From Polynucleobacter kasalickyi (GTDB taxonomy: Bacteria > Pseudomonadota > Gammaproteobacteria > Burkholderiales > Burkholderiaceae): DNA of 64,000 nucleotides. Under the pieces are notes generated by a model that saw only the letters and a list, made by a program, of their open reading frames with translations, did not search any database and was not told the DNA's origin. The position numbers and the translations under genes are program-made. Below are positions 1 through 64,000 of the stretch, one piece after another; the stretch's first letter is position 1, and every line of letters starts with the position of its first letter. Location: NCBI RefSeq assembly GCF_900176405.1, contig NZ_FWXJ01000001.1:186001-250000 (forward strand). The letters are read 5' to 3'.

Positions 1-2
1 TT

Positions 3-1664
3 TTAAGAAAGGCTTTTATTAAAGGTGCGGGTTTTAGTGATAAAGCTTTAGATCGTCCTGTCATTGGTATTACAAATACAGGCAGTTCGTATAATCCTTG
101 CCATGGCAATATGCCCCAGTTAATTGAAGCTGTTAAGCGAGGCGTCTTGATGGCGGGTGGTTTGCCGATGGATTTTCCGACCATCTCAATCCATGAAAGT
201 TTTGCGAATCCTACGAGTATGTATTTGCGTAATCTCATGTCGATGGAAACAGAGGAGATGATCAAGGCGCAACCGATGGACGCGATTGTTCTGATTGGTG
301 GTTGCGATAAGACGGTGCCAGCTCAATTGATGGGGGCTGCGAGTGCTGGTATCCCCGCTATTCAACTGATTACTGGATCGATGTTAACCGGATCTCATCG
401 TGGTGAAAGGGTTGGAGCCTGTACAGACTGTAGAAGATACTGGGCGAAATTCAGAGCGGGCGAAATTGACCAAGAGGAAATTGTGGAAGTTAATGAGCAG
501 TTAGTCCCTAGTGTTGGCACTTGTTCCGTGATGGGGACTGCTAGTACCATGGCATGTATTGCCGAGGCTTTAGGGATGACGGTACCTGGTGGCGCAAGTC
601 CGCCCGCTGTTACGGCGCAGAGGATGCGCATTGCCGAACAAACTGGCGAGCAAGCCGTGCAGTTGGCAAAAGATCGATTAACGATTGATAAAATTCTGAC
701 CCCAGCAGCCTTCGAAAACGCCTTAAGAGTCTTGTTAGCAACTGGTGGGTCCACCAATGGCTTGGTGCATTTAAGTGCGATTGCCGGACGCATGGGCGTG
801 GCGATTGACTTGGACGCCTTTCATGCCATGGGCCAATCCACCCCGGTATTGATTGACTTAAAACCATCTGGTCAACATTACATGGAAGACTTTGATGCGG
901 CTGGCGGCATGCCGACGTTATTACGCACACTCAAGCCACTATTGAATTTGGACGTGCTGACGGTGACAGGTCAAACCCTAGGGCAAGTGATTGATGCCTA
1001 CGGACCTACTTATCCGCAAGAAGTTGTGAAGTCCTTAGATAAGCCCATTTATCCTCAAGGCGGGATTGCAGTCTTAAGGGGGAATTTAGCACCTGGGGGA
1101 GCCATCATCAAGCAATCAGCTGCTCAAGCAAGCTTGATGGAACATACTGGCCGAGCAGTTGTTTTTGAAAATGCGCAAGATCTTGCTAACCGCATTGATG
1201 ATCCAGATTTAGATGTGCAGCCGGAGGATATTCTGGTGTTAAAAAATATTGGACCGAAAGGTGCCCCAGGCATGCCTGAGGCAGGTTACTTACCAATTCC
1301 AAAAAAATTAGCAAAACAAGGCGTGAAGGATATGGTCCGTATTTCAGATGGCAGAATGAGCGGTACTGCTTTTGGTACGATCGTGTTACATGTGACGCCT
1401 GAATCAGCGATTGGCGGTCCTTTAGCGCATGTGCAAAACGGCGATCAAATACGTTTAAGCGTTAAAAATCGTCTCATTGAATTATTAATTAGTGATCAAG
1501 AGCTTGCGCAGCGGAGTTTAAATAATCCAGTGCAAGAACCCAAGGCCACCAGGGGCTACCTAAAACTATTTTTAGATGAAGTGAATCAAGCAGATCAAGG
1601 CGTTGATTTTAATTTTTTAAGCGCTCCGATTACGGAGAAAGTACCTAAAAAGAAAAATGACTAA
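3..1664 (+). CDS. IlvD/Edd family dehydratase, 5' end cut by window edge
   Basis: The reading frame is open from the first bases, so the start lies left of the window. The visible protein has the three cysteines expected for the Fe-S cluster of this family: NPCHGN at the start, GGCDKT about 30 residues after the MPQLIEA stretch, and GTCSVMGTASTM near residue 140. A late DGRMSGTAFGT motif carries the usual catalytic serine. The family dehydrates 2,3-dihydroxy acids: dihydroxyisovalerate in branched-chain synthesis, or sugar acids such as arabonate and xylonate. No ilv genes are nearby and the window is rich in sugar-acid and carboxylate genes, so I lean to a sugar-acid dehydratase, but the substrate is not decided by sequence alone. 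Nothing suggests disruption; the 3' end is intact. Confidence 0.85.
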   Translation, partial: LRKAFIKGAGFSDKALDRPVIGITNTGSSYNPCHGNMPQLIEAVKRGVLMAGGLPMDFPTISIHESFANPTSMYLRNLMSMETEEMIKAQPMDAIVLIGGCDKTVPAQLMGAASAGIPAIQLITGSMLTGSHRGERVGACTDCRRYWAKFRAGEIDQEEIVEVNEQLVPSVGTCSVMGTASTMACIAEALGMTVPGGASPPAVTAQRMRIAEQTGEQAVQLAKDRLTIDKILTPAAFENALRVLLATGGSTNGLVHLSAIAGRMGVAIDLDAFHAMGQSTPVLIDLKPSGQHYMEDFDAAGGMPTLLRTLKPLLNLDVLTVTGQTLGQVIDAYGPTYPQEVVKSLDKPIYPQGGIAVLRGNLAPGGAIIKQSAAQASLMEHTGRAVVFENAQDLANRIDDPDLDVQPEDILVLKNIGPKGAPGMPEAGYLPIPKKLAKQGVKDMVRISDGRMSGTAFGTIVLHVTPESAIGGPLAHVQNGDQIRLSVKNRLIELLISDQELAQRSLNNPVQEPKATRGYLKLFLDEVNQADQGVDFNFLSAPITEKVPKKKND

Positions 1665-1724
1665 CCGTCATTTGTTGAGTAGCTCGTAATCCAGATAACT
1701 TCTATCTACAATTTACCCATAAAA

Positions 1725-1762
1725 AAGCCCCAACATTGAACTAAGCATAAATGTTGGGGCTT
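1725..1762 (-). terminator. Rho-independent terminator for the minus-strand remnant
   Basis: A perfect 13-bp inverted repeat (1725-1737 with 1750-1762) encloses a 12-base loop. Read on the minus strand it is followed by six T, the classical layout, and it sits about 70 bases downstream of the small minus-strand gene. On the plus strand only two T follow, so it may weakly serve the dehydratase as well. Confidence 0.8.
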
Positions 1763-1834
1763 GATGTCGACAAATAGTAATTAGACCTAATTAGTAGTCA
1801 TTGACTTAAAAAATTGAGCACTATAGGATAATTT

Positions 1835-2083
1835 TTAATCTTCCGCATCCATTGGACCCTCAAGAGTAAGTTCAAGTCGGTGACATTTTTCAGATAAAAC
1901 AACGCTGACTGTATCTTGATATTTGGCCGCAATCGCTAAATACTCGTCTTTGGCACGCGCATATTGTTTATTTGAATAGAAATTAAATGCTCTTTTGGTT
2001 TCCAAGCAAAGTTCTTTTTCAACGGTGGTCGGAGTTGTCTCAGGGTCATCATCACGTTTGCCAATCCTGTTTGAAAATAGCAT
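1835..2083 (-). CDS. Small protein with TPR-like C-terminal region, probable fragment
   Basis: An 82-residue frame with a charged N-terminus and a helical stretch (about residues 25-70: ETKRAFNFYSNKQYARAKDEY, then a C-x-x-L-E end). The helix pattern recalls the TPR-like tail found after the catalytic domain in class III adenylate cyclases, but this is a weak resemblance. It has no clear ribosome binding site. Its first bases overlap, in another frame, the end of an upstream frame at 2052-2264 that also looks coding. The two together look like one frameshifted or truncated gene. A good terminator lies downstream, so a real transcription unit once existed here. Confidence 0.4.
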   Translation of the reverse strand: MLFSNRIGKRDDDPETTPTTVEKELCLETKRAFNFYSNKQYARAKDEYLAIAAKYQDTVSVVLSEKCHRLELTLEGPMDAED

Positions 2084-2264
2084 AGAACTCTTCTGAGTTC
2101 ACTCGACCTTTAAATACTGGCAGTTGATGTTCTAGAGCTAAATTTTCTACCACGCCAGCTTCTGTCATCGTGTGAGGATATTGCCAAACCCTTTTTTCAG
2201 CGCTGATAAATGTGTTTTTTGGGTCGTCAGTTTTTACACCAACGATTTCGATAAAAGGTGAGAT
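2052..2264 (-). pseudogene. Upstream part of a decayed minus-strand gene
   Basis: Reading the minus strand from 2264 gives about 70 codons with protein-like composition (it includes the stretches GVKTDDPKNTF, VWQYPHTMTEAGVVENLALE and VNSEEFYAIFKQDW) before a TGA at 2052-2054. There is no ATG at its beginning and a stop precedes it immediately. The next frame, 1835-2083, continues in a different phase. I read this as a remnant of a larger protein that lost its N-terminus and suffered a frameshift. The family is not recognised. Confidence 0.35.
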
Positions 2265-2958
2265 TTAACCGAACAATAATTCATTCAATAAATAGTATCC
2301 TTTGTAAAAGCTACCTAGCATTACAACTTTTTTTGTTGAATGCTTCCATGTTATCCAGTAGGATTGAATTTTTCATTCCTCGCTATATAGGAATTATCAT
2401 TACAATTCAATAATTTATGCCCCAATTTGGCAAGTCTATTACTACTAAACTTTAGAATTAATTTTAGTAGTAATAGTGATTAAGCGTAATCATGAGATTG
2501 AAAAGAAATGACGCCTTGCGAAAGTGATGCTAGAGATTGGGCAACTGCTAAACAGAGCATTACATCCAATGAGTAAGTTACCGAGGAGCACCTAGTCCGG
2601 TAGTGATTCAAGATTAAATATAGAAGAGCCGTTAAAGGATCTTCACCCTAGCTATTTATCGAGCCTTGTCTTAGGTAAATTGGTGCACTAGTTCATCTTC
2701 ATGGTGCGACCTTACTGAAGGCAAATCAAAAAAAATCTAATAATGAAATATGAGTTGCAATCTTCTATCTTAAAAATTTTTGTAAAACCCAAATTGAATG
2801 AACTTCTTTGAGCACTGTCTACCGAGAGAGGCGATTCAAGTGAATAAAAGTAAGCACCTTTTTCGTTTGAGTATCAATAAAGTAAATTTTGTTTGGAAGT
2901 TTTTTTGGGTTGAGAAGATTTGTAGCATTTCAGCATATTTCTTAATTTTCTCAAAAGG
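2265..2958. other. Gene-poor A+T-rich gap
   Basis: About 700 bases without a convincing gene. Around 2505-2690 one plus-strand frame stays open apart from an in-frame stop, which may be a decayed coding segment, but nothing in it is recognisable. The promoter of the following amidase must lie in the last part; I could not assign clear -35 and -10 boxes. Confidence 0.5.
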
Positions 2959-2964
2959 ATGAAC

Positions 2965-3954
2965 ATGTCTTGGTTGCCTGATTCAATTATGTCTAGAAGA
3001 GGAGTAGCTTCTGGAAAAACAAAAGAAACGCATCATTTAACAGAAGATGCCCAAGGTAAATTTCATTACACCATCGGCCCTTATTCAGAGCCAGTATTGG
3101 TCATACAGCCAGGTGATAAAGTCATCGTAGAAACAAAAGATGCTTTTGAAGGCAAGGTGAAGACGGAAAATGACTTACCTTCAAAGGTTCTGCAAATGCC
3201 ATTTGTAAACCCTCAGAATGGACCGATCATGGTTGAAGGTGCCCAAAAAGGTGATGTGATTGCAGTTTATATTGAATCAATCAAGCCTAGGGGAGAAAAC
3301 CCTCGAGGTACTTGTGCCATGATTCCTGACTTTGGGGCTCTCAGTGGCACTGCTTTAACTGCGATGCTCCATCCTTCTTTACCAGAAGTAGTCAGAAAAG
3401 TGGATGTAGACGAGAAGGGGGTTTACTGGAGTAAGCGCGTCACGCTGCCTTACAAACCGCATATTGGAACCCTCAGTTGTTCGCCTGAAATTGATTCTAT
3501 TAATTCATTGACCCCAGATAGTCATGGTGGAAATATGGATTTACCAGATATGGGACCCGGCAGTATTACTTATTTACCGGTTCGTTCAGAAGGTGGCAGG
3601 CTCTTCATTGGGGACGCTCATGCATGTCAAGGCGATGGAGAAGTTTGTGGGACTGCGGTGGAGTTTTCTAGCACAACAACCATTCATGTGGATTTGATCA
3701 AGGGCTGGGAGATCAGTTCCCCCAGATTAGAAAATGAGCATTTAATTATGGCCATAGGGAGTGCACGCCCACTAGAGGATGCGACGCGCATTGCTTACCG
3801 TGATCTCATCTTGTGGATGAGCGCTGAGTACGGTTATGACAAGTGGGATGCTTACATGATGCTAAGTCAGTGTGGCAAGGTTCGTTTGGGTAACTTTGTT
3901 GACCCGAACTATACCGTTGGGGCAGGAATTGAAAAAAAATATTTAACGATTTAA
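2965..3954 (+). CDS. Acetamidase/formamidase family protein (short form)
   Basis: About 329 residues of the FmdA/AmdA amidase family, which hydrolyses short amides such as formamide or acetamide to ammonia and the acid. Supporting segments are the N-terminal beta-rich part with VIQPGDKVIVETKDAF, the GDVIAVYIESI stretch, and the conserved GDAHACQGDGEVCGTAVE segment late in the protein. An ATG exists at 2959, but the AAAAGGA Shine-Dalgarno touches it. The ATG at 2965 has proper spacing and gives MSWLPD, so I chose that. An SDR follows 33 bases downstream on the same strand. A second, longer member of the same family lies at 8580-9998. The substrate is unknown; cyclic amides and carbamates are also possible. 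Confidence 0.85.
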   Translation: MSWLPDSIMSRRGVASGKTKETHHLTEDAQGKFHYTIGPYSEPVLVIQPGDKVIVETKDAFEGKVKTENDLPSKVLQMPFVNPQNGPIMVEGAQKGDVIAVYIESIKPRGENPRGTCAMIPDFGALSGTALTAMLHPSLPEVVRKVDVDEKGVYWSKRVTLPYKPHIGTLSCSPEIDSINSLTPDSHGGNMDLPDMGPGSITYLPVRSEGGRLFIGDAHACQGDGEVCGTAVEFSSTTTIHVDLIKGWEISSPRLENEHLIMAIGSARPLEDATRIAYRDLILWMSAEYGYDKWDAYMMLSQCGKVRLGNFVDPNYTVGAGIEKKYLTI

Positions 3955-3987
3955 AAAATTAGCTTACATTTATAAAGGAAAAATCAA

Positions 3988-4752
3988 ATGGATTTAAAAC
4001 TAGCAGGCATGTCAGCACTCGTAACCGGTGGCACAAAGGGTATCGGTCGAGCGATTGTCGAAACACTCCTTCAGGAAGGGGTTAACGTCTCTTTTTGCGC
4101 CAGAAATCAATCTGAAATAGATGAGACCTTGCAGTCTCTACAATCGAGATTCAGTCAAAAAATATTTGGCATGCAGGCGGATGTCGGCGATGCCAGTGAA
4201 TTAAATAAATGGGTGTTGAGCTCTGCTGAATATTTAGGGGGCATAGATCTTGTGGTTTCAAATGTAAGTGCTCTTTCAATAGGTACAGATGAAGAGAGTT
4301 GGAAAAAAGGATTTGATATTGACGTGATGGGTAGTGTTCGCTTCATTGAATATGCGATGCCTTGGTTGAAAAAAAGTAAAGCAGCCAGCATCGTAACAAT
4401 CTCTAGTGTTTCAGGTCGTGAGATTGATTTTGCCGCAGGCCCATATGGTAGTTTCAAGGCATCACTGATTCACTATACGCAAGGACTAGCATATCAATTA
4501 GCCGGTCAAAATATTCGTGCAAACACAGTATCACCAGGCAACACATATTTCCCTGGTGGTGTATGGAACCAAATCGAAGAGGGAAATCCGCAGCTCTTTA
4601 AAGAGTCTTTGGCTTTGAACCCAACTGGCAGAATGGGTACTCCACAAGAAATGGCAAATGCAGTAGTGTTTCTCTCAAGTCCGGCAGCAAGTTTTATTAC
4701 CGGTACGAATTTAGTAGTGGATGGTGCTTTGACAAGAGGCGTACAGTTTTAA
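3988..4752 (+). CDS. SDR family NAD(P)-dependent oxidoreductase
   Basis: A 254-residue classical short-chain dehydrogenase. The nucleotide-binding TGGTKGIG motif is at residues 13-20, SNVS (the NNAG-equivalent) at about 91-94, catalytic serines at 139-140 (TISSVSG) and the Y-x3-K pair at Y153/K157. The C-terminal substrate loop begins with SPGNTYFPGG. It follows the acetamidase/formamidase by 33 bases with an AAAGGA site just before the ATG, so the two are probably co-transcribed. This suggests a step oxidising or reducing a hydroxy or keto group on the amide substrate or product. The exact substrate cannot be read from sequence. Confidence 0.9.
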   Translation: MDLKLAGMSALVTGGTKGIGRAIVETLLQEGVNVSFCARNQSEIDETLQSLQSRFSQKIFGMQADVGDASELNKWVLSSAEYLGGIDLVVSNVSALSIGTDEESWKKGFDIDVMGSVRFIEYAMPWLKKSKAASIVTISSVSGREIDFAAGPYGSFKASLIHYTQGLAYQLAGQNIRANTVSPGNTYFPGGVWNQIEEGNPQLFKESLALNPTGRMGTPQEMANAVVFLSSPAASFITGTNLVVDGALTRGVQF

Positions 4753-5604
4753 TCTTCTTCTAAAGAAAAATCCTAAGTAACATTATTGATCATTTAATCA
4801 TGTGCCTAAGGAAGATGACGATAAATTTTTTCATCTGATGATTTTGGATGCGTTGGTATTACTCTTCGAATCCAAAATCATTACTCATCTCAAATACCCA
4901 GATGTATTAACACCTCGCTGGTGCAAAAACATACCAACAATCTTGATCTTCAAATTAATTAAAAGATTTTGTAGCGTGCATCAAAAACTTCAGCGAGACT
5001 CTCCATGTGCGATGAAATTCGCTTATTCACTCCTCAGTGAAACATTCAAACTAATTGATGAGTAGCATTTAAAGCCGGTGCTTTTCTGCGGTAACTCACA
5101 ATCACTGCCCATGAAAAATTTGCGTAAATTTTTTTTCTTTGAAATGAAATAGATGAATAGTTTTTTGTTGTTAAAAAAATGATGATGAATTGAAATATTT
5201 TTCGTAGAGCAACTACCTAATGAGTGGATAGAGTTTGCTGAAAATTTTTATTTAACAGCTTGATTCGAGCATTCAGAAAAAATTAGAAAACCTTAGAGCC
5301 AATCCAGTAAAGGGTTTAGATGGATATGTCTTGCACAAGTAATCGATGCAAAAAAATAATAAAGAATTAGTAACATCAACATCAATAACATCAACATCAG
5401 ATTGTTTAAATAAAAAATATTTTTTTATTTATTATTTTTAGTCCCAAGATGATGCAAGAGTTCAACAAAACTGCTTAATGTTGAGTGTAAATAATTGAAC
5501 TGCACCAAAAGAAATCTTGATCAATCCAAAATGGTACGCTGCTAAAAAAGTGAAATTTTTTCGAGTGGTAAATTGAACTTTTAAACCCACCAAGGAGAGA
5601 TTTT
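4753..5604. other. Gene-poor A+T-rich gap before the ABC transporter operon
   Basis: About 850 bases with no supported gene. It has a weak 87-codon GTG frame (4802-5065) of improbable composition, a 15-bp tandem repeat (5371-5400), and an A/T-only inverted repeat near 5406-5430. The last 120 bases must contain the promoter of the solute-binding protein; no boxes could be assigned with confidence. Confidence 0.5.
5371..5400. repeat. Tandem 15-bp repeat
   Basis: Two adjacent copies of TAACATCAACATCAA that differ only at the last base, each itself built on an ACATCA hexamer. They lie in the noncoding gap upstream of the ABC transporter. Confidence 0.8.
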
Positions 5605-6525
5605 ATGTTTTCAATTTTCGACGTATTTAAATCACAGGAAAGAGCAAATTGTTCTAGCCCAAGTAGATTGATCAAGGTGCTCTTCACTGCAGCACTAGGA
5701 CTAGGATTGTTGGCATCAACAGCATCTTACGCAGCACCAACTAAAGCATGTTTGGATTTGCAAGCAAAGTATCCTCAGTTCAAAGGGATCACAATTGTTG
5801 ATGCAATCAACCCACATACGCCTGGTTATGAATCTCTTGACCCAAAGGATCCCAATAAATATATTGGTTTTGATATCGATTTAGTTGAGGAGCTTGGTAC
5901 TTGCTTAGGATTTAAAGTGAGCTACAAACCGGTCGCTTTCGCAGCATTAATTCCAACCTTGCAAAGTGGTCAAGCAGACATCGTGATTTCGGATATTTAT
6001 GCTACAGAAGATAGAGCTAAAGCAGTTGACTTTATTACCTATTCAAAAGTATCTGATGGTGTCTTGGTAGTTAAAGGCAATCCAAAAAAGATTACTGGTA
6101 TTAATACCTCTCTTTGTGGCGCAATTGCAGCTGAGAACACTGGTTATGTAGAAGTTCCACTGATCGAGAATCTTGCTGCTGCTTGTAAAAAAGAGGGTAA
6201 GCCAGTACCCGTTGTGCAACTCTATGACAATAATGCTGCCTGTATTCAAGCAATCTTGGCTGGTAGAGCGGACACCTACGTGAATGACGTGAATACTGTT
6301 GATCAAGCTGTTAAAGCGTATCCGGATAAGCTTGAGAAGGCTGTGGCTGTAACTTTGCCATACTTTGTAGGTATTGGTGTTCCTAAGAATAAGCCCGAAT
6401 TCAGAGATGCAATTTTTGCTGCACTGAAGGACTCTATTAAGACAGGTAGCGTTAAGCAAATGCTCAAAAAATGGGGATTGGATGAAGCCTCAATTCCTGA
6501 GCCAACGATTATTTCTAGCAAATAA
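5605..6525 (+). CDS. ABC transporter substrate-binding protein, family 3 (amino-acid type)
   Basis: 306 residues with a long N-terminus and signal segment (hydrophobic VLFTAALGLGLLAST, cleavage likely near A43), then a type-II periplasmic binding fold of SBP_bac_3 type. Family features are YIGFDIDLVEELG, the PTLQSGQADIVISDIYATEDRAKAVDF segment and a C-terminal TGSVKQMLKKWG. AAGGAGA is placed seven bases before the ATG, a strong start. It delivers a small amino-acid-like or opine-like ligand to the fused membrane/ATPase protein 24 bases downstream. With RidA and an amidase in the same run of genes, the ligand may be an amide- or amine-containing compound. Confidence 0.9.
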   Translation: MFSIFDVFKSQERANCSSPSRLIKVLFTAALGLGLLASTASYAAPTKACLDLQAKYPQFKGITIVDAINPHTPGYESLDPKDPNKYIGFDIDLVEELGTCLGFKVSYKPVAFAALIPTLQSGQADIVISDIYATEDRAKAVDFITYSKVSDGVLVVKGNPKKITGINTSLCGAIAAENTGYVEVPLIENLAAACKKEGKPVPVVQLYDNNAACIQAILAGRADTYVNDVNTVDQAVKAYPDKLEKAVAVTLPYFVGIGVPKNKPEFRDAIFAALKDSIKTGSVKQMLKKWGLDEASIPEPTIISSK

Positions 6526-6549
6526 TTAGCCACCTAAAGGATCATATAT

Positions 6550-8130
6550 ATGGAACTCTTTCTTCACTACCTCACTATGCAATACCTCTTGGACGGAATT
6601 TTAATGTCTATTCAAGTTACTTGTTTGGGACTGTTGGGAGGGTTCCTGTTAGGTGCAATATTAGCGAGTATGTTGATTTCTAGGAATGTCTGGATATCAG
6701 GGTTTGCAAGAACCTACGCAGTTATTTTTAGAGGTACACCCTTAATTTTGCAAATGGTCTTTTTTTACGACGCATTGCCACATATTGGGTTAAAGTTTAC
6801 AGCCATGACCGCAGCCGGTTTAGCATTGGCTGCAAATGAAGCGCCATTTATTGCAGAAATTTTAAGATCTGGCATTCTTGGCGTGGATCGAGGACAGACC
6901 GTTGCAGGGCAAGCCTTAGGCATGACACCTTGGGTTCTCATGAGGCGAATTATTGCGCCACAAGCCATCCGTACGATGATTCCAGCGTTTGGAAATGAAA
7001 CCGTAAGCGCTTTAAAAAATTCATCACTAGCTTCCTTTGTATCCGTTCAAGAGTTAACGCTCAGAAGTACACAATTAGCCTCTTCAACATTTGATTTTTT
7101 CTCAATTTTTTGTGCTTCAGGATTGTTATACCTATTACTTACCAGCGGGGTAAGTATTATTCAGTTAATCACTGAGTATCTTTTAGATTTAGATAAAAAA
7201 ACAGCAAGACAAAAGCAACTAAAGTCATTGTTGAATGTTGTTTTAGGTAGAAAAGAGGTAGGAATAAATGTTCATTTAACTGCACCTGTACCTTTTTCAT
7301 CAGATTTCGTATCCGTACCTAAGGTTTCGCAAAAAACGCAGGCACTGAACAATAGCAATGAATCCGAATTAGTTGTTCATGTCGAAAAACTCGTAAAGCA
7401 ATATGGCGATACGATTGTCCTCAATGAACTTGATCTGAAGGTCAATAAGAGTGAAGTAGTCGTCCTATTGGGACCAAGTGGCTCTGGTAAGAGCACCTTA
7501 TTAAGATGTATCAACCTACTCGATCAATCAGATGCAGGTTCAGTCCACATTGCAGGGCAATGGATGGGCTTGCAACATGATGGTCGTCACATGAATCCAA
7601 GTGAAATCGCATTGCAAAGATCCCGTGTCGGGGTTGGCATGGTGTTTCAACAATTTAATTTATTTGCACATTTGACCGTTCTTGAAAATGTGGCAGGCCC
7701 CTTGCGTTGGGTTTATGGAATGGAAAAGAAGCAATCTTACGCCAGAGCGATGGAGCTACTTCAACGCGTAGATTTAGCAGATAAGGCAGACGCATTACCT
7801 AGACACTTGTCTGGCGGGCAGCAACAAAGGGTTGCCATTGCAAGGGCCTTAGCGCCAAGTCCAAGCTTGTTATTGTTGGATGAACCAACCTCTGCTTTAG
7901 ACCCTGAATTAGTTCACGAAGTCTTATCAGTGATTAGGAAGCTGTCGATTGATGATAAGTTAACGATGATTATTTCAACACATCAACTTAAATTTGCTCG
8001 TGAAATTGCCGATCGAGTAATTTTCCTGAGTGGTGGAAAAATCATTGAAAGTGGACCCGCAGAGGAAATTCTCACGACTCCAAAGCATCCATTGACGCAG
8101 AGATTTTTGAATATTATGACAGCGGATTAA
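6550..8130 (+). CDS. Fused amino-acid ABC transporter permease and ATP-binding protein
   Basis: 526 residues joining two subunits that are normally separate. Residues 1-215 are a HisM/GlnP-type permease with about five membrane segments and the cytoplasmic EAA loop (GQALGMTPWVLMRRIIAPQA, residues 120-139). Residues 216-270 are a polar linker. Residues 275-526 form a GlnQ-type ATPase with Walker A GPSGSGKST (308-316), Q-loop VFQQFN, signature LSGGQQQR, Walker B LLLLDEPTSALD and a His switch (STHQ). No stop or frameshift separates the halves. The binding protein is immediately upstream and no other permease is present, so the importer would be built from two copies of this chain. Confidence 0.93.
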   Translation: MELFLHYLTMQYLLDGILMSIQVTCLGLLGGFLLGAILASMLISRNVWISGFARTYAVIFRGTPLILQMVFFYDALPHIGLKFTAMTAAGLALAANEAPFIAEILRSGILGVDRGQTVAGQALGMTPWVLMRRIIAPQAIRTMIPAFGNETVSALKNSSLASFVSVQELTLRSTQLASSTFDFFSIFCASGLLYLLLTSGVSIIQLITEYLLDLDKKTARQKQLKSLLNVVLGRKEVGINVHLTAPVPFSSDFVSVPKVSQKTQALNNSNESELVVHVEKLVKQYGDTIVLNELDLKVNKSEVVVLLGPSGSGKSTLLRCINLLDQSDAGSVHIAGQWMGLQHDGRHMNPSEIALQRSRVGVGMVFQQFNLFAHLTVLENVAGPLRWVYGMEKKQSYARAMELLQRVDLADKADALPRHLSGGQQQRVAIARALAPSPSLLLLDEPTSALDPELVHEVLSVIRKLSIDDKLTMIISTHQLKFAREIADRVIFLSGGKIIESGPAEEILTTPKHPLTQRFLNIMTAD

Positions 8131-8138
8131 ATACAACT

Positions 8139-8540
8139 ATGCAAAAAAAGAAAGAATCTTTTTCATTTAAAGCCAGCTCAGGTGTTCCACCTCAAGTGGG
8201 GCCATTCTCCCATGCTACACGTTGGGGTGATCTGTTGTTTGTCACGGGTCAAATGCCTACAGATCCAAATACCGGAAAAGTGGTCGATGGTGGCCTCATT
8301 CCTCAGTCGATTCAAGTCAAAAAAAATCTAGAAGCAGTCGTAGCCCATTTTGGCTTGACTTTGGACGATGCCTTAATGGTCCGAGTTTATCTTGAGTCAT
8401 TTGATGATTATGATGAGTTTAACGATTGCTACAAGACATGGTTTACCAAAGAGTTACCGAGTCGGACTTGCGTTGGAGTACATGGTTTAGCAGTTGGTGC
8501 ATTAGTCGAAATTGATTTAATTTTAGGTATTCCAAATTAA
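8139..8540 (+). CDS. RidA/YjgF/YER057c family protein
   Basis: 133 residues, the normal length for this trimeric family. It has the GPFSHA opening, FVTGQMP turn and the conserved arginine R109 in PSRTCVGV that binds the carboxylate of imine substrates. Canonical RidA hydrolyses reactive enamine/imine intermediates to keto acids and ammonia; members linked to catabolic operons act on pathway-specific imines. It starts eight bases after the transporter stop and is followed by the large amidase, so a role in degradation of the imported compound is more likely than general housekeeping. Confidence 0.9.
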   Translation: MQKKKESFSFKASSGVPPQVGPFSHATRWGDLLFVTGQMPTDPNTGKVVDGGLIPQSIQVKKNLEAVVAHFGLTLDDALMVRVYLESFDDYDEFNDCYKTWFTKELPSRTCVGVHGLAVGALVEIDLILGIPN

Positions 8541-8579
8541 TTTGTTAGAGCTAACTTTATTTTTTATTCAGGAGATTTA

Positions 8580-9998
8580 ATGAGCAATCATCAATGCAAT
8601 GAACATTGCAACCACGGATCTGATTTACAAAAGGATCCCGAGATTCAAAAAGAACTTGAGGTGGCTAAGTCTAAACTGGTCGGCTCACTTGACGCCACGA
8701 GCATTGAAAAAAAAGCCGTCCACGCGCATTTCTCTCATGTAAATAAAATTAAGACAAGTCCTACTAGTGCGCATCACTTTGTGCCAGCAACCAAGGAAAC
8801 TATTTTATGGGGATATTTCAGTCAAGTAGCACCATCTACTGTAAAAGTGAATTCGGGTGATTTTGTTACCATAGAGACCCTAACGCATCATGCAAACGAT
8901 GACGAAGAGCGCATGATATTGGGCGATTTAAATGCGCAAGCGGTTTTTCATTGGGATGCAAAAAGTAAGGGAATTGATCGGCGTGGAGTAGGGGAGATGT
9001 CTGCGCCTAATGGTGCCGGTGGTGGCCTGGGTGTTCACTTATGTACGGGGCCTGTAGAGATTATTGGTGCAATGCCGGGTGATGTACTTGAAGTTAAAAT
9101 CATCGATGTGGCACCGAGACCTTGTGCCAATGAGATCTATAGTGGCAAAACATTTGGCTCAAACGCGGCGGCTAATTGGGGTTTTCATTATGGGGATACA
9201 TTAACTGAACCCAAGCAACGAGAAGTCATTACCATTTATGAAATTGATGCGAGTGCAGAAAACACCTGGGCGCGAGCTGTTTATAACTATCGTTGGACAC
9301 CTCAAACTGATCCCTACGGTGTGGTACATTCAACAATCGATTATCCAGGTGTAAGGGTAGATCATAGTACGATCACTAAAAATACTGATATTTTGAAGAA
9401 TGTCAGAATTCCAGTAAGACCCCACTTTGGCACTATCGGGGTAGCACCTAAAGAAGTCGAAATTGCCTCTTCTGTTCCACCTAGCTATACAGGAGGTAAT
9501 ATTGATAACTGGCGTATCGGCAAGGGCGCGACGATTTACTATCCAGTTGCGGTACCTGGGGCCAAGTTTTTTGTAGGCGATCCACATGCTTCACAGGGCG
9601 ACTCAGAAATTTGTGGAACAGCGATTGAATGCTCATTGACCGGCACCTTTCAATTTATTTTGCATAAGAAGGAGTCGATTACCAACCCAAGTTTGGTTGA
9701 TTTAAACTACCCTTTATTAGAAACTCCACATGAGTGGCTGGTTCATGGCTTTAGCTACGCGAATTATTTAGCTGAATTAGGACCGCAGGCCCAAACAGAG
9801 ATTTTTGGAAAATCCTCCTTGGATCTGGCTATGCGCGATGCTTACCACAAGATGCGTCATTTCTTAATGACGGCCAAGAACTTGAATGAAGATGAAGCAA
9901 TCTCATTGATGTCTGTTGCCGTGGACTTTGGCATTACCCAAGTGGTGGATGGTAATTGGGGAATTCATGCATCAGTGAAGAAGAACATCTTTCTTTAA
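8580..9998 (+). CDS. Acetamidase/formamidase family protein (long form)
   Basis: 472 residues, the full-length FmdA/AmdA type, with CAGGAGA seven bases upstream of the ATG. The N-terminus is rich in His and Cys (NHQCNEHCNHG), which may bind metal and is not part of the family core. The core includes GEMSAPNGAGGGLGVHLCTGP, PVRPHFGTIGVAPKE and VGDPHASQGDSEICGTAIE; the last aligns with GDAHACQGDGEVCGTAVE in the short paralogue at 2965. It should hydrolyse an amide to ammonia plus acid. As the last gene of the importer operon it probably performs the key step on the transported substrate. Confidence 0.88.
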   Translation: MSNHQCNEHCNHGSDLQKDPEIQKELEVAKSKLVGSLDATSIEKKAVHAHFSHVNKIKTSPTSAHHFVPATKETILWGYFSQVAPSTVKVNSGDFVTIETLTHHANDDEERMILGDLNAQAVFHWDAKSKGIDRRGVGEMSAPNGAGGGLGVHLCTGPVEIIGAMPGDVLEVKIIDVAPRPCANEIYSGKTFGSNAAANWGFHYGDTLTEPKQREVITIYEIDASAENTWARAVYNYRWTPQTDPYGVVHSTIDYPGVRVDHSTITKNTDILKNVRIPVRPHFGTIGVAPKEVEIASSVPPSYTGGNIDNWRIGKGATIYYPVAVPGAKFFVGDPHASQGDSEICGTAIECSLTGTFQFILHKKESITNPSLVDLNYPLLETPHEWLVHGFSYANYLAELGPQAQTEIFGKSSLDLAMRDAYHKMRHFLMTAKNLNEDEAISLMSVAVDFGITQVVDGNWGIHASVKKNIFL

Positions 9999-10089
9999 TT
10001 CGATATGGAATGGTTAATGCACTTAGGTTAAACTTTGAAACTAGTGCATTAGACCTGTCTCAGTCAAATCTATTAAAGTGTTTTTCAAT

Positions 10090-10617
10090 ATGGCTATTCA
10101 TGAAATTTTGAAGATGGGTGATTCCAGACTACTCAAAAAAGCGAGTCCTGTGGAAATTACACAAATTTCAACTCCTGAGATTCAATCGATTATTCAAGAT
10201 CTCAAAGAAACAATGACGGCAGCCAATGGTGCCGGTTTAGCTGCTCCCCAAATTGGCATTGATTTGCAGATTGTGGTATTTGGTTTTGAGAAAAGCTCTC
10301 GATATCCAGATGCTGAGCCTGTCCCGCAAACGATTTTAATCAATCCAGTGATTACGCCTTTATCTTCTGAGCTTGAAGAAGGCTGGGAAGGGTGTTTGTC
10401 GGTTCCAGGGCTACGCGGTATAGTTCCTAGGTATCACAAGATTCGATACCAAGGACTTGACGAGCATGGTCAGTTGATTGATCGTGAAGCATCAGGTTTT
10501 CATGCAAGAGTTGTTCAGCATGAATGCGATCATTTATTCGGTTACTTGTTTCCAATGCGAGTAACAGACTTTACTCGCTTTGGATTTACTGAGATCCTGT
10601 TTCCTAATCTAAGTTAG
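10090..10617 (+). CDS. def: Peptide deformylase
   Basis: Removes the N-formyl group from nascent proteins. All three family motifs are present: [10 protein letters not shown] (residues 47-56), EGCLS with metal ligand C102, and QHECDH with H144 and H148 as metal ligands and E145 as catalytic base. A GTG at 10078 is in frame, but [11 protein letters not shown] at 10090 matches how the family normally begins, giving 175 residues. The gene is not next to fmt, where the housekeeping copy often sits, so it could be a second copy. Its last 14 bases overlap the end of the ParA-like gene on the other strand. Confidence 0.93.
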
Positions 10618-11320
10618 TTTTTACCGTTTGAATTGGTAAACCGCCTAGCACTGCATAACAGGATTTGAGCCACATTTTTACGCGTTGACGATCAATGAGA
10701 CTCAGTGCACCCTCGGCATTTTGATGATTCATCGCCCGCCAAAAACTCATGTTTGCTTCATCAATTTTGCGCATACTAGACTCGTATAGTTTGGGAATCT
10801 CTACTAGGTAGGCACCTAAGGTAATAGCATTTTTTAAGGATTCTGATTGATGCAGAATTGAGAAATTTGCACCGCGACCTTTATTTTGTACCAAAATGTA
10901 ATTAGGCCCAGCACCATAGGACTTGGTTAATTTCTCTAGTAATTCCACGGAGTCTTTGCCGTCATCCATCACGTGCCAAAAATTGACGATAACACCCATC
11001 TCGAGAAGCACTTCTAATAAATTAGCTTCTTTAATCCAGTGAGCTAAGGGCGCAGAGGTTTGAGCAGCCAAGTCCACAATTAAATTCGCATGTGGATTAC
11101 TTTCTAATGCGTGCACAATGGCGTCGAGACCTTCAAAACTATCAACGACTACATTTGAGGTAAAGTCCTCATAAAAGCGTTTAAAGGATTGATGTGACCG
11201 GTCGGTATCAAAACCTTGAAAATCCATTTGATGGTCAATATAGTATTGCGCTAACAAACGAGAGGTGACAGATTTACCCACACCACCTTTTTCTCCACCA
11301 ATAAAATTAATCGTTGCCAT
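10604..11320 (-). CDS. Solitary ParA/MinD-like P-loop ATPase
   Basis: About 238 residues with a deviant Walker A ([12 protein letters not shown], starting at residue 8) as in ParA, MinD and mobilisation proteins. [13 protein letters not shown] corresponds to switch I and NLIVDLAAQ to Walker B. I start at the ATG 11320, which has AAGGA seven bases upstream, rather than at an in-frame ATG at 11341. There is no ParB, MipZ partner or relaxase nearby, so plasmid partition is unlikely. Similar orphan ATPases occur on chromosomes without known role. It is convergent with def and overlaps it by 14 bases. A palindrome in its promoter suggests autoregulation. Confidence 0.75.
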
Positions 11321-11354
11321 CTGCTGTTCCTTTTTAAACATGTATAGAACTACT

Positions 11355-11377
11355 ATTATCCGTAACAGTTTGTTACG
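11355..11377 (-). promoter_or_regulatory. Candidate promoter and palindromic operator of the ParA-like gene
   Basis: CGTAACA-GTT-TGTTACG (11361-11377) is a perfect 7-bp inverted repeat with a 3-base spacer. Directly downstream on the minus strand is GATAAT (11355-11360), a good -10. The palindrome therefore covers the -35/-10 spacer, where a repressor would block transcription. Confidence 0.5.
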
Positions 11378-11428
11378 ACTTTAAGGAGAACGCCTCATCG
11401 TCTGCAAAATCACTACTTTGGGGCAAAA

Positions 11429-11456
11429 AAAAGGACTGAATGTTTTCAGTCCTTTT
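11429..11456 (-). terminator. Rho-independent terminator of the Bug receptor gene
   Basis: A 12-bp perfect stem (11429-11440 with 11445-11456) with a TGTT loop. On the minus strand it is followed by a run of eight T. It lies about 20 bases past the stop of the receptor gene. Confidence 0.9.
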
Positions 11457-11477
11457 CCTTACTAAATAAATTACCAG

Positions 11478-12452
11478 TTAATCAGCGTAAATACCTGCTT
11501 TACGGATCACAGGACCCCATTTATTGATTTCAGACTCTAAATGCGTTTGTAGTCCTTGTGGCGTCACTTTATCCATACTAGGGATTTCTACACTTAAATC
11601 TGTCATCCGTTGCTTAACCGCTGGATCTTGTAATGCAGCTCTGAGGGCAGCATTGATTTTATCGACAGTCGGTTTAGGAGTTCCTTTTGGCGCATAAATA
11701 CCATGCCAAACTTTGACTTCAAAACCTTTGAGACCTTGTTCGTCCATCGTTGGTACATTGGGCAATGCGCTCAAGCGTTTAAGGGTTGTTACGCCATAAA
11801 TCTTTACACGGCCTTCTTTAACCAAAGGAACAGTTTGAGTTGTTTGATCACAGAGTAAGTCAACTTGACCACCCATTAAATCATTCATCGCAGGACCGGT
11901 CCCTTTATAAGGAATCGTATTCAATTCAACACCAATGGCTGATTGAAATAACATACCGCACAAATGTGAAACCGCACCAAGACCAGCATTTGCTAATGAA
12001 ACCTTGTCTTTGTTGGCTTTTACATAAGCAATCATTTCTTGCAAGTTATTTGCTGGGAAATCTTTACGGGCCAACATGGTCATTGGCACATCAATCACTT
12101 GACCAATATATTCAAAATCTTTTAAAGGATCGAATGAAAGTTTTCTGTAAAGTGCAGGAGCTGTTGCCATACCCATGTGATGGATGAAAATGGTGTAACC
12201 ATCAGGATTTGCTCTGGCAACCCGTTGGGTAGCTACAGTGCCACCGGCCCCAACGGTGTTTTCGACAATCACTGTTTGTCCGAGTGATTTACCCATTGGG
12301 ATCGCAATCATACGGGCTGCCACATCAGTCGGACCACCTGCTGCAAATGGAACTACTAAAGTGATTGGCCTACTTGGAAACACGTCAGCTTGGGCAATTG
12401 AGCTCAAGCCAATGAGTGTGATTAGGGCAATTTTTTTAATAAAAGATTTCAT
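11478..12452 (-). CDS. Bug/TctC family tripartite tricarboxylate receptor
   Basis: 324 residues. The signal peptide is KKIALITLIGLSSIAQA, followed by the standard Bug opening FPSRPITLVVPFAAGGPTDVAAR, then NPDGYT, IPYKGTGPAMNDLMGGQVD and GIYAPKGTPKPTVDKIN. These are periplasmic carboxylate receptors. Some work with the TctAB membrane pair, and Burkholderiales carry many orphans used for transport or sensing. I chose the ATG at 12452 (MKSFIKK, GGAG upstream) over an earlier in-frame ATG. The gene is divergent from the hydratase that begins the CoA-ester operon, so itaconate, mesaconate or citramalate are plausible ligands. No TctA or TctB is in the window. Confidence 0.92.
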   Translation of the reverse strand: MKSFIKKIALITLIGLSSIAQADVFPSRPITLVVPFAAGGPTDVAARMIAIPMGKSLGQTVIVENTVGAGGTVATQRVARANPDGYTIFIHHMGMATAPALYRKLSFDPLKDFEYIGQVIDVPMTMLARKDFPANNLQEMIAYVKANKDKVSLANAGLGAVSHLCGMLFQSAIGVELNTIPYKGTGPAMNDLMGGQVDLLCDQTTQTVPLVKEGRVKIYGVTTLKRLSALPNVPTMDEQGLKGFEVKVWHGIYAPKGTPKPTVDKINAALRAALQDPAVKQRMTDLSVEIPSMDKVTPQGLQTHLESEINKWGPVIRKAGIYAD

Positions 12453-12639
12453 AACTACTCCATTGGTAATTTTTACAATGATGAAAAACGTGATAAATGT
12501 TAACACTTTTAAGGGGTTTTATCTTTAGGATTTGATCATTTAATCATTATCTTGCAATTATTTTGTGATTTAAACAAGCGAAACCGCTAAAGGTTAAAAT
12601 AGTGGTTTTATTGACACTTAGATAAAGATAATAAAAACC
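12453..12639. promoter_or_regulatory. Divergent promoter region, Bug receptor and CoA-ester operon
   Basis: 187 bases between divergent genes. TTGACA at 12611-12616 fits a -35 for the plus-strand operon, but no good -10 follows at 16-18 bases. TTGATCATTTAATCAT at 12532-12547 contains an imperfect inverted repeat (TGAT/ATCA) and recurs exactly at 4786-4801. A LysR-type activator is usual for itaconate loci, but none is encoded next to this region. Confidence 0.4.
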
Positions 12640-13503
12640 ATGACAATCCTGGATATTGAGCACTTAAAACAGTGGATCGGCAAAACAGAGTCGTTTACTG
12701 ATCAAATTACCTTGGCTCCTGTAAAAGCGCTTGCCGTTACTTTGGATCGGAATGATCCCGATCCTGTGCTTGGAGATCGCCTCCCTGAGTTGTGGCACTG
12801 GCTCTATTTTTTGCCAATGGCAAAGCAATCGGAAATTGGTCCAGACGGCCATCCGGAACGGGGTGGATTTTTACCACCAGTACCTCTTCCACGCAGAATG
12901 TGGGCCGGTGGTCGATATACCTGGCATCAGGAAATTCAATTAGGACAAGAGTTAACACGTCATTCAGAGGTCAAATCAGTCACTCATAAATCGGGACGGA
13001 CAGGTGATTTGGTATTTGTGATGGTGCAACATGAATTGCATGGTTCACAAGGACTGGCGTTAACAGAACAGCATGATATCGTTTACCGCCCTTTGGCTAA
13101 TCCAAGTGACGCTCCTCCAGCACCTACCTTGGCACCAACTGGAGCCGATTGGGAAGTGCGAATTGATCCTAGCCCCGTATTGTTATTTAGGTATTCCGCG
13201 GTAACTTTTAATGGTCATCGGATCCATTACGACCGTAAATACGTCACTGAAGTGGAAGGATATCCAGGGTTGATAGTGCATGGCCCACTGATTTCAACCA
13301 TGTTAGTTGACCAATTCCGCTTGCAATTTCCTGATAAAAAATTAGTCACTTTCGACTTTAAAGCCCTGCGACCTACTTTTGACATCAATCATTTCTTTGT
13401 CTGTGGCAAAGTGGATGAAACGAATGCAACAGTTGATTTATGGGCAAAAGACCATGAAGGTTGGCTCACTATGCAAGGTAGAGCAACTTTTACAAACATT
13501 TAA
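12640..13503 (+). CDS. MaoC/FAS1-type acyl-CoA hydratase, candidate itaconyl- or mesaconyl-CoA hydratase
   Basis: 287 residues with an N-terminal FAS1-like dehydratase domain (including LPRRMWAGGRYTWHQEIQLGQ) and a C-terminal MaoC-type hot-dog domain. The latter has FNGHRIHYDRKYVTEVEGYPGLIVHGP, whose Asp/His-containing stretch is the usual hydratase active site. This two-domain architecture is that of mesaconyl-C4-CoA hydratase and of Ich, the itaconyl-CoA hydratase of the Pseudomonas/Yersinia itaconate pathway. The downstream CoA-transferase and CitE-type lyase are the other two enzymes of that route, so I infer hydration of itaconyl-CoA (or mesaconyl-CoA) to citramalyl-CoA. Specificity is not proven. 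Confidence 0.75.
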   Translation: MTILDIEHLKQWIGKTESFTDQITLAPVKALAVTLDRNDPDPVLGDRLPELWHWLYFLPMAKQSEIGPDGHPERGGFLPPVPLPRRMWAGGRYTWHQEIQLGQELTRHSEVKSVTHKSGRTGDLVFVMVQHELHGSQGLALTEQHDIVYRPLANPSDAPPAPTLAPTGADWEVRIDPSPVLLFRYSAVTFNGHRIHYDRKYVTEVEGYPGLIVHGPLISTMLVDQFRLQFPDKKLVTFDFKALRPTFDINHFFVCGKVDETNATVDLWAKDHEGWLTMQGRATFTNI

Positions 13504-13515
13504 CGGATAAAAAAC

Positions 13516-14685
13516 ATGACGATGATCATTCCTGCAGCAGATCAGTACCAAGAATTGCGTGAGGCTTTGAGAGATTTATGCGGTAGCTTTGATTCTCAGT
13601 ATTGGCAAAAAGTGGATGAGGCTCGAGGTTATCCAGAGGCTTTTGTGGATGCATTGACGAAGGCTGGTTGGTTATCAGCGCTGATTCCAACTGAATACGG
13701 TGGCTCTGGTTTAGGACTGTGTGAAGCCTCTGTCATCATGGAAGAAATTAATCTGGCAGGTGGCAATGCCGGATCGTGTCATGGTCAAATGTACAACATG
13801 GGGACGCTATTGCGTCATGGCTCTGAAGTTCAAAAACAACTCTATTTGCCCAAAATTGCTACTGGCGAATTACGTTTGCAATCGATGGCTGTTACTGAGC
13901 CAACGACTGGAACAGATACCACCAAGCTTAAAACGACGGCGGTTAAAAAAGGGGATAAGTACGTTGTGAATGGTCAAAAAGTATGGATCTCTCGCATTCA
14001 GCATTCTGATTTAATGATTCTGCTAGCAAGAACCACCCCGCTTGCTGAAGTAAAGAAAAAATCAGAAGGAATGTCTATATTTATTGTCAATATCGCCGAA
14101 GCGCTTGCTAGTGGGATGACGATTTCGCCAATCTTAAATATGGTGAATCATGAAACGAATGAAGTCTTTTTTGATAACCTAGAAATTCCAGCAGAAAATC
14201 TGATTGGTGAAGAGGGCATGGGTTTCAAATATATTTTGGATGGCTTAAATGCGGAAAGAGCTTTAATTGCAGCGGAGTGTATTGGTGATGCTTACTGGTT
14301 TGTGAACCGCTCACGTAATTATGCCAATGAGCGCGTGGTATTCGATCGTCCGATTGGTAAAAATCAAGGGGTGCAGTTCCCGATTGCAGATAGTTATATC
14401 GAAACTGAAGCGGCTAACTTAATGCGCTTTAGAGCCTGTGAATTATTTGATCAGAATTTACCTTGTGGTGCACAAGCGAATATGGCGAAATACCTTGCGG
14501 CTAAGGCTTCTTGGGAAGCTGCTAACGTTTGTTTGCAAACGCATGGTGGTTTTGGTTTTGCATGTGAATATGATGTTGAAAGAAAATTCCGTGAAACAAG
14601 GTTGTATCAAGTTGCGCCGATTTCAACGAACCTGATCTTCTCTTACGTCGCTGAACATATCCTCGGTTTGCCTAGATCTTTCTAA
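13516..14685 (+). CDS. Acyl-CoA dehydrogenase family protein
   Basis: 389 residues, full length for the flavin-dependent acyl-CoA dehydrogenase family. It shows QSMAVTEPTTGTDTTKLKTTA (FAD/substrate region), GQKVWISRIQHSD, LNAERALIAAECIGDA and the C-terminal QTHGGFGFACEYDVERKFRETR that closes the FAD site. The gene lies 12 bases after the hydratase and 2 before the CoA-transferase, so it is translationally close to both. The itaconate locus of Pseudomonas aeruginosa also has an acyl-CoA dehydrogenase of unassigned role, so this gene probably handles a related C5 acid such as methylsuccinyl-CoA. That role is inference. Confidence 0.88.
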   Translation: MTMIIPAADQYQELREALRDLCGSFDSQYWQKVDEARGYPEAFVDALTKAGWLSALIPTEYGGSGLGLCEASVIMEEINLAGGNAGSCHGQMYNMGTLLRHGSEVQKQLYLPKIATGELRLQSMAVTEPTTGTDTTKLKTTAVKKGDKYVVNGQKVWISRIQHSDLMILLARTTPLAEVKKKSEGMSIFIVNIAEALASGMTISPILNMVNHETNEVFFDNLEIPAENLIGEEGMGFKYILDGLNAERALIAAECIGDAYWFVNRSRNYANERVVFDRPIGKNQGVQFPIADSYIETEAANLMRFRACELFDQNLPCGAQANMAKYLAAKASWEAANVCLQTHGGFGFACEYDVERKFRETRLYQVAPISTNLIFSYVAEHILGLPRSF

Positions 14686-14687
14686 AC

Positions 14688-15866
14688 ATGAAACCACTAA
14701 CTGGTATTACCGTCATTTCCATGGAGCACGCCATTGCGGCACCATTTTGTTCAAGGCAGTTAGCCGATTTGGGCGCCAGAGTAATTAAGGTGGAGCGTCC
14801 TGAAGTCGGTGATTTTGCTAGAAACTATGATCAACGTGTGGCGGGGATGTCGTCTCACTTTGTTTGGACCAACCGGTCTAAAGAAAGTTTAACGCTAGAC
14901 ATTAAACAACCTCTAGCACTACAAGCCATCATGAAATTGTTATCTACGGCGGATGTTTTTATACAAAACTTAGCACCAGGCGCCGCAAGTAGACTTGGTC
15001 TAGGTTATGAAAACTTGAAGAAATTAAATCCACGCTTGATTGTGTGTGATATTTCTGGCTACGGCAATGATGGTCCTTTTCGGGATAAAAAAGCTTACGA
15101 TTTATTAATCCAAAGTGAGGCTGGATTCTTATCCGTTACTGGCACGCAAGACGTTCCTTCTAAGGCGGGCAATTCGATTGCAGATATCTCGGCTGGTATG
15201 TACGCTTATACGAATGTGCTATCTGCGTTATTACTTCGTAATCAAACCCAAGAAGGTTCTCATATTGATGTGTCGATGTTAGAGTCTCTGGGCGAATGGA
15301 TGGGTTTCCCCCTCTATTATGCTTATCAAGGGGCAACTCCGCCACCGCGTAATGGAGCTTCACATGCCACGATCTATCCATATGGACCATTTCCAGTGGG
15401 AAAAAATGATACTGTGATGTTGGGGTTACAAAATGAGCGAGAGTGGCAAGTGTTTTGTGAAAAAGTATTGTTTCAACCAGAACTTGCAAAAGAGAGCCGA
15501 TTCTCTAATAACTCACAGCGTAATGAAAATAGAAATGCTTTGAAAGCAATCATTGATCAATGCTTTTCTGCCCTAACCATTACTCAAGTAGAAGAACGCC
15601 TTGAGGATGCTCAAATTGCGAATGCCAGAATGAATGATATGGCAGGACTGTGGGATCATCAACAATTAAAGGCCAGGAATCGCTGGCAATCCGTCGGATC
15701 TCCAGTTGGTGAAATTCCAGCTTTACTACCCCCAGGCAAAAATAGTGCTTATGATTACCGGATGGATCCAATTCCAGCAATCGGTGAGCATACAGAGCAA
15801 ATTTTGACGGAAATTGGTTTTAGCGCAGAACAAATCAAAGCAATGCGAAGTTCAAAAGCTATTTAA
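14688..15866 (+). CDS. CaiB/BaiF class III CoA-transferase, candidate itaconate CoA-transferase
   Basis: 392 residues of the class III CoA-transferase family. It has the N-terminal GITVISMEHAIAAPFCSRQLADLGARVIKVERPE, the FVWTNRSKESLTLD motif and the catalytic aspartate D138 in AYDLLIQSEAG. The C-terminal part contains the usual AQIANARMNDMAGLWDHQQL. The enzyme activates a carboxylic acid with CoA from a donor such as succinyl-CoA. With the hydratase upstream and the CitE-like lyase downstream it fits Ict, the first step of itaconate degradation. It is separated from the rest of the set by an inserted toxin-antitoxin module. Confidence 0.85.
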   Translation: MKPLTGITVISMEHAIAAPFCSRQLADLGARVIKVERPEVGDFARNYDQRVAGMSSHFVWTNRSKESLTLDIKQPLALQAIMKLLSTADVFIQNLAPGAASRLGLGYENLKKLNPRLIVCDISGYGNDGPFRDKKAYDLLIQSEAGFLSVTGTQDVPSKAGNSIADISAGMYAYTNVLSALLLRNQTQEGSHIDVSMLESLGEWMGFPLYYAYQGATPPPRNGASHATIYPYGPFPVGKNDTVMLGLQNEREWQVFCEKVLFQPELAKESRFSNNSQRNENRNALKAIIDQCFSALTITQVEERLEDAQIANARMNDMAGLWDHQQLKARNRWQSVGSPVGEIPALLPPGKNSAYDYRMDPIPAIGEHTEQILTEIGFSAEQIKAMRSSKAI

Positions 15867-15961
15867 TTTTCTCAAGATACTCGGTAATTTCTGATTAGAT
15901 AGTTATAGAAGTGTTTGAAATTTAAGTTCTTTGAGGAATAGCTGTTCCCTATGGTAAATAT

Positions 15962-15991
15962 GTATTTAAATGTATGTTAAAGTATGTTTTA
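15962..15991 (+). promoter_or_regulatory. Three 10-bp phased repeats upstream of phd-doc
   Basis: GTAT(T/G)T appears three times at exactly 10-bp intervals (starting 15962, 15972 and 15982), placing all copies on one helix face just before the antitoxin start. A perfect inverted repeat TAAATA-TG-TATTTA (15955-15968) overlaps the first copy. Phd-type antitoxins repress their own promoter through such sites. Confidence 0.5.
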
Positions 15992-16008
15992 TATGATAGG
16001 GAATGAAT

Positions 16009-16257
16009 ATGGAAAAGCTTCTAACACGTAATATTGCTTCACTGACTGAATTTAGGGAGCCTGGTAAGGTATTGGCTAAATCAGGCAATGAACCTACAGC
16101 AATTCTTAATCGAAACGAAGTTGTTGCTTATCTTGTGCCCGTAGGAGCTTTGAGTGACATTTCAGCAGCCCCATTAGGTAAAGAAAAGTTGCGAGAATAC
16201 ATAAAAAATGGCTTACCAAAGATTCATCATGTCATTGACTACCTAAAGGATAAGTAA
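16009..16257 (+). CDS. Phd/YefM family antitoxin
   Basis: About 82 residues. The N-terminal half (IASLTEFREPGKVLAKSGNEPTAILNRNEVVAYLVP) matches the DNA-binding fold of prevent-host-death antitoxins. The charged C-terminal tail (KLREYIKNGLPKIHHVIDYLK) would bind and neutralise the toxin. Two in-frame ATGs are 6 bases apart; AGGGA touches the first (16003) and is correctly spaced for the second (16009), which I use. The stop codon is immediately followed by the toxin start, as expected for a coupled toxin-antitoxin operon. Confidence 0.82.
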   Translation: MEKLLTRNIASLTEFREPGKVLAKSGNEPTAILNRNEVVAYLVPVGALSDISAAPLGKEKLREYIKNGLPKIHHVIDYLKDK

Positions 16258-16632
16258 TTGCATTTTCATCTATTAGATGAGTCTGACCTAGTCGAAATCC
16301 ATGACAGTGTGATAGGGTCTCACGAATTGCAAGGGTTGGCAGTTGATAAATCCTTGTCTGGTGTTTTGGCTAGGTTGCAGAATCGAATTAATTACGGATT
16401 AATGAATGATGTTTTCCAATATGCTGCTTGTGCAGGAATATTTATAGCAAAAGCACATTGTTTTAACGACGCAAATAAAAGAACGGCTGCTGCAGTAGTG
16501 CATTTGATTTTACTGACCCATAACTATTCGCCAAATTTTGATAATAATGATTTAGGTAAGTGGATAGTATTAGTGGTGAATGATGCTTTAGATGAAGGAC
16601 AATTCGCAGAATTTTTACGACAAACTTGCTAG
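16258..16632 (+). CDS. doc: Doc/Fic-type toxin
   Basis: 124 residues starting at a TTG directly after the antitoxin stop, implying translational coupling. The catalytic Fic/Doc motif HCFNDANKRT (H-x-F-x-D-x-N-K-R) is intact. In Doc proteins it phosphorylates EF-Tu and arrests translation. The length and helical composition fit Doc rather than the larger Fic AMP-transferases. It is closed by its own terminator. The module lies between the CoA-transferase and the MmgE/PrpD genes of one catabolic set, so it looks like a later insertion. Confidence 0.85.
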   Translation: MHFHLLDESDLVEIHDSVIGSHELQGLAVDKSLSGVLARLQNRINYGLMNDVFQYAACAGIFIAKAHCFNDANKRTAAAVVHLILLTHNYSPNFDNNDLGKWIVLVVNDALDEGQFAEFLRQTC

Positions 16633-16634
16633 TT

Positions 16635-16663
16635 AAACTCCTAAAAGTGTAAGAGTTTTTTTT
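16635..16663 (+). terminator. Terminator after doc
   Basis: AAACTC (16635-16640) pairs with GAGTTT (16653-16658), with a 12-base loop, and runs into eight T in all. The stem is short but the position, three bases past the doc stop, is right. Confidence 0.55.
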
Positions 16664-16808
16664 AAAAAATAGAAGTATCTCGCTTTAGTTGAGGGAGTGG
16701 ATAAAATTCTATTGCAGCGAAATTGATGAGTAACTGGTTTTTAGTGATTTAAGATTTCACTTTAGGATATTAATAACTAAACATATGTAATTTATTTATA
16801 ACAAAACA

Positions 16809-18188
16809 ATGATGACTACACAGACAGATTTTCCTTCCCAAACTTTGGCGAAGTATGCGGCAAACCTTCAATTTACAGATATCCCAACGAGAGTCGTTCG
16901 TAAAACAGAAGACTTGTTCGTGGATTGGGTGGGCTCAGCACTTGCTGGTAAAGGTGCTAGAGCGGTTGAATCGATTGCTAGGTTTGCTGGGAATATGGCC
17001 CCCATCCAACAGCAAGCTTACCCTGGCAGTGCCGAAATATTGATTCATCGTAGTTACTCATCCCCCATGTTTGCGGCGATGGTCAATGCCGCTGCTTCTC
17101 ATGTGGTTGAACAAGATGACGTACATAATGCTTCCGTGTTCCATCCAGCTACCGTAGTTTTCTCCCCAGCTCTTGCTGTAGCACAGGCAATTGGTGCGAG
17201 TGGTCAAGAGTTTTTAACGGCTTGTGTTGCCGGCTATGAAGTGGGCATTCGTGTTGGTGAATTTTTAGGTCGTTCACACTATAAAATTTTTCATACGACT
17301 GGAACAGCCGGTAGCTTAGCCGCTGCGGCTGCCGTAGGAAGACTGTTACATCTGAGCCCTGAACAAATGTTGAATGCCTTTGGCTCAGCAGGTACTCAAG
17401 CAGCAGGCTTATGGGAATTTTTAAGAGATGCAGCAGATTCTAAGCAATTGCATACAGCCCACGCTGCCAGTACAGGCTTGATGTCAGCTTATTTGGCAAA
17501 AGATGGTTTCACGGGCGCTAAACATATTTTAGAAGGTCCCCAAGGGATGGCCGCTGGGATGTCAACCGATGCTGATGTCAGTAAACTGACTGAAGGTTTA
17601 GGTACACGCTTTGCTACCGAAGAAACCTCCTTTAAATATCATGCTTCTTGCCGACATACCCACCCTGCGGCAGATGCCTTATTAAAAGTCATGCAAGAGA
17701 ACCAATTACAAATTGATCAAATTGCTAAAGTGATTACTCATGTCCATCAGGGCGCGATTGATGTGCTGGGTCCAGTAGTCGATCCCAAAACGGTTCACCA
17801 ATCAAAATTCTCCATGGGAACAGTCTTGGCATTAGCCGCACGCTTTGGTTATGCGGGCTTGAATGAGTTTGAATCCTCTTTTTCAAACGACGATATTCAA
17901 GCATTCTGTCAGAAGGTTGAAATGGTCTTAGACCCAGAGGTTGATCAAGCGTATCCCCGCAAGTGGATTGGAAAAGTGACTGTGATCGCCAAAGATGGAA
18001 AAACTTATGCTGGCCGTGTAGATGATCCGAAGGGTGATCCTGATAATACGCTGACTAGATTAGAAATTGAAACGAAAGCCATCCGTCTGGCCTTATTTAG
18101 TAACGCTGCTACAGAAGCAGAAATGCGTGACGTGATTGAGCAACTTTGGAAAATTGAAACACTTGCAACAATAGGGAACCTTTTATGA
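16809..18188 (+). CDS. MmgE/PrpD family protein
   Basis: 459 residues, full length for the family. It has an N-terminal helical domain (LAKYAANLQFTDIPTRVVRKTEDLFVDWVGSAL), VVEQDDVHNASVFHPATVVFSPAL, GYEVGIRVGEFLG and HTTGTAGSLAAAAA, then the second domain with FKYHASCRHTHPAADAL and the KWIGKVTV tail. Members include 2-methylcitrate dehydratase PrpD and the cis-aconitate decarboxylase IRG1/CAD. Family members accompany ict-ich-ccl genes in pseudomonads. Here it overlaps the downstream lyase by four bases, so they are co-translated. A role in isomerising or dehydrating a C5-C6 di- or tricarboxylate is likely; the exact reaction is open. Confidence 0.88.
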   Translation: MMTTQTDFPSQTLAKYAANLQFTDIPTRVVRKTEDLFVDWVGSALAGKGARAVESIARFAGNMAPIQQQAYPGSAEILIHRSYSSPMFAAMVNAAASHVVEQDDVHNASVFHPATVVFSPALAVAQAIGASGQEFLTACVAGYEVGIRVGEFLGRSHYKIFHTTGTAGSLAAAAAVGRLLHLSPEQMLNAFGSAGTQAAGLWEFLRDAADSKQLHTAHAASTGLMSAYLAKDGFTGAKHILEGPQGMAAGMSTDADVSKLTEGLGTRFATEETSFKYHASCRHTHPAADALLKVMQENQLQIDQIAKVITHVHQGAIDVLGPVVDPKTVHQSKFSMGTVLALAARFGYAGLNEFESSFSNDDIQAFCQKVEMVLDPEVDQAYPRKWIGKVTVIAKDGKTYAGRVDDPKGDPDNTLTRLEIETKAIRLALFSNAATEAEMRDVIEQLWKIETLATIGNLL

Positions 18189-19036
18189 TTCAAGACAAAG
18201 CAAGCCTTCCATGTGGGTTAGCTAAAGCATTTTTATTCGTTCCAGCTAGTCGACCTGAACGCTTTATCAAAGCACTTGAGACGGGTGCTCATATTATTGT
18301 GGATTTAGAAGATGCCGTTGGCTTGGTGGATAAACCACAGGCAAGAGCATCTATTGTGCAAAACTTGGTGCCACTGTTTGAAACATTTGGTGATCGTATT
18401 TTATTACGCATGAATAGTTTAAGTACCGATCAAGCTGCCTTAGATCTAGATTTAATTAAAACCTTACCTTTAAAGGCTTTAATTCATCCAAAGACAGAGT
18501 CGAGTGAACAGTTAGATCAAATTAGTAGGTATTTGTCAGCTGATAGTTATATTATTCCCATGATTGAATCTGCTAAAGGCATCGATCAGTTACGTGCTAT
18601 CGCAGCCCATCCTCAGACGATTCGATTAACCCTCGGTAATATTGATTTACAAGCAGATTTAGGTTTGCGCTGTGATAGTACCGAGTCGGAATTACAGGGG
18701 TTACGTTTTCAGATGACGGTACTTAGTCGCTTGTTTGATCTTGCTCCGCCGATTGATGGAGTGACGGTAGATTTACAAAATGAGGCGCAGTTACTAGCGG
18801 ATCTAGAGCGTGCTCGTGGGATCGGTTTTCTTGGGAAGTTATGTTTACACCCGAAACAAATTCCAACTACATTACAATTTTTTCAGCCAACTGAAGCTGA
18901 GGTTCTCAGAGCGCGCAGTATCGTTGCGGCCTTCGAAACAGCGCAAGGTGGAGCGGTTCAACTAGATGGAAAAATGATTGATCGCCCAGTAGTTTTATTG
19001 GCGCAAAGATTACTAAATTCCATTGAAGATCGCTGA
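18185..19036 (+). CDS. CitE-like CoA-ester lyase, candidate citramalyl-CoA lyase
   Basis: 283 residues of the HpcH/HpaI-CitE TIM-barrel family. Visible are AFLFVPASRPERFIKAL, VDLEDAV (metal ligands), LRMNSL (substrate arginine), IPMIESAKG and LGNIDLQADLG, and a C-terminal GFLGKLCLHPKQIPT. These enzymes cleave 3-hydroxyacyl-CoA esters such as citryl-, malyl- or citramalyl-CoA. With the hydratase and CoA-transferase upstream the likely reaction is (S)-citramalyl-CoA to acetyl-CoA and pyruvate, the last step of itaconate degradation. The start overlaps the MmgE/PrpD stop by four bases. Confidence 0.85.
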   Translation: MIQDKASLPCGLAKAFLFVPASRPERFIKALETGAHIIVDLEDAVGLVDKPQARASIVQNLVPLFETFGDRILLRMNSLSTDQAALDLDLIKTLPLKALIHPKTESSEQLDQISRYLSADSYIIPMIESAKGIDQLRAIAAHPQTIRLTLGNIDLQADLGLRCDSTESELQGLRFQMTVLSRLFDLAPPIDGVTVDLQNEAQLLADLERARGIGFLGKLCLHPKQIPTTLQFFQPTEAEVLRARSIVAAFETAQGGAVQLDGKMIDRPVVLLAQRLLNSIEDR

Positions 19037-19050
19037 TTTGTAAAAAAGTC

Positions 19051-19077
19051 TCCTGATTAGAACTATTCTTATTAGGA
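19051..19077 (+). terminator. Hairpin after the lyase gene, possible terminator
   Basis: A near-perfect 12-bp stem with one mismatch and one G-T pair around a CTA loop, 15 bases past the stop. It has only a short T run, so it is weak as a terminator. Confidence 0.35.
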
Positions 19078-19162
19078 TTTACGCTGATTTATTGCAATAA
19101 ATAGAATAAATCGAGGTATATTCATAGGTGAAATTTATAAAAACACCTTCATGGAGACAACG

Positions 19163-20380
19163 GTGAGCAAATTCCTCATCAAGTATTTGATGATTGCCTT
19201 GGTAGGTTTTTCAATACAGGCCTCTGCCCAAGTGAAAGATCGCAATATTGAGGAAATCAAACAAGAATCGTTACACCGCGCTGAAAACGGCGGAGCCTAT
19301 CCACTCATTAATCTTGAGTTGTCCGATGTCAAAGAAGCTCTTGCTCTGATTAAAACAAGAAATCCTGATGAGTGGGCCGCTGCTTGGAGTCAAGTGGCAG
19401 AAAAATACATGCAACAGGCAAAATCAGCAAGCTCTAAAGAGCAAGCAGGGGTTCTTTATAAAAAGGCTTGGCGTTTATATTTCTTTGGTCAATGGCCAGC
19501 ACCAACTTCACAGGGCAAAGAAGTTGCTTATCAAAAAGCCTTGGATGCCTATTTGAAATATGCGCAAACCTTCGACATTCCATTAGAAGTGGTCAAAATT
19601 CCTTTTGAGGGAAAGCAAATTGTTGGTTATTTACGTCTGCCAAAGGGTGCGAATCCCAATCAAAAGGTGCCAATGGTTTTTGCTGTGAGTGGTTTAGATA
19701 GTCGCAAAGAAACTGTGGCAGATAGCTACAGCCAAATCTTACAACATGGTGTTGGTATTTTTGTGGTGGATGGTCCCGGCACTGGTCAAGCACCCATTAA
19801 AGTAAGTCCAACAGCAGAAAGAATGTTCTCTGCTGCATTAGATTATTTACAGACACGACCTGAAGTTGATCAGAAGCGGATTATTTTTTCAGGGGTGAGT
19901 TTTGGCGCATATTGGGCAACAAAAATGGGCATTCTTGAAAAAGATCGCCTACTTGGCTCAGTGGCACAATCTCCACCAGTCCACCAAACTTTTGATGCTA
20001 AGTTTGTGGAAAAGAAACTGAGTACACCAGAATATTTGTTTGATTACTTACCAGCGAGTATCAACGTCTATGAAGGGGTTACTAATTTAGAGCAATTATT
20101 GGCCTATGTACCAAAAATGTCTTTAAAAGATCAAAACTTATTGCAGAGACCAACAACCCAAATGCTGATTTTGGCTGGGGCAAACGATACCCAAGTTCCT
20201 TTAGATGACGTCAAGAGGTTAATGGAAGCGGGTGATGTACCAAAGGATTTTTGGATTAACCCAAAAGGAGGGCATTTGGGCCGTGAAGTCAAAGGATGGA
20301 CCGATGCTAACATTTTTTCCAAGGTGATTATTCCTTGGGAATTGCGCTTATTAGAACAATCTGGCTGGAAAAAACCATAA
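19163..20380 (+). CDS. Exported alpha/beta hydrolase (FrsA/DUF1100-like)
   Basis: About 405 residues with a signal peptide (KYLMIALVGFSIQASAQ). A helical cap region (about 40-150) precedes an alpha/beta hydrolase domain with MVFAVSGLDSRKE (oxyanion side), GVDGPGTGQ-like turn VVDGPGTGQ, nucleophile elbow GVSFGAY, and catalytic histidine in PKGGHLGRE. A GTG at 19163 has GGAG six bases upstream; the ATG at 19151 has none, so I prefer the GTG. The fold resembles C-C bond or ester hydrolases such as 2,6-dihydroxypseudooxynicotine hydrolase. A Tat-exported amidohydrolase follows 12 bases later, so the two probably act in the periplasm on one compound. Confidence 0.82.
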   Translation: MSKFLIKYLMIALVGFSIQASAQVKDRNIEEIKQESLHRAENGGAYPLINLELSDVKEALALIKTRNPDEWAAAWSQVAEKYMQQAKSASSKEQAGVLYKKAWRLYFFGQWPAPTSQGKEVAYQKALDAYLKYAQTFDIPLEVVKIPFEGKQIVGYLRLPKGANPNQKVPMVFAVSGLDSRKETVADSYSQILQHGVGIFVVDGPGTGQAPIKVSPTAERMFSAALDYLQTRPEVDQKRIIFSGVSFGAYWATKMGILEKDRLLGSVAQSPPVHQTFDAKFVEKKLSTPEYLFDYLPASINVYEGVTNLEQLLAYVPKMSLKDQNLLQRPTTQMLILAGANDTQVPLDDVKRLMEAGDVPKDFWINPKGGHLGREVKGWTDANIFSKVIIPWELRLLEQSGWKKP

Positions 20381-20392
20381 GGGATTTAAAGA

Positions 20393-21448
20393 ATGAAAAA
20401 ATTATATTGCTCATGCGGCGTAACGCGTAGGAATTTTTTAAGTAGTTTAGCTGGCTTGGGTGCGGCAACTGTTTTGCCAACTAATGCCAATGCACAATCA
20501 TCGCCAGCCATCATTGGTAATCGCGATCGAATTGATACGCACCATCACTTTTTTGCTCCGACCTTGGTTGCAGAAATGGTCTCCAAAAAATTGGCACAAA
20601 AACCAGCACTCGATTGGTCTGTGAAAAATACAATCGATGACATGGATGCTGCGGGCACCAAAACCTCCATCCTTTCGGCAACCACCCCGCAAGTGAGTTT
20701 TTTAGATCCGGTGATGGCGAAAAAGATTGCTCGTGAGAATAATGAATATGCCGCCAAAGTTGCGGGCGATCACAAAGGGCGCTTTGGATCCTTTGCAATG
20801 CTACCAATGCAAAATATGGATGATGCCTTGCGTGAGATTGAATATTCAATGGATGTTTTAAAAGCTGATGGTATTGGCTTGTTAACAAGCTATGGTGATA
20901 AGTGGTTAGGTCATCCATTTTTTGCGCCGGTCATGGAAGAGTTGAATCGTCGTAAGGCCATTTTATATACCCATCCTACTTCTGCCAATTGTTGTAATAA
21001 TTTATTACCGGATACACCGCCTACGGTGGTCGAGTACGGTACTGACACAACCAGAACGATTGTAAATATTGTCTTTTCTGGAACTGCAGCCAAGTGCCAA
21101 GATATTAAATTTATTTTCTCCCATGCCGGTGGTACTTTGCCATTTTTAACTGAGCGTTTACAAAAAATGCCGGTGATTGATAAAAAATTAGTTGAGCGGG
21201 TGCCAAATGGTGTCATGCATGAGTTGCAACGCTTTTACTATGACACTGCATGGGCCTCCAATGGTTATGCCTTACCGTCACTGTTGGCTTTGGTTTCAAA
21301 GGATAAAGTATTATTCGGGTCAGATTATCCATACCGTACCAGTGAAGACAATATCAAGGGCTTGTTAGCTTATGGCTTTAATCAACAAGACATGAATTTG
21401 ATTACGCGTGGTAATGCCGTCAAATTGATGCCACGTTGGAACGCCTAA
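20393..21448 (+). CDS. Tat-exported amidohydrolase (ACMSD/amidohydrolase-2 type)
   Basis: 351 residues. The N-terminus has a twin-arginine motif TRRNFL (residues 11-16) and a hydrophobic stretch ending in ANAQ, so it is exported folded. Metal-binding landmarks of the amidohydrolase-2 family are seen: IDTHHHF, LYTHPT, FSHAGGTLPF and the aspartate in FGSDYPY. Family members are decarboxylases or hydrolases of aromatic and lactone-like acids. It sits 12 bases after the exported hydrolase and before a 3-hydroxyacid-type reductase, suggesting stepwise breakdown of one compound. Confidence 0.87.
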   Translation: MKKLYCSCGVTRRNFLSSLAGLGAATVLPTNANAQSSPAIIGNRDRIDTHHHFFAPTLVAEMVSKKLAQKPALDWSVKNTIDDMDAAGTKTSILSATTPQVSFLDPVMAKKIARENNEYAAKVAGDHKGRFGSFAMLPMQNMDDALREIEYSMDVLKADGIGLLTSYGDKWLGHPFFAPVMEELNRRKAILYTHPTSANCCNNLLPDTPPTVVEYGTDTTRTIVNIVFSGTAAKCQDIKFIFSHAGGTLPFLTERLQKMPVIDKKLVERVPNGVMHELQRFYYDTAWASNGYALPSLLALVSKDKVLFGSDYPYRTSEDNIKGLLAYGFNQQDMNLITRGNAVKLMPRWNA

Positions 21449-21529
21449 TCACACAATATCTTGAAATGAAGTGAATTTTTTAATCTTTCGTTAAACTATT
21501 AACCATAGATTAAAAATTCACTTAGGAAA

Positions 21530-22414
21530 ATGATGACAAACTTAAAAGAAATTAAAACTGTTGGCTTTATTGGCGTTGGCATTATGGGTAATAGTATGGC
21601 GGGACACATACTTGCCGCTGGTTATGGCGTTAATGTATATAACCGCACTAAAGCTAAAACGGATGCGATTGTTGCTAAAGGCGCGAAATGGTTTGATACC
21701 CCAGGTGCGATTGCAGCAAATTCTGACTTAGTGATTACCATGGTGGGCTTTCCGTCTGATGTTGAAGAAGTTTATATGGGTGAGCAGGGCATTTTGCATC
21801 ACGCCCAACCAGGAACAACTTTGATTGACATGACCACTTCAAGCCCTTCACTTGCTAGAACAATCAGTGAGGCAGCATTAACGAAAGGTTTAGCCGCGAT
21901 TGATGCCCCGGTTTCAGGTGGTGATATTGGTGCCAGAGATGCAAAATTAACGATTATGGTTGGTGGTGACTCTGCAACATTTAACCATGCTTTACCAGTT
22001 CTCAAATTAATGGGTGGTAGCATTGTTTTACAGGGTGGTCCTGGAATGGGGCAACATACGAAGATGTGCAATCAAATTGTGATTGCCTCTACCATTATGG
22101 GTGTATCAGAAGGAATTGCTTACGCGAAGAAAGTTGGCTTAGATCCAAGTAGCGTGATGCAATCCATCGGCGGTGGGGCAGCCTCTGGTTTTCAATTAAA
22201 TATCCTTGGACCAAAAATGATTGCCGGTGACTTTGCTCCTGGCTTTTATATTGAGCATTTCATCAAAGACCTCAACATTGCGTTAAGTGAAGCAAAGGCA
22301 ATGAACCTTGAATTACCAGGCTTGATCCAAGCTAAAAAATTGTACGATCAGCTTGCAGCCAATGGCCACAGCAAAGATGGTACTCAAGGCTTGATTCAGT
22401 TCTATTTAGCGTAA
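21530..22414 (+). CDS. 3-hydroxyisobutyrate/tartronate-semialdehyde reductase family protein
   Basis: 294 residues of the beta-hydroxyacid dehydrogenase family. It has Rossmann motif GFIGVGIMGNSMAGHIL, substrate-binding DAPVSGGDIGARDAKLTIMVGG, catalytic lysine region GMGQHTKMCNQ and the C-terminal HFIKDLNIALSEAK. It reversibly oxidises a beta-hydroxy acid or reduces the semialdehyde with NAD(P). The gap of about 80 bases from the amidohydrolase leaves room for its own promoter. Substrate is not determinable; 2-hydroxy-3-oxopropionate reductase (GarR) is the commonest annotation for such proteins. Confidence 0.88.
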   Translation: MMTNLKEIKTVGFIGVGIMGNSMAGHILAAGYGVNVYNRTKAKTDAIVAKGAKWFDTPGAIAANSDLVITMVGFPSDVEEVYMGEQGILHHAQPGTTLIDMTTSSPSLARTISEAALTKGLAAIDAPVSGGDIGARDAKLTIMVGGDSATFNHALPVLKLMGGSIVLQGGPGMGQHTKMCNQIVIASTIMGVSEGIAYAKKVGLDPSSVMQSIGGGAASGFQLNILGPKMIAGDFAPGFYIEHFIKDLNIALSEAKAMNLELPGLIQAKKLYDQLAANGHSKDGTQGLIQFYLA

Positions 22415-22446
22415 TGAGAAGATAACTAATTTCCGTAGCATTAATG

Positions 22447-22479
22447 AAAAAAAGCCATTTTTAAAAATGGCTTTTTTTT
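22447..22479. terminator. Bidirectional terminator between convergent genes
   Basis: A perfect palindrome centred on 22462/22463 (GCC-ATTTTT / AAAAAT-GGC, flanked by runs of A and T) gives a hairpin with a T tract on both strands. It lies between the reductase stop and the cupin stop. Confidence 0.92.
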
Positions 22480-22489
22480 AGCAGTACAA

Positions 22490-22966
22490 CTACTTAGTGT
22501 CTCTCGGGTCCTTTTCTAGAGGCGTGCTACCGGTTGGGCCAATACCATAAAAAAGTAAAATAGCGCCTTCAGCATTGGTTTTACCAAAGTGTGGAGTATT
22601 TGCTGGTTCTGTGAAATAGCTACCTACTGGATGAGCGTGCAGTTTGGATTCGTCAAACTTTGTGTCGTAGCCAATATAATGTAAGCCAGCAATAACCATG
22701 CCGTAACGATCTTCAGGATGCTTGTGGGCATAGGCTTTGTCGAATGGAGTCCACTTGACTAGATATAAATAAGGGCCCGGCTTATTAGGGTTGCCCATCA
22801 AGAAAGATTGTTCACGACCAGATGCAGTTTTTTCCCATTTGATTTTTTCTGGGGGAATATTCATTACACCAGGCGGTAACTGAATATCCGCTGCACTCAA
22901 AATACTGCCACTCATTGAGAAGAATGCAACACAGCTACAAAAAAATAATTTAATAAATGATTTCAC
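22490..22966 (-). CDS. Exported cupin domain protein
   Basis: 158 residues starting at GTG with AAAGGAG six bases upstream. The signal peptide (KLFFCSCVAFFSMSGSILSA) targets the periplasm. The rest is one cupin: metal motif 1 is HKHPEDRYGMVIAG and motif 2 ends in PANTPHFGKTN. It belongs to the small secreted cupins of Proteobacteria with unknown substrate. It is convergent with the reductase and shares the terminator. The gap of about 80 bases to mnmH means it is probably transcribed separately. Confidence 0.78.
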   Translation of the reverse strand: MKSFIKLFFCSCVAFFSMSGSILSAADIQLPPGVMNIPPEKIKWEKTASGREQSFLMGNPNKPGPYLYLVKWTPFDKAYAHKHPEDRYGMVIAGLHYIGYDTKFDESKLHAHPVGSYFTEPANTPHFGKTNAEGAILLFYGIGPTGSTPLEKDPRDTK

Positions 22967-23048
22967 TCACGTCTCCTTTAATAACAGTTTATTAATTAAA
23001 GAATACTCTTCAAACCCACTAATACAATCAGCGTTTTTACTTAGTTCG

Positions 23049-24107
23049 TTAATTTGAAGAAAATTGACGATTAATTTCTTGAGCGATTAGTTGGATAGAA
23101 GCAGGACTTAAATCGTCGACTTGTATTTTTGGAGCTTGCAAATACTGCGTGAAGTTTTTACCTTGAGATTTCTCATAGAGCTTATCGTAATGTCTAACTA
23201 ATAAATCCCTGATTAAATCCTGCCAAGCATGATGATTGATCCAGTGTGTCCATCGATCTAAAACTTCGTGCCCATGTAACTCTCTTAAAAAAGATAGTTT
23301 TTGAATCAGTTGATTGGGGTTGCTAATCAGATAGTCATAATCTCTGATGAGAAATTCAATTCTCGCTTCGGTGGTGGCCTCAATCCGAATACAGGGACTT
23401 TGTCGAAATTTTAGAAGTAAGGTTTCTGGAACCTGAATATTACCAATCTTTTTACTCTCAGCCTCAATAAAAACAACCCGAGATGGATCAAAACTTTCGA
23501 GTTGATCGAGCACATAACTTTCAAAGTATTTTTGACTCGGCTGATTCGAGTCTGGCATATTACCCAATACTGAGCCTTTATGATTCGCAATTTGCTCTAA
23601 GTCCAATACTTGTGCGCCGAGTTCGTGGAGCACTTCCAAAATACGACTCTTACCACTCCCCGTCGAACCTGTTATCACCCGATAATCAAAGACATTTGGC
23701 AAGTCATTTAACTTTGCAAGAACATTGGTCCGATAAGCCTTGTATCCGCCATCTAGGATGTGGGCATTCCAGCCAATTTCACGAAGGATGTGCCCCATCG
23801 AATTACTTCTTTTTCCACCACGCCAACAGTAAATTAAGGGGCGCCAGTTTTTAGGACGCGTATAGAAATCTTCCTCAATATGGCCGGCAATACGTTTTGC
23901 AATGAGAGCCGCACCAACCTTTTTAGCGGCAAAAGGTGACTCTTGATTGTGAATAGTTCCCACAACGACGCGTTCCTCATCGCTGAGGACAGGACGATTG
24001 ATTGAGCCTGGAATATGATCTAAGGCGAATTCTGCTGGAGTTCTTACATCGATAATTTCATCGAAGGTAGGAACCTGAGTCATATCAACATGGGTTCTAG
24101 ACTTCAT
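23049..24107 (-). CDS. mnmH: tRNA 2-selenouridine synthase
   Basis: 352 residues with two domains. The N-terminal rhodanese domain has EIIDVRTPAEFALDHIPGSIN and a catalytic cysteine in YCWRGGKRS. The C-terminal P-loop domain has GSTGSGKSRIL. MnmH (SelU/YbbB) geranylates 2-thiouridine-34 in some tRNAs and replaces sulfur by selenium using selenophosphate. The length and order of domains are normal. SelD, which makes selenophosphate, is not in the window. Confidence 0.93.
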   Translation of the reverse strand: MKSRTHVDMTQVPTFDEIIDVRTPAEFALDHIPGSINRPVLSDEERVVVGTIHNQESPFAAKKVGAALIAKRIAGHIEEDFYTRPKNWRPLIYCWRGGKRSNSMGHILREIGWNAHILDGGYKAYRTNVLAKLNDLPNVFDYRVITGSTGSGKSRILEVLHELGAQVLDLEQIANHKGSVLGNMPDSNQPSQKYFESYVLDQLESFDPSRVVFIEAESKKIGNIQVPETLLLKFRQSPCIRIEATTEARIEFLIRDYDYLISNPNQLIQKLSFLRELHGHEVLDRWTHWINHHAWQDLIRDLLVRHYDKLYEKSQGKNFTQYLQAPKIQVDDLSPASIQLIAQEINRQFSSN

Positions 24108-24159
24108 TTAGGTGCTCATTAAAGCTTAAAGAAGTATTTTCTCACGAACCCTCTGTAGT

Positions 24160-24186
24160 GATTGCAAAATAAGCCTATTTTTGCAA
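24160..24186 (-). terminator. Hairpin downstream of the MFS gene
   Basis: ATTGCAAAATA pairs with TATTTTTGCAAT (one bulged T) around an AGCC loop, about 25 bases past the MFS stop. No T tract follows on the minus strand, so termination is only possible, not sure. Confidence 0.35.
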
Positions 24187-24210
24187 TTAGATTCGTGAGT
24201 GATGGAGAAG

Positions 24211-25419
24211 TTACGCTGCTGATACAGATTGTTTTTTTTGGTAAAAATAGAGATAAACCAATGAAAGAGCCATGATCGCGGTAGGGATAATAGAACCCAA
24301 GGTAAGAATATTCCAACCGCCTGAAGCAATAATGGCACCTGATCCAATCGAACTAAAAGCCATGGTGCCAAATACAAAGAAGTTAATAATTGCTTGCGCC
24401 TTATTTTTTTCTTCTGGACGATAACTCGTAATCGCCAATGTGGTGGCTGCCGTAAAAATAAAGTTCCAGCCTAAACCAAGAATTGCCAGGGCAAAGAGGA
24501 AGTGATAAAAGCCACTACCTAGCTGAAGGATACCAATACTGATAAATACTAATAACACCCCAGTGCGCATCATGATTGGAGAGCCAAATCTTTTAATGAG
24601 ATGTCCCGTAAAAAAGCCTGGGGCAAACATGCCGATGACGTGCCATTCCAACACAATCGCCGTATCAGAAAAGGGAAACTTACAAATTTCCATGGCGAGT
24701 GGAGTGCCTGCCATGAGTAAGTTCATTACGCCATAACCCAAAGCACTACAAATTAAAGTGACGATGAAAACGGGTTGGCAAATGATTTCTTTGACTGATC
24801 TACCTGTATTGGTATTTTTATCGGTCTTAATTTCTTTAGGAAAGTCGATAAAATGCATGATAACAATACCGAGCAGGCCGGCCATTGATAAGACGAGATA
24901 AGGACCTAAGAACGGTGTAGGTAAAAGATTTTTAGTCCAATTAGTCATGTTGGGGCCAACTACGGCACCGATCACGCCACCCGCCAATACTAATGAGACA
25001 GCCTTTTCTCTAAAACTAGAGTGGGTAAGTTCTGGTGCGACAAAGCGATAAAGTAGGCCATTCGCACTGTAATATCCAGCAATTGCGGTACCAAGGGCCA
25101 GTAGCCAAAAGTTTTTGCTATACGCTGCGTAGGCACAAAGTCCGGTTGAAAAAGAGGCAACTGCTAAGGCAATCTGAAAAGACGTCTTACGACCAAAGTG
25201 ATTTTGTACTTTAGCGACCAAAGAGGTGGCTAAAGCAGCACCAACAACATATGCCATGAGTGGTAATGTTGCCATCCACGGGATGGGCGTCAAACTCATA
25301 CCTACCAGGCCGTTAATAGCGATAAAAGTTACATTATTTGTTAAATAAAGACCCTGACATAGAATCAGTAAGAAGAGATTTTTATTGAAAAATTGAGGTA
25401 CTGCATTCGCATTGGTCAT
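24211..25419 (-). CDS. MFS transporter
   Basis: 402 residues with about twelve hydrophobic segments and the MFS loop-2/3 signature in degenerate form (VQNHFGRKTSFQIAL), plus the second-half repeat LIKRFGSPIMMRTGVL. It is a general major facilitator without a recognisable substrate class; I compared it mentally with the PucC/LhaA pigment-complex family because of the adjacent bchO-ccm operon and do not see a match. It is 82 bases downstream of ccmI, with its own candidate promoter and operator in that gap, so it is likely a separate unit. Confidence 0.85.
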   Translation of the reverse strand: MTNANAVPQFFNKNLFLLILCQGLYLTNNVTFIAINGLVGMSLTPIPWMATLPLMAYVVGAALATSLVAKVQNHFGRKTSFQIALAVASFSTGLCAYAAYSKNFWLLALGTAIAGYYSANGLLYRFVAPELTHSSFREKAVSLVLAGGVIGAVVGPNMTNWTKNLLPTPFLGPYLVLSMAGLLGIVIMHFIDFPKEIKTDKNTNTGRSVKEIICQPVFIVTLICSALGYGVMNLLMAGTPLAMEICKFPFSDTAIVLEWHVIGMFAPGFFTGHLIKRFGSPIMMRTGVLLVFISIGILQLGSGFYHFLFALAILGLGWNFIFTAATTLAITSYRPEEKNKAQAIINFFVFGTMAFSSIGSGAIIASGGWNILTLGSIIPTAIMALSLVYLYFYQKKQSVSAA

Positions 25420-25437
25420 TACGGAAGTCTTTATATA

Positions 25438-25473
25438 GTAGTTGTGTAATCATTATAAACTGACCACAACTAC
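25438..25473 (-). promoter_or_regulatory. Candidate promoter and operator of the MFS gene
   Basis: A perfect 9-bp inverted repeat GTAGTTGTG-N18-CACAACTAC flanks a TATAAT -10 box (25452-25457) on the minus strand, about 33 bases upstream of the MFS start. A repressor dimer binding both arms would bracket the -10. No strong -35 is visible. Confidence 0.45.
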
Positions 25474-25501
25474 TCTGAATACACTCTGCAAGACTGGATA
25501 G

Positions 25502-26701
25502 TTACGGTTGCACGTCTTGAATAATCAGCTGAATATTTTTCTCGCCTAGGTTTAATTTAGGGATAACGCCAATCAGATCACCTTTTTCTGGAATCGCATT
25601 GCCTGTTTTAGAAACTCTGGCAGTTAAGCTCACTTCTTTAAACTGACTTAACTTGAACTGGGGGGACATCGATTGTTCATCCGACAAGCTGAAAGTAATG
25701 GGCAGTTGAGCAGCCGTCGACTTGATAATCGCCAGTGGGAGTCTTGGTCCATCAATGGCCTTCGCATAGATGAATACAACATCACTAGGACTGACTTGCC
25801 CCTTGAGTCCTGGGCTAATGGATACCTTGCCAGATAAGGTTAGTGCTGGATTGATATCAGCTTTGGCATTTGGCCGTAAAAGGGTTTTAGCCTCCGCAAT
25901 ACTGGCATTTAATCCTTGAGCAAAGGCAGCATCATTGGGTCCTAAATTTGGTATTGCTAGCTCCCAATTTTTAATCGCCGCCGCGTAATCCGCTTTTTCA
26001 AAGGCTGCAGTACCTTTAAGTGCAAGTGCTTTGGGATTCTTAGGATTAATTTGTAAGGATTGATTAATTAAATCAAGTGCCTGTCCATTCATCGTTTTAT
26101 TTTCATAGGCAATGAGATCCGCTAAATCAGCCAAGGTATCACTATTTTTGGGGTCCAAAGTTAAGGCTTTATCAAAGGCATTTTTGGCATCAGTAATTCG
26201 ATTTAGGGCGCCATAAGTTCTAGCCAAAAATACCCAACCCTGAGCATTATTGGGATCCGTCTTTAATCGACCTTCTAATTGTTTAACCATCTCCAAAATC
26301 TGTTGCTCTTGAGGATTGGCGGGGGGATTGATAGCATTCGGGTTGCCGATAATAAAATACAAGCCTACTACTGCTAAAGGAATGAAAATAGCTAAAAATA
26401 CAGGTAATCTTTTTATGGCGGGAGAGGCTAAAGACTTCGTCGGTGGTCCATCTAAAACCACTTCATCGATGGTGCGACGTTCAAGCTCTTCCTTTTGTTT
26501 AGAAAATTCTTCATCGGTCATTAAACCGGATTGATGTTCGGTTTGTAACTGTGTCAAGCTTTCACGAAGGATGGCAAGGCTTGCCTGGGATTGTGGAGCC
26601 ATATTATTTTGATCAAGTTGAGGCGATCTAAAAAATGGCAATAACAATAGAGTTGTACCAATACCAATGAGGAGTACTGCAATCACTAAAAAGAGAATCA
26701 C
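25502..26701 (-). CDS. ccmI: Cytochrome c maturation protein CcmI (apocytochrome chaperone)
   Basis: 399 residues. Two N-terminal membrane segments (about 1-20 and 100-118) flank a cytoplasmic helical loop. A periplasmic TPR region follows (AQGWVFLARTYGALNRITDAKNAFDKALTLDPKNSDTL and two further repeats), then a beta-rich C-terminal domain (LSGKVSISPGLKGQV onward). CcmI presents apocytochrome c to the CcmF/H heme ligase. It begins with GTG overlapping the ccmH TGA (GTGA), so it is translationally coupled. It is the last gene of the operon. Confidence 0.92.
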   Translation of the reverse strand: MILFLVIAVLLIGIGTTLLLLPFFRSPQLDQNNMAPQSQASLAILRESLTQLQTEHQSGLMTDEEFSKQKEELERRTIDEVVLDGPPTKSLASPAIKRLPVFLAIFIPLAVVGLYFIIGNPNAINPPANPQEQQILEMVKQLEGRLKTDPNNAQGWVFLARTYGALNRITDAKNAFDKALTLDPKNSDTLADLADLIAYENKTMNGQALDLINQSLQINPKNPKALALKGTAAFEKADYAAAIKNWELAIPNLGPNDAAFAQGLNASIAEAKTLLRPNAKADINPALTLSGKVSISPGLKGQVSPSDVVFIYAKAIDGPRLPLAIIKSTAAQLPITFSLSDEQSMSPQFKLSQFKEVSLTARVSKTGNAIPEKGDLIGVIPKLNLGEKNIQLIIQDVQP

Positions 26702-27240
26702 TCAGTATCTTTCTTTAAAAAGTCTTTAGATTCGAGCATGGCTCGTGCATGGGATAAATCTTGAACAGAAAAATCGTCTACTTTTTTTAACGCAGTTTGT
26801 TTTTTAACAAAATTTCTAAGAGCCCACAGGCCAAGTAGCATCAATAAAAAAGGACCTACCCACAGAACCAGGGTAGAGGATTTGACGGGGGGCTTATATA
26901 AAACAAAATCACCATAACGATCCACCATATATTGCATGATTTCTGATTTTGATTTTCCAGCTTCTAAAAGATCTTGAATTTGATGACGTAAGTCGATGGC
27001 TAAGTCTGCATGGGAACCAGCAATTGTTTCATTTTGACAAACCAAGCACCTTAAATCTTTTGCAATATCCATGACCCGAGCTTCCATTGCTGGGTCTTTA
27101 GCTAGGGGCTGAGCAGTATTGGTTTGACTATAAACAGACTGTGTGAAAGTCATCCAAATAGTTAAGGTAATGATTCCCAGCATGGAATACATCGGCCAGG
27201 AATGCGTGTTTTTGAGAGATGGTAATTTGAACAAGCGCAT
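26698..27240 (-). CDS. ccmH: Cytochrome c maturation protein CcmH
   Basis: 180 residues. A membrane segment or signal (SMLGIITLTIWMTFTQSVYSQ) leads to the short periplasmic domain with redox motif RCLVCQNETIAGSHADLAIDLR (LRCxxC type). A second membrane segment (STLVLWVGPFLLMLLGLWAL) follows. CcmH reduces the apocytochrome CxxCH thiols and forms the heme ligation complex with CcmF and CcmI. It is one base from ccmG and overlaps ccmI by four. Confidence 0.94.
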   Translation of the reverse strand: MRLFKLPSLKNTHSWPMYSMLGIITLTIWMTFTQSVYSQTNTAQPLAKDPAMEARVMDIAKDLRCLVCQNETIAGSHADLAIDLRHQIQDLLEAGKSKSEIMQYMVDRYGDFVLYKPPVKSSTLVLWVGPFLLMLLGLWALRNFVKKQTALKKVDDFSVQDLSHARAMLESKDFLKKDTE

Positions 27241-27241
27241 G

Positions 27242-27757
27242 TTAAGAGTTCAGCTTTTTGATTAACGGCAATATATCCTTGTTGAGCGCCTCAGGCGTTA
27301 AAGGCCCGATTTGTTTATGGACAATTTTTCCTGCTTTATCAATCACGAAAGTTTCAGGAACTCCATAGACGCCATAATCAATGCCAACTTTACCTTTTGC
27401 GTCCACTACTGAAAAATCATAGGGGTTGCCGAGCTCTTTCAGCCATTCAATTGCTTCTGGATCTTTATCTTTATAGTTCAGACCAATCAACGGTACCAAC
27501 TTTTGTTTACTAAATTCAATCAATAAAGGATGCTCTTCGCGACAGGAAGTACACCATGAAGCCCATACGTTTAGCAACCAAACTTTACCGAGCATTGATT
27601 TCGGTTCGAACCGATCACTTTGGTTCAAGATACCCAGTTCAAACGCTGGTGCTGGCTTACCAATAAATGGTGAAGGAATCTCTTTGGGCTTGAGCGTGAG
27701 CCCGATGACTAAAAACACAACGAGTATGGCGAAAATAATGACGGGTAATCGTTTCAT
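27242..27757 (-). CDS. ccmG: Thiol:disulfide interchange protein CcmG/DsbE
   Basis: 171 residues. A single N-terminal membrane anchor (PVIIFAILVVFLVIGLTL) holds a periplasmic thioredoxin domain with active site WASWCTSCREEHP and the cis-proline segment GVYGVPETFVID. It keeps the CcmH/apocytochrome cysteines reduced, using electrons from the CcdA/DsbD type of transporter. I start at ATG 27757 (MKRLPV), giving the normal anchor. An upstream TTG would add three residues and overlap ccmF by four bases. Confidence 0.93.
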   Translation of the reverse strand: MKRLPVIIFAILVVFLVIGLTLKPKEIPSPFIGKPAPAFELGILNQSDRFEPKSMLGKVWLLNVWASWCTSCREEHPLLIEFSKQKLVPLIGLNYKDKDPEAIEWLKELGNPYDFSVVDAKGKVGIDYGVYGVPETFVIDKAGKIVHKQIGPLTPEALNKDILPLIKKLNS

Positions 27758-27762
27758 CAGGA

Positions 27763-29715
27763 TCAATTCTTATTGAAGTTGTTGTTCTTTTTGAAGCGAT
27801 ATTTTTTGTCCATTACGGCAAAAAAACCACCAAGCGCAATGAGGAATGCACCTCCCCAAATCCAATTAATAAATGGTTTAAATTGGATTTTTACACCCCA
27901 TTCTGAATTACTAATCGCCTCGGCCATCGAAATGTATAAATCACCTTTGAAGCTGGTATGAATGGCAGCTTCCGTCATGAGCATTTGCGAAGAAAAGTAT
28001 TTTCGTTTCTCTGGCTGCATGATGGTGATGAATTCATTGTTTTTAGTAACGGTGATGTTTGCTTGAGCTGCAACATAATTTTCACCTTGTACTTGTTTGA
28101 CATTATTCAGCACAAAATCGTAACCAGCGAGAGAATTTGAAGTACCCGCAGACATTCTTAAGTCTTTTTCTTCTTCAAAGCCATTGACCATCGTGACACC
28201 AAAAATAAATACAGCTACACCAATGTGCGCAATCAACATACCGTAATAGCTAGCACTTTGTTGGCGCACGGCTTGCATGAGAGGTAACGGATGGGATTTG
28301 AGACGATTAAAGAGGTTTAAGAAACTCGCAGAGGCGATCCATGCTGCCAAAAATAAGCCAAATCCAATCGAAGGTGACCAGCTACGTAAGACGAAGGGGG
28401 CAAATGCCGCACTAACGATAGTAGCCGCGAGTGCCCATCTTAATTGGGTAATGAGGTCAATGGGTTTAGCACTGCGCCAACGGGTAATCGGACCAACCCC
28501 CATGAGAAAGAGAGCCGGGGTCATTAAGGGCACAAATACCGCATCAAAATAAGGTTTACCAACTGACAATTTACCCAGCCCCAAGGCTTCTAAAATCAAA
28601 GGATAAAGAGTGCCAAGTAAAACAGCTCCGGCAGCAACTAATAATAAAATATTATTGGTTAGCAACATGGCGTCCTTTGACACCATATCAAACTCTTCTC
28701 CAGCCACTGCTTTAGGGGCTTTAATCGAAAACAGTGTGAGAGAACCACCGATAACAATAGCTAAAAATACAAGGATAAAAATTCCCCGCTCAGGATCTGT
28801 GGCAAAAGCATGCACGGAAGTAATCACGCCAGATCGAACTAAAAAAGTGCCCAGTAAGGACATTGAAAAAGTCAGAATTGCGAGTAAGGCGGTCCACATT
28901 TTAAAACCACCACGTTTTTCAGTAACAGCTAAAGAGTGAATCAACGCAGTACCCAGTAACCAAGGCATAAACGAGGCGTTTTCTACTGGATCCCAAAACC
29001 ACCAGCCTCCCCAACCTAATTCATAGTAAGCCCAACCACTGCCAAGAGCGATGCCGATGGTTAAAAAACACCATGCAATCGTGATCCAAGGCCTTGACCA
29101 CCTAGCCCAAGCCGTATCCAGCTTGCCAGAGAGTAAGGCAGCAATGGCTAAAGAAAAAACGACCGAAGTTCCTACATAACCCATGTATAACATCGGTGGA
29201 TGAATAATCATGCCGGGGTCTTGTAATAATGGGTTGAGATCGGTGCCATTATTGGCCGCCGGAACCATCCTTAAAAAAGGATTAGAAGTCATGAGGGTAA
29301 ATAAGATCGTCCCAAAACTAATAAATCCCAATACCCCAAGCGTTCTTGCTAGGATTGGCAAGGTCAAATGTTTGGAATATCGCGCCACTGCACTGCTCCA
29401 AAGGGCCAACATCAGTCCCCATAACAAGATAGATCCTTCGTGACTGCCCCAGGTTGCACAAATACGATAAATGGTTGGTAAATCTGCATTGGAGTTTTGA
29501 ACTACATTGACGACCGAGAAATCTTTATTAATAAAAGAAATCATGAGTGATGAAAAGGCGATCACTACAAAAAAGAGCTGTGTATAGGCTGTTGGGCGTG
29601 CAACTTGCATTAATTGGATTTGGTTCTTATGCGCACCCCATAATGGTAGGACACATTGAAGCAGGGCCGCAACTAAAGCGATGATGAGTGCTAAGTGACC
29701 AATTTCTGGAATCAT
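27763..29715 (-). CDS. ccmF: Heme lyase CcmF
   Basis: 650 residues, standard length, with about fifteen membrane segments. The tryptophan-rich heme-handling WWD signature is intact ([20 protein letters not shown]), as is the [13 protein letters not shown] motif nearer the N-terminus. Its start overlaps the ccmE stop by four bases. CcmF takes heme from holo-CcmE and attaches it to the apocytochrome together with CcmH and CcmI. Confidence 0.96.
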
Positions 29716-30185
29716 TTGTTTGTATCCGTATTTTGTAGTGTCTTAGCCGCATTGCTTGCATTAGTTTGCGCTGCTTTGATGGCATCTTTAGCTTCAGGTG
29801 GCATATAGTTTTCGTCGTGTTTCGCTAATACTTGGGAAGCAATAAACACTCCTGCCGCATTTAAACGTCCTTCGGCAACGACCCCTTTACCTTCTTTGAA
29901 GAGGTCCGGTAATATTCCCGAGTATTGAACAGGCACCGATTTCACCGTATCGGTTACGATAAATTCGACTTGTAAGCCACCGGGCTCGCGTTTGAGACTG
30001 TTGTCCACCACCATACCGCCAATCCGAAAGCTTTTGTTGGCAGGTGCCTCATGATTCGCAATTTGTGAAGGTGTATAGAAAAAAACTAAGTTTTCATTAA
30101 AGGCACGTAATACAAAGAAGGTCGCAACACCAAGGACCATCAGTCCAGTCAATACCAATAGGAGACGTTTACTTCTTGGTTTCAT
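29712..30185 (-). CDS. ccmE: Heme chaperone CcmE
   Basis: 157 residues from the ATG at 30185 ([10 protein letters not shown]), which overlaps the ccmD stop as ATGA. One N-terminal membrane anchor precedes a beta-barrel (OB) domain with [17 protein letters not shown]. The heme-binding histidine H123 and Y127 lie in [11 protein letters not shown], the type I (His, not Cys) motif. It carries heme in the periplasm from CcmABCD to CcmF. Confidence 0.95.
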
Positions 30186-30337
30186 TGATCCTGCCCTAAA
30201 AAGAGTTCTTGTTTCTTTTTGCGCAATTGGAAAACTTCCCAAGCGATGCACAAAGCTGTAACGCCAAATGAACCCCAAACATAAAGGCCATAGCCACGCA
30301 TATGAATAAATTCAGAAAAAGATTCCCAAATCATCAT
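30182..30337 (-). CDS. ccmD: Heme exporter small protein CcmD
   Basis: 51 residues: [22 protein letters not shown] and one membrane helix followed by a basic tail (QLRKKKQEL), the typical CcmD pattern. I start at ATG 30337, which forms an ATGA overlap with the ccmC stop; a more upstream frame start exists but is less likely. CcmD helps release heme-loaded CcmE from CcmABC. Confidence 0.9.
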
Positions 30338-31116
30338 GCCCCCTTTGAAGGTTGTAATATGCCTTTGACCCAATCGGCGTGGTGGTCTTCTAACAGAGAA
30401 GCTTGATTAGTCCGAGTGAAAACTACGGCAAACGCATACGCCCAAAAAGCAATCGTCATGATTAAAAGGGCGAGAAGCATCGATTGCTCCATACTTGGTG
30501 CTTTTGTCATGGTGATGGTGGCGCCTTGATGTAAGGTATTCCACCACTTCACTGAAAAATAAATAATAGGTACATTAATGACGCCAATAATGGCTAATAA
30601 AGAAGCTGCTTTTGCGGCTTTCCGTTCATCATCAATCGCTTGATAGAGGCTAATATAGCCGATATATAAAAATAAAAGTATGAGCTCAGTGGTTAAACGT
30701 GCGTCCCAAACCCACCAAGCACCCCAAGTTGGTTTACCCCACAGAGCGCCCGTCCATAAAGCAATGAAAGTCATTAAAGCACCTGTAGGAGCAATCGAAA
30801 TCGACAGTCGATAAGCTAGGCGAGCGTTAAAGATTAAACCGATGGCAGCCCAAAAGGCCATTGCGGTGTACAGAACCATCGACATCCAGGCCGCTGGAAC
30901 ATGAATGAAAATAATGCGATAAGAATCCCCTTGCGTAGCATCCGTTGGTGCATATAAAAGCCCTATCACTAACCCAGCGATGCCGGTCGTGATTGCAATC
31001 AACCAACAGAATGGAATGATTTTTTGGGTCAGTGCATAAAAACGACTAGGTGCAGAAAATGCAAACCAGTTTACTTTTTTTACGGATTGAGAATTACTGA
31101 AAGGCGAATTATCCAT
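30334..31116 (-). CDS. ccmC: Heme transporter CcmC
   Basis: 260 residues with six membrane segments and the WWD motif (WGAWWVWDARLTTELILLFLY) flanked by the HVPAAWMSM and TLHQG histidine regions that ligate heme. It loads heme on CcmE. It lies 20 bases after ccmB and overlaps ccmD by four bases. Confidence 0.95.
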   Translation of the reverse strand: MDNSPFSNSQSVKKVNWFAFSAPSRFYALTQKIIPFCWLIAITTGIAGLVIGLLYAPTDATQGDSYRIIFIHVPAAWMSMVLYTAMAFWAAIGLIFNARLAYRLSISIAPTGALMTFIALWTGALWGKPTWGAWWVWDARLTTELILLFLYIGYISLYQAIDDERKAAKAASLLAIIGVINVPIIYFSVKWWNTLHQGATITMTKAPSMEQSMLLALLIMTIAFWAYAFAVVFTRTNQASLLEDHHADWVKGILQPSKGA

Positions 31117-31136
31117 TATTATGTCAAATGATTGGG

Positions 31137-31832
31137 CTAGTCCAAGGCAATTCTTAGACCTGCAGCGCTAGCAATGGGACCAAAAAAAATCGATACCACG
31201 CACAGTGCCGCTAACAAATTCAAGTATACCGAAAAAGATATATTTGAGCCCACAGCACCTACCGCCAAAGTTCCTAAAATCAAGACTGGAATCAATAGTG
31301 GCAGAGCTAAGAGGGAAATTAACGCCCCAGAGCTTTTGAGACCAAGGGTAAGGGCGGAACCAATTGCACCCAAACAGCTTAAGATGGGGGTACCAATCGC
31401 TAAACCCATCATTAATACTTGAATTGTTTGCTCGCTCATATCGAATTGCAAGGCTAAGATGGGGGAAACTAACAACAAAATCAAGCCTGTACAGCACCAA
31501 TGTGCCAAAATTTTCATCAGCACAATCAATTCCAGAGGACACGGGGATAGTAATAACTGCTCTAGGATGCCGTCTTGAAAGTCATCGTTAAATAAACGAT
31601 TGGTCGATAACATACTAGCTAATAGGGCGCTCACCCAGATGACCCCCGGTGCAATTTGGCGCAGAAGGTTTGGGTCTGAACCAATTCCCAATGGAAAAAG
31701 ACTCACCACGAGAGCAAAGAAAAAAATAGCTCCCAGAGTATCTGTTTTACGGGTTAAGGCGAGCCCAATATCTCTTTTAAAGACTGACCATAAAATCACT
31801 AAGTTTGAACTAATAGATGGCTTGGTCATCAT
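31137..31832 (-). CDS. ccmB: Heme exporter permease CcmB
   Basis: 231 residues with six predicted membrane segments. Family landmarks are FKRDIGLALTRK at the start, NRLFNDDFQDGILEQLLLSPCPLE, and the GSALTLGLK loop. It is the membrane partner of the CcmA ATPase and overlaps ccmA by four bases. Confidence 0.94.
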   Translation of the reverse strand: MMTKPSISSNLVILWSVFKRDIGLALTRKTDTLGAIFFFALVVSLFPLGIGSDPNLLRQIAPGVIWVSALLASMLSTNRLFNDDFQDGILEQLLLSPCPLELIVLMKILAHWCCTGLILLLVSPILALQFDMSEQTIQVLMMGLAIGTPILSCLGAIGSALTLGLKSSGALISLLALPLLIPVLILGTLAVGAVGSNISFSVYLNLLAALCVVSIFFGPIASAAGLRIALD

Positions 31833-32479
31833 TCGTCACGCCCCTGCAGTTCAATGATGTTTTCTGCAAAATCATGTAAAGAGGAGTTTGCTGAGCGCAA
31901 ACTCGCGTGAAGATGACTAGTTAAAACAATGCTGCCTTGTTTTTCCAAATGCTTAGCGAAAGCGGTGATTAATAAGTGGGAGCCGTTGGTATCTAAGCCA
32001 TTAAATGGCTCATCAAGAATCCAAACAAGACTTTGACACAAACTCAGTTGCGCTAAGCAAACGCGTTGTTTTTGACCTTGTGACAGAAATTTCGCTGGTA
32101 AATGAATCGTTTTGGTAGATAAACCCCAATTTCGCAGCGTCTCTTCAATGACTTGATGGTGGTAACTCAAGCCGTGAATCTGCATTAAATAGCTCAAATT
32201 GTTAATGGCACTGAGATCTCCTTTTAAAGGCATCGTGTGACCGAAATAACTGATTGATCGATGAAATTCTTCGAGATTCTTTTTTAAGGCTTGATCTTGC
32301 CAAAGTACTTCTCCGGCATATGGGGTGCTAATCCCGGCAAGGATTCTTAATAGGGATGATTTGCCCTGTCCATTGGCGCCGCGAATAAAAGTAATTGTAC
32401 TAGGCTCAGTTTGAAAATTTAAATCTTTCCAAAGTATCTGACGACCTCTTTGACAGGAAATATGGTTAGCACTGAGCAT
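31829..32479 (-). CDS. ccmA: Cytochrome c biogenesis ATP-binding protein CcmA
   Basis: 216 residues, a compact ABC ATPase. Walker A GANGQGKSS is at residues 34-42, the signature is LSQGQKQR and Walker B is WILDEPFNGLD, with LTSHLH as switch histidine. It drives release of holo-CcmE from CcmC/D. It begins five bases after the stop of the BchO-like gene, so both belong to one transcript. Confidence 0.94.
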   Translation of the reverse strand: MLSANHISCQRGRQILWKDLNFQTEPSTITFIRGANGQGKSSLLRILAGISTPYAGEVLWQDQALKKNLEEFHRSISYFGHTMPLKGDLSAINNLSYLMQIHGLSYHHQVIEETLRNWGLSTKTIHLPAKFLSQGQKQRVCLAQLSLCQSLVWILDEPFNGLDTNGSHLLITAFAKHLEKQGSIVLTSHLHASLRSANSSLHDFAENIIELQGRDE

Positions 32480-32484
32480 GAAAT

Positions 32485-33393
32485 TTAAACTGAAACTTTA
32501 ATATCAAAATGAACATTTTGAATTGTAGTATGAATAATTTCTAAGGCTCGGAGTGGATTCGCTTCGTGGAACAAATGCCCACCTTCCTCCTCAAAAAGGA
32601 TTGCTTGCGGATAGTATTCTTTAATCACGGCCCTGACCGAGTTCAACTGAATCCATGAGTCCTGTTTGGTTAGGACAAATGCCAACTGACTATTCACTTC
32701 CTTACTTTGTTTAAGTAGTTTGGGAATATTAATCGCCGCAACAAAACTCAAAGCACTATTAATATGGTTCGAATCGTTAAATAAAAACTTATAACGCGAA
32801 CGCTGTAGGGGCGTTAATGCGGAGTTCGTGGAATCTAAAATTTTATCAATCGAGCCCGATAGGCGTAAGGTACTCGCTAAAAAGTGAGCCATGATGGACG
32901 AGGTTGCAATCGGATGAATCAACGGACCTAAAAACATATTGTAAGCACTAGGTGGTGGGACGAGCGCGGGATTCATGCCAATAATCAACTGAGGTGGCAC
33001 CTCACAGAGCACGCTTAAGGCTAAACAAATGTTGGTGCCGGCAGAGTGACCAATCAAAATATCCGGGTGCGGGAAACCTAACTCCTCGAGCAATAAATGT
33101 AGGTCAAAGGCAATATCGTCCACTTTTAGTAAGTTTTGATCATATCCGGTGGTAAACCCATGCCCCGGTAAATCTGGTGCAATGACCGTAAATTCTTGCA
33201 TTAAATTGGGTAGGATATTTTCCCATGAGTGGGTACTTGCCCCTGCGCCATGAATCAGCAGGATGGTACGCGCTTCAGGATTCGGATGCCGATGAATTTG
33301 CACATGCCACTGAATTTGATTGACTAAAATACTGGTACTTAAGCTTAAATTAGGCCAATCTTTAGGGATTTTAGATAAATTAGCATTCAACAT
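32485..33393 (-). CDS. bchO: BchO-type alpha/beta hydrolase, first gene of the ccm operon
   Basis: 302 residues. The N-terminal DWPN...WHVQ stretch (residues 12-32), HGAGASTHSW (48-57), APDLPGHGFT (72-81) and nucleophile elbow GHSAGT (S117) match the pattern I know for BchO. The segment following LSGSIDKILDSTNSAL with HINSALSFVAAIN fits as well. The catalytic histidine is in EGGHLFHEANP. BchO is found in photosynthesis gene clusters of purple bacteria, usually next to the Mg-chelatase genes, and is called a putative Mg-chelatase accessory protein; its exact role is unsettled. Here it leads the ccm operon and is divergent from hemA-dxs. Generic alpha/beta hydrolase remains the fallback. Confidence 0.75.
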   Translation of the reverse strand: MLNANLSKIPKDWPNLSLSTSILVNQIQWHVQIHRHPNPEARTILLIHGAGASTHSWENILPNLMQEFTVIAPDLPGHGFTTGYDQNLLKVDDIAFDLHLLLEELGFPHPDILIGHSAGTNICLALSVLCEVPPQLIIGMNPALVPPPSAYNMFLGPLIHPIATSSIMAHFLASTLRLSGSIDKILDSTNSALTPLQRSRYKFLFNDSNHINSALSFVAAINIPKLLKQSKEVNSQLAFVLTKQDSWIQLNSVRAVIKEYYPQAILFEEEGGHLFHEANPLRALEIIHTTIQNVHFDIKVSV

Positions 33394-33823
33394 GGGGTTG
33401 ACTCAAGAAAATACAATGTCAGGCCATCTACCAAGTTTGTAGTTCCTTGAATCGTCTTTTGTAAGGTAATGAAAGTGCATTCAGGCATAGGTTTAAGTAT
33501 AACCTTCAACGTCAAGATTCGTGGAAGTAAAATCACCTCGGTAAAACAGAAAATCTGAGCTACATGGTTTTAATCTCACAGAGTAATTACTTGTAATTCA
33601 AGGTGTAATTGGACTAGAAAGTTCGCGTTAGCGGACTGAATCGGACTGAAACGCCCGCAAAGCGCTGAATAGGTGCAAAATGGGATAAAATTCAGTATCT
33701 TATTTCAATCTTTACCAGATTCCTTTCACGGTAATTTTTGGAATCATCAAATTGAGGAAGTTGCACAAATTTTTTTATGAAAATGGATAGATCCTATTTG
33801 CCAATCGTTGTTGAAGGAGTGTT
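33394..33823. promoter_or_regulatory. Divergent control region between bchO-ccm and hemA-dxs
   Basis: 430 noncoding bases. GTAATT occurs at 33583, 33593 and 33605 (10 and 12 bases apart), followed by GGACT at 33611, 33633 and 33643, the last two within a 9/10-bp tandem repeat CGGACTGAA. An imperfect inverted repeat GTTCGC-GTTA-GCGGAC sits at 33621-33636. A possible hemA promoter is TTGCAC (33761) with 17 bases to TGGATA (33784), a poor -10. I looked for the PpsR/CrtJ pattern TGT-N12-ACA and found none. Confidence 0.45.
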
Positions 33824-35134
33824 GTGAATCTTCTAACAATCGGCATTAACCACCAGATTGCACCTGTCGATATTCGGGAGAAAGTAGCATTGTCCCCTGA
33901 TACGATGCAAGATGCACTAGCGGATCTTAAAAATTACTTAAATCAAACTGCTGATCAATCTTCGGAAGTCGCTATTTTGTCGACTTGTAATCGTATGGAG
34001 GTTTACTGTGCCGCCAACGATCAACAAATTTCTGACAACCAGATTCAAATCAAGACGCTCGACTGGTTAGCCGCTCAAAAACAGCTCTCAGTGAATGAGT
34101 TGATGCCCTTTGTGCAGACCTCCGTTGCCTCTGAAGCAGTTAGGCATGTATTTAGAGTTGGTTGTGGTTTGGATTCTATGGTCTTAGGTGAAACGCAAAT
34201 TTTAGGCCAGATGAAGCAAGCCGCAGCAGATGCTCAAAAGGCAGGCTCTATAAGTACGTATTTGAACCAATTATTTAATAAAACGTTTTCTGTCGCGAAA
34301 GAAGTGCGAGCTACCACTGAAATTAGTACTCACGCCATTTCGTTGGCGAGTGCAGCCGTAAAATTGAGTACTCGCGTCTTGGGTGCTATGGAAAACCAAC
34401 GCGTTTTATTTATTGGCGCTGGTGAGATGATTAATTTGTGCGCCACCCATTTTTCGGCGAAGTCACCAAAGTCTATTACGATTTCAAATCGAACTGCAGA
34501 ACGCGCCCAAGCATTAGTCCAAACCCTAAGTACCCAAGGTTTTCAGGGAAAGTTTTTACCACTGTCGGATGTGCCTAAACATTTGCATGAGTTTGATATT
34601 GTTGTCTCTTGTACTTCGAGTACTTTACCCATTATTGGTCTCGGGATGATAACGACAGCATTGCAACTTAGAAAACATCAACCGATGGTCTTAGTTGATT
34701 TAGCGGTGCCACGTGATTTTGAACCAGAAATTAACCATTTACGAGATATCTATTTGTATACCGTGGATGATTTAGGGGAAGTGGTGAAAGAGGGGATGAA
34801 ATTCCGCTCAAATGCTGTTAAAGGCGCCGAAGGGATTATTGATACTCAAGTGAGCCAATTTATGCATTGGTTGCAAAAAAGGTCAAGCGTACCTTTTATC
34901 AATAGTTTGATTGAGAAAAGCGAAGCACTGCAGCAAATTGAAATCGAAAAAGCTAAAAGACGACTGGCTCGTGGCGAAGACCCAATGCAAGTGATGACAG
35001 AGCTGGCCAGAGGCCTAGCGAATAAATTTATGCATGGTTCTTTGCATTCATTACATCAGTCAGATGTCGAGTCAATGGAAGAGTATCAAAAAATGTTGAC
35101 TCAAATCTTTATGGCAAATCAACGTAAGCATTAA
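33824..35134 (+). CDS. hemA: Glutamyl-tRNA reductase
   Basis: 436 residues from a GTG with GAAGGAG upstream. It catalyses the NADPH reduction of Glu-tRNA to glutamate-1-semialdehyde, the first committed step of C5-pathway tetrapyrrole synthesis. Landmarks are [16 protein letters not shown], catalytic cysteine C55 in [26 protein letters not shown], the NADPH-binding [13 protein letters not shown] and the C-terminal dimerisation helix. In many betaproteobacteria hemA precedes prfA and prmC; here it precedes dxs instead, so it may be a second copy tied to pigment or cytochrome synthesis. The gap to dxs is 20 bases. Confidence 0.95.
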
Positions 35135-35154
35135 AATTTCAGTATTATTTCGCC

Positions 35155-37032
35155 ATGACTAGTCCCTTAAAATCGATTCAATCCCCGCATGAACTTCGTA
35201 AACTCTCGAGATCTGAGTTGCCCGCCCTTGCTCAGGAGTTAAGACAATATATTCTCAACTCGGTATCTTCAACAGGTGGCCACTTATCCTCTAATTTAGG
35301 TACTGTGGAGCTGACTGTTGCGCTCCATTATGTATTTAATACTCCGGATGATCGACTCATTTGGGATGTTGGACATCAAAGTTATGCGCATAAAATTTTG
35401 ACAGGTCGTCAAGATCAGATGGCCGGTTTGCGTCAGCTGGGAGGTATTTCTGGTTTTCCAAAGCGTTCCGAAAGTGATTATGATGCTTTTGGCACAGCCC
35501 ATTCCTCAACCAGTATTTCTGCCGCAGCTGGGATGGCTTATGCCGCTCAGTTAAAACATGAAAAACGAATTGCGGTTGCGATTATTGGGGATAGTGCCAT
35601 GACAGGTGGTATGGCCTTTGAAGCGATGAATCACGCTGGTACCAACCGTACACTCCCATTAGTGGTTGTATTAAACGACAATGATATGTCGATTTCCCCT
35701 GCTGTCGGTGCTCTGAACCGCTACTTGGCGCGTCTCATCAGTAGTCCATTTTATGAGGCCACCAAAAATGGGGTTGGTAATGTTTTATCAATTCTGCCCC
35801 CGCTCAAGGAATTTGCGAAACGATTAGAAACGCAAGCCAAGGGGATGTTAGTTCCAGCAAATATTTTTGAAGAGTTTGGCTTTAATTACATTGGCCCAAT
35901 TGATGGCCATGATTTAGATTCACTAGTACCGACCCTTGAAAATATTAAACGGATGTCACTAGAGGGAGATGGTCCGCAATTTTTACATGTAGTAACGAAA
36001 AAAGGTAAAGGTTACCCTCAGGCTGAGGAAGATCCAATTCTTTATCATGGGCCAGGTAAGTTTGATCCATTGGTAGGGATTAAAAAATCAGCCCCAGCCA
36101 GCAAACCGACCTTTACACAAGTATTTGGTCAGTGGCTCTGTGATAAGGCAGCCGCTGATGAGCGATTGATTGGTATTACCCCGGCAATGTGCGAGGGCTC
36201 AGGAATGGGCAATTTTCAAAGACAATTTCCTACTCGGTATCATGATGTGGGGATTGCTGAACAGCATGCCGTTACTTTTGCTGGTGGTTTAGCTTGCGAA
36301 GGACTCAAGCCCGTCGTAGCGATTTACTCGACATTTTTACAGCGTGGTTATGATCAGCTGATTCATGACATCGCCTTGCAGGATTTGCCAGTGGTATTCG
36401 CCATTGACCGAGCCGGTTTAGTGGGCGCCGATGGTGCTACCCATGCTGGATCTTTTGACATTGCTTATATGCGATGCATCCCCAACCTCTTGGTAATGAC
36501 ACCTAGTGATGAAAATGAGATGCGTCTGCTTTTAAACACAGCCTATCATTCCCAACATCCTAGTGCTGTACGATATCCTAGAGGCTCTGGAACTGGCGTA
36601 CAAATTACCGATAGTCTTGAACCAGTGCCACTCGGTAAAGCAGTTATTCGTCGCCACTCTTCCTTAGAGAATGCTAAAAAGATAGCTGTCCTTGCTTTTG
36701 GTACCTTACTCCAGCAATGTATAGCAACGAGTGAGTCACTCGATTTAACCTTAGTTGATATGCGTTTTGTGAAACCGCTTGATGAAGAATTGCTAAAGGA
36801 ATTAGCACTGACACATCGTGGTTTTGTGACCATTGAAGATGGTGTGATCGCAGGTGGTGCCGGTAGCGCTGTCCAAGAGTTTTTTAACCGTGAAAATATT
36901 CAAGTGAACCTGTTGCAACTCGGCTTGCCAGATGCGTTTATTGACCATGGTGATGTGGCATTACTCATGGCGCAGTGTGGGCTGGATCAGTCAGGTATTG
37001 AAAAAGCGATTCGTCGCCATTTCATTGCTTGA
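35155..37032 (+). CDS. dxs: 1-deoxy-D-xylulose-5-phosphate synthase
   Basis: 625 residues, standard length, thiamine-diphosphate enzyme making DXP from pyruvate and glyceraldehyde-3-phosphate for isoprenoids. Landmarks are [18 protein letters not shown] (H43), the pyrimidine-domain glutamate in [34 protein letters not shown] and [12 protein letters not shown]. The ThDP motif reads GDSAMTGG (G145-D146-S147), where the family usually has GDGA(M/I)TAG; the aspartate ligand is kept. It is the second gene of the hemA-dxs operon, away from the usual xseB-ispA neighbours. Confidence 0.95.
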
Positions 37033-37148
37033 ATCATTTCAACCTTGAGCGTTAAGATTGTTCCAAGTTGATGTCCTTTTCAAGAGGATATCCATTGTTG
37101 AGAAAACTGGTGGGCAAAGGCCATAATAATCATCTTAAAACGGCGATT

Positions 37149-37415
37149 TCATCTCAGAACCCATTCACCATGTGATTTAATTTGGGCGTACATTGCGTCA
37201 GGCGCAAGATCGATATCTCCAGGCCAAGCAACAGCAACATTGTCAATATGGAACTGATTAAAAGTAACTGGGTTCTTCAATGCTTCGAATACACCAGTTA
37301 AATGACTACTTTCAAATATAACCTTTCCAACAGTCCCATCTGCAAACTGGACTTGCAAAGCCAGTGGTGCAATCGATTTAACGTTAATAACATCCCATTT
37401 CAAGGGCCACCTCAC
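37149..37415 (-). CDS. DUF2442 domain protein
   Basis: 88 residues matching the small DUF2442 family: VKSIAPLALQVQFADGTVGKVIFE, a middle AL(K)NPVTFNQFHID, and AVAWPGDIDLAPDAMY near the end. The start overlaps the ybiB stop by four bases, so it is the last gene of the nitrate operon. Function is unknown; proteins of this kind are often coupled to toxin-antitoxin-like or metabolic genes. Confidence 0.8.
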   Translation of the reverse strand: MRWPLKWDVINVKSIAPLALQVQFADGTVGKVIFESSHLTGVFEALKNPVTFNQFHIDNVAVAWPGDIDLAPDAMYAQIKSHGEWVLR

Positions 37416-38317
37416 TGCCCAATTTGTTCTTGAATTTGCTCTGCTTGTCGCAGTAGCGAATCCGGAGCAGAAGTTTTTTCTTGGAGCACCTGAGTCGTCC
37501 AGGTCGCTGTCGAAGCTGCGTCAATTTCTGTCAATGGCAAGGCAAATTCAAAACGTTCTTCTGGTGTCAGACGACTACTTTGATTGGCATATAAAAAACT
37601 CATTTCAGGGAGTCGATGGATAGAAGCGGTTGGTTCGCCTTCATTTCCTCGCATTAAAATCGCACTCGCACAACGAGCGAAAAAATACTCGCGTAGCTTG
37701 AGTGGGTATTCTGGGTGCGTATAGTTAGAGACCTGCCAAACCGGCGTTTTAAACGGATTGATTAACTTAGCAAGCACATGACTCGAGTTACGCAGACCAA
37801 TTTGCTGCCGCAAATCTAGCATCTTCTGCAGTTGGGGTGAGAGTACTTGTAATGGACAAAAGATGGGTTGATTAAGGTTCAATAGTTGCTTGAAATCATC
37901 TGAGGTACCTAAAATCGGCCAATTTAATTGTTGAAAGATTTCATAACTAGTGACTCGGCTCGCATCTTCGGTGACTCCTTGCACAATGACATGAAAGCCA
38001 TTTTTAACTAAAAGACCAGCTAGTAAGGGCGTTAAATTGATTTGTTTTCTGGCACCGTTATAACTGGGCAGAATAATCGTTGGTTTTGCGCTGGTTTCTA
38101 GTGAAATCACATGAGGTTCTACAGCGTCCATAAAGCCAAGGAGTTCATTAACGGTTTCACCTTTGATGCGCATGGCGATACAAAAGGCACCAAGCTCAAG
38201 GTCGCTGACCTTACCCAATAGAATGCTAGAAAAAACAGCTTGTGCTTGCTCTCGCGTCAAGTCCCCAGAGCCCTTGCTCCCGCGACCGATAATCTTTAAA
38301 TATGAAGATATACTCAT
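37412..38317 (-). CDS. ybiB: YbiB-type glycosyltransferase-fold DNA-binding protein
   Basis: 301 residues related to anthranilate phosphoribosyltransferase (TrpD2/YbiB family). It begins IGRGSKGSGDLTREQAQAVFSSILLGKVSDLELGAFCIAMRIKGET, then LPSYNGARKQINLTPLLAGLL. E. coli YbiB binds nucleic acid without sequence specificity and lacks transferase activity. Its place directly after the assimilatory nitrate reductase (7-base gap) is a common betaproteobacterial arrangement, but its contribution to nitrate use is unknown. Confidence 0.85.
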   Translation of the reverse strand: MSISSYLKIIGRGSKGSGDLTREQAQAVFSSILLGKVSDLELGAFCIAMRIKGETVNELLGFMDAVEPHVISLETSAKPTIILPSYNGARKQINLTPLLAGLLVKNGFHVIVQGVTEDASRVTSYEIFQQLNWPILGTSDDFKQLLNLNQPIFCPLQVLSPQLQKMLDLRQQIGLRNSSHVLAKLINPFKTPVWQVSNYTHPEYPLKLREYFFARCASAILMRGNEGEPTASIHRLPEMSFLYANQSSRLTPEERFEFALPLTEIDAASTATWTTQVLQEKTSAPDSLLRQAEQIQEQIGQ

Positions 38318-38324
38318 TCAGGCA

Positions 38325-41162
38325 TTATGCCACTGGTAGGGCGGCGAAATACTTTAATATTTGTTGTTTGACTTCCGGCTTACAGGAGCCACAATTCGTC
38401 CCACAAAGTGTTTTCTCTTGCAATAAATTCATGGCTTGATCAGTGGTGTCCACCTGAGCAGCACGAAGAATATCGAGCATCGTATCTTCTTTCACATTAA
38501 AGCAATTACAAATCGCCTTACCTGCGGTTTTTAATTCAAGAGGGGGCTTACTGAAGGGCACTAGTAATGAACGACCGAGAAGTTTCGCATCCAATCCCTG
38601 TTCGACATATTGTCTAAGCCAAACGGTACTCGCTAAACTATCCATGGAGCCAGTTAACATTGCTGACAGCACTTTCTCTTTCGCTCGAACCAAGCGGACG
38701 ACACCGCGTCTTTTATCTGAGTAACGCATAATCGGGTCAGTCGCAGTTTCGTCGAGTTGAAACAGTCTCATTACTTCTTTCACCGCATTGGCCGCTAATA
38801 AATCCACCTCGTTTGAGGGATCTTCTGGATGTGCCGCTTTGAAAGACACACCAATCTGTTGACTATCTTGCTCTCTGCCAAAAAGAACGCAATGGGCGGA
38901 GGCAAATTGTGGCAGTAGCTTGCGCAAGGCATTTTGAAGAGTAAAAGCTTGTTCTTTCGGAAAAAGGCCAAAAGCCACCAATTGCCAAGGTAAATTGACT
39001 GGAAGAATTTTAATTGCTGCATGCTTTAACTCGGGCTGCCCAGAAATTGGATCAATCCGACTGCAGGTCAGCCCGTTCACTCCACGACTAGGGTGTTTGC
39101 CAGCAGATCCTGAGATGAACTCCGATCCCCAATGCATGGCGATAAAAGCTTGGGAGTTAGCAATATCTTCTGAAATTTTGACAGGAAAGATCTCACTACC
39201 GCGGCGACTCGTCACGTGCACTAAATCACCATTCGTGAGTAACATGCGACTGGCATCTTTGGGGGATATCTCAATACTCGGCTCAGGAGCATGAGCAAAC
39301 AGGGTACCCAAGGTCCCCGTCCGACTCATCCCGTGCCACTGATCTCGCAGACGTCCAGTATTTAATGCGAATGGATAGCGGGCATCTACCGTTTCAGCTG
39401 TTGCCGTGTATGGCGTAGCTATGAAGTGTGCTTTCTGGTCTTTGGTGGGAAAAATACCATCTTCATAGAGTCGCTTTTTGCCGTGCGCAGCACCCTTCGG
39501 CATGGGCCACTGTTGTGGACCATGATCTTCCAAAATTTGATAACTTAAACCGGTAATATCTAAGTCACGTCCCTCTGTAGTAGCGCGGTGTTCATTCCAA
39601 ATATCTTCTGCACTGTTGTAGGGGAATAAAGTAGTAAGGCCATCTTTTTTGTGATTAGTGAGTAATTGCTCAAGTGCACGTGCAATCTCTAGAGCAATCT
39701 GCCAATCATGTTTTGCTGACGCAAAGGGCGCAATGGCCGGGTTTACTTTAGAAATAGTGCGTTCTGAGTTGGTTACAGTACCGATTTTTTCTGCCCAAGT
39801 AGTCGCAGGTAAAAGGATATCCGCATACAGAGTCGTCGCAGTATTTGCATAGGCTTCCTGAACCACCACGAGTTCAGCATTTTTTAATCCTTCATGCACA
39901 GCATTGAGGTCAGGCATGGATTGTGCGGGGTTCGTACAGACAATCCAAATGGCTTTTAGTTCCTTCGTACGGAGTGCTTCAAACATAGGGATTGCCGTCA
40001 AACCTGGTTTTTCAGGGACTTGTTCAACCCCCCAAAAGTTGGCGACTTCACTACGGTGGACCGGGTTGCTCAGGTCCCTGTGAGCTGATAATAAATTAGC
40101 TAAGCCACCGACTTCTCGTCCACCCATAGCATTTGGTTGACCTGTTAAAGAAAAAGGTCCAGCTCCCGGTTTGCCGATTTGCCCCGTCGCTAAATGCAAA
40201 TTAATTAAGGCTGCATTTTTTGCGGTTCCAGAGGCCGATTGATTCAGTCCTTGACAGTAAAGAGATAAGGTTCCCGGCGATTGTGCAAACCACTGGCTTG
40301 CTTGATATAAATCCTTTTCCTCAATGCCACAAATTTTTGCGACTGCTTTAGGAGTAAAGTCCCTCACTAAATTTTTCAGCTCTTCGAAGCCTACTGTGAA
40401 GCTTGCGATATAAGATTCATCCAGCCACTTCTCCCAAAGCATTATATGGAGCATGCCATGGTATAAAGCCACGTCCGTACCAGGTTGGATCTGAAGGTAT
40501 AAGTCAGCATCTTTTGCCGTATCCGTTCTTCTCGGATCCACCACAATCACTTTCATTTCAGGACGCGCTTGACGAGCAGCTTCTAAGCGACGATACAAGA
40601 TCGGATGAGCGAAGGCGGTATTAGAGCCGGTGATAAAAATGGTTGAAGCTAGCTCGATATCTTCATAGGAACAGGGGGGAGCATCCATCCCCAAAGTTTG
40701 CTTATAGCCAGCCACAGCACTGGACATACAAAGCCTTGAATTCGTATCAATATTGTTAGAACCAATCAAGCCCTTCATCAATTTGTTAAATAGGTAGTAG
40801 TCTTCCGTCAGTAGTTGACCTGAGACATAAATCCCAACCGAGTCAGGACCATATTGGTGAATAATTTTTGCAAAGCGACGGGCGACTGTATCTATGGCCT
40901 CTGGCCATGTCACTTGAATCGGGTCATCTTCTCTGTTTTGTCGAATAGCTGGAAATCCTAGACGTCCTTGTTTTTGCAGGTGAGGCTGAGCCGTCAAATG
41001 TAGCGTGGAGCCCTTGCTACAGAGCTTGCCAAAATTGGCTGGATGAGCAGGATCACCTCGGACGCCAGACACTACTAAATCGCCAGACTGATTTGCAGTA
41101 GTTTCGATAATTACGCCACAACCCACTCCACAATAGCAGCAGGTACTTTTAACTTCAGGCAT
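38325..41162 (-). CDS. nasA: Assimilatory nitrate reductase catalytic subunit with C-terminal BFD domain
   Basis: 945 residues. The N-terminal [4Fe-4S] ligands are CCYCGVGC and GKLCSKGS. Molybdopterin domains follow (YVSGQLLTEDYYLFNKLMKG, NSRLCMSSAVAGYK, VVDPRRTDTAKDADLYLQIQPGTD, LNTGRLRDQWHGMSRTG). The C-terminus adds a BFD-like [2Fe-2S] domain, CNCFNVKEDTMLDIL with CGTNCGSC. It reduces nitrate to nitrite in the cytoplasm. The BFD domain is typical of NasA forms that take electrons from a separate NasB or ferredoxin-like donor, which is not encoded here. It overlaps nirD by eight bases. Confidence 0.95.
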   Translation of the reverse strand: MPEVKSTCCYCGVGCGVIIETTANQSGDLVVSGVRGDPAHPANFGKLCSKGSTLHLTAQPHLQKQGRLGFPAIRQNREDDPIQVTWPEAIDTVARRFAKIIHQYGPDSVGIYVSGQLLTEDYYLFNKLMKGLIGSNNIDTNSRLCMSSAVAGYKQTLGMDAPPCSYEDIELASTIFITGSNTAFAHPILYRRLEAARQARPEMKVIVVDPRRTDTAKDADLYLQIQPGTDVALYHGMLHIMLWEKWLDESYIASFTVGFEELKNLVRDFTPKAVAKICGIEEKDLYQASQWFAQSPGTLSLYCQGLNQSASGTAKNAALINLHLATGQIGKPGAGPFSLTGQPNAMGGREVGGLANLLSAHRDLSNPVHRSEVANFWGVEQVPEKPGLTAIPMFEALRTKELKAIWIVCTNPAQSMPDLNAVHEGLKNAELVVVQEAYANTATTLYADILLPATTWAEKIGTVTNSERTISKVNPAIAPFASAKHDWQIALEIARALEQLLTNHKKDGLTTLFPYNSAEDIWNEHRATTEGRDLDITGLSYQILEDHGPQQWPMPKGAAHGKKRLYEDGIFPTKDQKAHFIATPYTATAETVDARYPFALNTGRLRDQWHGMSRTGTLGTLFAHAPEPSIEISPKDASRMLLTNGDLVHVTSRRGSEIFPVKISEDIANSQAFIAMHWGSEFISGSAGKHPSRGVNGLTCSRIDPISGQPELKHAAIKILPVNLPWQLVAFGLFPKEQAFTLQNALRKLLPQFASAHCVLFGREQDSQQIGVSFKAAHPEDPSNEVDLLAANAVKEVMRLFQLDETATDPIMRYSDKRRGVVRLVRAKEKVLSAMLTGSMDSLASTVWLRQYVEQGLDAKLLGRSLLVPFSKPPLELKTAGKAICNCFNVKEDTMLDILRAAQVDTTDQAMNLLQEKTLCGTNCGSCKPEVKQQILKYFAALPVA

Positions 41163-41505
41163 GAGGGGCTTGTATTTCTTCTAGATTTAAATAGACTTGA
41201 CCAGCTTCAATTTTGAGAGCAAATGATTTTGCGCAGCCTTCATCAGGCTCTTGAGCACAGCCAGTTGATAAATCAATATTCCAAGAATGTAGGGGGCAAG
41301 TGACTGTTTTACCATGCATGATGCCTTGAGATAAGGGGCCGCCTTTGTGAGGACATTCATCGAGAATGGCAAATACCTCATCCTGTGCATTTCTAAAGAT
41401 GGCAATTGGCCCAACTGAAGCTTGCAAAATTCTGGAGCCCATCACAGGAATATCATCTACCGGTAGGATTTTTTTCCAAACGGTGTTGTCCGTATTATTC
41501 GACAT
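41155..41505 (-). CDS. nirD: Nitrite reductase (NADH) small subunit
   Basis: 116 residues, a Rieske-type fold. Both ligand boxes of the [2Fe-2S] Rieske type are present as CPHKGGPLSQG and CPLHSWNIDLSTG, so it probably binds a cluster, unlike some NirD proteins that lost the ligands. It partners NirB for NADH-dependent nitrite reduction to ammonium. It overlaps nirB by 11 bases and nasA by eight. Confidence 0.93.
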   Translation of the reverse strand: MSNNTDNTVWKKILPVDDIPVMGSRILQASVGPIAIFRNAQDEVFAILDECPHKGGPLSQGIMHGKTVTCPLHSWNIDLSTGCAQEPDEGCAKSFALKIEAGQVYLNLEEIQAPHA

Positions 41506-43948
41506 TGTTTACCTCAACAATTGGTATCGTTTTAAATTGTCGTATATCCACTTTAGCTTGTTCAAAATCTTTCCAAGGATCTGGAGCATCTTTTAAATCA
41601 AATAAGAGACGTTCATACAGTGCTTTACGACTTTGAGCATCATCTACGACTTTTTGTTTAATGTAATCCATGCCAACCCGCGCTAAATAGTGCACGGTTC
41701 TATCTAAATACCAAGCTTCTTCACGATACAACTGTAAAAAGGCTCCTGAATATTCACGGACCTCTTCATCGGTTTTGACTTTGCAAAGAAACTCAGCAAC
41801 TTCCGTTTTAATGCCACCATTGCCACCAATATAAAGCTCCCAGCCAGACTCAACGCCAATAATACCAACGTCTTTGATACCAGCCTCAGCGCAATTTCTA
41901 GGACAACCAGAGACTGCGAGTTTGACTTTATGAGGCGAGTACATTCCAAACAACATACGTTCTAAGTCAACGCCCATTTTCATCGATGACTGGGTGCCAA
42001 AACGACAATGTTCATCACCCACGCAGGTTTTTACCGTACGAATGGATTTGCCATAGGCATGACCTGATGGCATATCGAGCTCTTTCCAGACCGCTGGTAA
42101 ATCATCTTTTTTGATACCTAGCAAATCAATCCGTTGACCACCAGTGACTTTGACAGTTGGCACTTTATATTTTTCAGCGACATCAGCAATTCTCCGGAGT
42201 TCTGCTGGTGTTGTTAAGCCACCATACATCCGAGGCACTACGGAGTAGGTCCCATCCTTTTGAATGTTTGCGTGCGCTCTTTCATTAATAAAGCGTGATT
42301 GTGGATCATCTTGTGCCTCATGGGGCCAAGTTGAAATTAAATAATAATTGAGGGCAGGGCGACAAGTTGCACAACCGTTGGGTGTCCGCCAATTTAACTC
42401 AGTACGAACTTGATCTTGAGAAATCAGATGTTTGGCACGAATCGCTTCTCTAATTTCCTCATGAGAATGTTCTGAACAGCCACAAATAGATTTTTTACGC
42501 GGTGTTGCCGAATAATCAGTACCTAAAACATTCATCAGCACTTGTTCAACGAGTCCAGTACACGAGCCACAGGAACTACTTGCTTTGGTACATTTTTTGA
42601 CCTCATCTAACGTAAACAGACCTTGTTCACGAATGGCTTTAACGATAGTCCCTTTTGTTACTCCATTACAACCGCATACTTCATCTGCATCATTCATGCC
42701 AGCTGCTTTGTTGTGGCCTTGATGTCCAACGTCGCCAATGTTCGATTCACCAAACATGAGAGAGTCACGAATTTCTGAAATATTTTTTGCATCTCGCATC
42801 AGCTTAAAGTACCAAGTACTATCACTGGTATCGCCAAACATGCAAGCACCGACTAAACGATCATCTTGGATGACTAGTTTTTTATAAACGCCACCAATGG
42901 GGTCGGCTAGCGTGATTTCTTCTGTACCTTCACCGCCCATAAACTTACCCGTTGAAAAGAGATCAACGCCTGTTACTTTGAGTTTGGTGGAAGTGACTGA
43001 CCCTGTATATACATTAATACCAATTTCTGCTAAATGATTGGCGCAGACTTTAGCCTGCTCAAATAATGGCGCAACTAAGCCATAAGCGATACCCCGATGA
43101 CTCGCACATTCTCCCACCGCATAGACACGGGGATCAAAGGTTTGCATCGTGTCATTCACAACAATGCCGCGATTACAATAAAGTCCCGCAGATTCTGCTA
43201 AAGCGGTATTCGGTTTAATACCTGCCGCCATTACCACGAGATCAGCCTGAATTTCTAAGCCACCTTTAAATCGAATAGCGCCAACGCGATCACCGGCAGC
43301 GTTCGGTAAGATTGCTTCGGTCGAAGTGCTGAGTAAAAATCTCAAACCTTTTTCTTCTAAAGAGCTTTGCAATAAATCAGCCGCTACTTGATCGAGCTGA
43401 CGTTCCATCAGCCAAGGTGCAAGGTGCACTACAGTAACACTCATTCCCCGAAGCGCTAAACCGTTCGCTGCCTCAAGACCTAAGAGTCCACCCCCAATGA
43501 CCACGGCATTTTTATAACGAGTGGCAACGTCAATCATCTCGTTGGTATCTTTAATATCTCGGTAAGCAATTACTCCAGGTAAGTTGTTACCGGGTACTGG
43601 CAAAATAAATGGTAGCGAACCAGTCGCTAAGAGTAACTTGTCATAACTCTCAATAATGCCATCATCGGTGGTAACTGTTCTTTCTTTACGGTCAATCTTC
43701 ACTACTTTTTTATTCAGGTGAAGATGGATCCCATTCGTTTCATACCAAGCCAAATCATTAAGAACGATTTGCTCTAGCGTTTGCTCGCCAGCCAACACTG
43801 GAGAGAGTAAGATACGGTTGTAATTAGGATGTGGCTCAGCACCAAAGATCGTAATATCGTACAGCTCAGGATCAAATTTTAATAATTCTTCAACCGTTCT
43901 AACACCTGCCATCCCATTACCAATTAATACTAATTTTTGCTTCCTCAT
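41495..43948 (-). CDS. nirB: Nitrite reductase (NADH) large subunit
   Basis: 817 residues. An N-terminal FAD/NAD oxidoreductase module (LVLIGNGMAGVRTVEELL; NAD motif VVIGGGLLGLEAANGLALRG) is followed by two BFD-like [2Fe-2S] segments (EVCGCNGVTKGT with CTKASSSCGSC; KSICGCSEHS). The sulfite/nitrite reductase domain follows. Siroheme-[4Fe-4S] ligands lie in TCVGDEHCRFG and SGCPRNCAEAG. It reduces nitrite to ammonium in the cytoplasm. Its start overlaps the nrtA stop by four bases. Confidence 0.96.
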   Translation of the reverse strand: MRKQKLVLIGNGMAGVRTVEELLKFDPELYDITIFGAEPHPNYNRILLSPVLAGEQTLEQIVLNDLAWYETNGIHLHLNKKVVKIDRKERTVTTDDGIIESYDKLLLATGSLPFILPVPGNNLPGVIAYRDIKDTNEMIDVATRYKNAVVIGGGLLGLEAANGLALRGMSVTVVHLAPWLMERQLDQVAADLLQSSLEEKGLRFLLSTSTEAILPNAAGDRVGAIRFKGGLEIQADLVVMAAGIKPNTALAESAGLYCNRGIVVNDTMQTFDPRVYAVGECASHRGIAYGLVAPLFEQAKVCANHLAEIGINVYTGSVTSTKLKVTGVDLFSTGKFMGGEGTEEITLADPIGGVYKKLVIQDDRLVGACMFGDTSDSTWYFKLMRDAKNISEIRDSLMFGESNIGDVGHQGHNKAAGMNDADEVCGCNGVTKGTIVKAIREQGLFTLDEVKKCTKASSSCGSCTGLVEQVLMNVLGTDYSATPRKKSICGCSEHSHEEIREAIRAKHLISQDQVRTELNWRTPNGCATCRPALNYYLISTWPHEAQDDPQSRFINERAHANIQKDGTYSVVPRMYGGLTTPAELRRIADVAEKYKVPTVKVTGGQRIDLLGIKKDDLPAVWKELDMPSGHAYGKSIRTVKTCVGDEHCRFGTQSSMKMGVDLERMLFGMYSPHKVKLAVSGCPRNCAEAGIKDVGIIGVESGWELYIGGNGGIKTEVAEFLCKVKTDEEVREYSGAFLQLYREEAWYLDRTVHYLARVGMDYIKQKVVDDAQSRKALYERLLFDLKDAPDPWKDFEQAKVDIRQFKTIPIVEVNNVE

Positions 43949-45240
43949 GCTTTAACCTTAAAGCTATCAGCATAGGCTGCAGGATTTGATCCATTCCAAG
44001 TAACACCATCAAAAAACTTACTTGAACGCATATCACTTTTCGGCAAAGGGGTCTTCGTGGCAGTTGCAGCATCTTTGTAAAGCGCAATATTATTTACTTT
44101 CTTCGCCACCCCTAAGTAGTCAGGATGATCCTTTAATAATCCCCAACGCTTATGTTGCGTTAAGAACCACATTCCATCTGATAAATAAGGGTAGTTTACT
44201 AACCCATCGTTATAAAACTTCATGGCATTGGGGTCATCCCAAGTTTTACCGATACCATTGTTATAACGACCCATCATCCGGTCTTGAATCACATTGACAT
44301 CTGTGTTGACAAAGGAAGGAGCCGAAACAACTTCTGCAGTTGAATGTTTATTACTTACTGAAGAGTCAATATATTTACCAGCTTCTAAAATGGCCGACAT
44401 CACTGCTCTACAAGTATTTGGATAACGTTTTGTAAATTCCGCTGTTGCGCCGAGTGCTTTTTCTGGGTGGTCTTGCCAAATGGCCTGGGTCGTCGTTGCT
44501 GTAAAGCCAATACCATCAATGATTGCGCGGGCATTCCATGGCTCACCTACACAATAGCCATCCATGTTGCCACTGCGCATATTAGCAACCATTTGTGGTG
44601 GCGGGACAGTGATAATCTTGGTGTCTTTCATCGGATTAATGCCGAAATTGCCTAGCCAGTAATAGAGCCACATGGCATGGGTGCCGGTTGGGAAAGTTTG
44701 CGCAAAGGTGTAATCACGCTTTTCTTTATCCATCAATGTTTTTAAACTTGCCCCATCGGTAACACCTTTTTGATAAAGCGCTTTTGATAGGGTGATAGCC
44801 TGACCGTTATTATTTAAGGACATGAGAATAGACATATCCTTTTGTTGCCCACCGATACCCATTTGCAGACCGTAAACAAGCCCATATAAAATATGAGATA
44901 AATCATTTTCACCATTAATTAACTTGTCACGGATAGCTGCCCAAGATGCTTCCTTGGTTGGAATAATTTTGATACCGTATTTTTTATCTAAGCCTAAATG
45001 GTTTGCCATGACGACTGAGGAGCAATCGGTCAAAGCAATAAAGCTCACTTTCACATCTGTTTTTTCTGGAGCATCCGAGCCAGCTGCCCATGCCCCTGAC
45101 TTGACCAATGGATCAACGAGAGAGTAAATACTAGCAGCACCAATTGACTGTATGAGTTTGCGACGCCCTGAATCAGTTACTTGCTCAGTATTTACTGAAG
45201 GGATAATGGAAACTGATGTTTGATCTTTAGTATCTGCCAT
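43945..45240 (-). CDS. nrtA: NrtA/CmpA-type nitrate-binding protein without adjacent permease
   Basis: 431 residues with AAGGAG well placed before the ATG. It has a Tat-like N-terminus (GRRKLIQSIGAAS) and the NrtA fold (VSFIALTDCSSVVMANHLGLDKKYGIKI, ASWAAIRDKLINGENDLSHILYGL, MRSGNMDGYCVGEPWNARAI). NrtA binds nitrate for an NrtBCD importer, but neither NrtB nor NrtC/D is here, and no NarK-type carrier is present. It is translationally coupled to nirB by a four-base overlap. It may pair with a remote permease or act as a periplasmic sensor. Confidence 0.9.
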   Translation of the reverse strand: MADTKDQTSVSIIPSVNTEQVTDSGRRKLIQSIGAASIYSLVDPLVKSGAWAAGSDAPEKTDVKVSFIALTDCSSVVMANHLGLDKKYGIKIIPTKEASWAAIRDKLINGENDLSHILYGLVYGLQMGIGGQQKDMSILMSLNNNGQAITLSKALYQKGVTDGASLKTLMDKEKRDYTFAQTFPTGTHAMWLYYWLGNFGINPMKDTKIITVPPPQMVANMRSGNMDGYCVGEPWNARAIIDGIGFTATTTQAIWQDHPEKALGATAEFTKRYPNTCRAVMSAILEAGKYIDSSVSNKHSTAEVVSAPSFVNTDVNVIQDRMMGRYNNGIGKTWDDPNAMKFYNDGLVNYPYLSDGMWFLTQHKRWGLLKDHPDYLGVAKKVNNIALYKDAATATKTPLPKSDMRSSKFFDGVTWNGSNPAAYADSFKVKA

Positions 45241-45342
45241 GATTTCTCCTTAAATCGTCCTTCCAATATAGTGGAGGCCGTAAAGAAGACGATCAGGAAA
45301 GGTGCCGAAATGGTGCGATGACTTAGAAACCTTGAAAGCCAA

Positions 45343-45436
45343 AGAGGTCAATAACGAACAGGCTAAGATTGGCCATCTCTTCTATATAAATACTTGCTTC
45401 AAGTATTTTTCAACGGGTTTTTTATGCTAAAAACCC
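45343..45436 (-). promoter_or_regulatory. Structured leader of the nitrate operon
   Basis: Three hairpins lie between the NtrC-like site and nrtA. They are GGGTTTTT/AAAAACCC with a 6-base loop (45415-45436), a perfect 9-bp AAATACTTG/CAAGTATTT with a 3-base loop (45388-45408), and a longer interrupted stem (45343-45380). Leader hairpins control nas operons through NasR/NasT ANTAR proteins in other bacteria. The loop here does not match the ANTAR A1/G4 rule, so the mechanism is undecided. Confidence 0.4.
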
Positions 45437-45445
45437 TTTAAAATA

Positions 45446-45462
45446 TGCACCAATTTAGTGCT
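45446..45462 (-). promoter_or_regulatory. NtrC-like binding site
   Basis: TGCACC-AATTT-AGTGCT matches the NtrC consensus TGCACC-N5-GGTGCA at ten of twelve arm positions. It is about 205 bases upstream of the nrtA start, a normal distance for an NtrC enhancer, and fits nitrogen control of nitrate assimilation. I could not find a convincing sigma-54 box downstream. Confidence 0.5.
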
Positions 45463-45491
45463 ATAACCAGGGGCAAAAGCCACTTATTTGC

Positions 45492-46382
45492 TTAACTAAA
45501 CTTCTTTTCCCATTCCTCAAGTTCCGCCAGTCCGAGAGCTGTATTGTATTGCTTGCCACTCCAAATTTGGGATTGCATCTCTTGTAAATTCTCATGTACT
45601 TTTAAGCTATTTAAGGCTTGTGACATCGCAAAGCCAAAGACACCTCGAGCGAGTCCTGGTCGAATACCAATATCAATCCCAAGGGATTTCATTTCGCTTG
45701 CCTTTAATTGAGAGATGGGCCCACCTACATCAAGGTTATATAGGCATGTTGCGTTGACCTCTGCTTTGATACGACTAATTTTTGCTAAGGTATCCGGATG
45801 GGGTTTTAACTCAACAAAAACTGCATCTGCGCCTTCCGCTATAAAAATCTTTGCCCGCAGAATTGCTTCATCAAGGCCTAAACTTTCTGCACAATCGGTT
45901 CGAGCAATAATCATGAAGCTGGAGTCCACTCGACTTGCAACTGCTGCTTGGATTTGGGAGATGGCCGCTGGACGCTCTAGTACTGTCCTAGCCCCTTCAA
46001 ATTGCGCACATCTTTTTGGGAAAGTTTGATCTTCAATATGTATCCCACTCACGCCGGATGCTTCAAATTCTTCAATCGTACGTTGGATGTTAAAAACTCC
46101 ACCATAACCAGTATCTGCATCACAGATTAACGGCACATTGATGCTGTGTGCAACGCGCCTGGCATGATCAGTCATCAAAGTTAAATCCACTTGGCCAATA
46201 TCCGGCTTGCCGAGAAGGGACGCTGATACTCCGTTACCTGTCATATAGACGGCAGCGAAGCCTGCATTTTCTACTAACTTTGCCCCATAACCATCATAGA
46301 TACCAGGCGCAATTAACGTTTCCTGTTGGGTCATTAAATGACGTAATGCTTGTCTCTTTTGGTGCGCACTGTTTTTGGTCAT
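45492..46382 (-). CDS. Isocitrate lyase/PEP mutase family carboxylate lyase
   Basis: 296 residues with the family's TIM-barrel motifs: LIAPGIYDGYGAKLVENAG, VYMTGNGVSAS, metal ligands D88/D90 in CDADTGYGG, E117 in GIHIEDQ and a K-R-C loop (K123-R124-C125) as catalytic cysteine. The family cleaves substituted malates and citrates (2-methylisocitrate, 2,3-dimethylmalate, oxaloacetate) or acts on phosphonates. It overlaps the LeuD-like gene by four bases. A hydratase followed by such a lyase is the logic of dimethylmaleate or methylaconitate breakdown, so I infer a C-C lyase releasing pyruvate. Substrate unproven. Confidence 0.88.
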   Translation of the reverse strand: MTKNSAHQKRQALRHLMTQQETLIAPGIYDGYGAKLVENAGFAAVYMTGNGVSASLLGKPDIGQVDLTLMTDHARRVAHSINVPLICDADTGYGGVFNIQRTIEEFEASGVSGIHIEDQTFPKRCAQFEGARTVLERPAAISQIQAAVASRVDSSFMIIARTDCAESLGLDEAILRAKIFIAEGADAVFVELKPHPDTLAKISRIKAEVNATCLYNLDVGGPISQLKASEMKSLGIDIGIRPGLARGVFGFAMSQALNSLKVHENLQEMQSQIWSGKQYNTALGLAELEEWEKKFS

Positions 46383-46885
46383 GCTGCAAAATTCCAGTCA
46401 GGGTGTTGATTTAAAAACGGAATGAGTCCACCCATCGAAATGATTTTTAACACTTCTTTTGGTAATAAGCTTGCCTGAATGGTTTGATGGTGATTCGTTT
46501 GCACGATACCAGTTTGTAAATCAATCGTTAGTTCTGCGCCGTCAAGGATTTGACTGGTGTCACATTCAAGGATCGCGAGCCCATTGTTAATCGCATTTCT
46601 GAAAAACTGACGTCCAAATGACGGAGCTAAGATACAGCGAACTTGCATCAGGTGCAATATGGCGATAGCTTGTTCGCGTGAAGAGTTAATGCCAAAGTGT
46701 TCGCCGGCGATAATAATGCCTCCTTGAGCAAGCTTTAATCGCCCACTAAACCCTGAGCTTAACTTTTCAAATGCAATCGTACTGATAAATTGACTATCTT
46801 TACCAGGAGCGTACTTACTAGAACAATGAATATCGGTATTGACATCATCCCCTAATTGAAAAGCCTGTCCATGAATGATGCTCAT
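46379..46885 (-). CDS. LeuD-like small subunit of an aconitase-superfamily hydratase
   Basis: 168 residues, the swivelling domain: GQAFQLGDDVNTDIH, IIIAGEHFGINSSREQA and SFGRQFFRNAINNGLAIL. The start at 46885 forms an ATGA overlap with the LeuC-like stop and has GGAGG upstream. It pairs with the large subunit to make a two-subunit (archaeal-type) isopropylmalate/homoaconitate/dimethylmaleate-type hydratase. The absence of leuA and leuB and the lyase downstream argue against leucine synthesis. Confidence 0.88.
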   Translation of the reverse strand: MSIIHGQAFQLGDDVNTDIHCSSKYAPGKDSQFISTIAFEKLSSGFSGRLKLAQGGIIIAGEHFGINSSREQAIAILHLMQVRCILAPSFGRQFFRNAINNGLAILECDTSQILDGAELTIDLQTGIVQTNHHQTIQASLLPKEVLKIISMGGLIPFLNQHPDWNFAA

Positions 46886-48165
46886 GCTACCGCCCTCCAT
46901 GAACCACCTTCAATGGTTCGCGGATCGGTAATAAAACCGGTTAGGGCAGACGCTGCCACTGTGGCGGCAGATCCTAGCCAAATGTCTGCATTAGGATTCA
47001 CTAAGCGACCTTTAAAATTTCTATTGGCAGTGGAGATGACCACCTCATGATCGCCAGGGACTAAATGATTCGTAATGCCTACGCAAGTTCCACAACCAGC
47101 AGCTTCGAAAGAGGCACCGGCCATCGTGAAAATTTCAATTAATCCTTCTCGTAGCGCGGCTAAATAAATCTGCCGAGAAGCAGGGGTAATAATCATGCGA
47201 ACTCCCGCGGCAATTTTTTTGCCTTTTAAAATAGCTGCGGCTTGACGAATATCATCCAAACGACCATTGGTGCAGGTACCAATTAACGCAAACTGAATTT
47301 TTTGTTGAACAATTTCATTGACGCCAACAATGTCATCCACAGCATGTTTTCTAGCAACCTGAGGAACTAAGTCGCTGATATTCATTCGAAATTCTTGCTC
47401 GTAGTGTGCATCGGCATCGGCAAACACCGGTTGCGGTGTTTGAGCACCATGGGCGTGTAACCAATCAATCGTTTTTTGATCAGCTTCTAAAATAGCCGCT
47501 TTGGCACCTAACTCGGCTGCATGGTTGCACAGAGTCATCCGGTCATCAATATCCATCGCACTCACTGCACTACCAACGTATTCAATCGCTTTGTAATTGA
47601 GACCCTCGGCTTTAAATTTGCCAAGCATCTGTAAAGTGATATCTTTGGCCCATACTCCAGGTTGAAGTTGGCCATCTAAGTGGACTTTGACGGTTTCTGG
47701 CGCTCTTAACCAGATTTTGCCGCTAGCCATTACACCGACGACATCGCTACCTTCAATGCCAGTACCAAAAGCGTTAAAAGCGCCATACGTCGTGGAGTGC
47801 GTGTCAGTACCAACGATTAAATTACCGCTGGTGAGATGACCACCTTCGGGTAATACTTGGTGACAAATGCCATCACCAATATCGTATAAGTGAGTGCCAG
47901 CTTGCTTTGAAAAGTTGCGCATTAATTGATGCGTTTGGGCAGCTTCTTCATGGGGTGGTGGTGAATAGTGATCTAACACCATTGCCGTGTTTTTAGCAAA
48001 GTTTAAAGAGGGCTTATCTAATTTTTTCATGACTTGCATGGCATTGCCAGCACGCGTATCCGTGACCATGGCAAAGTCCACATTGCAAACAACGACGTCA
48101 CCAGCTTTTACTTGTGAAACTCCGGCATGCGATGCTAAGATTTTTTCAGAGATTGTTGAACCCAT
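46882..48165 (-). CDS. LeuC-like large subunit of an aconitase-superfamily hydratase
   Basis: 427 residues. [4Fe-4S] cysteines are in GTCTNGRLDD and GCGTCVG; GTDTHSTTYGAFNAFGTGIEGSD is the conserved family block. The size is the compact archaeal-type LeuC rather than the roughly 470-residue bacterial LeuC. Together with the small subunit it would hydrate or isomerise an unsaturated dicarboxylate. Two Bug receptors precede it, the nearest 20 bases upstream, suggesting the substrate is imported. Dimethylmaleate hydratase (DmdAB) is one attractive match; a methylaconitate-type substrate is another. Confidence 0.88.
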   Translation of the reverse strand: MGSTISEKILASHAGVSQVKAGDVVVCNVDFAMVTDTRAGNAMQVMKKLDKPSLNFAKNTAMVLDHYSPPPHEEAAQTHQLMRNFSKQAGTHLYDIGDGICHQVLPEGGHLTSGNLIVGTDTHSTTYGAFNAFGTGIEGSDVVGVMASGKIWLRAPETVKVHLDGQLQPGVWAKDITLQMLGKFKAEGLNYKAIEYVGSAVSAMDIDDRMTLCNHAAELGAKAAILEADQKTIDWLHAHGAQTPQPVFADADAHYEQEFRMNISDLVPQVARKHAVDDIVGVNEIVQQKIQFALIGTCTNGRLDDIRQAAAILKGKKIAAGVRMIITPASRQIYLAALREGLIEIFTMAGASFEAAGCGTCVGITNHLVPGDHEVVISTANRNFKGRLVNPNADIWLGSAATVAASALTGFITDPRTIEGGSWRAVA

Positions 48166-48185
48166 ATGGCTACCTTCTTAAATGA

Positions 48186-49163
48186 TTATTTTTCCCACTG
48201 AATATTACTGATAATTTTGCCCCAGGTCTCAAACTCTGACTTGGTGTAGGCGGCTAACTCATTGGGCGTTGAAGGCGCAGGTTCTACACCAATATTCCTC
48301 AATTTTTCAGCAGTGCTAGGATCTTTCAGGGTGGCGACTAATGCTTGATTTAATTTGTTTTGTATGTCGGTTGGTATTTTTGCTGGGCCAATAAAAGCGT
48401 ACCAGTTCTGTGCTTGATAGCCAGGGTAGCCTTGTTCAGCAACCGTGGGAACAGTCGGTAAAGAATCAGCTCGTTTTACTCCGGAAGTCGCTAAGGCGCG
48501 GAGTTTACCAGCCTCAATGAAAGGAATGGCAGTGGGCGTACTAGCAAAAATTGCCACGATATTTCCACCTAATAAATCATTCATCGCCGGGCCACCACCC
48601 TTATAGTTCACATGCTGAGCATTCATGCCAGAACGAACTTTTAATAATTCACCCGCCAGATGTCCAGTGCTACCTTGCCCCGATGAACCAAAAGTAATAA
48701 AACTACCCGCTTTCTTACCTGCATCGACAAAGTCTTTAAAAGTTTTAATCGGTGAATCAGCCTTCACCACAAGCACGTTTGGAAACACGACTCCTTGCGA
48801 TAAAAATGTAAAGTCTTTTAAAGGATTGAAATTGGTACCACCTGGCATATGAGGATTAATGGCTAGGGAACCAATGGTGGTGAGCGCAATGTTGTATCCG
48901 TCAGGCGGGAGCTTCATTAAATAGTCACTGGCAAGGTTACCCCCGGCACCAGGCTTATTATCAATAATGACGGTTTGCCCAAGAATTTCCGACAACTTGG
49001 GTACCAATACTCTTGCGGTCGTATCCGAGCCGCCACCTGCAGCAAAACCAATAATAATGTGAACTGGCTTATTCGGAAAATTTTTAGCATCTTGGGCATT
49101 GCCCAAGGTGGGTAAGAGACTCAGTGTGGCGATAACTAGGCTAGAAATACTAACTTTTTGCAT
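48186..49163 (-). CDS. Bug/TctC family receptor, second copy
   Basis: 325 residues with a signal peptide ending in LGNAQD and Bug landmarks NFPNKPVHIIIGFAAGGGSDTTARVL, VIIDNKPGAGGN, NYKGGGPAMNDLLGGN and VPTVAEQGYPGY. A 20-base gap to the LeuC-like gene puts it in the hydratase-lyase operon, so it probably binds the acid that operon degrades. No TctAB is present. Confidence 0.92.
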   Translation of the reverse strand: MQKVSISSLVIATLSLLPTLGNAQDAKNFPNKPVHIIIGFAAGGGSDTTARVLVPKLSEILGQTVIIDNKPGAGGNLASDYLMKLPPDGYNIALTTIGSLAINPHMPGGTNFNPLKDFTFLSQGVVFPNVLVVKADSPIKTFKDFVDAGKKAGSFITFGSSGQGSTGHLAGELLKVRSGMNAQHVNYKGGGPAMNDLLGGNIVAIFASTPTAIPFIEAGKLRALATSGVKRADSLPTVPTVAEQGYPGYQAQNWYAFIGPAKIPTDIQNKLNQALVATLKDPSTAEKLRNIGVEPAPSTPNELAAYTKSEFETWGKIISNIQWEK

Positions 49164-49209
49164 AGAAAAACCTTTCAGAATCTTTTGCGATTAATTGTTA
49201 TTTCAGGAC

Positions 49210-50178
49210 TTAATTGAGCTTGATATTGGATTTTTTCGCAATATCTTTCCAACGACCAATATCGACTAAGAATAATTTTTTAAAATCGTCTTGATTAAGA
49301 GGAGCCATATTGATGCCAGCCTTTGTAAAGCTATCTTTTACACTTTGTTGGCTTAATACCTTTAAGGTTGCTTCACTAATTTTTTTCTGCATTTCAATTG
49401 GTGTGCTTGCAGGCATAAAAATACCTTGCCAGAGAGTAATCTCATAATCTTTCACACCAGATTCTTGCATCGTTGGGACTTCTGGTGTTCCTGAAAAACG
49501 TTCTTTACTCGTTACTGCAAGGGCGCGCATCTTGCCACCGCGATATTGAGCTAGGCCCACCGGCATGCCGGCAAAATAATAATCAATTTGGCCACCAATG
49601 GTATCGGTGGCAGCTGGTGCGCCACCTTTATAAGGGACGTGAATCGTATTTAAACCAGCAAGCACATTAAACATTTCACCAGCCATATGATCTGAGTTAC
49701 CAATGCCTGAAGAAGCGTAAGTTAACTTACCTGGCTCTTTTTTTGCAGCGGCAATAATTTCCCCCACATTTTTATAAGGCGAATTCGCACCAACAACTAA
49801 AATATGTGGTGTAGCAGAAAATCCCACAATTGGAATTAAGTCTTTAGTGCCATTAAAGGGTAAGGCTGTATTGAGAGCAACACTAATCGCAAGACCATTT
49901 TGTGCAATCAAGATGGTGCTACCATCACCAGCACTTTTTGCTGTTGCATCGGCGGCAATATTTCCCGCTGCACCGCCACGATTTTCTACGATAACATTTT
50001 GTTTGAGTTCATCACCTAAGGCTTGACTCACAATTCTTGCTGCAATATCCGTAGAACTTCCTGCGACATAGCCGACATACGCTCTAATTGTTTTATTGTC
50101 ATTAGCTTGTGCTTGAATACTGAAGCCTGAGCTGATGGAGATGGCGAGTAAAAACCGATTAATCAATTGACGAGTCAT
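49210..50178 (-). CDS. Bug/TctC family receptor, third copy
   Basis: 322 residues, GGAGATATAC before the ATG. The signal peptide is FLLAISISSGFSIQAQA, followed by YVGYVAGSSTDIAARIVSQALGDELKQN, VIVENRGGAAGNIAAD, VPYKGGAPAATDTIGGQ and GTPEVPTMQESG. The common P-F-x-x-G-G motif reads YVAGSSTD here, a divergent ligand loop. It is 46 bases upstream of the second receptor, so two different Bugs would serve one operon. Confidence 0.9.
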   Translation of the reverse strand: MTRQLINRFLLAISISSGFSIQAQANDNKTIRAYVGYVAGSSTDIAARIVSQALGDELKQNVIVENRGGAAGNIAADATAKSAGDGSTILIAQNGLAISVALNTALPFNGTKDLIPIVGFSATPHILVVGANSPYKNVGEIIAAAKKEPGKLTYASSGIGNSDHMAGEMFNVLAGLNTIHVPYKGGAPAATDTIGGQIDYYFAGMPVGLAQYRGGKMRALAVTSKERFSGTPEVPTMQESGVKDYEITLWQGIFMPASTPIEMQKKISEATLKVLSQQSVKDSFTKAGINMAPLNQDDFKKLFLVDIGRWKDIAKKSNIKLN

Positions 50179-50280
50179 GTATATCTCCAGTTAAAAGTCT
50201 TATGTTGTAATCACTGAGTGATTCTTATCCCCAACAGTCCAAAGACGTCGAAGTAATTTATATACTTATTCTAATCGCAA

Positions 50281-50305
50281 AACACCTGCCAATTGAGCAA
50301 GTGTT
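50281..50305 (-). terminator. Probable terminator of the Ldh-Bug operon
   Basis: On the minus strand a 9-bp stem (AACACTTGC with GCAGGTGTT, one G-T pair) with a 7-base loop is followed by four T. It lies about 25 bases past the stop of the fourth Bug gene. Confidence 0.5.
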
Positions 50306-50328
50306 CGCGGGTTTATTTTCTTGAAAAA

Positions 50329-51318
50329 TTAATCTAAGCTAATCCCACCATCTTTGATGATTTTTCTCATGCGATTAAAGCCATCTTTATTTGCCTGATT
50401 ATATGCAGCTTGACCGGTTGGCACGAGTTCAAAGCCTTGAGCGATTATTTGCTCTTTCATTTTTGGGTCTTTGAGAACTTGTGTAATAGCATCGTTGAGC
50501 TTGTTGATCACGTCATTGGGGGTGCCTTTGGGTGCAACAAGTGCTGCCCATGCCATTAATTCATAGCCAGGTACTGTCTCAGCGACAGTTGGTACATCCG
50601 GTAACAATAGTGATCTTTTTGAGCTAGTAATCGCAATCGCTTTGAGTTTGCCTGCTTTAATATGGGGTAACACAACCGCTAAGGCACTAATCATCATCGG
50701 TACTTGACCTGCCATTACATCCGTGACTGGAGCCGCAGCTCCCTTGTAGGGGATGTGAACTAAAGGAGCGCCAGTCATCTGTCGCAACATTTCCATCCCA
50801 ATATGCTGGGGTGAACCGTTGCCACCCGAGGCATAGTCCAGCTTTCCGGGGTTTGCTTTAGCGTATTCAATCAGTTGTTTAATGTTGTTCGGCTTAAAGT
50901 TAGGATTCGCCACTAAGACGAAAGTAATACCAGCGATTTGCGAAATTCCAGTAAAGCTAGTGAGTGGGTCATAGTCCACCTTTTTATATAGGTTCGGGAC
51001 CATATTTAAGATGCTGTCATTAAAGGCGCCAAGGACGTAACCATCCGGGTTTGCTTGGGCAACTTTATTGGCACCAATCAAACCAGCACCACCGGTAATA
51101 TTTTCGATAATCATCGACTGCCCTAAGACTTCAGACATCTTTTGACTGAACGGACGCATCAGAACATCTACCGCAGATCCTGCTTGTAATGGCATCGTTA
51201 CCTGAATCGTGTGGTTCGGGTAATTCGATTGGGCAAATACCATCCCTGACAAGATACTACTCGTCAAAAGTAAGTTTTGTAATATCTGAGTTGACCTACG
51301 ATAGAGTTTTGTCTGCAT
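50329..51318 (-). CDS. Bug/TctC family receptor, fourth copy
   Basis: 329 residues from ATG 51318 (MQTKLYRRS) with AAGGA four bases upstream; a longer in-frame start would run into the upstream gene and adds no signal peptide. The signal is NLLLTSSILSGMVFAQ. Bug landmarks are NHTIQVTMPLQAGSAVDVLMRPF, IIENITGGAGLIG, NPDGYVLG, IPYKGAAAPVTDVMAGQVP and LPDVPTVAETVPGY. It starts one base after the Ldh-family stop, so it belongs to the sugar-acid operon under the GntR regulator. Confidence 0.92.
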   Translation of the reverse strand: MQTKLYRRSTQILQNLLLTSSILSGMVFAQSNYPNHTIQVTMPLQAGSAVDVLMRPFSQKMSEVLGQSMIIENITGGAGLIGANKVAQANPDGYVLGAFNDSILNMVPNLYKKVDYDPLTSFTGISQIAGITFVLVANPNFKPNNIKQLIEYAKANPGKLDYASGGNGSPQHIGMEMLRQMTGAPLVHIPYKGAAAPVTDVMAGQVPMMISALAVVLPHIKAGKLKAIAITSSKRSLLLPDVPTVAETVPGYELMAWAALVAPKGTPNDVINKLNDAITQVLKDPKMKEQIIAQGFELVPTGQAAYNQANKDGFNRMRKIIKDGGISLD

Positions 51319-51319
51319 T

Positions 51320-52375
51320 TTATCCTTCCAACGGCGCAACGCCAGCCAGTTTGGCTGTTTCTTGTAAAGCTTTAAACAAGTTATCTGGAATCGGAATGCC
51401 AGCAGCGGTCCGTTTTGCTTTTGATTTAGCAATGCCGTCACCGGGGACTCGAATTTCGCTCACTCCTGGCAGTTTTTGTGAACCTTTGATTTCAGTCACC
51501 AAGCGAGTTGCATCTTGGACAAGATGTTCCGTACCACCCAAGAAATCAGGATTGATCGCCACGATCGTTTGACCAGTATTGGTGACCGCTTTGGAATCCG
51601 CATTAAAGTCGACTAACTCAGAACCGACCGCTGCACCGTTCATACAGCCTGCTAACAAAGCAATCATCAGGGAAAGACCGTAACCTTTGTATTCACCAAT
51701 AGGTACTAACATCCCCTCATGGGATCTATTCGGATCGGTGAGTGGATTCCCTTGTTTATCGATCATCCAACCAACCGGCATTTCTTCACCTTGTTGCGCT
51801 TTCATTTTGACTTTGCCATAAGCTGCAACCGTTGTCGCCATGTCAAGGAGAACGGGTGGTTTGCCTGCACCCATTGGCACTGAAATAGCGATTGGATTAG
51901 TGGAAAGTAACATATCAATACCACCCCAAGGTGCCATATGATTAGCACTGCCAACCGCTAGATACATCCCGACTAAACCAGCTTCTGCGACTAAGTTCGT
52001 ATACATTGAGCCGGCTCCAGCATGGTTGCCATAGCAACAGCCAACCCAACCAATGCCGTTTTTCTTAGCTTTTTCGATCGCTAACTCGGTACAGCGATGC
52101 ATAATTAAATGGCCCATCGCGTTATCGCCATGTAAGAGAGCAATGGACGGCGCATCTTTTAATAACTTCATCTGTGGATGGAGGTTAATGCCACCTTCTA
52201 CAATCCGTTTTGAGTATTGGGGTAAGCGAAAAATACCATGGCCATCAGCACCTGATAAATCGGCTGTGACCATTAATTCTGCGATGATTTTTGCATCGGC
52301 TGCAGGCATACCAAGTCCTACATAGACGCGTGTGATAAATTCTTCTGCTTGTTGTGCTGTTATTGTGTGACTCAT
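51320..52375 (-). CDS. Ldh-family (malate/L-lactate/ureidoglycolate-type) dehydrogenase
   Basis: 351 residues of the Ldh_2 family, unrelated to classical lactate dehydrogenase. Visible are ADLSGADGHGIFRLPQY (catalytic histidine region), GWVGCCYGNHAGAGSMY, MAPWGGIDMLLSTNPIAISVP and the NAD contact GEYKGYGLSLMIALLAG. Members oxidise 2-hydroxy acids or reduce 2-keto acids. It overlaps the enolase-superfamily gene by four bases and precedes a Bug receptor, so its substrate is probably the hydroxy or keto acid made by that dehydratase. Confidence 0.87.
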   Translation of the reverse strand: MSHTITAQQAEEFITRVYVGLGMPAADAKIIAELMVTADLSGADGHGIFRLPQYSKRIVEGGINLHPQMKLLKDAPSIALLHGDNAMGHLIMHRCTELAIEKAKKNGIGWVGCCYGNHAGAGSMYTNLVAEAGLVGMYLAVGSANHMAPWGGIDMLLSTNPIAISVPMGAGKPPVLLDMATTVAAYGKVKMKAQQGEEMPVGWMIDKQGNPLTDPNRSHEGMLVPIGEYKGYGLSLMIALLAGCMNGAAVGSELVDFNADSKAVTNTGQTIVAINPDFLGGTEHLVQDATRLVTEIKGSQKLPGVSEIRVPGDGIAKSKAKRTAAGIPIPDNLFKALQETAKLAGVAPLEG

Positions 52376-53505
52376 TTAATTTTTACCCATGATTGTCCGT
52401 TGCTATATTTTTTTATTGCTACTTCATCAAAATGAAAGCCTAAGCCAGGAGTTTGATGCAGCATTAAATCGCCGTTGTTAAAGTCTAACTGACGGCTAAT
52501 TAATCTTCTAAAGTTTAATACTTGATCATCTGTAAAGTATTCTACAAATCTTGCATTGGGGGTTGCTGCCACTAGTGGTGCGTGTAAGTCATGAAACCAG
52601 TGTGGACTTACCGTGACCCCTTTGGCACTTGCATAAGCTGCAATCCTGCGCCATTCGCTAATGCCACCACAAACTGCAGCATCGGTTTGTAGTATTTCGC
52701 AACCCTGCGCTTCAATCAACTCCCGAAAGCGCCAACGACCTACTTCAATTTCTCCGGTGGCAACCGTAATAGACGTTCTAGCAGCTAGTCTGGCGTGTAA
52801 GTCGATGGCATCTGGAGAGAAAGGCTCCTCAATCCAATAAGGGTTATATTGCTCAAAGCGTTTGATATATTCCATCGCTGTTGGTAAGTCTGCCCAGGCA
52901 TTATTAGCATCCATTGTCACTAAAATATCTTCGCCGACGGCGTCTCTGACCGCTGCCAAGCGCTCTTCCTCTTGGGCTGGTGATAAGCGTCCGGTTTTCA
53001 TTTTGACGGCTTTAAAGCCAAGGGCAACATAGGCTTCCATCTCTTTCGCTAGCAAAGCTGGAGTTTTGCCGTCAACATAATAACCACCACTTGCGTATGC
53101 TGGCACTTTATCTAAAGTGACGGCTCCTAAATATTCATGCAACGGTAATTTTGCCATTTGGGCATTTAGATCCCACATGGCATTATCTAAAATGGAAATA
53201 CCGCGCATGACCGAGCCTGAACGACCTTGCAGAATTGCTTCAGCATACATTTCTTGCCATAAGCCTTCAGTGCGGTGACTGTTCTGACCAATTAGTTTTG
53301 GCGCTAATAACTCTTCAACAGCAACGCGTGCGATAGATCCCGCACCACTGCCAACATAACAAAAACCAATACCTTCAACACCGACGCTATTTCTAACTTT
53401 GACCAAACAATAATGTCGTTCCGTAACTGTTCTGGTAGAAAAGGAAGTTACTTTATCTAAAGGTACTGCAACATTCATCACTTCAATGGACTCAATGATC
53501 GACAT
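52372..53505 (-). CDS. Mandelate racemase/muconate-lactonising family (enolase superfamily) enzyme
   Basis: 377 residues with GGAGACC before the ATG. Active-site elements are AVKMKTGR (K-x-K), VTMDANNAW, WIEEPFSPD, VATGEIEVGRWRF and the C-terminal VSPHWFHDLHAPL with the acid-base histidine. A KxK lysine plus a C-terminal His-Asp type dyad is typical of the mandelate racemase subgroup, which includes many sugar-acid dehydratases. A dehydratase of an aldonic or aldaric acid fits the lactonase, dehydrogenase and receptor around it. Confidence 0.87.
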   Translation of the reverse strand: MSIIESIEVMNVAVPLDKVTSFSTRTVTERHYCLVKVRNSVGVEGIGFCYVGSGAGSIARVAVEELLAPKLIGQNSHRTEGLWQEMYAEAILQGRSGSVMRGISILDNAMWDLNAQMAKLPLHEYLGAVTLDKVPAYASGGYYVDGKTPALLAKEMEAYVALGFKAVKMKTGRLSPAQEEERLAAVRDAVGEDILVTMDANNAWADLPTAMEYIKRFEQYNPYWIEEPFSPDAIDLHARLAARTSITVATGEIEVGRWRFRELIEAQGCEILQTDAAVCGGISEWRRIAAYASAKGVTVSPHWFHDLHAPLVAATPNARFVEYFTDDQVLNFRRLISRQLDFNNGDLMLHQTPGLGFHFDEVAIKKYSNGQSWVKIK

Positions 53506-53531
53506 AAAGGGTCTCCAGGTATTGAATTTCG

Positions 53532-54278
53532 TTAATTATTTTCCGTGTTTGAACTTCTTAAACTCATCTTAAACGTGTATCGATGTTCAGGATGTTGCGT
53601 CAAGGTTACCTCAAATGGTTGCCCATCTTTATCGTAATATTTTCTCACGACCACTAAACAGGGTGAACCCACTTCGACGCCTAATAAATCAGCATGTAGC
53701 TTTGAAAAAGTGGAAGCATAAATTTCAACATCTGCTTTTGCCATACTGACACCATACTCTTCTTCAATCTGAGCATAAACCATATGTTGGCCATGGTTTT
53801 TATTTTGGGTTAACTTGGCGAATTGTTGAAGAATATAAATATCTGTCCAAGCTAATCGCAAATTAGACTCTTCCTCTAGTCGCACGGCACCAATGTGATA
53901 CCAAGCTGAGCCGATGGGCGCATCTAATAATTTTTGTAGTTGTACATCACATTCAACATATTCTTCGATGTGATTTTTACGATAGGTATTGCGAGGATAA
54001 TTTAGGATCTCTCCTAAAGAGTTGAAACTTTGACTAAATTTTCTGGGGGATGAGGTTGAAATCACCCGGGTTGCAGCACCTTGTTGACGGTGTATATAGC
54101 CCGCTTCTTGGAGGTGTTGCAAGGCATGTCGAATGGTTTGCCGACTGACCTGCAGCATTTCACATAACTGCGCTTCAGAGGGTAAGTTGTCTCCTACCGC
54201 CCAAACGCCTGACTGTATCTTTGTAAGTAAGTCTTTTGAGGCTTTTTTATACAGTACAGGGCGTTTAGAACTTTCCAT
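53532..54278 (-). CDS. GntR/HutC family transcriptional regulator
   Basis: 248 residues. The N-terminal winged helix-turn-helix covers about residues 8-75 (LYKKASKDLLTKIQSGVWAVGDNLPSEAQLCEMLQVSRQTIRHALQHLQEAGYIHRQQGAATRV). The C-terminal UTRA ligand domain covers about 95-240 (IGAVRLEEESNLRLAWTDIYI, VVRKYYDKDGQPFEVTLTQHP). Such repressors leave DNA when they bind a pathway metabolite. The likely targets are the paired palindromes near the SMP-30 promoter and the operon downstream of itself. Confidence 0.92.
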   Translation of the reverse strand: MESSKRPVLYKKASKDLLTKIQSGVWAVGDNLPSEAQLCEMLQVSRQTIRHALQHLQEAGYIHRQQGAATRVISTSSPRKFSQSFNSLGEILNYPRNTYRKNHIEEYVECDVQLQKLLDAPIGSAWYHIGAVRLEEESNLRLAWTDIYILQQFAKLTQNKNHGQHMVYAQIEEEYGVSMAKADVEIYASTFSKLHADLLGVEVGSPCLVVVRKYYDKDGQPFEVTLTQHPEHRYTFKMSLRSSNTENN

Positions 54279-54318
54279 CTAGCTAACTTTTATTTGTTGT
54301 TTGTATCAAGGCGACTGA

Positions 54319-55242
54319 TTAACTTAAACCAAATAATTTTTTACCTGGAACAGGTAATTTTGCTTTCAAAATATCACCTGACATGGACTCAGTAATGTAC
54401 AAATCTTGACCATCAGGACTACAAGCGATATTGGCTAAATGATGATGATGTTTGTTTTCTGAGTAAATGAGGTGAGTTGGTAACATGTTGTTATCAAAGC
54501 GCCAAACGCCAACCCCTAAATGACAAACTAACAAACCATTTTCAGAGTCCATTTCAATACCATCAGGGCCAGCAGCGCCACCGGACAATTGAATCGCAAC
54601 GCCAGTCTTAGATACTGAACCATCTGCCATTAAAGGCAAACGCCAAATTTGTTGGGCACGAGTTACAGCCACAAATACATGCTTTTCTGAAGTGTTTAGA
54701 GTAATACCATTTGGACTTGGGACATTAATTGCTAAACGATCTAATTGACCACTTGCACTTAATCTGAAAACACGACCAGTTGGATCTGCAATACCAGTTT
54801 GACCTTGGTCAGTGAAATATAAATCGCCATTGGATGCGAAATGTAAATCGTTTAAGCCTTTAAAAGACTCACTGTACATAGAGCCAAGAATCGTCGTGAT
54901 GTTGCCAGTTTTGGTATCTAATTCTAATAAGCCCATTTTGTAATCGCAGATAAATGCACGACCATCTTTATGGAACTTTAAGCCATTAGGCCAGCCATCA
55001 TACTGAGTAATTAACTCCCACTCACCCTTGGTAGAAATGCGGAAAATACGTCCATAAGGAATATCGGTAAACCACAAGTTACCTTCTCTATCAAAAGAGG
55101 GACCTTCTAAGAAACATTCGATTTCAGCACCTTGACGATTTGGGATAGCCCAAGAAGTTGGTTTAGCATTACGAAACTTTGCCGGCATGGACATAAAAAC
55201 TTCAGTTTTAATGAGCTCAACGGGCTTAAATGGATTGATCAT
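54319..55242 (-). CDS. SMP-30/gluconolactonase family protein
   Basis: 307 residues from ATG 55242 (AGGAG five bases upstream; an earlier in-frame ATG lacks this). A six-bladed propeller with GPSFDREGNLWFTDIPYGRIFRIS, NGLKFHKDGRAFICDYKMGLLELD, GLNDLHFASNGDLYFTDQG and PNGITLNTSEKHVFVAVT, then GPDGIEMDSENGLLVCHLG. The Glu/Asn/Asp residues of these blades bind Ca or Zn. The family hydrolyses sugar lactones. It fits a sugar-acid pathway with the dehydratase and dehydrogenase. Its promoter faces the CoA-ester operon. Confidence 0.9.
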   Translation of the reverse strand: MINPFKPVELIKTEVFMSMPAKFRNAKPTSWAIPNRQGAEIECFLEGPSFDREGNLWFTDIPYGRIFRISTKGEWELITQYDGWPNGLKFHKDGRAFICDYKMGLLELDTKTGNITTILGSMYSESFKGLNDLHFASNGDLYFTDQGQTGIADPTGRVFRLSASGQLDRLAINVPSPNGITLNTSEKHVFVAVTRAQQIWRLPLMADGSVSKTGVAIQLSGGAAGPDGIEMDSENGLLVCHLGVGVWRFDNNMLPTHLIYSENKHHHHLANIACSPDGQDLYITESMSGDILKAKLPVPGKKLFGLS

Positions 55243-55252
55243 TTTTTCTCCT

Positions 55253-55270
55253 AACTTGTTGTGACAGGTT
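55253..55270 (-). promoter_or_regulatory. 18-bp palindromic operator, SMP-30 side
   Basis: AACTTGTTGTGACAGGTT is an inverted repeat (AACTTGT / ACAGGTT, one mismatch, spacer of four) just upstream of the SMP-30 ribosome binding site. It is the imperfect twin of the site at 55381. Confidence 0.6.
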
Positions 55271-55380
55271 AACAATAATATTTTATGCTTAATAAATTAA
55301 ATTTTGGAATTCAACTTAAGCGATAGTATATACTTGTTTAATTGTTAAATTACTTATATTAATTTAAAATTAATTAATGT

Positions 55381-55398
55381 AACTTGTTATTACAAGTT
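55381..55398 (+). promoter_or_regulatory. 18-bp palindromic operator, CoA-ester operon side
   Basis: AACTTGTTATTACAAGTT has perfect 7-bp arms and a 4-base spacer, 21 bases before the 3-hydroxyacyl-CoA dehydrogenase start. ACTTGT/ACAAGT half-sites are of the type bound by HutC-like GntR regulators, and such a regulator is encoded at 53532-54278. A further half-site lies near 55330. Confidence 0.65.
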
Positions 55399-55419
55399 GT
55401 ATAAAGTTAAAGGCTACTC

Positions 55420-56346
55420 ATGAAAAAAGTTGTTGTCGTTGGCACGGGTATTATGGCGGTTGGTATCGCAGCGGGCTTTTTAGCCACCAATCTGAGTGTG
55501 ATTCTTTTGGGTCGCAGTAAGGCGCGTGCTGAAGAATTTGTGAATGAAATTGAACAGCTCACAACAACCATTAACCCGGCTTGGCAACAAACTGGCGCAC
55601 AAATCATTACGGGTGAGATGAACACTTGGTCTGACTGGAGCGATGTTGTTTGGGTGATAGAAACGGTTAGTGAAGACATGGCTTTAAAGCAACAAGTTTT
55701 TGCGATGCTTGACCAACATGTACCGCCGCATATTCCGATTGGTAGTAACAGTTCTGGTTTCCCTATTTCTAAAATTGCGGCGGGTTTAAGTACCGCAAAT
55801 CGCATGCTGAATGCGCATTACTTTATGCCGGCGCATATTGTGCCTTTGGTAGAAGTAGTTTTGGGTGAAAAGTCTGACCCTGCAATAGGTGAACAAGTTT
55901 GTGAGATGTACCGTGCAGCTGGCAAGAAGCCAGTGCTCGTTAAAAAAGATATTCCAGGATTTTTAGCTAATCGGATTCAGCATGCTCTGATGCGTGAGGC
56001 TTTGTCATTGGTGGATGCTGGCATTGCGACACCAGATGATGTGGACGCTGCTGTAAGATACAGTTTCGGTTTCCGGTATGCGGCAGTAGGTCCAATGACG
56101 CAGAAAGAAATTAGTGGTTGGGAGGGGATGGCAGGTGCATCAGTAGAAATTTGGCCTGATTTATATAACGTAAAAGAATTACAACCCAGTATGGCTAAAC
56201 TGATTGCAGAAGGAAAATATGGGATGAAGTCCAAAGAGGGATTTAGGACTTGGAGCGATGAGGAAATCATGCAAATGCGTAAAAAATATAATGCTAGACT
56301 CAAAGCGGCCTTTAACGTTTTACAAGTAGAACCAGACGAATCATAA
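55420..56346 (+). CDS. 3-hydroxyacyl-CoA dehydrogenase family protein
   Basis: 308 residues. The Rossmann motif is VVVVGTGIMAVGIAAGF (G-x-G-x-M-A-x-G). The catalytic His-Glu pair is in AHYFMPAHIVPLVEVV, with SNSSGFPIS before it and FLANRIQHALMREALSL as the C-terminal helix start. At this size it resembles stand-alone 3-hydroxybutyryl-CoA, carnitine or gulonate dehydrogenases. It is first of a three-gene operon with a crotonase-fold enzyme and a CoA-transferase, so the substrate is probably a CoA-bound hydroxy acid. Confidence 0.88.
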   Translation: MKKVVVVGTGIMAVGIAAGFLATNLSVILLGRSKARAEEFVNEIEQLTTTINPAWQQTGAQIITGEMNTWSDWSDVVWVIETVSEDMALKQQVFAMLDQHVPPHIPIGSNSSGFPISKIAAGLSTANRMLNAHYFMPAHIVPLVEVVLGEKSDPAIGEQVCEMYRAAGKKPVLVKKDIPGFLANRIQHALMREALSLVDAGIATPDDVDAAVRYSFGFRYAAVGPMTQKEISGWEGMAGASVEIWPDLYNVKELQPSMAKLIAEGKYGMKSKEGFRTWSDEEIMQMRKKYNARLKAAFNVLQVEPDES

Positions 56347-56379
56347 GATTCGCATTCATTTTTATAACTAGGAGAAGGT

Positions 56380-57258
56380 ATGTCAGTAGATCAAGGTAAG
56401 AACTTTAAAGATATTTTGTTTGAGGTAAAAGATCAGGTAGCTTGGATTACGATCAATCGCCCACGTGTACTCAACGCATTCAGAGAGCAAACTTTGGATG
56501 AAATGATTAGTGCTGTTATGGCAACTAGAGAAGACCCATCAATCGCTTGTATCGTATTCCGTGGTGCTGGTGATCGTGCTTTCTCAGCAGGCGGTGACTT
56601 TTATGCCATGAAACGTTTAACGTTTACAAATGGTTCTATGTGGAATGATCGTATGCTCGGTTTAGCAATGGCTATCCGTGGCGTAACTATTCCTGTGATC
56701 GCTATGGTGAATGGTTGGTGTGTTGGTGGTGGACACGAATTAGCACTCTGGTGTGATTTGGTGATTGCATCCGAAAAATCTGTTTTAGGTCAAACAGGTG
56801 CAAAAGTTGGCGCATGTCCAACTGTTGGTGCTACACAGTATTTGCCAAGAATCGTTGGCGAGCGTATCGCAAGAGAAATGATTTTCTTAGCAAAACGTTT
56901 TGATGCAAAAGAGGCAGAGCGCATTGGTTTGATCAACAAGTGTGTTCCAGAAGAGACGTTAATGGAGGAGACATTAGCTTGGTGTGAAAACATTAAGAGC
57001 AATAGTTCACAAACTATCCGCATGACGAAGAAGAGTCTGAACTTTGAATCAGACCAGTTGTATGCTTCATGGCAGCACGGTATGGAATTGTTGGCTTATG
57101 TCTGGGGCTCTGAGGAGTGCTTAGAAGGTATGAATGCATTCTTGGAAGGTCGTAAGCCTGACTTCCAAAAATTCCGTTTAGCGAACAAAGCAGCGTTAGC
57201 TGATTACATGGATGGATTCCACAAGAATCTTAATGCACCTCCAGATATGCGTGATTAA
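56380..57258 (+). CDS. Crotonase-superfamily protein, MenB/BadI-like
   Basis: 292 residues with AGGAGAAGG before the ATG. VAWITINRPRVLNAFREQTLDEM, RGAGDRAFSAGGDF (oxyanion hole) and VGGGHELALWCD (one acid) are crotonase-fold features. The C-terminal part (IAREMIFLAKRFDAKEAERIGLINKCVP and AFLEGRKPDFQKF) is closest in pattern to MenB and BadI, which close or open carbon rings. The usual second acid is missing: the loop reads GQTGAKVGACPTVGATQYL, with Gly where hydratases have Glu and Pro where MenB/BadI have Asp. The reaction may therefore differ from plain hydration. Confidence 0.85.
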   Translation: MSVDQGKNFKDILFEVKDQVAWITINRPRVLNAFREQTLDEMISAVMATREDPSIACIVFRGAGDRAFSAGGDFYAMKRLTFTNGSMWNDRMLGLAMAIRGVTIPVIAMVNGWCVGGGHELALWCDLVIASEKSVLGQTGAKVGACPTVGATQYLPRIVGERIAREMIFLAKRFDAKEAERIGLINKCVPEETLMEETLAWCENIKSNSSQTIRMTKKSLNFESDQLYASWQHGMELLAYVWGSEECLEGMNAFLEGRKPDFQKFRLANKAALADYMDGFHKNLNAPPDMRD

Positions 57259-57261
57259 AAA

Positions 57262-58491
57262 ATGACTACTACTTCTACTACTTCACAACACCAACTTCCA
57301 GAAGGTGCTTTGACAGGCTTTAAGGTGCTTGATTTAAGTCGCGTACTTGCGGGTCCTTGGTGTGGAATGCTACTCGGTGATTTGGGGGCCGAAGTAGTAA
57401 AAGTTGAATCTCCAGGCTCGGGTGATGACACCCGAGGTTGGGGGCCACCCTTCTTAGAAGGCGAGTCTGCTTATTTTTTAGGCGCAAATAGAAACAAGTC
57501 AGGTTTGAGTATTCATTTTGGTTCTGCTGAAGGCAAAGCACTTTTAGCAAAGCTTATTCCACAGTTTGATGTGGTGGTAGAAAACTTCAAAAATGGCACC
57601 TTAGAAAAATGGGGCTTTGATCAACAGTGGTTTGAGACCAACGCACCAAAAGTGGTTCGGTGCTCAATTACTGGCTATGGTACCTATGGACCACTTTCTC
57701 ACTTACCCGGTTATGACTTTATTTTGCAAGCCGAATCCGGTTTAATGAGTATTTGTGGCGAAGAGGGTGGTGTACCCAGTAAATATGGTGTTGCGATTGT
57801 TGATTTGGCGACCGGCATGATGGCCTGTAATGCTGTGCAAGCGGCATTATTAGCGAGATACAGAACGGGTAAAGGGCAGCATGTCGAAGTGAGTTTGTTT
57901 GACACTTCAACTGCCTTACTGGCGAATGTGGGCAGTAGTCACTTGGCCACGGGTAAAGATGCCAGAAGATTTGGCAACGGCCATCCAACGATTGTTCCTT
58001 ACACGACCTTTCCAGCAGCGGACAAGATGATTGCTTTAGCTGTTGGTAATGATGGGCAGTTTGCAAAATTAGCAGAAGTTTTAGGTCATCCTGAATGGGC
58101 ACAGGATGAACGATTCAGGACGAATACCGCCAGAGTTCAACATCGTGAAATTGTTGATGGGATGGTCGCAGAGTCTCTGAAAACGATGCAATCAAAAGAC
58201 ATTATCACCACCTTAAGAAAAAATGGCATACCAGTAGGTGGGGTTAACACCGTCGCTGAAGCATTAAGTTCTGAACATGCCAAAGTCAAGGAAATGGTGG
58301 TAGACATTGCGCATGAAAAAATTGGCACCTTCAAAAGTCTTGGTACGCCATTGAAGATGCATCAAACACCAACCAGTGTGAGAATGGCGCCACCCATGTT
58401 GGGTCAACACACGGATGAACTGTTGAAAAAATACTTACAACTCAGTGATGCGCAACTCGATGAGTTAAAAGAAAAAAAGATTATTCAGTGA
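57262..58491 (+). CDS. CaiB/BaiF class III CoA-transferase, second copy
   Basis: 409 residues, starting three bases after the crotonase stop. The N-terminal FKVLDLSRVLAGPWCGMLLGDLGAEVVKVESPGSGDDTRGWGPP and ANRNKSGLSIHF are standard. The catalytic aspartate is in PGYDFILQAESGLMSICG, followed by SLFDTSTALLANVGSSHL. It activates the acid of this operon by CoA transfer. It is clearly divergent in wording from the copy at 14688, so they serve different substrates. Confidence 0.88.
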   Translation: MTTTSTTSQHQLPEGALTGFKVLDLSRVLAGPWCGMLLGDLGAEVVKVESPGSGDDTRGWGPPFLEGESAYFLGANRNKSGLSIHFGSAEGKALLAKLIPQFDVVVENFKNGTLEKWGFDQQWFETNAPKVVRCSITGYGTYGPLSHLPGYDFILQAESGLMSICGEEGGVPSKYGVAIVDLATGMMACNAVQAALLARYRTGKGQHVEVSLFDTSTALLANVGSSHLATGKDARRFGNGHPTIVPYTTFPAADKMIALAVGNDGQFAKLAEVLGHPEWAQDERFRTNTARVQHREIVDGMVAESLKTMQSKDIITTLRKNGIPVGGVNTVAEALSSEHAKVKEMVVDIAHEKIGTFKSLGTPLKMHQTPTSVRMAPPMLGQHTDELLKKYLQLSDAQLDELKEKKIIQ

Positions 58492-58530
58492 TACTCTGTA
58501 TTCGTATAAGTTCATGAAATTGATGGAAAA

Positions 58531-58568
58531 AACGGTTTAAATTTAGTCGATTTAAACCGTTTAATACT
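58531..58568 (+). terminator. Terminator of the CoA-ester operon
   Basis: A perfect 12-bp stem (58531-58542 with 58550-58561) and 7-base loop; a run of T begins seven bases after it. It lies 40 bases past the CoA-transferase stop. Confidence 0.7.
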
Positions 58569-58629
58569 TTTTTTCGGGTTATTTTTGTTTCAAATCCCAT
58601 TGAATTGAATATACTCATTGTTTTCGACT

Positions 58630-58646
58630 TGCAACGTGTAGTTGCA
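58630..58646 (+). promoter_or_regulatory. Palindromic operator upstream of the aminotransferase
   Basis: TGCAAC-GTGTA-GTTGCA is a perfect 6-bp inverted repeat, 29 bases before the ATG. TATACT just upstream (near 58609) could be a -10, which would put the palindrome at the transcription start. Confidence 0.45.
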
Positions 58647-58675
58647 CTCCAATTCGTTTCTAGGTAGAGGTATTT

Positions 58676-60019
58676 ATGGGTAGTGACTCTCAGTTATCAG
58701 CATCAGCGCTCGATATGTCAGCTTATTGGTTGCCATACACGCCCAATCGCTACTTTAAGAAAACTCCAAAACTCATGGCATCCGCGAAGGGTGCGTATTA
58801 CTTTGATACCGCAGGACATCAAATTTTTGATGGGATTTCTGGTTTATGGTGCTCGCCGATCGGTCATGGAGATCCAAGGATTGGTCAAGCTTTGCAGAAA
58901 CAATTTGAGAAGATGGATTACTGTACGGCGTTTCAAATTGCTAGTCCGGATACATTTACCCTCGCAAAGCGCATTGCAAACATGGCACCCAATGGACTTG
59001 GGAAGGTCTTTTTTACGAATTCCGGATCAGAGGCGGTGGATACCGCATTAAAGATTGCGATTGGCTTTCATAAAGTTTCAGGGCGGGGTGACAAGTTTCG
59101 ATGTATTGGCCGAGAAAGAGCCTATCACGGGGTGGGTATTGGCGGTATTTCGGTTGGTGGTATTGTCGCCAATCGAAAAATGTTTGCTTCAATGATGATG
59201 AATGGCGTAGATCATTTACCCCATACCTATAATCTTTCACAAATGGCCTTCTCTAAGGGGCAACCAACTTGGGGTGCGCATTTAGCTGACGAGTTAGAAA
59301 AATTAGTGGCTTTGCATGATGCGGGCACAATTGCGGCAGTGATTTTAGAGCCGATGCAAGGCTCCACGGGTGTCCTCGTCCCACCAGAGGGATATTTACA
59401 AAGAATCCGTGAAATTTGTACAAAGTATGGCATCTTATTAATATTTGATGAAGTCATTACAGGTTTTGGACGTTTAGGAACGACTTTTGCCGCAGATCGA
59501 TTTGGCGTGGTCCCAGATATGATTACTTTTGCTAAAGCGATTACTAATGGTGTGATTCCATTAGGTGGAGTGATTGTTCGTGACGATATCTATGAGACCA
59601 TCATGAATCATGGTGGCCAAGAACAGTGGATTGAGTTTTTTCATGGATACACTTACTCCGGTCATCCAATGGCTATCGCTGCAGGTCATGCAGTGCTTGA
59701 TATCTTTGAGAGTGATGATCTCGTGAACCGGAGTAAATCTTTAGAGCCAATTTTAGAGCAAGCAATTCATAGCTTAAAAGGCCAGAGTAAGATTTTAGAT
59801 ATTCGTAATATTGGTTTAGCTGCTGCGATTGATCTTGAGCCAATCGCAAGTGAGCCAGGCAAGCGTGGTATGCAAATGTTAGAAAAGTGTTTAGAAAAGG
59901 GGGCACTGGTCCGCATCTCTGGGGATACGATTGCCGTATGTCCACCCTTTATTTCTACTGAAGCGCAAATTACTACATTAATTGAAATCATAGGCAGCTC
60001 TATTCAAGAGCTTGCCTAA
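58676..60019 (+). CDS. Class III pyridoxal-phosphate aminotransferase (omega-amino acid type)
   Basis: 447 residues with AGAGG before the ATG. Landmarks are YWLPYTPNRYFKKTPKLM (beta-alanine:pyruvate type N-terminus), GLWCSPIGHGDPRI, FFTNSGSEAVDTALKIA, AVILEPMQGSTGVLVPP, LLIFDEVITGFGRLG (PLP aspartate) and MITFAKAITNGVIPLGG, whose lysine forms the Schiff base. HGYTYSGHPMA is also conserved. It transfers an omega-amino group, for example from beta-alanine or a diamine, to pyruvate. It is flanked by a terminator and an operator-like palindrome, so it is a stand-alone unit. Confidence 0.93.
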   Translation: MGSDSQLSASALDMSAYWLPYTPNRYFKKTPKLMASAKGAYYFDTAGHQIFDGISGLWCSPIGHGDPRIGQALQKQFEKMDYCTAFQIASPDTFTLAKRIANMAPNGLGKVFFTNSGSEAVDTALKIAIGFHKVSGRGDKFRCIGRERAYHGVGIGGISVGGIVANRKMFASMMMNGVDHLPHTYNLSQMAFSKGQPTWGAHLADELEKLVALHDAGTIAAVILEPMQGSTGVLVPPEGYLQRIREICTKYGILLIFDEVITGFGRLGTTFAADRFGVVPDMITFAKAITNGVIPLGGVIVRDDIYETIMNHGGQEQWIEFFHGYTYSGHPMAIAAGHAVLDIFESDDLVNRSKSLEPILEQAIHSLKGQSKILDIRNIGLAAAIDLEPIASEPGKRGMQMLEKCLEKGALVRISGDTIAVCPPFISTEAQITTLIEIIGSSIQELA

Positions 60020-60055
60020 GAAGAGATTCCCTAAAAAGAGATAACTACAGGATAT

Positions 60056-61030
60056 TTAATCAATTTTGCCAATTGCTTTGAGTAAAGTGAGCATTCTTTT
60101 GCCATCTTCTTGGGCGAACTTTTCAAAGTCTGGCGCATCACGATAGTCCATGACGATATTCTGTTTTTGAAATCCAGAAATCAATTGGGGTGATTTCACT
60201 GCATCTTTCATAGCATTTCTAAGTGTTTGTACAATTGGAGCTGGCGTGCCTTTAGGCGCATAGATGCCTGCCCAAATATAGTACTGCGCATCATAACCAG
60301 CTTCTCTGTAAGAAGGAACATCTGGAAATGCCGTAATCCGCTTTGCACTAGAAACCGCTAAGGGGCGAACTTTACCCGATGCAATTTGCGCCGCTGCTAC
60401 GCCAGGTGCTGCCGTAGTAAAGTCAACTTGACCACCAAGTAGAGCCAATAATGAAGGACCACCACCACCAAATGGTACTTGTGTAAATTTCACACCTGCT
60501 TGATAGGCAAGCATTTCGACCGAAAGATGAATCGGACCAAAATTTCCAGAAGAAGAATAATTATATTTTCCAGGATCTGCCTTCGCTGCTTTAATTAAGT
60601 CTTCAAGGGTTTTGAAAGGAGATTCTGTTTTCACAAGAATAATCATTGGATCACTTGAGAGTAAAGCAATCGGTTCAAGTTGATTAATTTCGTATTGTGG
60701 TTTTCTACCAGAAATTCTTTCTGCCTCTGGGTGAACTACAACCGAAGAAAGTGACATGGCTAATGTATAGCCATCGGGTTTTGACTTTACTACATAAGCC
60801 GTTCCTAAAGCGCCACCGATGCCAGGTTTATTTTGCACCACAATTGCTTGCTTTAGAACGGTGCCTAAAGGTTCGGCTAAAATCCGTGCGTTTAAGTCGG
60901 CTGCGCCACCAGGTGGGTTCGCCACAATTAAATTAATTGGCGAACTTGGATAAGGGTCTTCAGCCCTGACGGTAAAAGCACATAGCAAGTTTAAAAAAAG
61001 AATAAATGCAATCGTTAGGGATTTTTTCAT
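60056..61030 (-). CDS. Bug/TctC family receptor, fifth copy
   Basis: 324 residues. Signal LTIAFILFLNLLCAFTVRA, then YPSSPINLIVANPPGGAADLNARILAEPLG, VVQNKPGIGGALG, KPDGYTLAMS, VPFGGGGPSLLALLGGQVDF and FPDVPSYREAGYD. It overlaps the Gfo/Idh/MocA gene by four bases, putting it in the second sugar-acid-type operon with an enolase-superfamily enzyme. No TctAB pair is nearby. Confidence 0.92.
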   Translation of the reverse strand: MKKSLTIAFILFLNLLCAFTVRAEDPYPSSPINLIVANPPGGAADLNARILAEPLGTVLKQAIVVQNKPGIGGALGTAYVVKSKPDGYTLAMSLSSVVVHPEAERISGRKPQYEINQLEPIALLSSDPMIILVKTESPFKTLEDLIKAAKADPGKYNYSSSGNFGPIHLSVEMLAYQAGVKFTQVPFGGGGPSLLALLGGQVDFTTAAPGVAAAQIASGKVRPLAVSSAKRITAFPDVPSYREAGYDAQYYIWAGIYAPKGTPAPIVQTLRNAMKDAVKSPQLISGFQKQNIVMDYRDAPDFEKFAQEDGKRMLTLLKAIGKID

Positions 61031-62034
61031 TGTGGTACCTTCACAGTTTCTTCGTTATTAACAGATAAAACAATTGACTCAAACATCGCAATGGTTTGTT
61101 CCATTTGCAATGGGGAAATAGGGTAGGGGGTAGGGACTCTAGTACTATCAATACCTGTATGGGCTGCGCTCGGAATGGCTAGACTAAAAGCATCTAATTC
61201 GGCACGAACAGAGTCAAGAGGTGGCATCACAAAACGTTCAACCCGACCACCTTTATAACGAACCACTACTTCGTTTTCACCTAAGGCTTCAATCGATGCT
61301 TGGTCACCAAACACATGAACGCGCCAAAAAATTGGTGTGGCTCGTACCATTGCAAAATAACCACTTAAGCCATTATTAAATTTGACAGTAACGGTCGTTG
61401 AATCTCTTGGATCATGCCCTTTACGTTGGCTGCAAACCATGGCAGTAACGGATTTTGCTGGGCCAATGATGTTCACAAACGCTTCAATCATGTGGATCCC
61501 TGTGCCAGTGAGTCCACCTGCTGGAGATTCGTAGGGAGATTCACGCCAGTCTGAAAAGAATTTAGTCGAGTGCTCGTTACTGTAATGTCCTTCGATATGT
61601 AACACGTCACCTAAGATGCCACTTTTTACAAGTTCTCTTAACTTTGCCATCGAAGGCCAAAAGTGTTTATTTTGGCCAACAGCCAAAACTACATTATTTT
61701 GCTGGCAGGCCGCAATGGCCGATTTTGCTTCATTAAAAGTTAAAGTTAATGGTTTTTCACAAAATATATGCTTACCAGCATTCGCTGAGGCAATAATCTG
61801 TTCGGCATGTAAAGAGTGTGGCGTAGCCAATACAACCGCTTTAATTTCTGGGTTTTGTAGTGCGTCAGATAAGTCGCTTGCTAAAGCCATGCCATGTTGA
61901 TTGGCAAAGCTTTGCGTCTCAGTGACTTCTTTCGTGATCCCTAAACTAAAGCGAATTTCTGTACTTTTATTTTGTACTGCGGTGGCAATATTTTTTCCCC
62001 ACCAGCCCATTCCAACAAGTGCTGCATTAATCAT
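61027..62034 (-). CDS. Gfo/Idh/MocA family oxidoreductase
   Basis: 335 residues. The N-terminal NAD(P)-binding part is NAALVGMGWWGKNIATAVQ and the conserved EKP motif is in HIFCEKPLTLTFNEA. The C-terminal substrate domain has HIEGHYSNEHSTKF and GGLTGTGIHMIEAFVNIIG, carrying the family's catalytic histidine. It oxidises or reduces a sugar, inositol or sugar-acid-like compound. Downstream of an enolase-superfamily gene and upstream of a Bug gene in one operon, it likely acts on the same imported acid. Confidence 0.9.
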   Translation of the reverse strand: MINAALVGMGWWGKNIATAVQNKSTEIRFSLGITKEVTETQSFANQHGMALASDLSDALQNPEIKAVVLATPHSLHAEQIIASANAGKHIFCEKPLTLTFNEAKSAIAACQQNNVVLAVGQNKHFWPSMAKLRELVKSGILGDVLHIEGHYSNEHSTKFFSDWRESPYESPAGGLTGTGIHMIEAFVNIIGPAKSVTAMVCSQRKGHDPRDSTTVTVKFNNGLSGYFAMVRATPIFWRVHVFGDQASIEALGENEVVVRYKGGRVERFVMPPLDSVRAELDAFSLAIPSAAHTGIDSTRVPTPYPISPLQMEQTIAMFESIVLSVNNEETVKVPQ

Positions 62035-62067
62035 TTTTATACTCAGTCTCTTAGGTTAATAATTTCT

Positions 62068-63192
62068 TTATTTCATTTGATATTTTTGGACTAAACTTTC
62101 ATCTACTTCAATACCTAGCCCAGCAGTATTTGGTACATAGAGCATGCCATTCACCGTTTGGATCGGGGCTTGCACAATATCTTGCGCCAATGACAAGTGG
62201 CTTGGACTTACACCCCATCTGACATGAGGCAGGGCGGCGCTGAGGTGCAGTAAAGCCGCTGATGCAATACTGGATTCAGCTAATTTTCCTGCCAAATTGA
62301 GTTCTAGGCCCAGCGCTGCACAGGCATGTCCAGCGGCCATGAGACCACTAATACCACCAAACTTTAAGGTTTTTAACGATACCCCAGCAATACCTAAGGG
62401 CAAATGTGCCAAAACAGCGGCCATATCGGTTACGGATTCATCTAAACCAATTTTGACAGGACTTAAGGCAATCAGCTTTTCTAAATCCTGTATCGCTGAT
62501 TTTTGCAACGGCTGTTCAAAATAAGATAAATTTGCATCTTTTACCCCTACGACATAGCTGGAGGCTTGTTCAAGGTTCATGCCCATGTTGGCATCACCAC
62601 AGTACTTAATCTCATCACCATACTCAGCACGTAGAGTATTCGTTAGCAAAATATCATCAGCGAGGGATTTTACGCCAAGCTTTAATTTGAAAAAGCGGTA
62701 ACCTTGTTCTATCATTTTGCCTGTTTCATGCACATCTTTTTCCACACTCTTATTACCGATTAACCATAAAGGTTCGGCTTTTTCGCGTTGTTTACCACCA
62801 ATTAACACGTGTACTGGTACTTGTAGATAGCGACCCACGAGGTCATATAAGGCAATATCAATGGCAGCAATGGCGCTTTTCCCTTGTTTGACGAACGGGT
62901 AAAGAGACTTTGTGATACCAGATAAATCCAGAGCGTTTTTGCCAGGTAAGTGATCTTTGATCGAGTCATTAAAGGCACTCATTAATTCAGCTAAAGTAGA
63001 GCCACCGTGACTTGGGGCTGAAGTAGTTTCTCCCCAGCCAACCAAACCATTTGTCGCCTCGATTCGAACCAACATGGTTTCGGCTTCCCGTAATTCGACA
63101 CCAGCCATGAGAACAGGCTTAATCATCGGCAAACATACTGCAAATGCTTCAACTTTTTTGATAATGAGTGGTGAGAGTGTACTTGTATCCAT
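62068..63192 (-). CDS. Mandelate racemase/muconate-lactonising family enzyme, second type
   Basis: 374 residues. Active-site elements are FFKLKLGVKS (K-x-K), YCGDANMGMN, YFEQPLQKS, IGLDESVTD and VSLKTLKFGGIS, the second lysine of the muconate-cycloisomerase/dipeptide-epimerase subgroup. This differs from the mandelate-racemase-like enzyme at 52372, which ends in a histidine dyad. It could be a cycloisomerase, racemase or epimerase. It is 33 bases from the Gfo/Idh/MocA gene and 26 from the reductase. Confidence 0.87.
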   Translation of the reverse strand: MDTSTLSPLIIKKVEAFAVCLPMIKPVLMAGVELREAETMLVRIEATNGLVGWGETTSAPSHGGSTLAELMSAFNDSIKDHLPGKNALDLSGITKSLYPFVKQGKSAIAAIDIALYDLVGRYLQVPVHVLIGGKQREKAEPLWLIGNKSVEKDVHETGKMIEQGYRFFKLKLGVKSLADDILLTNTLRAEYGDEIKYCGDANMGMNLEQASSYVVGVKDANLSYFEQPLQKSAIQDLEKLIALSPVKIGLDESVTDMAAVLAHLPLGIAGVSLKTLKFGGISGLMAAGHACAALGLELNLAGKLAESSIASAALLHLSAALPHVRWGVSPSHLSLAQDIVQAPIQTVNGMLYVPNTAGLGIEVDESLVQKYQMK

Positions 63193-63218
63193 AGGTTTAT
63201 TTCCGCAGGTTCAATGGT

Positions 63219-63998
63219 TTATTGGGGTTTTACTAAACTATTTTTCAGGATGGCTTCAAAAATAATGGCGTTATCTAAATGGCCATTACCCTGTGCTAAC
63301 TCTGTTTCAAGTAATTCGATATAGCGCTGCGCTAACGGGAGATGTTGATCCTTAGCCTGCGCAAGATCCCAGATTAAATGAAAATCTTTCAAGCTTTGAT
63401 CGACTTTACTTTGAGGATTCTGGTACTGGCGTTGCACCATCAGACTACCCTTTACTCCCATCACACTCGAAGCCGCAGCGGAGAGTTGCAAGGTCGCTAA
63501 TAATTTTGCTGGATCTAGCCCTAATTGTTGACCAAATACGAGTCCTTCAGCCATCGACGCACGGTGTAAGCCTAGTACTAAGTTAATCGCTAACTTCGCT
63601 TTACCAGCATCGCCTACTTCGCCAATATGTTGACGTTTAGGTGTCACAATATCTAGTAGAGCGCTCACCTGACTAAACTGAGTTTCATCTCCTCCCATCA
63701 AGCCTAGCGCATCACCTCGCGCAAGTTGCAGACTAGTGCCGGAAATGGGTAGCTCTAAAAAGTGGTGGCCAAGATCGGTAAAGGCTTTGGCAATACGCTT
63801 GATTTCATCAGGGTCACAGGTACTTGTGCAAATGACGGTAATCGGTTCTTTAGGTTGGTCTTTTAGTAAGCCATCAGCTCCTAATAGGGTTGCCTCGACT
63901 TGTGCCGTATTAAATACAGCCAAAAAAATCACTCGACAAGCAGTCCCTAGACCTGGAATTGTACGAATCCGGTCGGCGCCAAACTCTTTACAGCGATT
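63219..63998 (-). CDS. 3-hydroxyisobutyrate dehydrogenase-like reductase, 5' end cut by window edge
   Basis: The frame continues upstream past position 63932 to the window end, so the true start is outside. The visible part is the end of the NAD-binding domain (GADRIRTIPGLGTACRVIFLAVFNTAQVEATLL), LELPISGTSLQLARGDALGLMGG (substrate loop), VGDAGKAKLAINLVLG with the catalytic lysine, and a C-terminal SLKDFHLIWDLAQ. It is a beta-hydroxyacid dehydrogenase, paralogous to the one at 21530. It is the first visible gene of the operon with the enolase-superfamily enzyme. Confidence 0.88.
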   Translation of the reverse strand, partial: NRCKEFGADRIRTIPGLGTACRVIFLAVFNTAQVEATLLGADGLLKDQPKEPITVICTSTCDPDEIKRIAKAFTDLGHHFLELPISGTSLQLARGDALGLMGGDETQFSQVSALLDIVTPKRQHIGEVGDAGKAKLAINLVLGLHRASMAEGLVFGQQLGLDPAKLLATLQLSAAASSVMGVKGSLMVQRQYQNPQSKVDQSLKDFHLIWDLAQAKDQHLPLAQRYIELLETELAQGNGHLDNAIIFEAILKNSLVKPQ

Positions 63999-64000
63999 TA

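Follow-up and report, generated by a model that had tools for sequence, protein, structure and literature searches.

The window, by which we mean the whole 64,000-nucleotide stretch of Polynucleobacter kasalickyi DNA that was analysed, contains a pair of divergent genes, one coding for a lactonase-family protein (SMP-30) and the other for a dehydrogenase with the fold of 3-hydroxyacyl-CoA dehydrogenases (HCDH). The 177-bp gap between them holds two palindromes whose centres lie 128 bp apart, which confirms the coordinates and spacing of the twin 18-mers described in the original prediction. Two predicted operons run outwards from this gap (Table 1).

Table 1. Genes and candidate regulatory features of the divergon and its surroundings, by position in the window.
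Feature	Position	Strand	Remarks
Three TctC-type solute receptors and an aconitase-family gene	46882-51441	-	assigned to the operon from spacing only
Ldh_2-family (malate/L-lactate dehydrogenase-like) gene	51320-52375	-	overlaps the end of the MR/MLE-family gene
Mandelate racemase/muconate lactonizing (MR/MLE) family dehydratase-like gene	52372-53505	-	26 bp behind REG
REG: GntR helix-turn-helix + UTRA, HutC subfamily, 248 aa	53532-54278	-	second gene of the left SMP-30 operon; PF00392, PF07702
SMP-30/SGL lactonase-family gene, 307 aa	54319-55242	-	first gene of the left operon; ATG ends at 55242; PF08450, 3.5e-31
Operator 1 (candidate)	55253-55270	.	AACTTGTTGTGACAGGTT; 10 bp upstream of the SMP-30 ATG; abuts an AGGAG RBS-like sequence; register conserved genus-wide
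Operator 2 (candidate)	55381-55398	.	AACTTGTTATTACAAGTT; 21 bp upstream of the HCDH ATG; register conserved
HCDH: 3-hydroxyacyl-CoA-dehydrogenase-fold dehydrogenase, 308 aa	55420-56346	+	first gene of the right operon
ECH: crotonase-family (MenB/BadI-like, below cut-offs) enzyme	56380-57258	+	33 bp behind HCDH
CAIB: type III CoA-transferase	57262-58491	+	3 bp behind ECH
Terminator-like stem of 14 pairs, only 3 of them G-C, with T-rich tail	58530-58562	+	behind CAIB; 1 found vs 0.2 in shuffles

Orthologues of SMP-30 are 80-99% identical in 96 other genomes of the genus; an alternative 318-aa frame for this gene, starting at TTG, would run through site 1. Further along the left operon, the product of the MR/MLE-family gene has L-talarate/galactarate dehydratases as its best relatives (219 bits against a cut-off of 500). 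Genes of this talarate/galactarate-dehydratase-like kind occur in the window and at two other loci of our genus survey (L113 and L196), all below curated cut-offs, and by homology they point to a sugar-acid pathway. Four TctC-type receptor genes lie within 13 kb (48186-51441 and 60056-61030), and no membrane subunit for such receptors was found among the 16 frames scanned. At the head of the right operon, the best solved relative of HCDH is 5-formyl-3-hydroxy-2-methylpyridine 4-carboxylate 5-dehydrogenase (1.5e-45), followed by 3-hydroxybutyryl-CoA dehydrogenase (1.2e-31), and its best curated model, below cut-off, is again a pyridine-carboxylate dehydrogenase and no CoA-ester enzyme. A CoA substrate is therefore not certain, and the label 'CoA-ester' that had been given to the right operon is not one that HCDH sustains. 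The stem behind CAIB marks a possible end of this operon.

REG follows SMP-30 on the same strand at a distance of 40 bp and combines an N-terminal GntR winged helix (PF00392, 64.2 bits; cut-off 27) with a C-terminal UTRA domain (PF07702, 64.5 bits; cut-off 23.8), bearing out the claim that a HutC-like regulator is encoded next to the sites. A search of genome contigs with REG gave six loci, three of them close (92-94%), with Polynucleobacter rarus as a near relative (94%). Outside the genus, a sample of 299 genomes from the family gave no closer matches than 34% identity for REG and 54% for SMP-30.

Both palindromes, of the form ACTTGT-N4-ACAAGT, have GT and AC four bases apart and so fit, as predicted, the GT-N4-AC form given for operators of the HutC subfamily in passages of Suvorova, Korostelev and Gelfand (2015; PMC4494728); at many other loci of the genus, AT or AA replaces GT in at least one half-site. 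Operator 1 differs from AACTTGTNNNNACAAGTT at one position and has 6 of 7 arm positions paired; operator 2 matches without a mismatch and has 7 of 7 paired (arm base pairs were counted by eye). When the genome-wide search that had been proposed was carried out at one mismatch or fewer, the 2.91-Mb genome yielded three places, two of which are the window pair; by a hand calculation (about 3 x 256/2.91e6), the chance that two of three places would fall 128 bp apart is less than 1 in 1000. The third place (C28:18264, one mismatch) covers codons 11-16 of a 392-aa frame that looks peptidase-like by eye, with a divergent frame nearby, and was set aside as coding, although a later true start of that frame would turn it into upstream DNA. 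Looser counting was at or below background and uninformative: at up to three mismatches to the motif the window has 6 matches where 5.4 are expected, and at up to two the whole genome has 16, fewer than for the reversed control (31). Likewise, the CG-centred form ACTTRTNCGNAYAAGT was found, at one mismatch or fewer, in 28 places in 14 Polynucleobacter genomes, against 38 for its reversed control. By our own count 18 of these 28 places fall in this divergon; the sole such place in the P. kasalickyi genome lies outside it, in a TctC-like frame, because the window operators lack the CG centre. That place (G000:C25:163439) is shared with G331 and was set aside, the surrounding frame reading by eye like a TctC receptor. 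Since the word alone is not enriched, it is position and conservation that carry the argument.

Across 70 aligned rows, mean pairwise identity is 0.87 and 0.82 in the arms of the two sites and 0.38 in the DNA between them, where a single 12-column stretch reaches 0.79. This stretch is a third conserved block, approximately ATTAAACCAT-AATTAATGAT, which in the intergenic regions of L093-L149 is present between the operators at most loci and which is absent from the window's clade; it perhaps represents promoter elements or the site of another factor. A promoter scan was at chance level, with 3 matches, every one on the plus strand, where 1.2 are expected, and no transcription start is claimed.

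The conservation of the sites was followed across 186 genomes of the genus, 89 of which carry relatives of REG (E <=1e-45) and 97 of which carry SMP-30 (E <=1e-100). The SMP-30 loci of 96 other genomes, a cut-off locus (L206) and the window made up 98 rows, with REG beside SMP-30 in 88 and absent from 10; the divergent neighbour is HCDH in 80 of the 88 and in 9 of the 10. Sites were scored as present at no more than 2 mismatches in 12 to ACTTRT-N4-AYAAGT, with the first 60 bp and the remaining upstream DNA each having to hold one, a motif defined on the same REG-containing loci in which it was counted. Among the 86 such rows with at least 140 bp upstream (L094, with 90 bp, and L206, with 8 bp, were dropped), 84 have both sites, and L201 and L145 have three mismatches in one of them; dinucleotide shuffles reach this score at rates of 2.5% in the first part and 4.7% in the second. 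None of the nine testable rows without REG keeps both sites; in the tenth, L189, the gap is 75 bp long and contains no site. The conservation in relatives that the original prediction had asked for is thus present wherever REG is, with few exceptions. On a tree of SMP-30 DNA the regulator state changes four times and the two-site state six times, and all four independent pairs, a small number, point in the same direction (sign test p 0.125, range 0.125-0.25). The ten genomes without REG hold no REG-like protein above 33% identity. Both sites also remain, 85-86 bp apart, in the six loci without an HCDH neighbour that have enough sequence (L091, L092, L097, L100, L103 and L196), the last of which has a galactarate-dehydratase-like gene in the place of HCDH.

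The individual losses are informative in several ways. It had been held that palindromes missing from relatives that keep the gene order would count against the prediction. Six relatives (L189-L194) are of just this kind, with Ldh_2-SMP-30 still facing HCDH and both sites absent, but REG has been lost from them too; TctC precedes Ldh_2-SMP-30 in the four of them in which the contig reaches that far (L189, L190, L191 and L193). L185-L187, which the SMP-30 tree places inside the window's own clade, lack REG between the dehydratase and SMP-30 genes, and their operators have decayed to differing degrees, a natural decay series in which L185 retains an intact site 2. Two further loci (L195 and L196), counted as containing REG, have the regulator frame in two pieces and both operators intact. 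Site loss is therefore not immediate, or else these frames are assembly errors; the two genes are either recent pseudogenes or products of such errors. Taken across the genus, the presence and loss of the sites track REG, and to the extent that sequence comparison can tell, both sites do appear tied to the neighbouring regulator as originally proposed.

How two sites might serve two operons can be judged from their spacing. In 78 HCDH loci (L095 and L138 were left out for mis-picked sites), the distance between the sites follows intergenic length with a slope of 0.99 (r 0.99), and each site keeps close to the start codon of its own gene, at 11-34 bp for site 1 and 6-24 bp for site 2. This is the pattern of a separate double-site divergon, and passages of PMC4494728 take a distance that rises with intergenic length to indicate that each operon has a site to itself. 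The original prediction had suggested looping as a possibility; in a model of this kind, two REG dimers would join into a tetramer across the 128-bp spacer and repress both operons cooperatively. Almost all loci have paired sites separated by 85-143 bp, which would suit such a complex, as would the observation that, at the best-fitting helical repeat of 10.8, six of the seven distance classes into which we grouped these 78 loci (86 to 142 bp) fall near whole turns, with p 0.015 had that repeat been fixed beforehand. With the repeat left free, however, phasing is not significant (p 0.14) and was rejected as proof of looping; at 10.5 there is none (p 0.73), the 114-bp class is out of phase, and the distance between sites tracks intergenic length instead of staying constant. 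We therefore regard looping as unlikely. With the sites anchored to their own genes and no significant phasing, it appears likeliest that the two operons are controlled separately, each by its own site.

We infer that both palindromes are very probably landing sites of the adjacent regulator, one per operon, and consider it likely, with good though not full confidence, that they act as two operators through which this single GntR/HutC-type protein represses both operons, one dimer per site. Each site would be bound by a REG dimer independently of the other, and as a start codon is only a few tens of bases away from each, binding would most likely obstruct the neighbouring promoter or the very beginning of the transcribed region. 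The left (SMP-30-REG-dehydratase-dehydrogenase) and right (HCDH-ECH-CAIB) operons would in this way share one repressor, which would let go of both when a metabolite of the pathway, probably a sugar acid or a lactone, bound its UTRA domain; lying in the left operon, REG would limit its own synthesis. The direction of control is not readable from sequence and the promoter scan is at chance level, so REG might be imagined to bind both sites and act mainly as an activator. Activators, however, seldom sit as near to start codons as the 6-34 bp seen here, SMP-30 and HCDH remain together after the loss of REG in nine loci, and the studied relative NagR is a repressor according to PMC4333415, all of which make activation quite improbable. 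It is more doubtful again that the sites belong to another regulator, with REG a mere passenger in the operon. The genome does encode two other REG-like proteins (31% and 26% identity), but site pair and REG have been lost jointly on four independent occasions while more distant GntR-like proteins persist, and the sites stay with REG and SMP-30 where HCDH is not the neighbour. Finally, the proximity of both palindromes to start codons, possibly inside leaders, would allow them to form hairpins in leader RNA instead of binding protein; given an operator-like word that keeps the same register at both genes and vanishes together with a DNA-binding protein, we give this reading almost no credence.

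REG and its operators can also be compared at the level of residues and bases. Residue 47 of REG is helix-turn-helix position 39, which passages of PMC4494728 link to the central bases of the operator. Grouped by residues 44 and 47, the fraction of half-sites with GT is 1.00 for Val/Gln (the window's clade, 11 rows), 0.95 for Ile/His (5 rows), 1.00 for Val/His (1 row), 0.14 for Ala/His (37 rows), 0.02 for Ser/His (28 rows) and 0.25 for Thr/His (2 rows). CG centres occur in a fraction of 0.45 of the operators in the Val/Gln rows, against 0.95-1.00 in the rest of these 84 rows. Each trait changes once on the tree, so this covariation was rejected as independent evidence; the changes, as single events, fit the assignment without adding to it independently.

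The genes flanking the sites are more closely associated than had been supposed. HCDH faces SMP-30 in 89 of the 98 loci, and in 75 of these 89 the fetched stretch contains no match to the crotonase or the CoA-transferase; ECH and CAIB (at least 60% identity) are found in the stretches fetched for 15 of the 98, namely the window, L075-L084, L185-L187 and L188, and they follow HCDH in all except L188, the nearest neighbour of the window's clade. The two operons thus do not plainly represent unrelated pathways, as had been thought. On gene order, the dehydrogenase-fold HCDH belongs with the lactonase, which narrows the pathway. As ECH-CAIB follows HCDH in one clade only, the 'CoA-ester operon' is best read as part of a sugar-acid-type divergon that has two extra genes there; gain in this clade and loss elsewhere both fit a regulator tree whose root lies between the clades.

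A tentative view of how this arose, to which we give less than even weight, is regulatory capture: the ECH/CAIB pair would have come to lie behind HCDH under the control of REG as the recognition helix of REG and its operators changed. In four other genomes of the genus (L150-L153), ECH and CAIB (90-92% and 69-72% identity) lie beside a paralogous GntR-type regulator (38-39% identity) and TctC genes. The helix would have moved to Val44 and Gln47 from the Ala/Ser/Thr and His of most orthologues (the paralogues have Ala44 and His47), and the operators of the window's clade would have acquired G while their CG centre ceased to be strict. For the paralogous regulator, operators were sought ahead of the crotonase gene, where a CG-centred word with two mismatches lies just upstream in two of the four loci (L152 and L153) and none is found in L150 or L151, a weak result that was rejected. 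These paralogues also have His46, a histidine that is unusual for the family at the position of the recognition-helix Arg46 of REG. Although its neighbours vary from locus to locus, the ECH protein keeps 87-98% identity between the window, L150-L153 and L188, which may reflect horizontal spread or strong constraint; REG is far less conserved, at 45-54% outside the clade.

The analysis gives good support to pairing this regulator with its candidate operators at a sugar-acid-like locus, so far uncharacterised, of a freshwater bacterial genus, and four independent regulator losses with operators at different stages of decay make a usable series for timing operator death. In a limited literature search (Polynucleobacter GntR, SMP-30/lactonase divergons and HutC sugar-acid regulons) no title concerned this regulon; Pnuc_0757 appears in a passage of PMC7522526 and is here unconnected to REG.

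Among known systems, the HutC histidine-utilization repressor is of the same subfamily, and its equivalog model (TIGR02018) is the best NCBIfam model listed for REG, but REG scores 92.1 bits against a cut-off of 220, none of 25 of the 27 listed models reaches its own cut-off, and the 16 frames identified in the neighbourhood include no hut gene. The GntR and UTRA build is shared with NagR/YvoA of Bacillus subtilis (and with DasR), the best solved relative of REG, at 65.5 bits only. The recognition arginine and wing glycine are kept, Arg48 of NagR as Arg46 in REG and all 85 aligned orthologues, and Gly69 as Gly67. NagR differs in reading two Gs with Arg38 and Arg48, according to passages of PMC4333415; at the Arg38 position REG has Ala, and its operator has T instead of G. 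The targets of REG differ from those of NagR, and no amino-sugar effector is therefore implied. The closest parallel lies in the HutC divergons described in parts of PMC4494728, although REG, its targets and the CG-centred ACTTRT variant are not named in the abstract, sections 5, 11 and 16 and further passages of that paper. There too, divergent operons have two palindromes between them, one close to each operon and both with GT and AC 4 bases apart in the half-sites, the regulator gene sits inside one of the operons, and the distance between sites rises with intergenic length, with a slope of 0.49 over that HutC set compared with about 1 here within one orthologue group. Judged by its sequence and by those parts of the paper, the system is a clean case of this known arrangement, the separate double-site divergon of HutC regulators.
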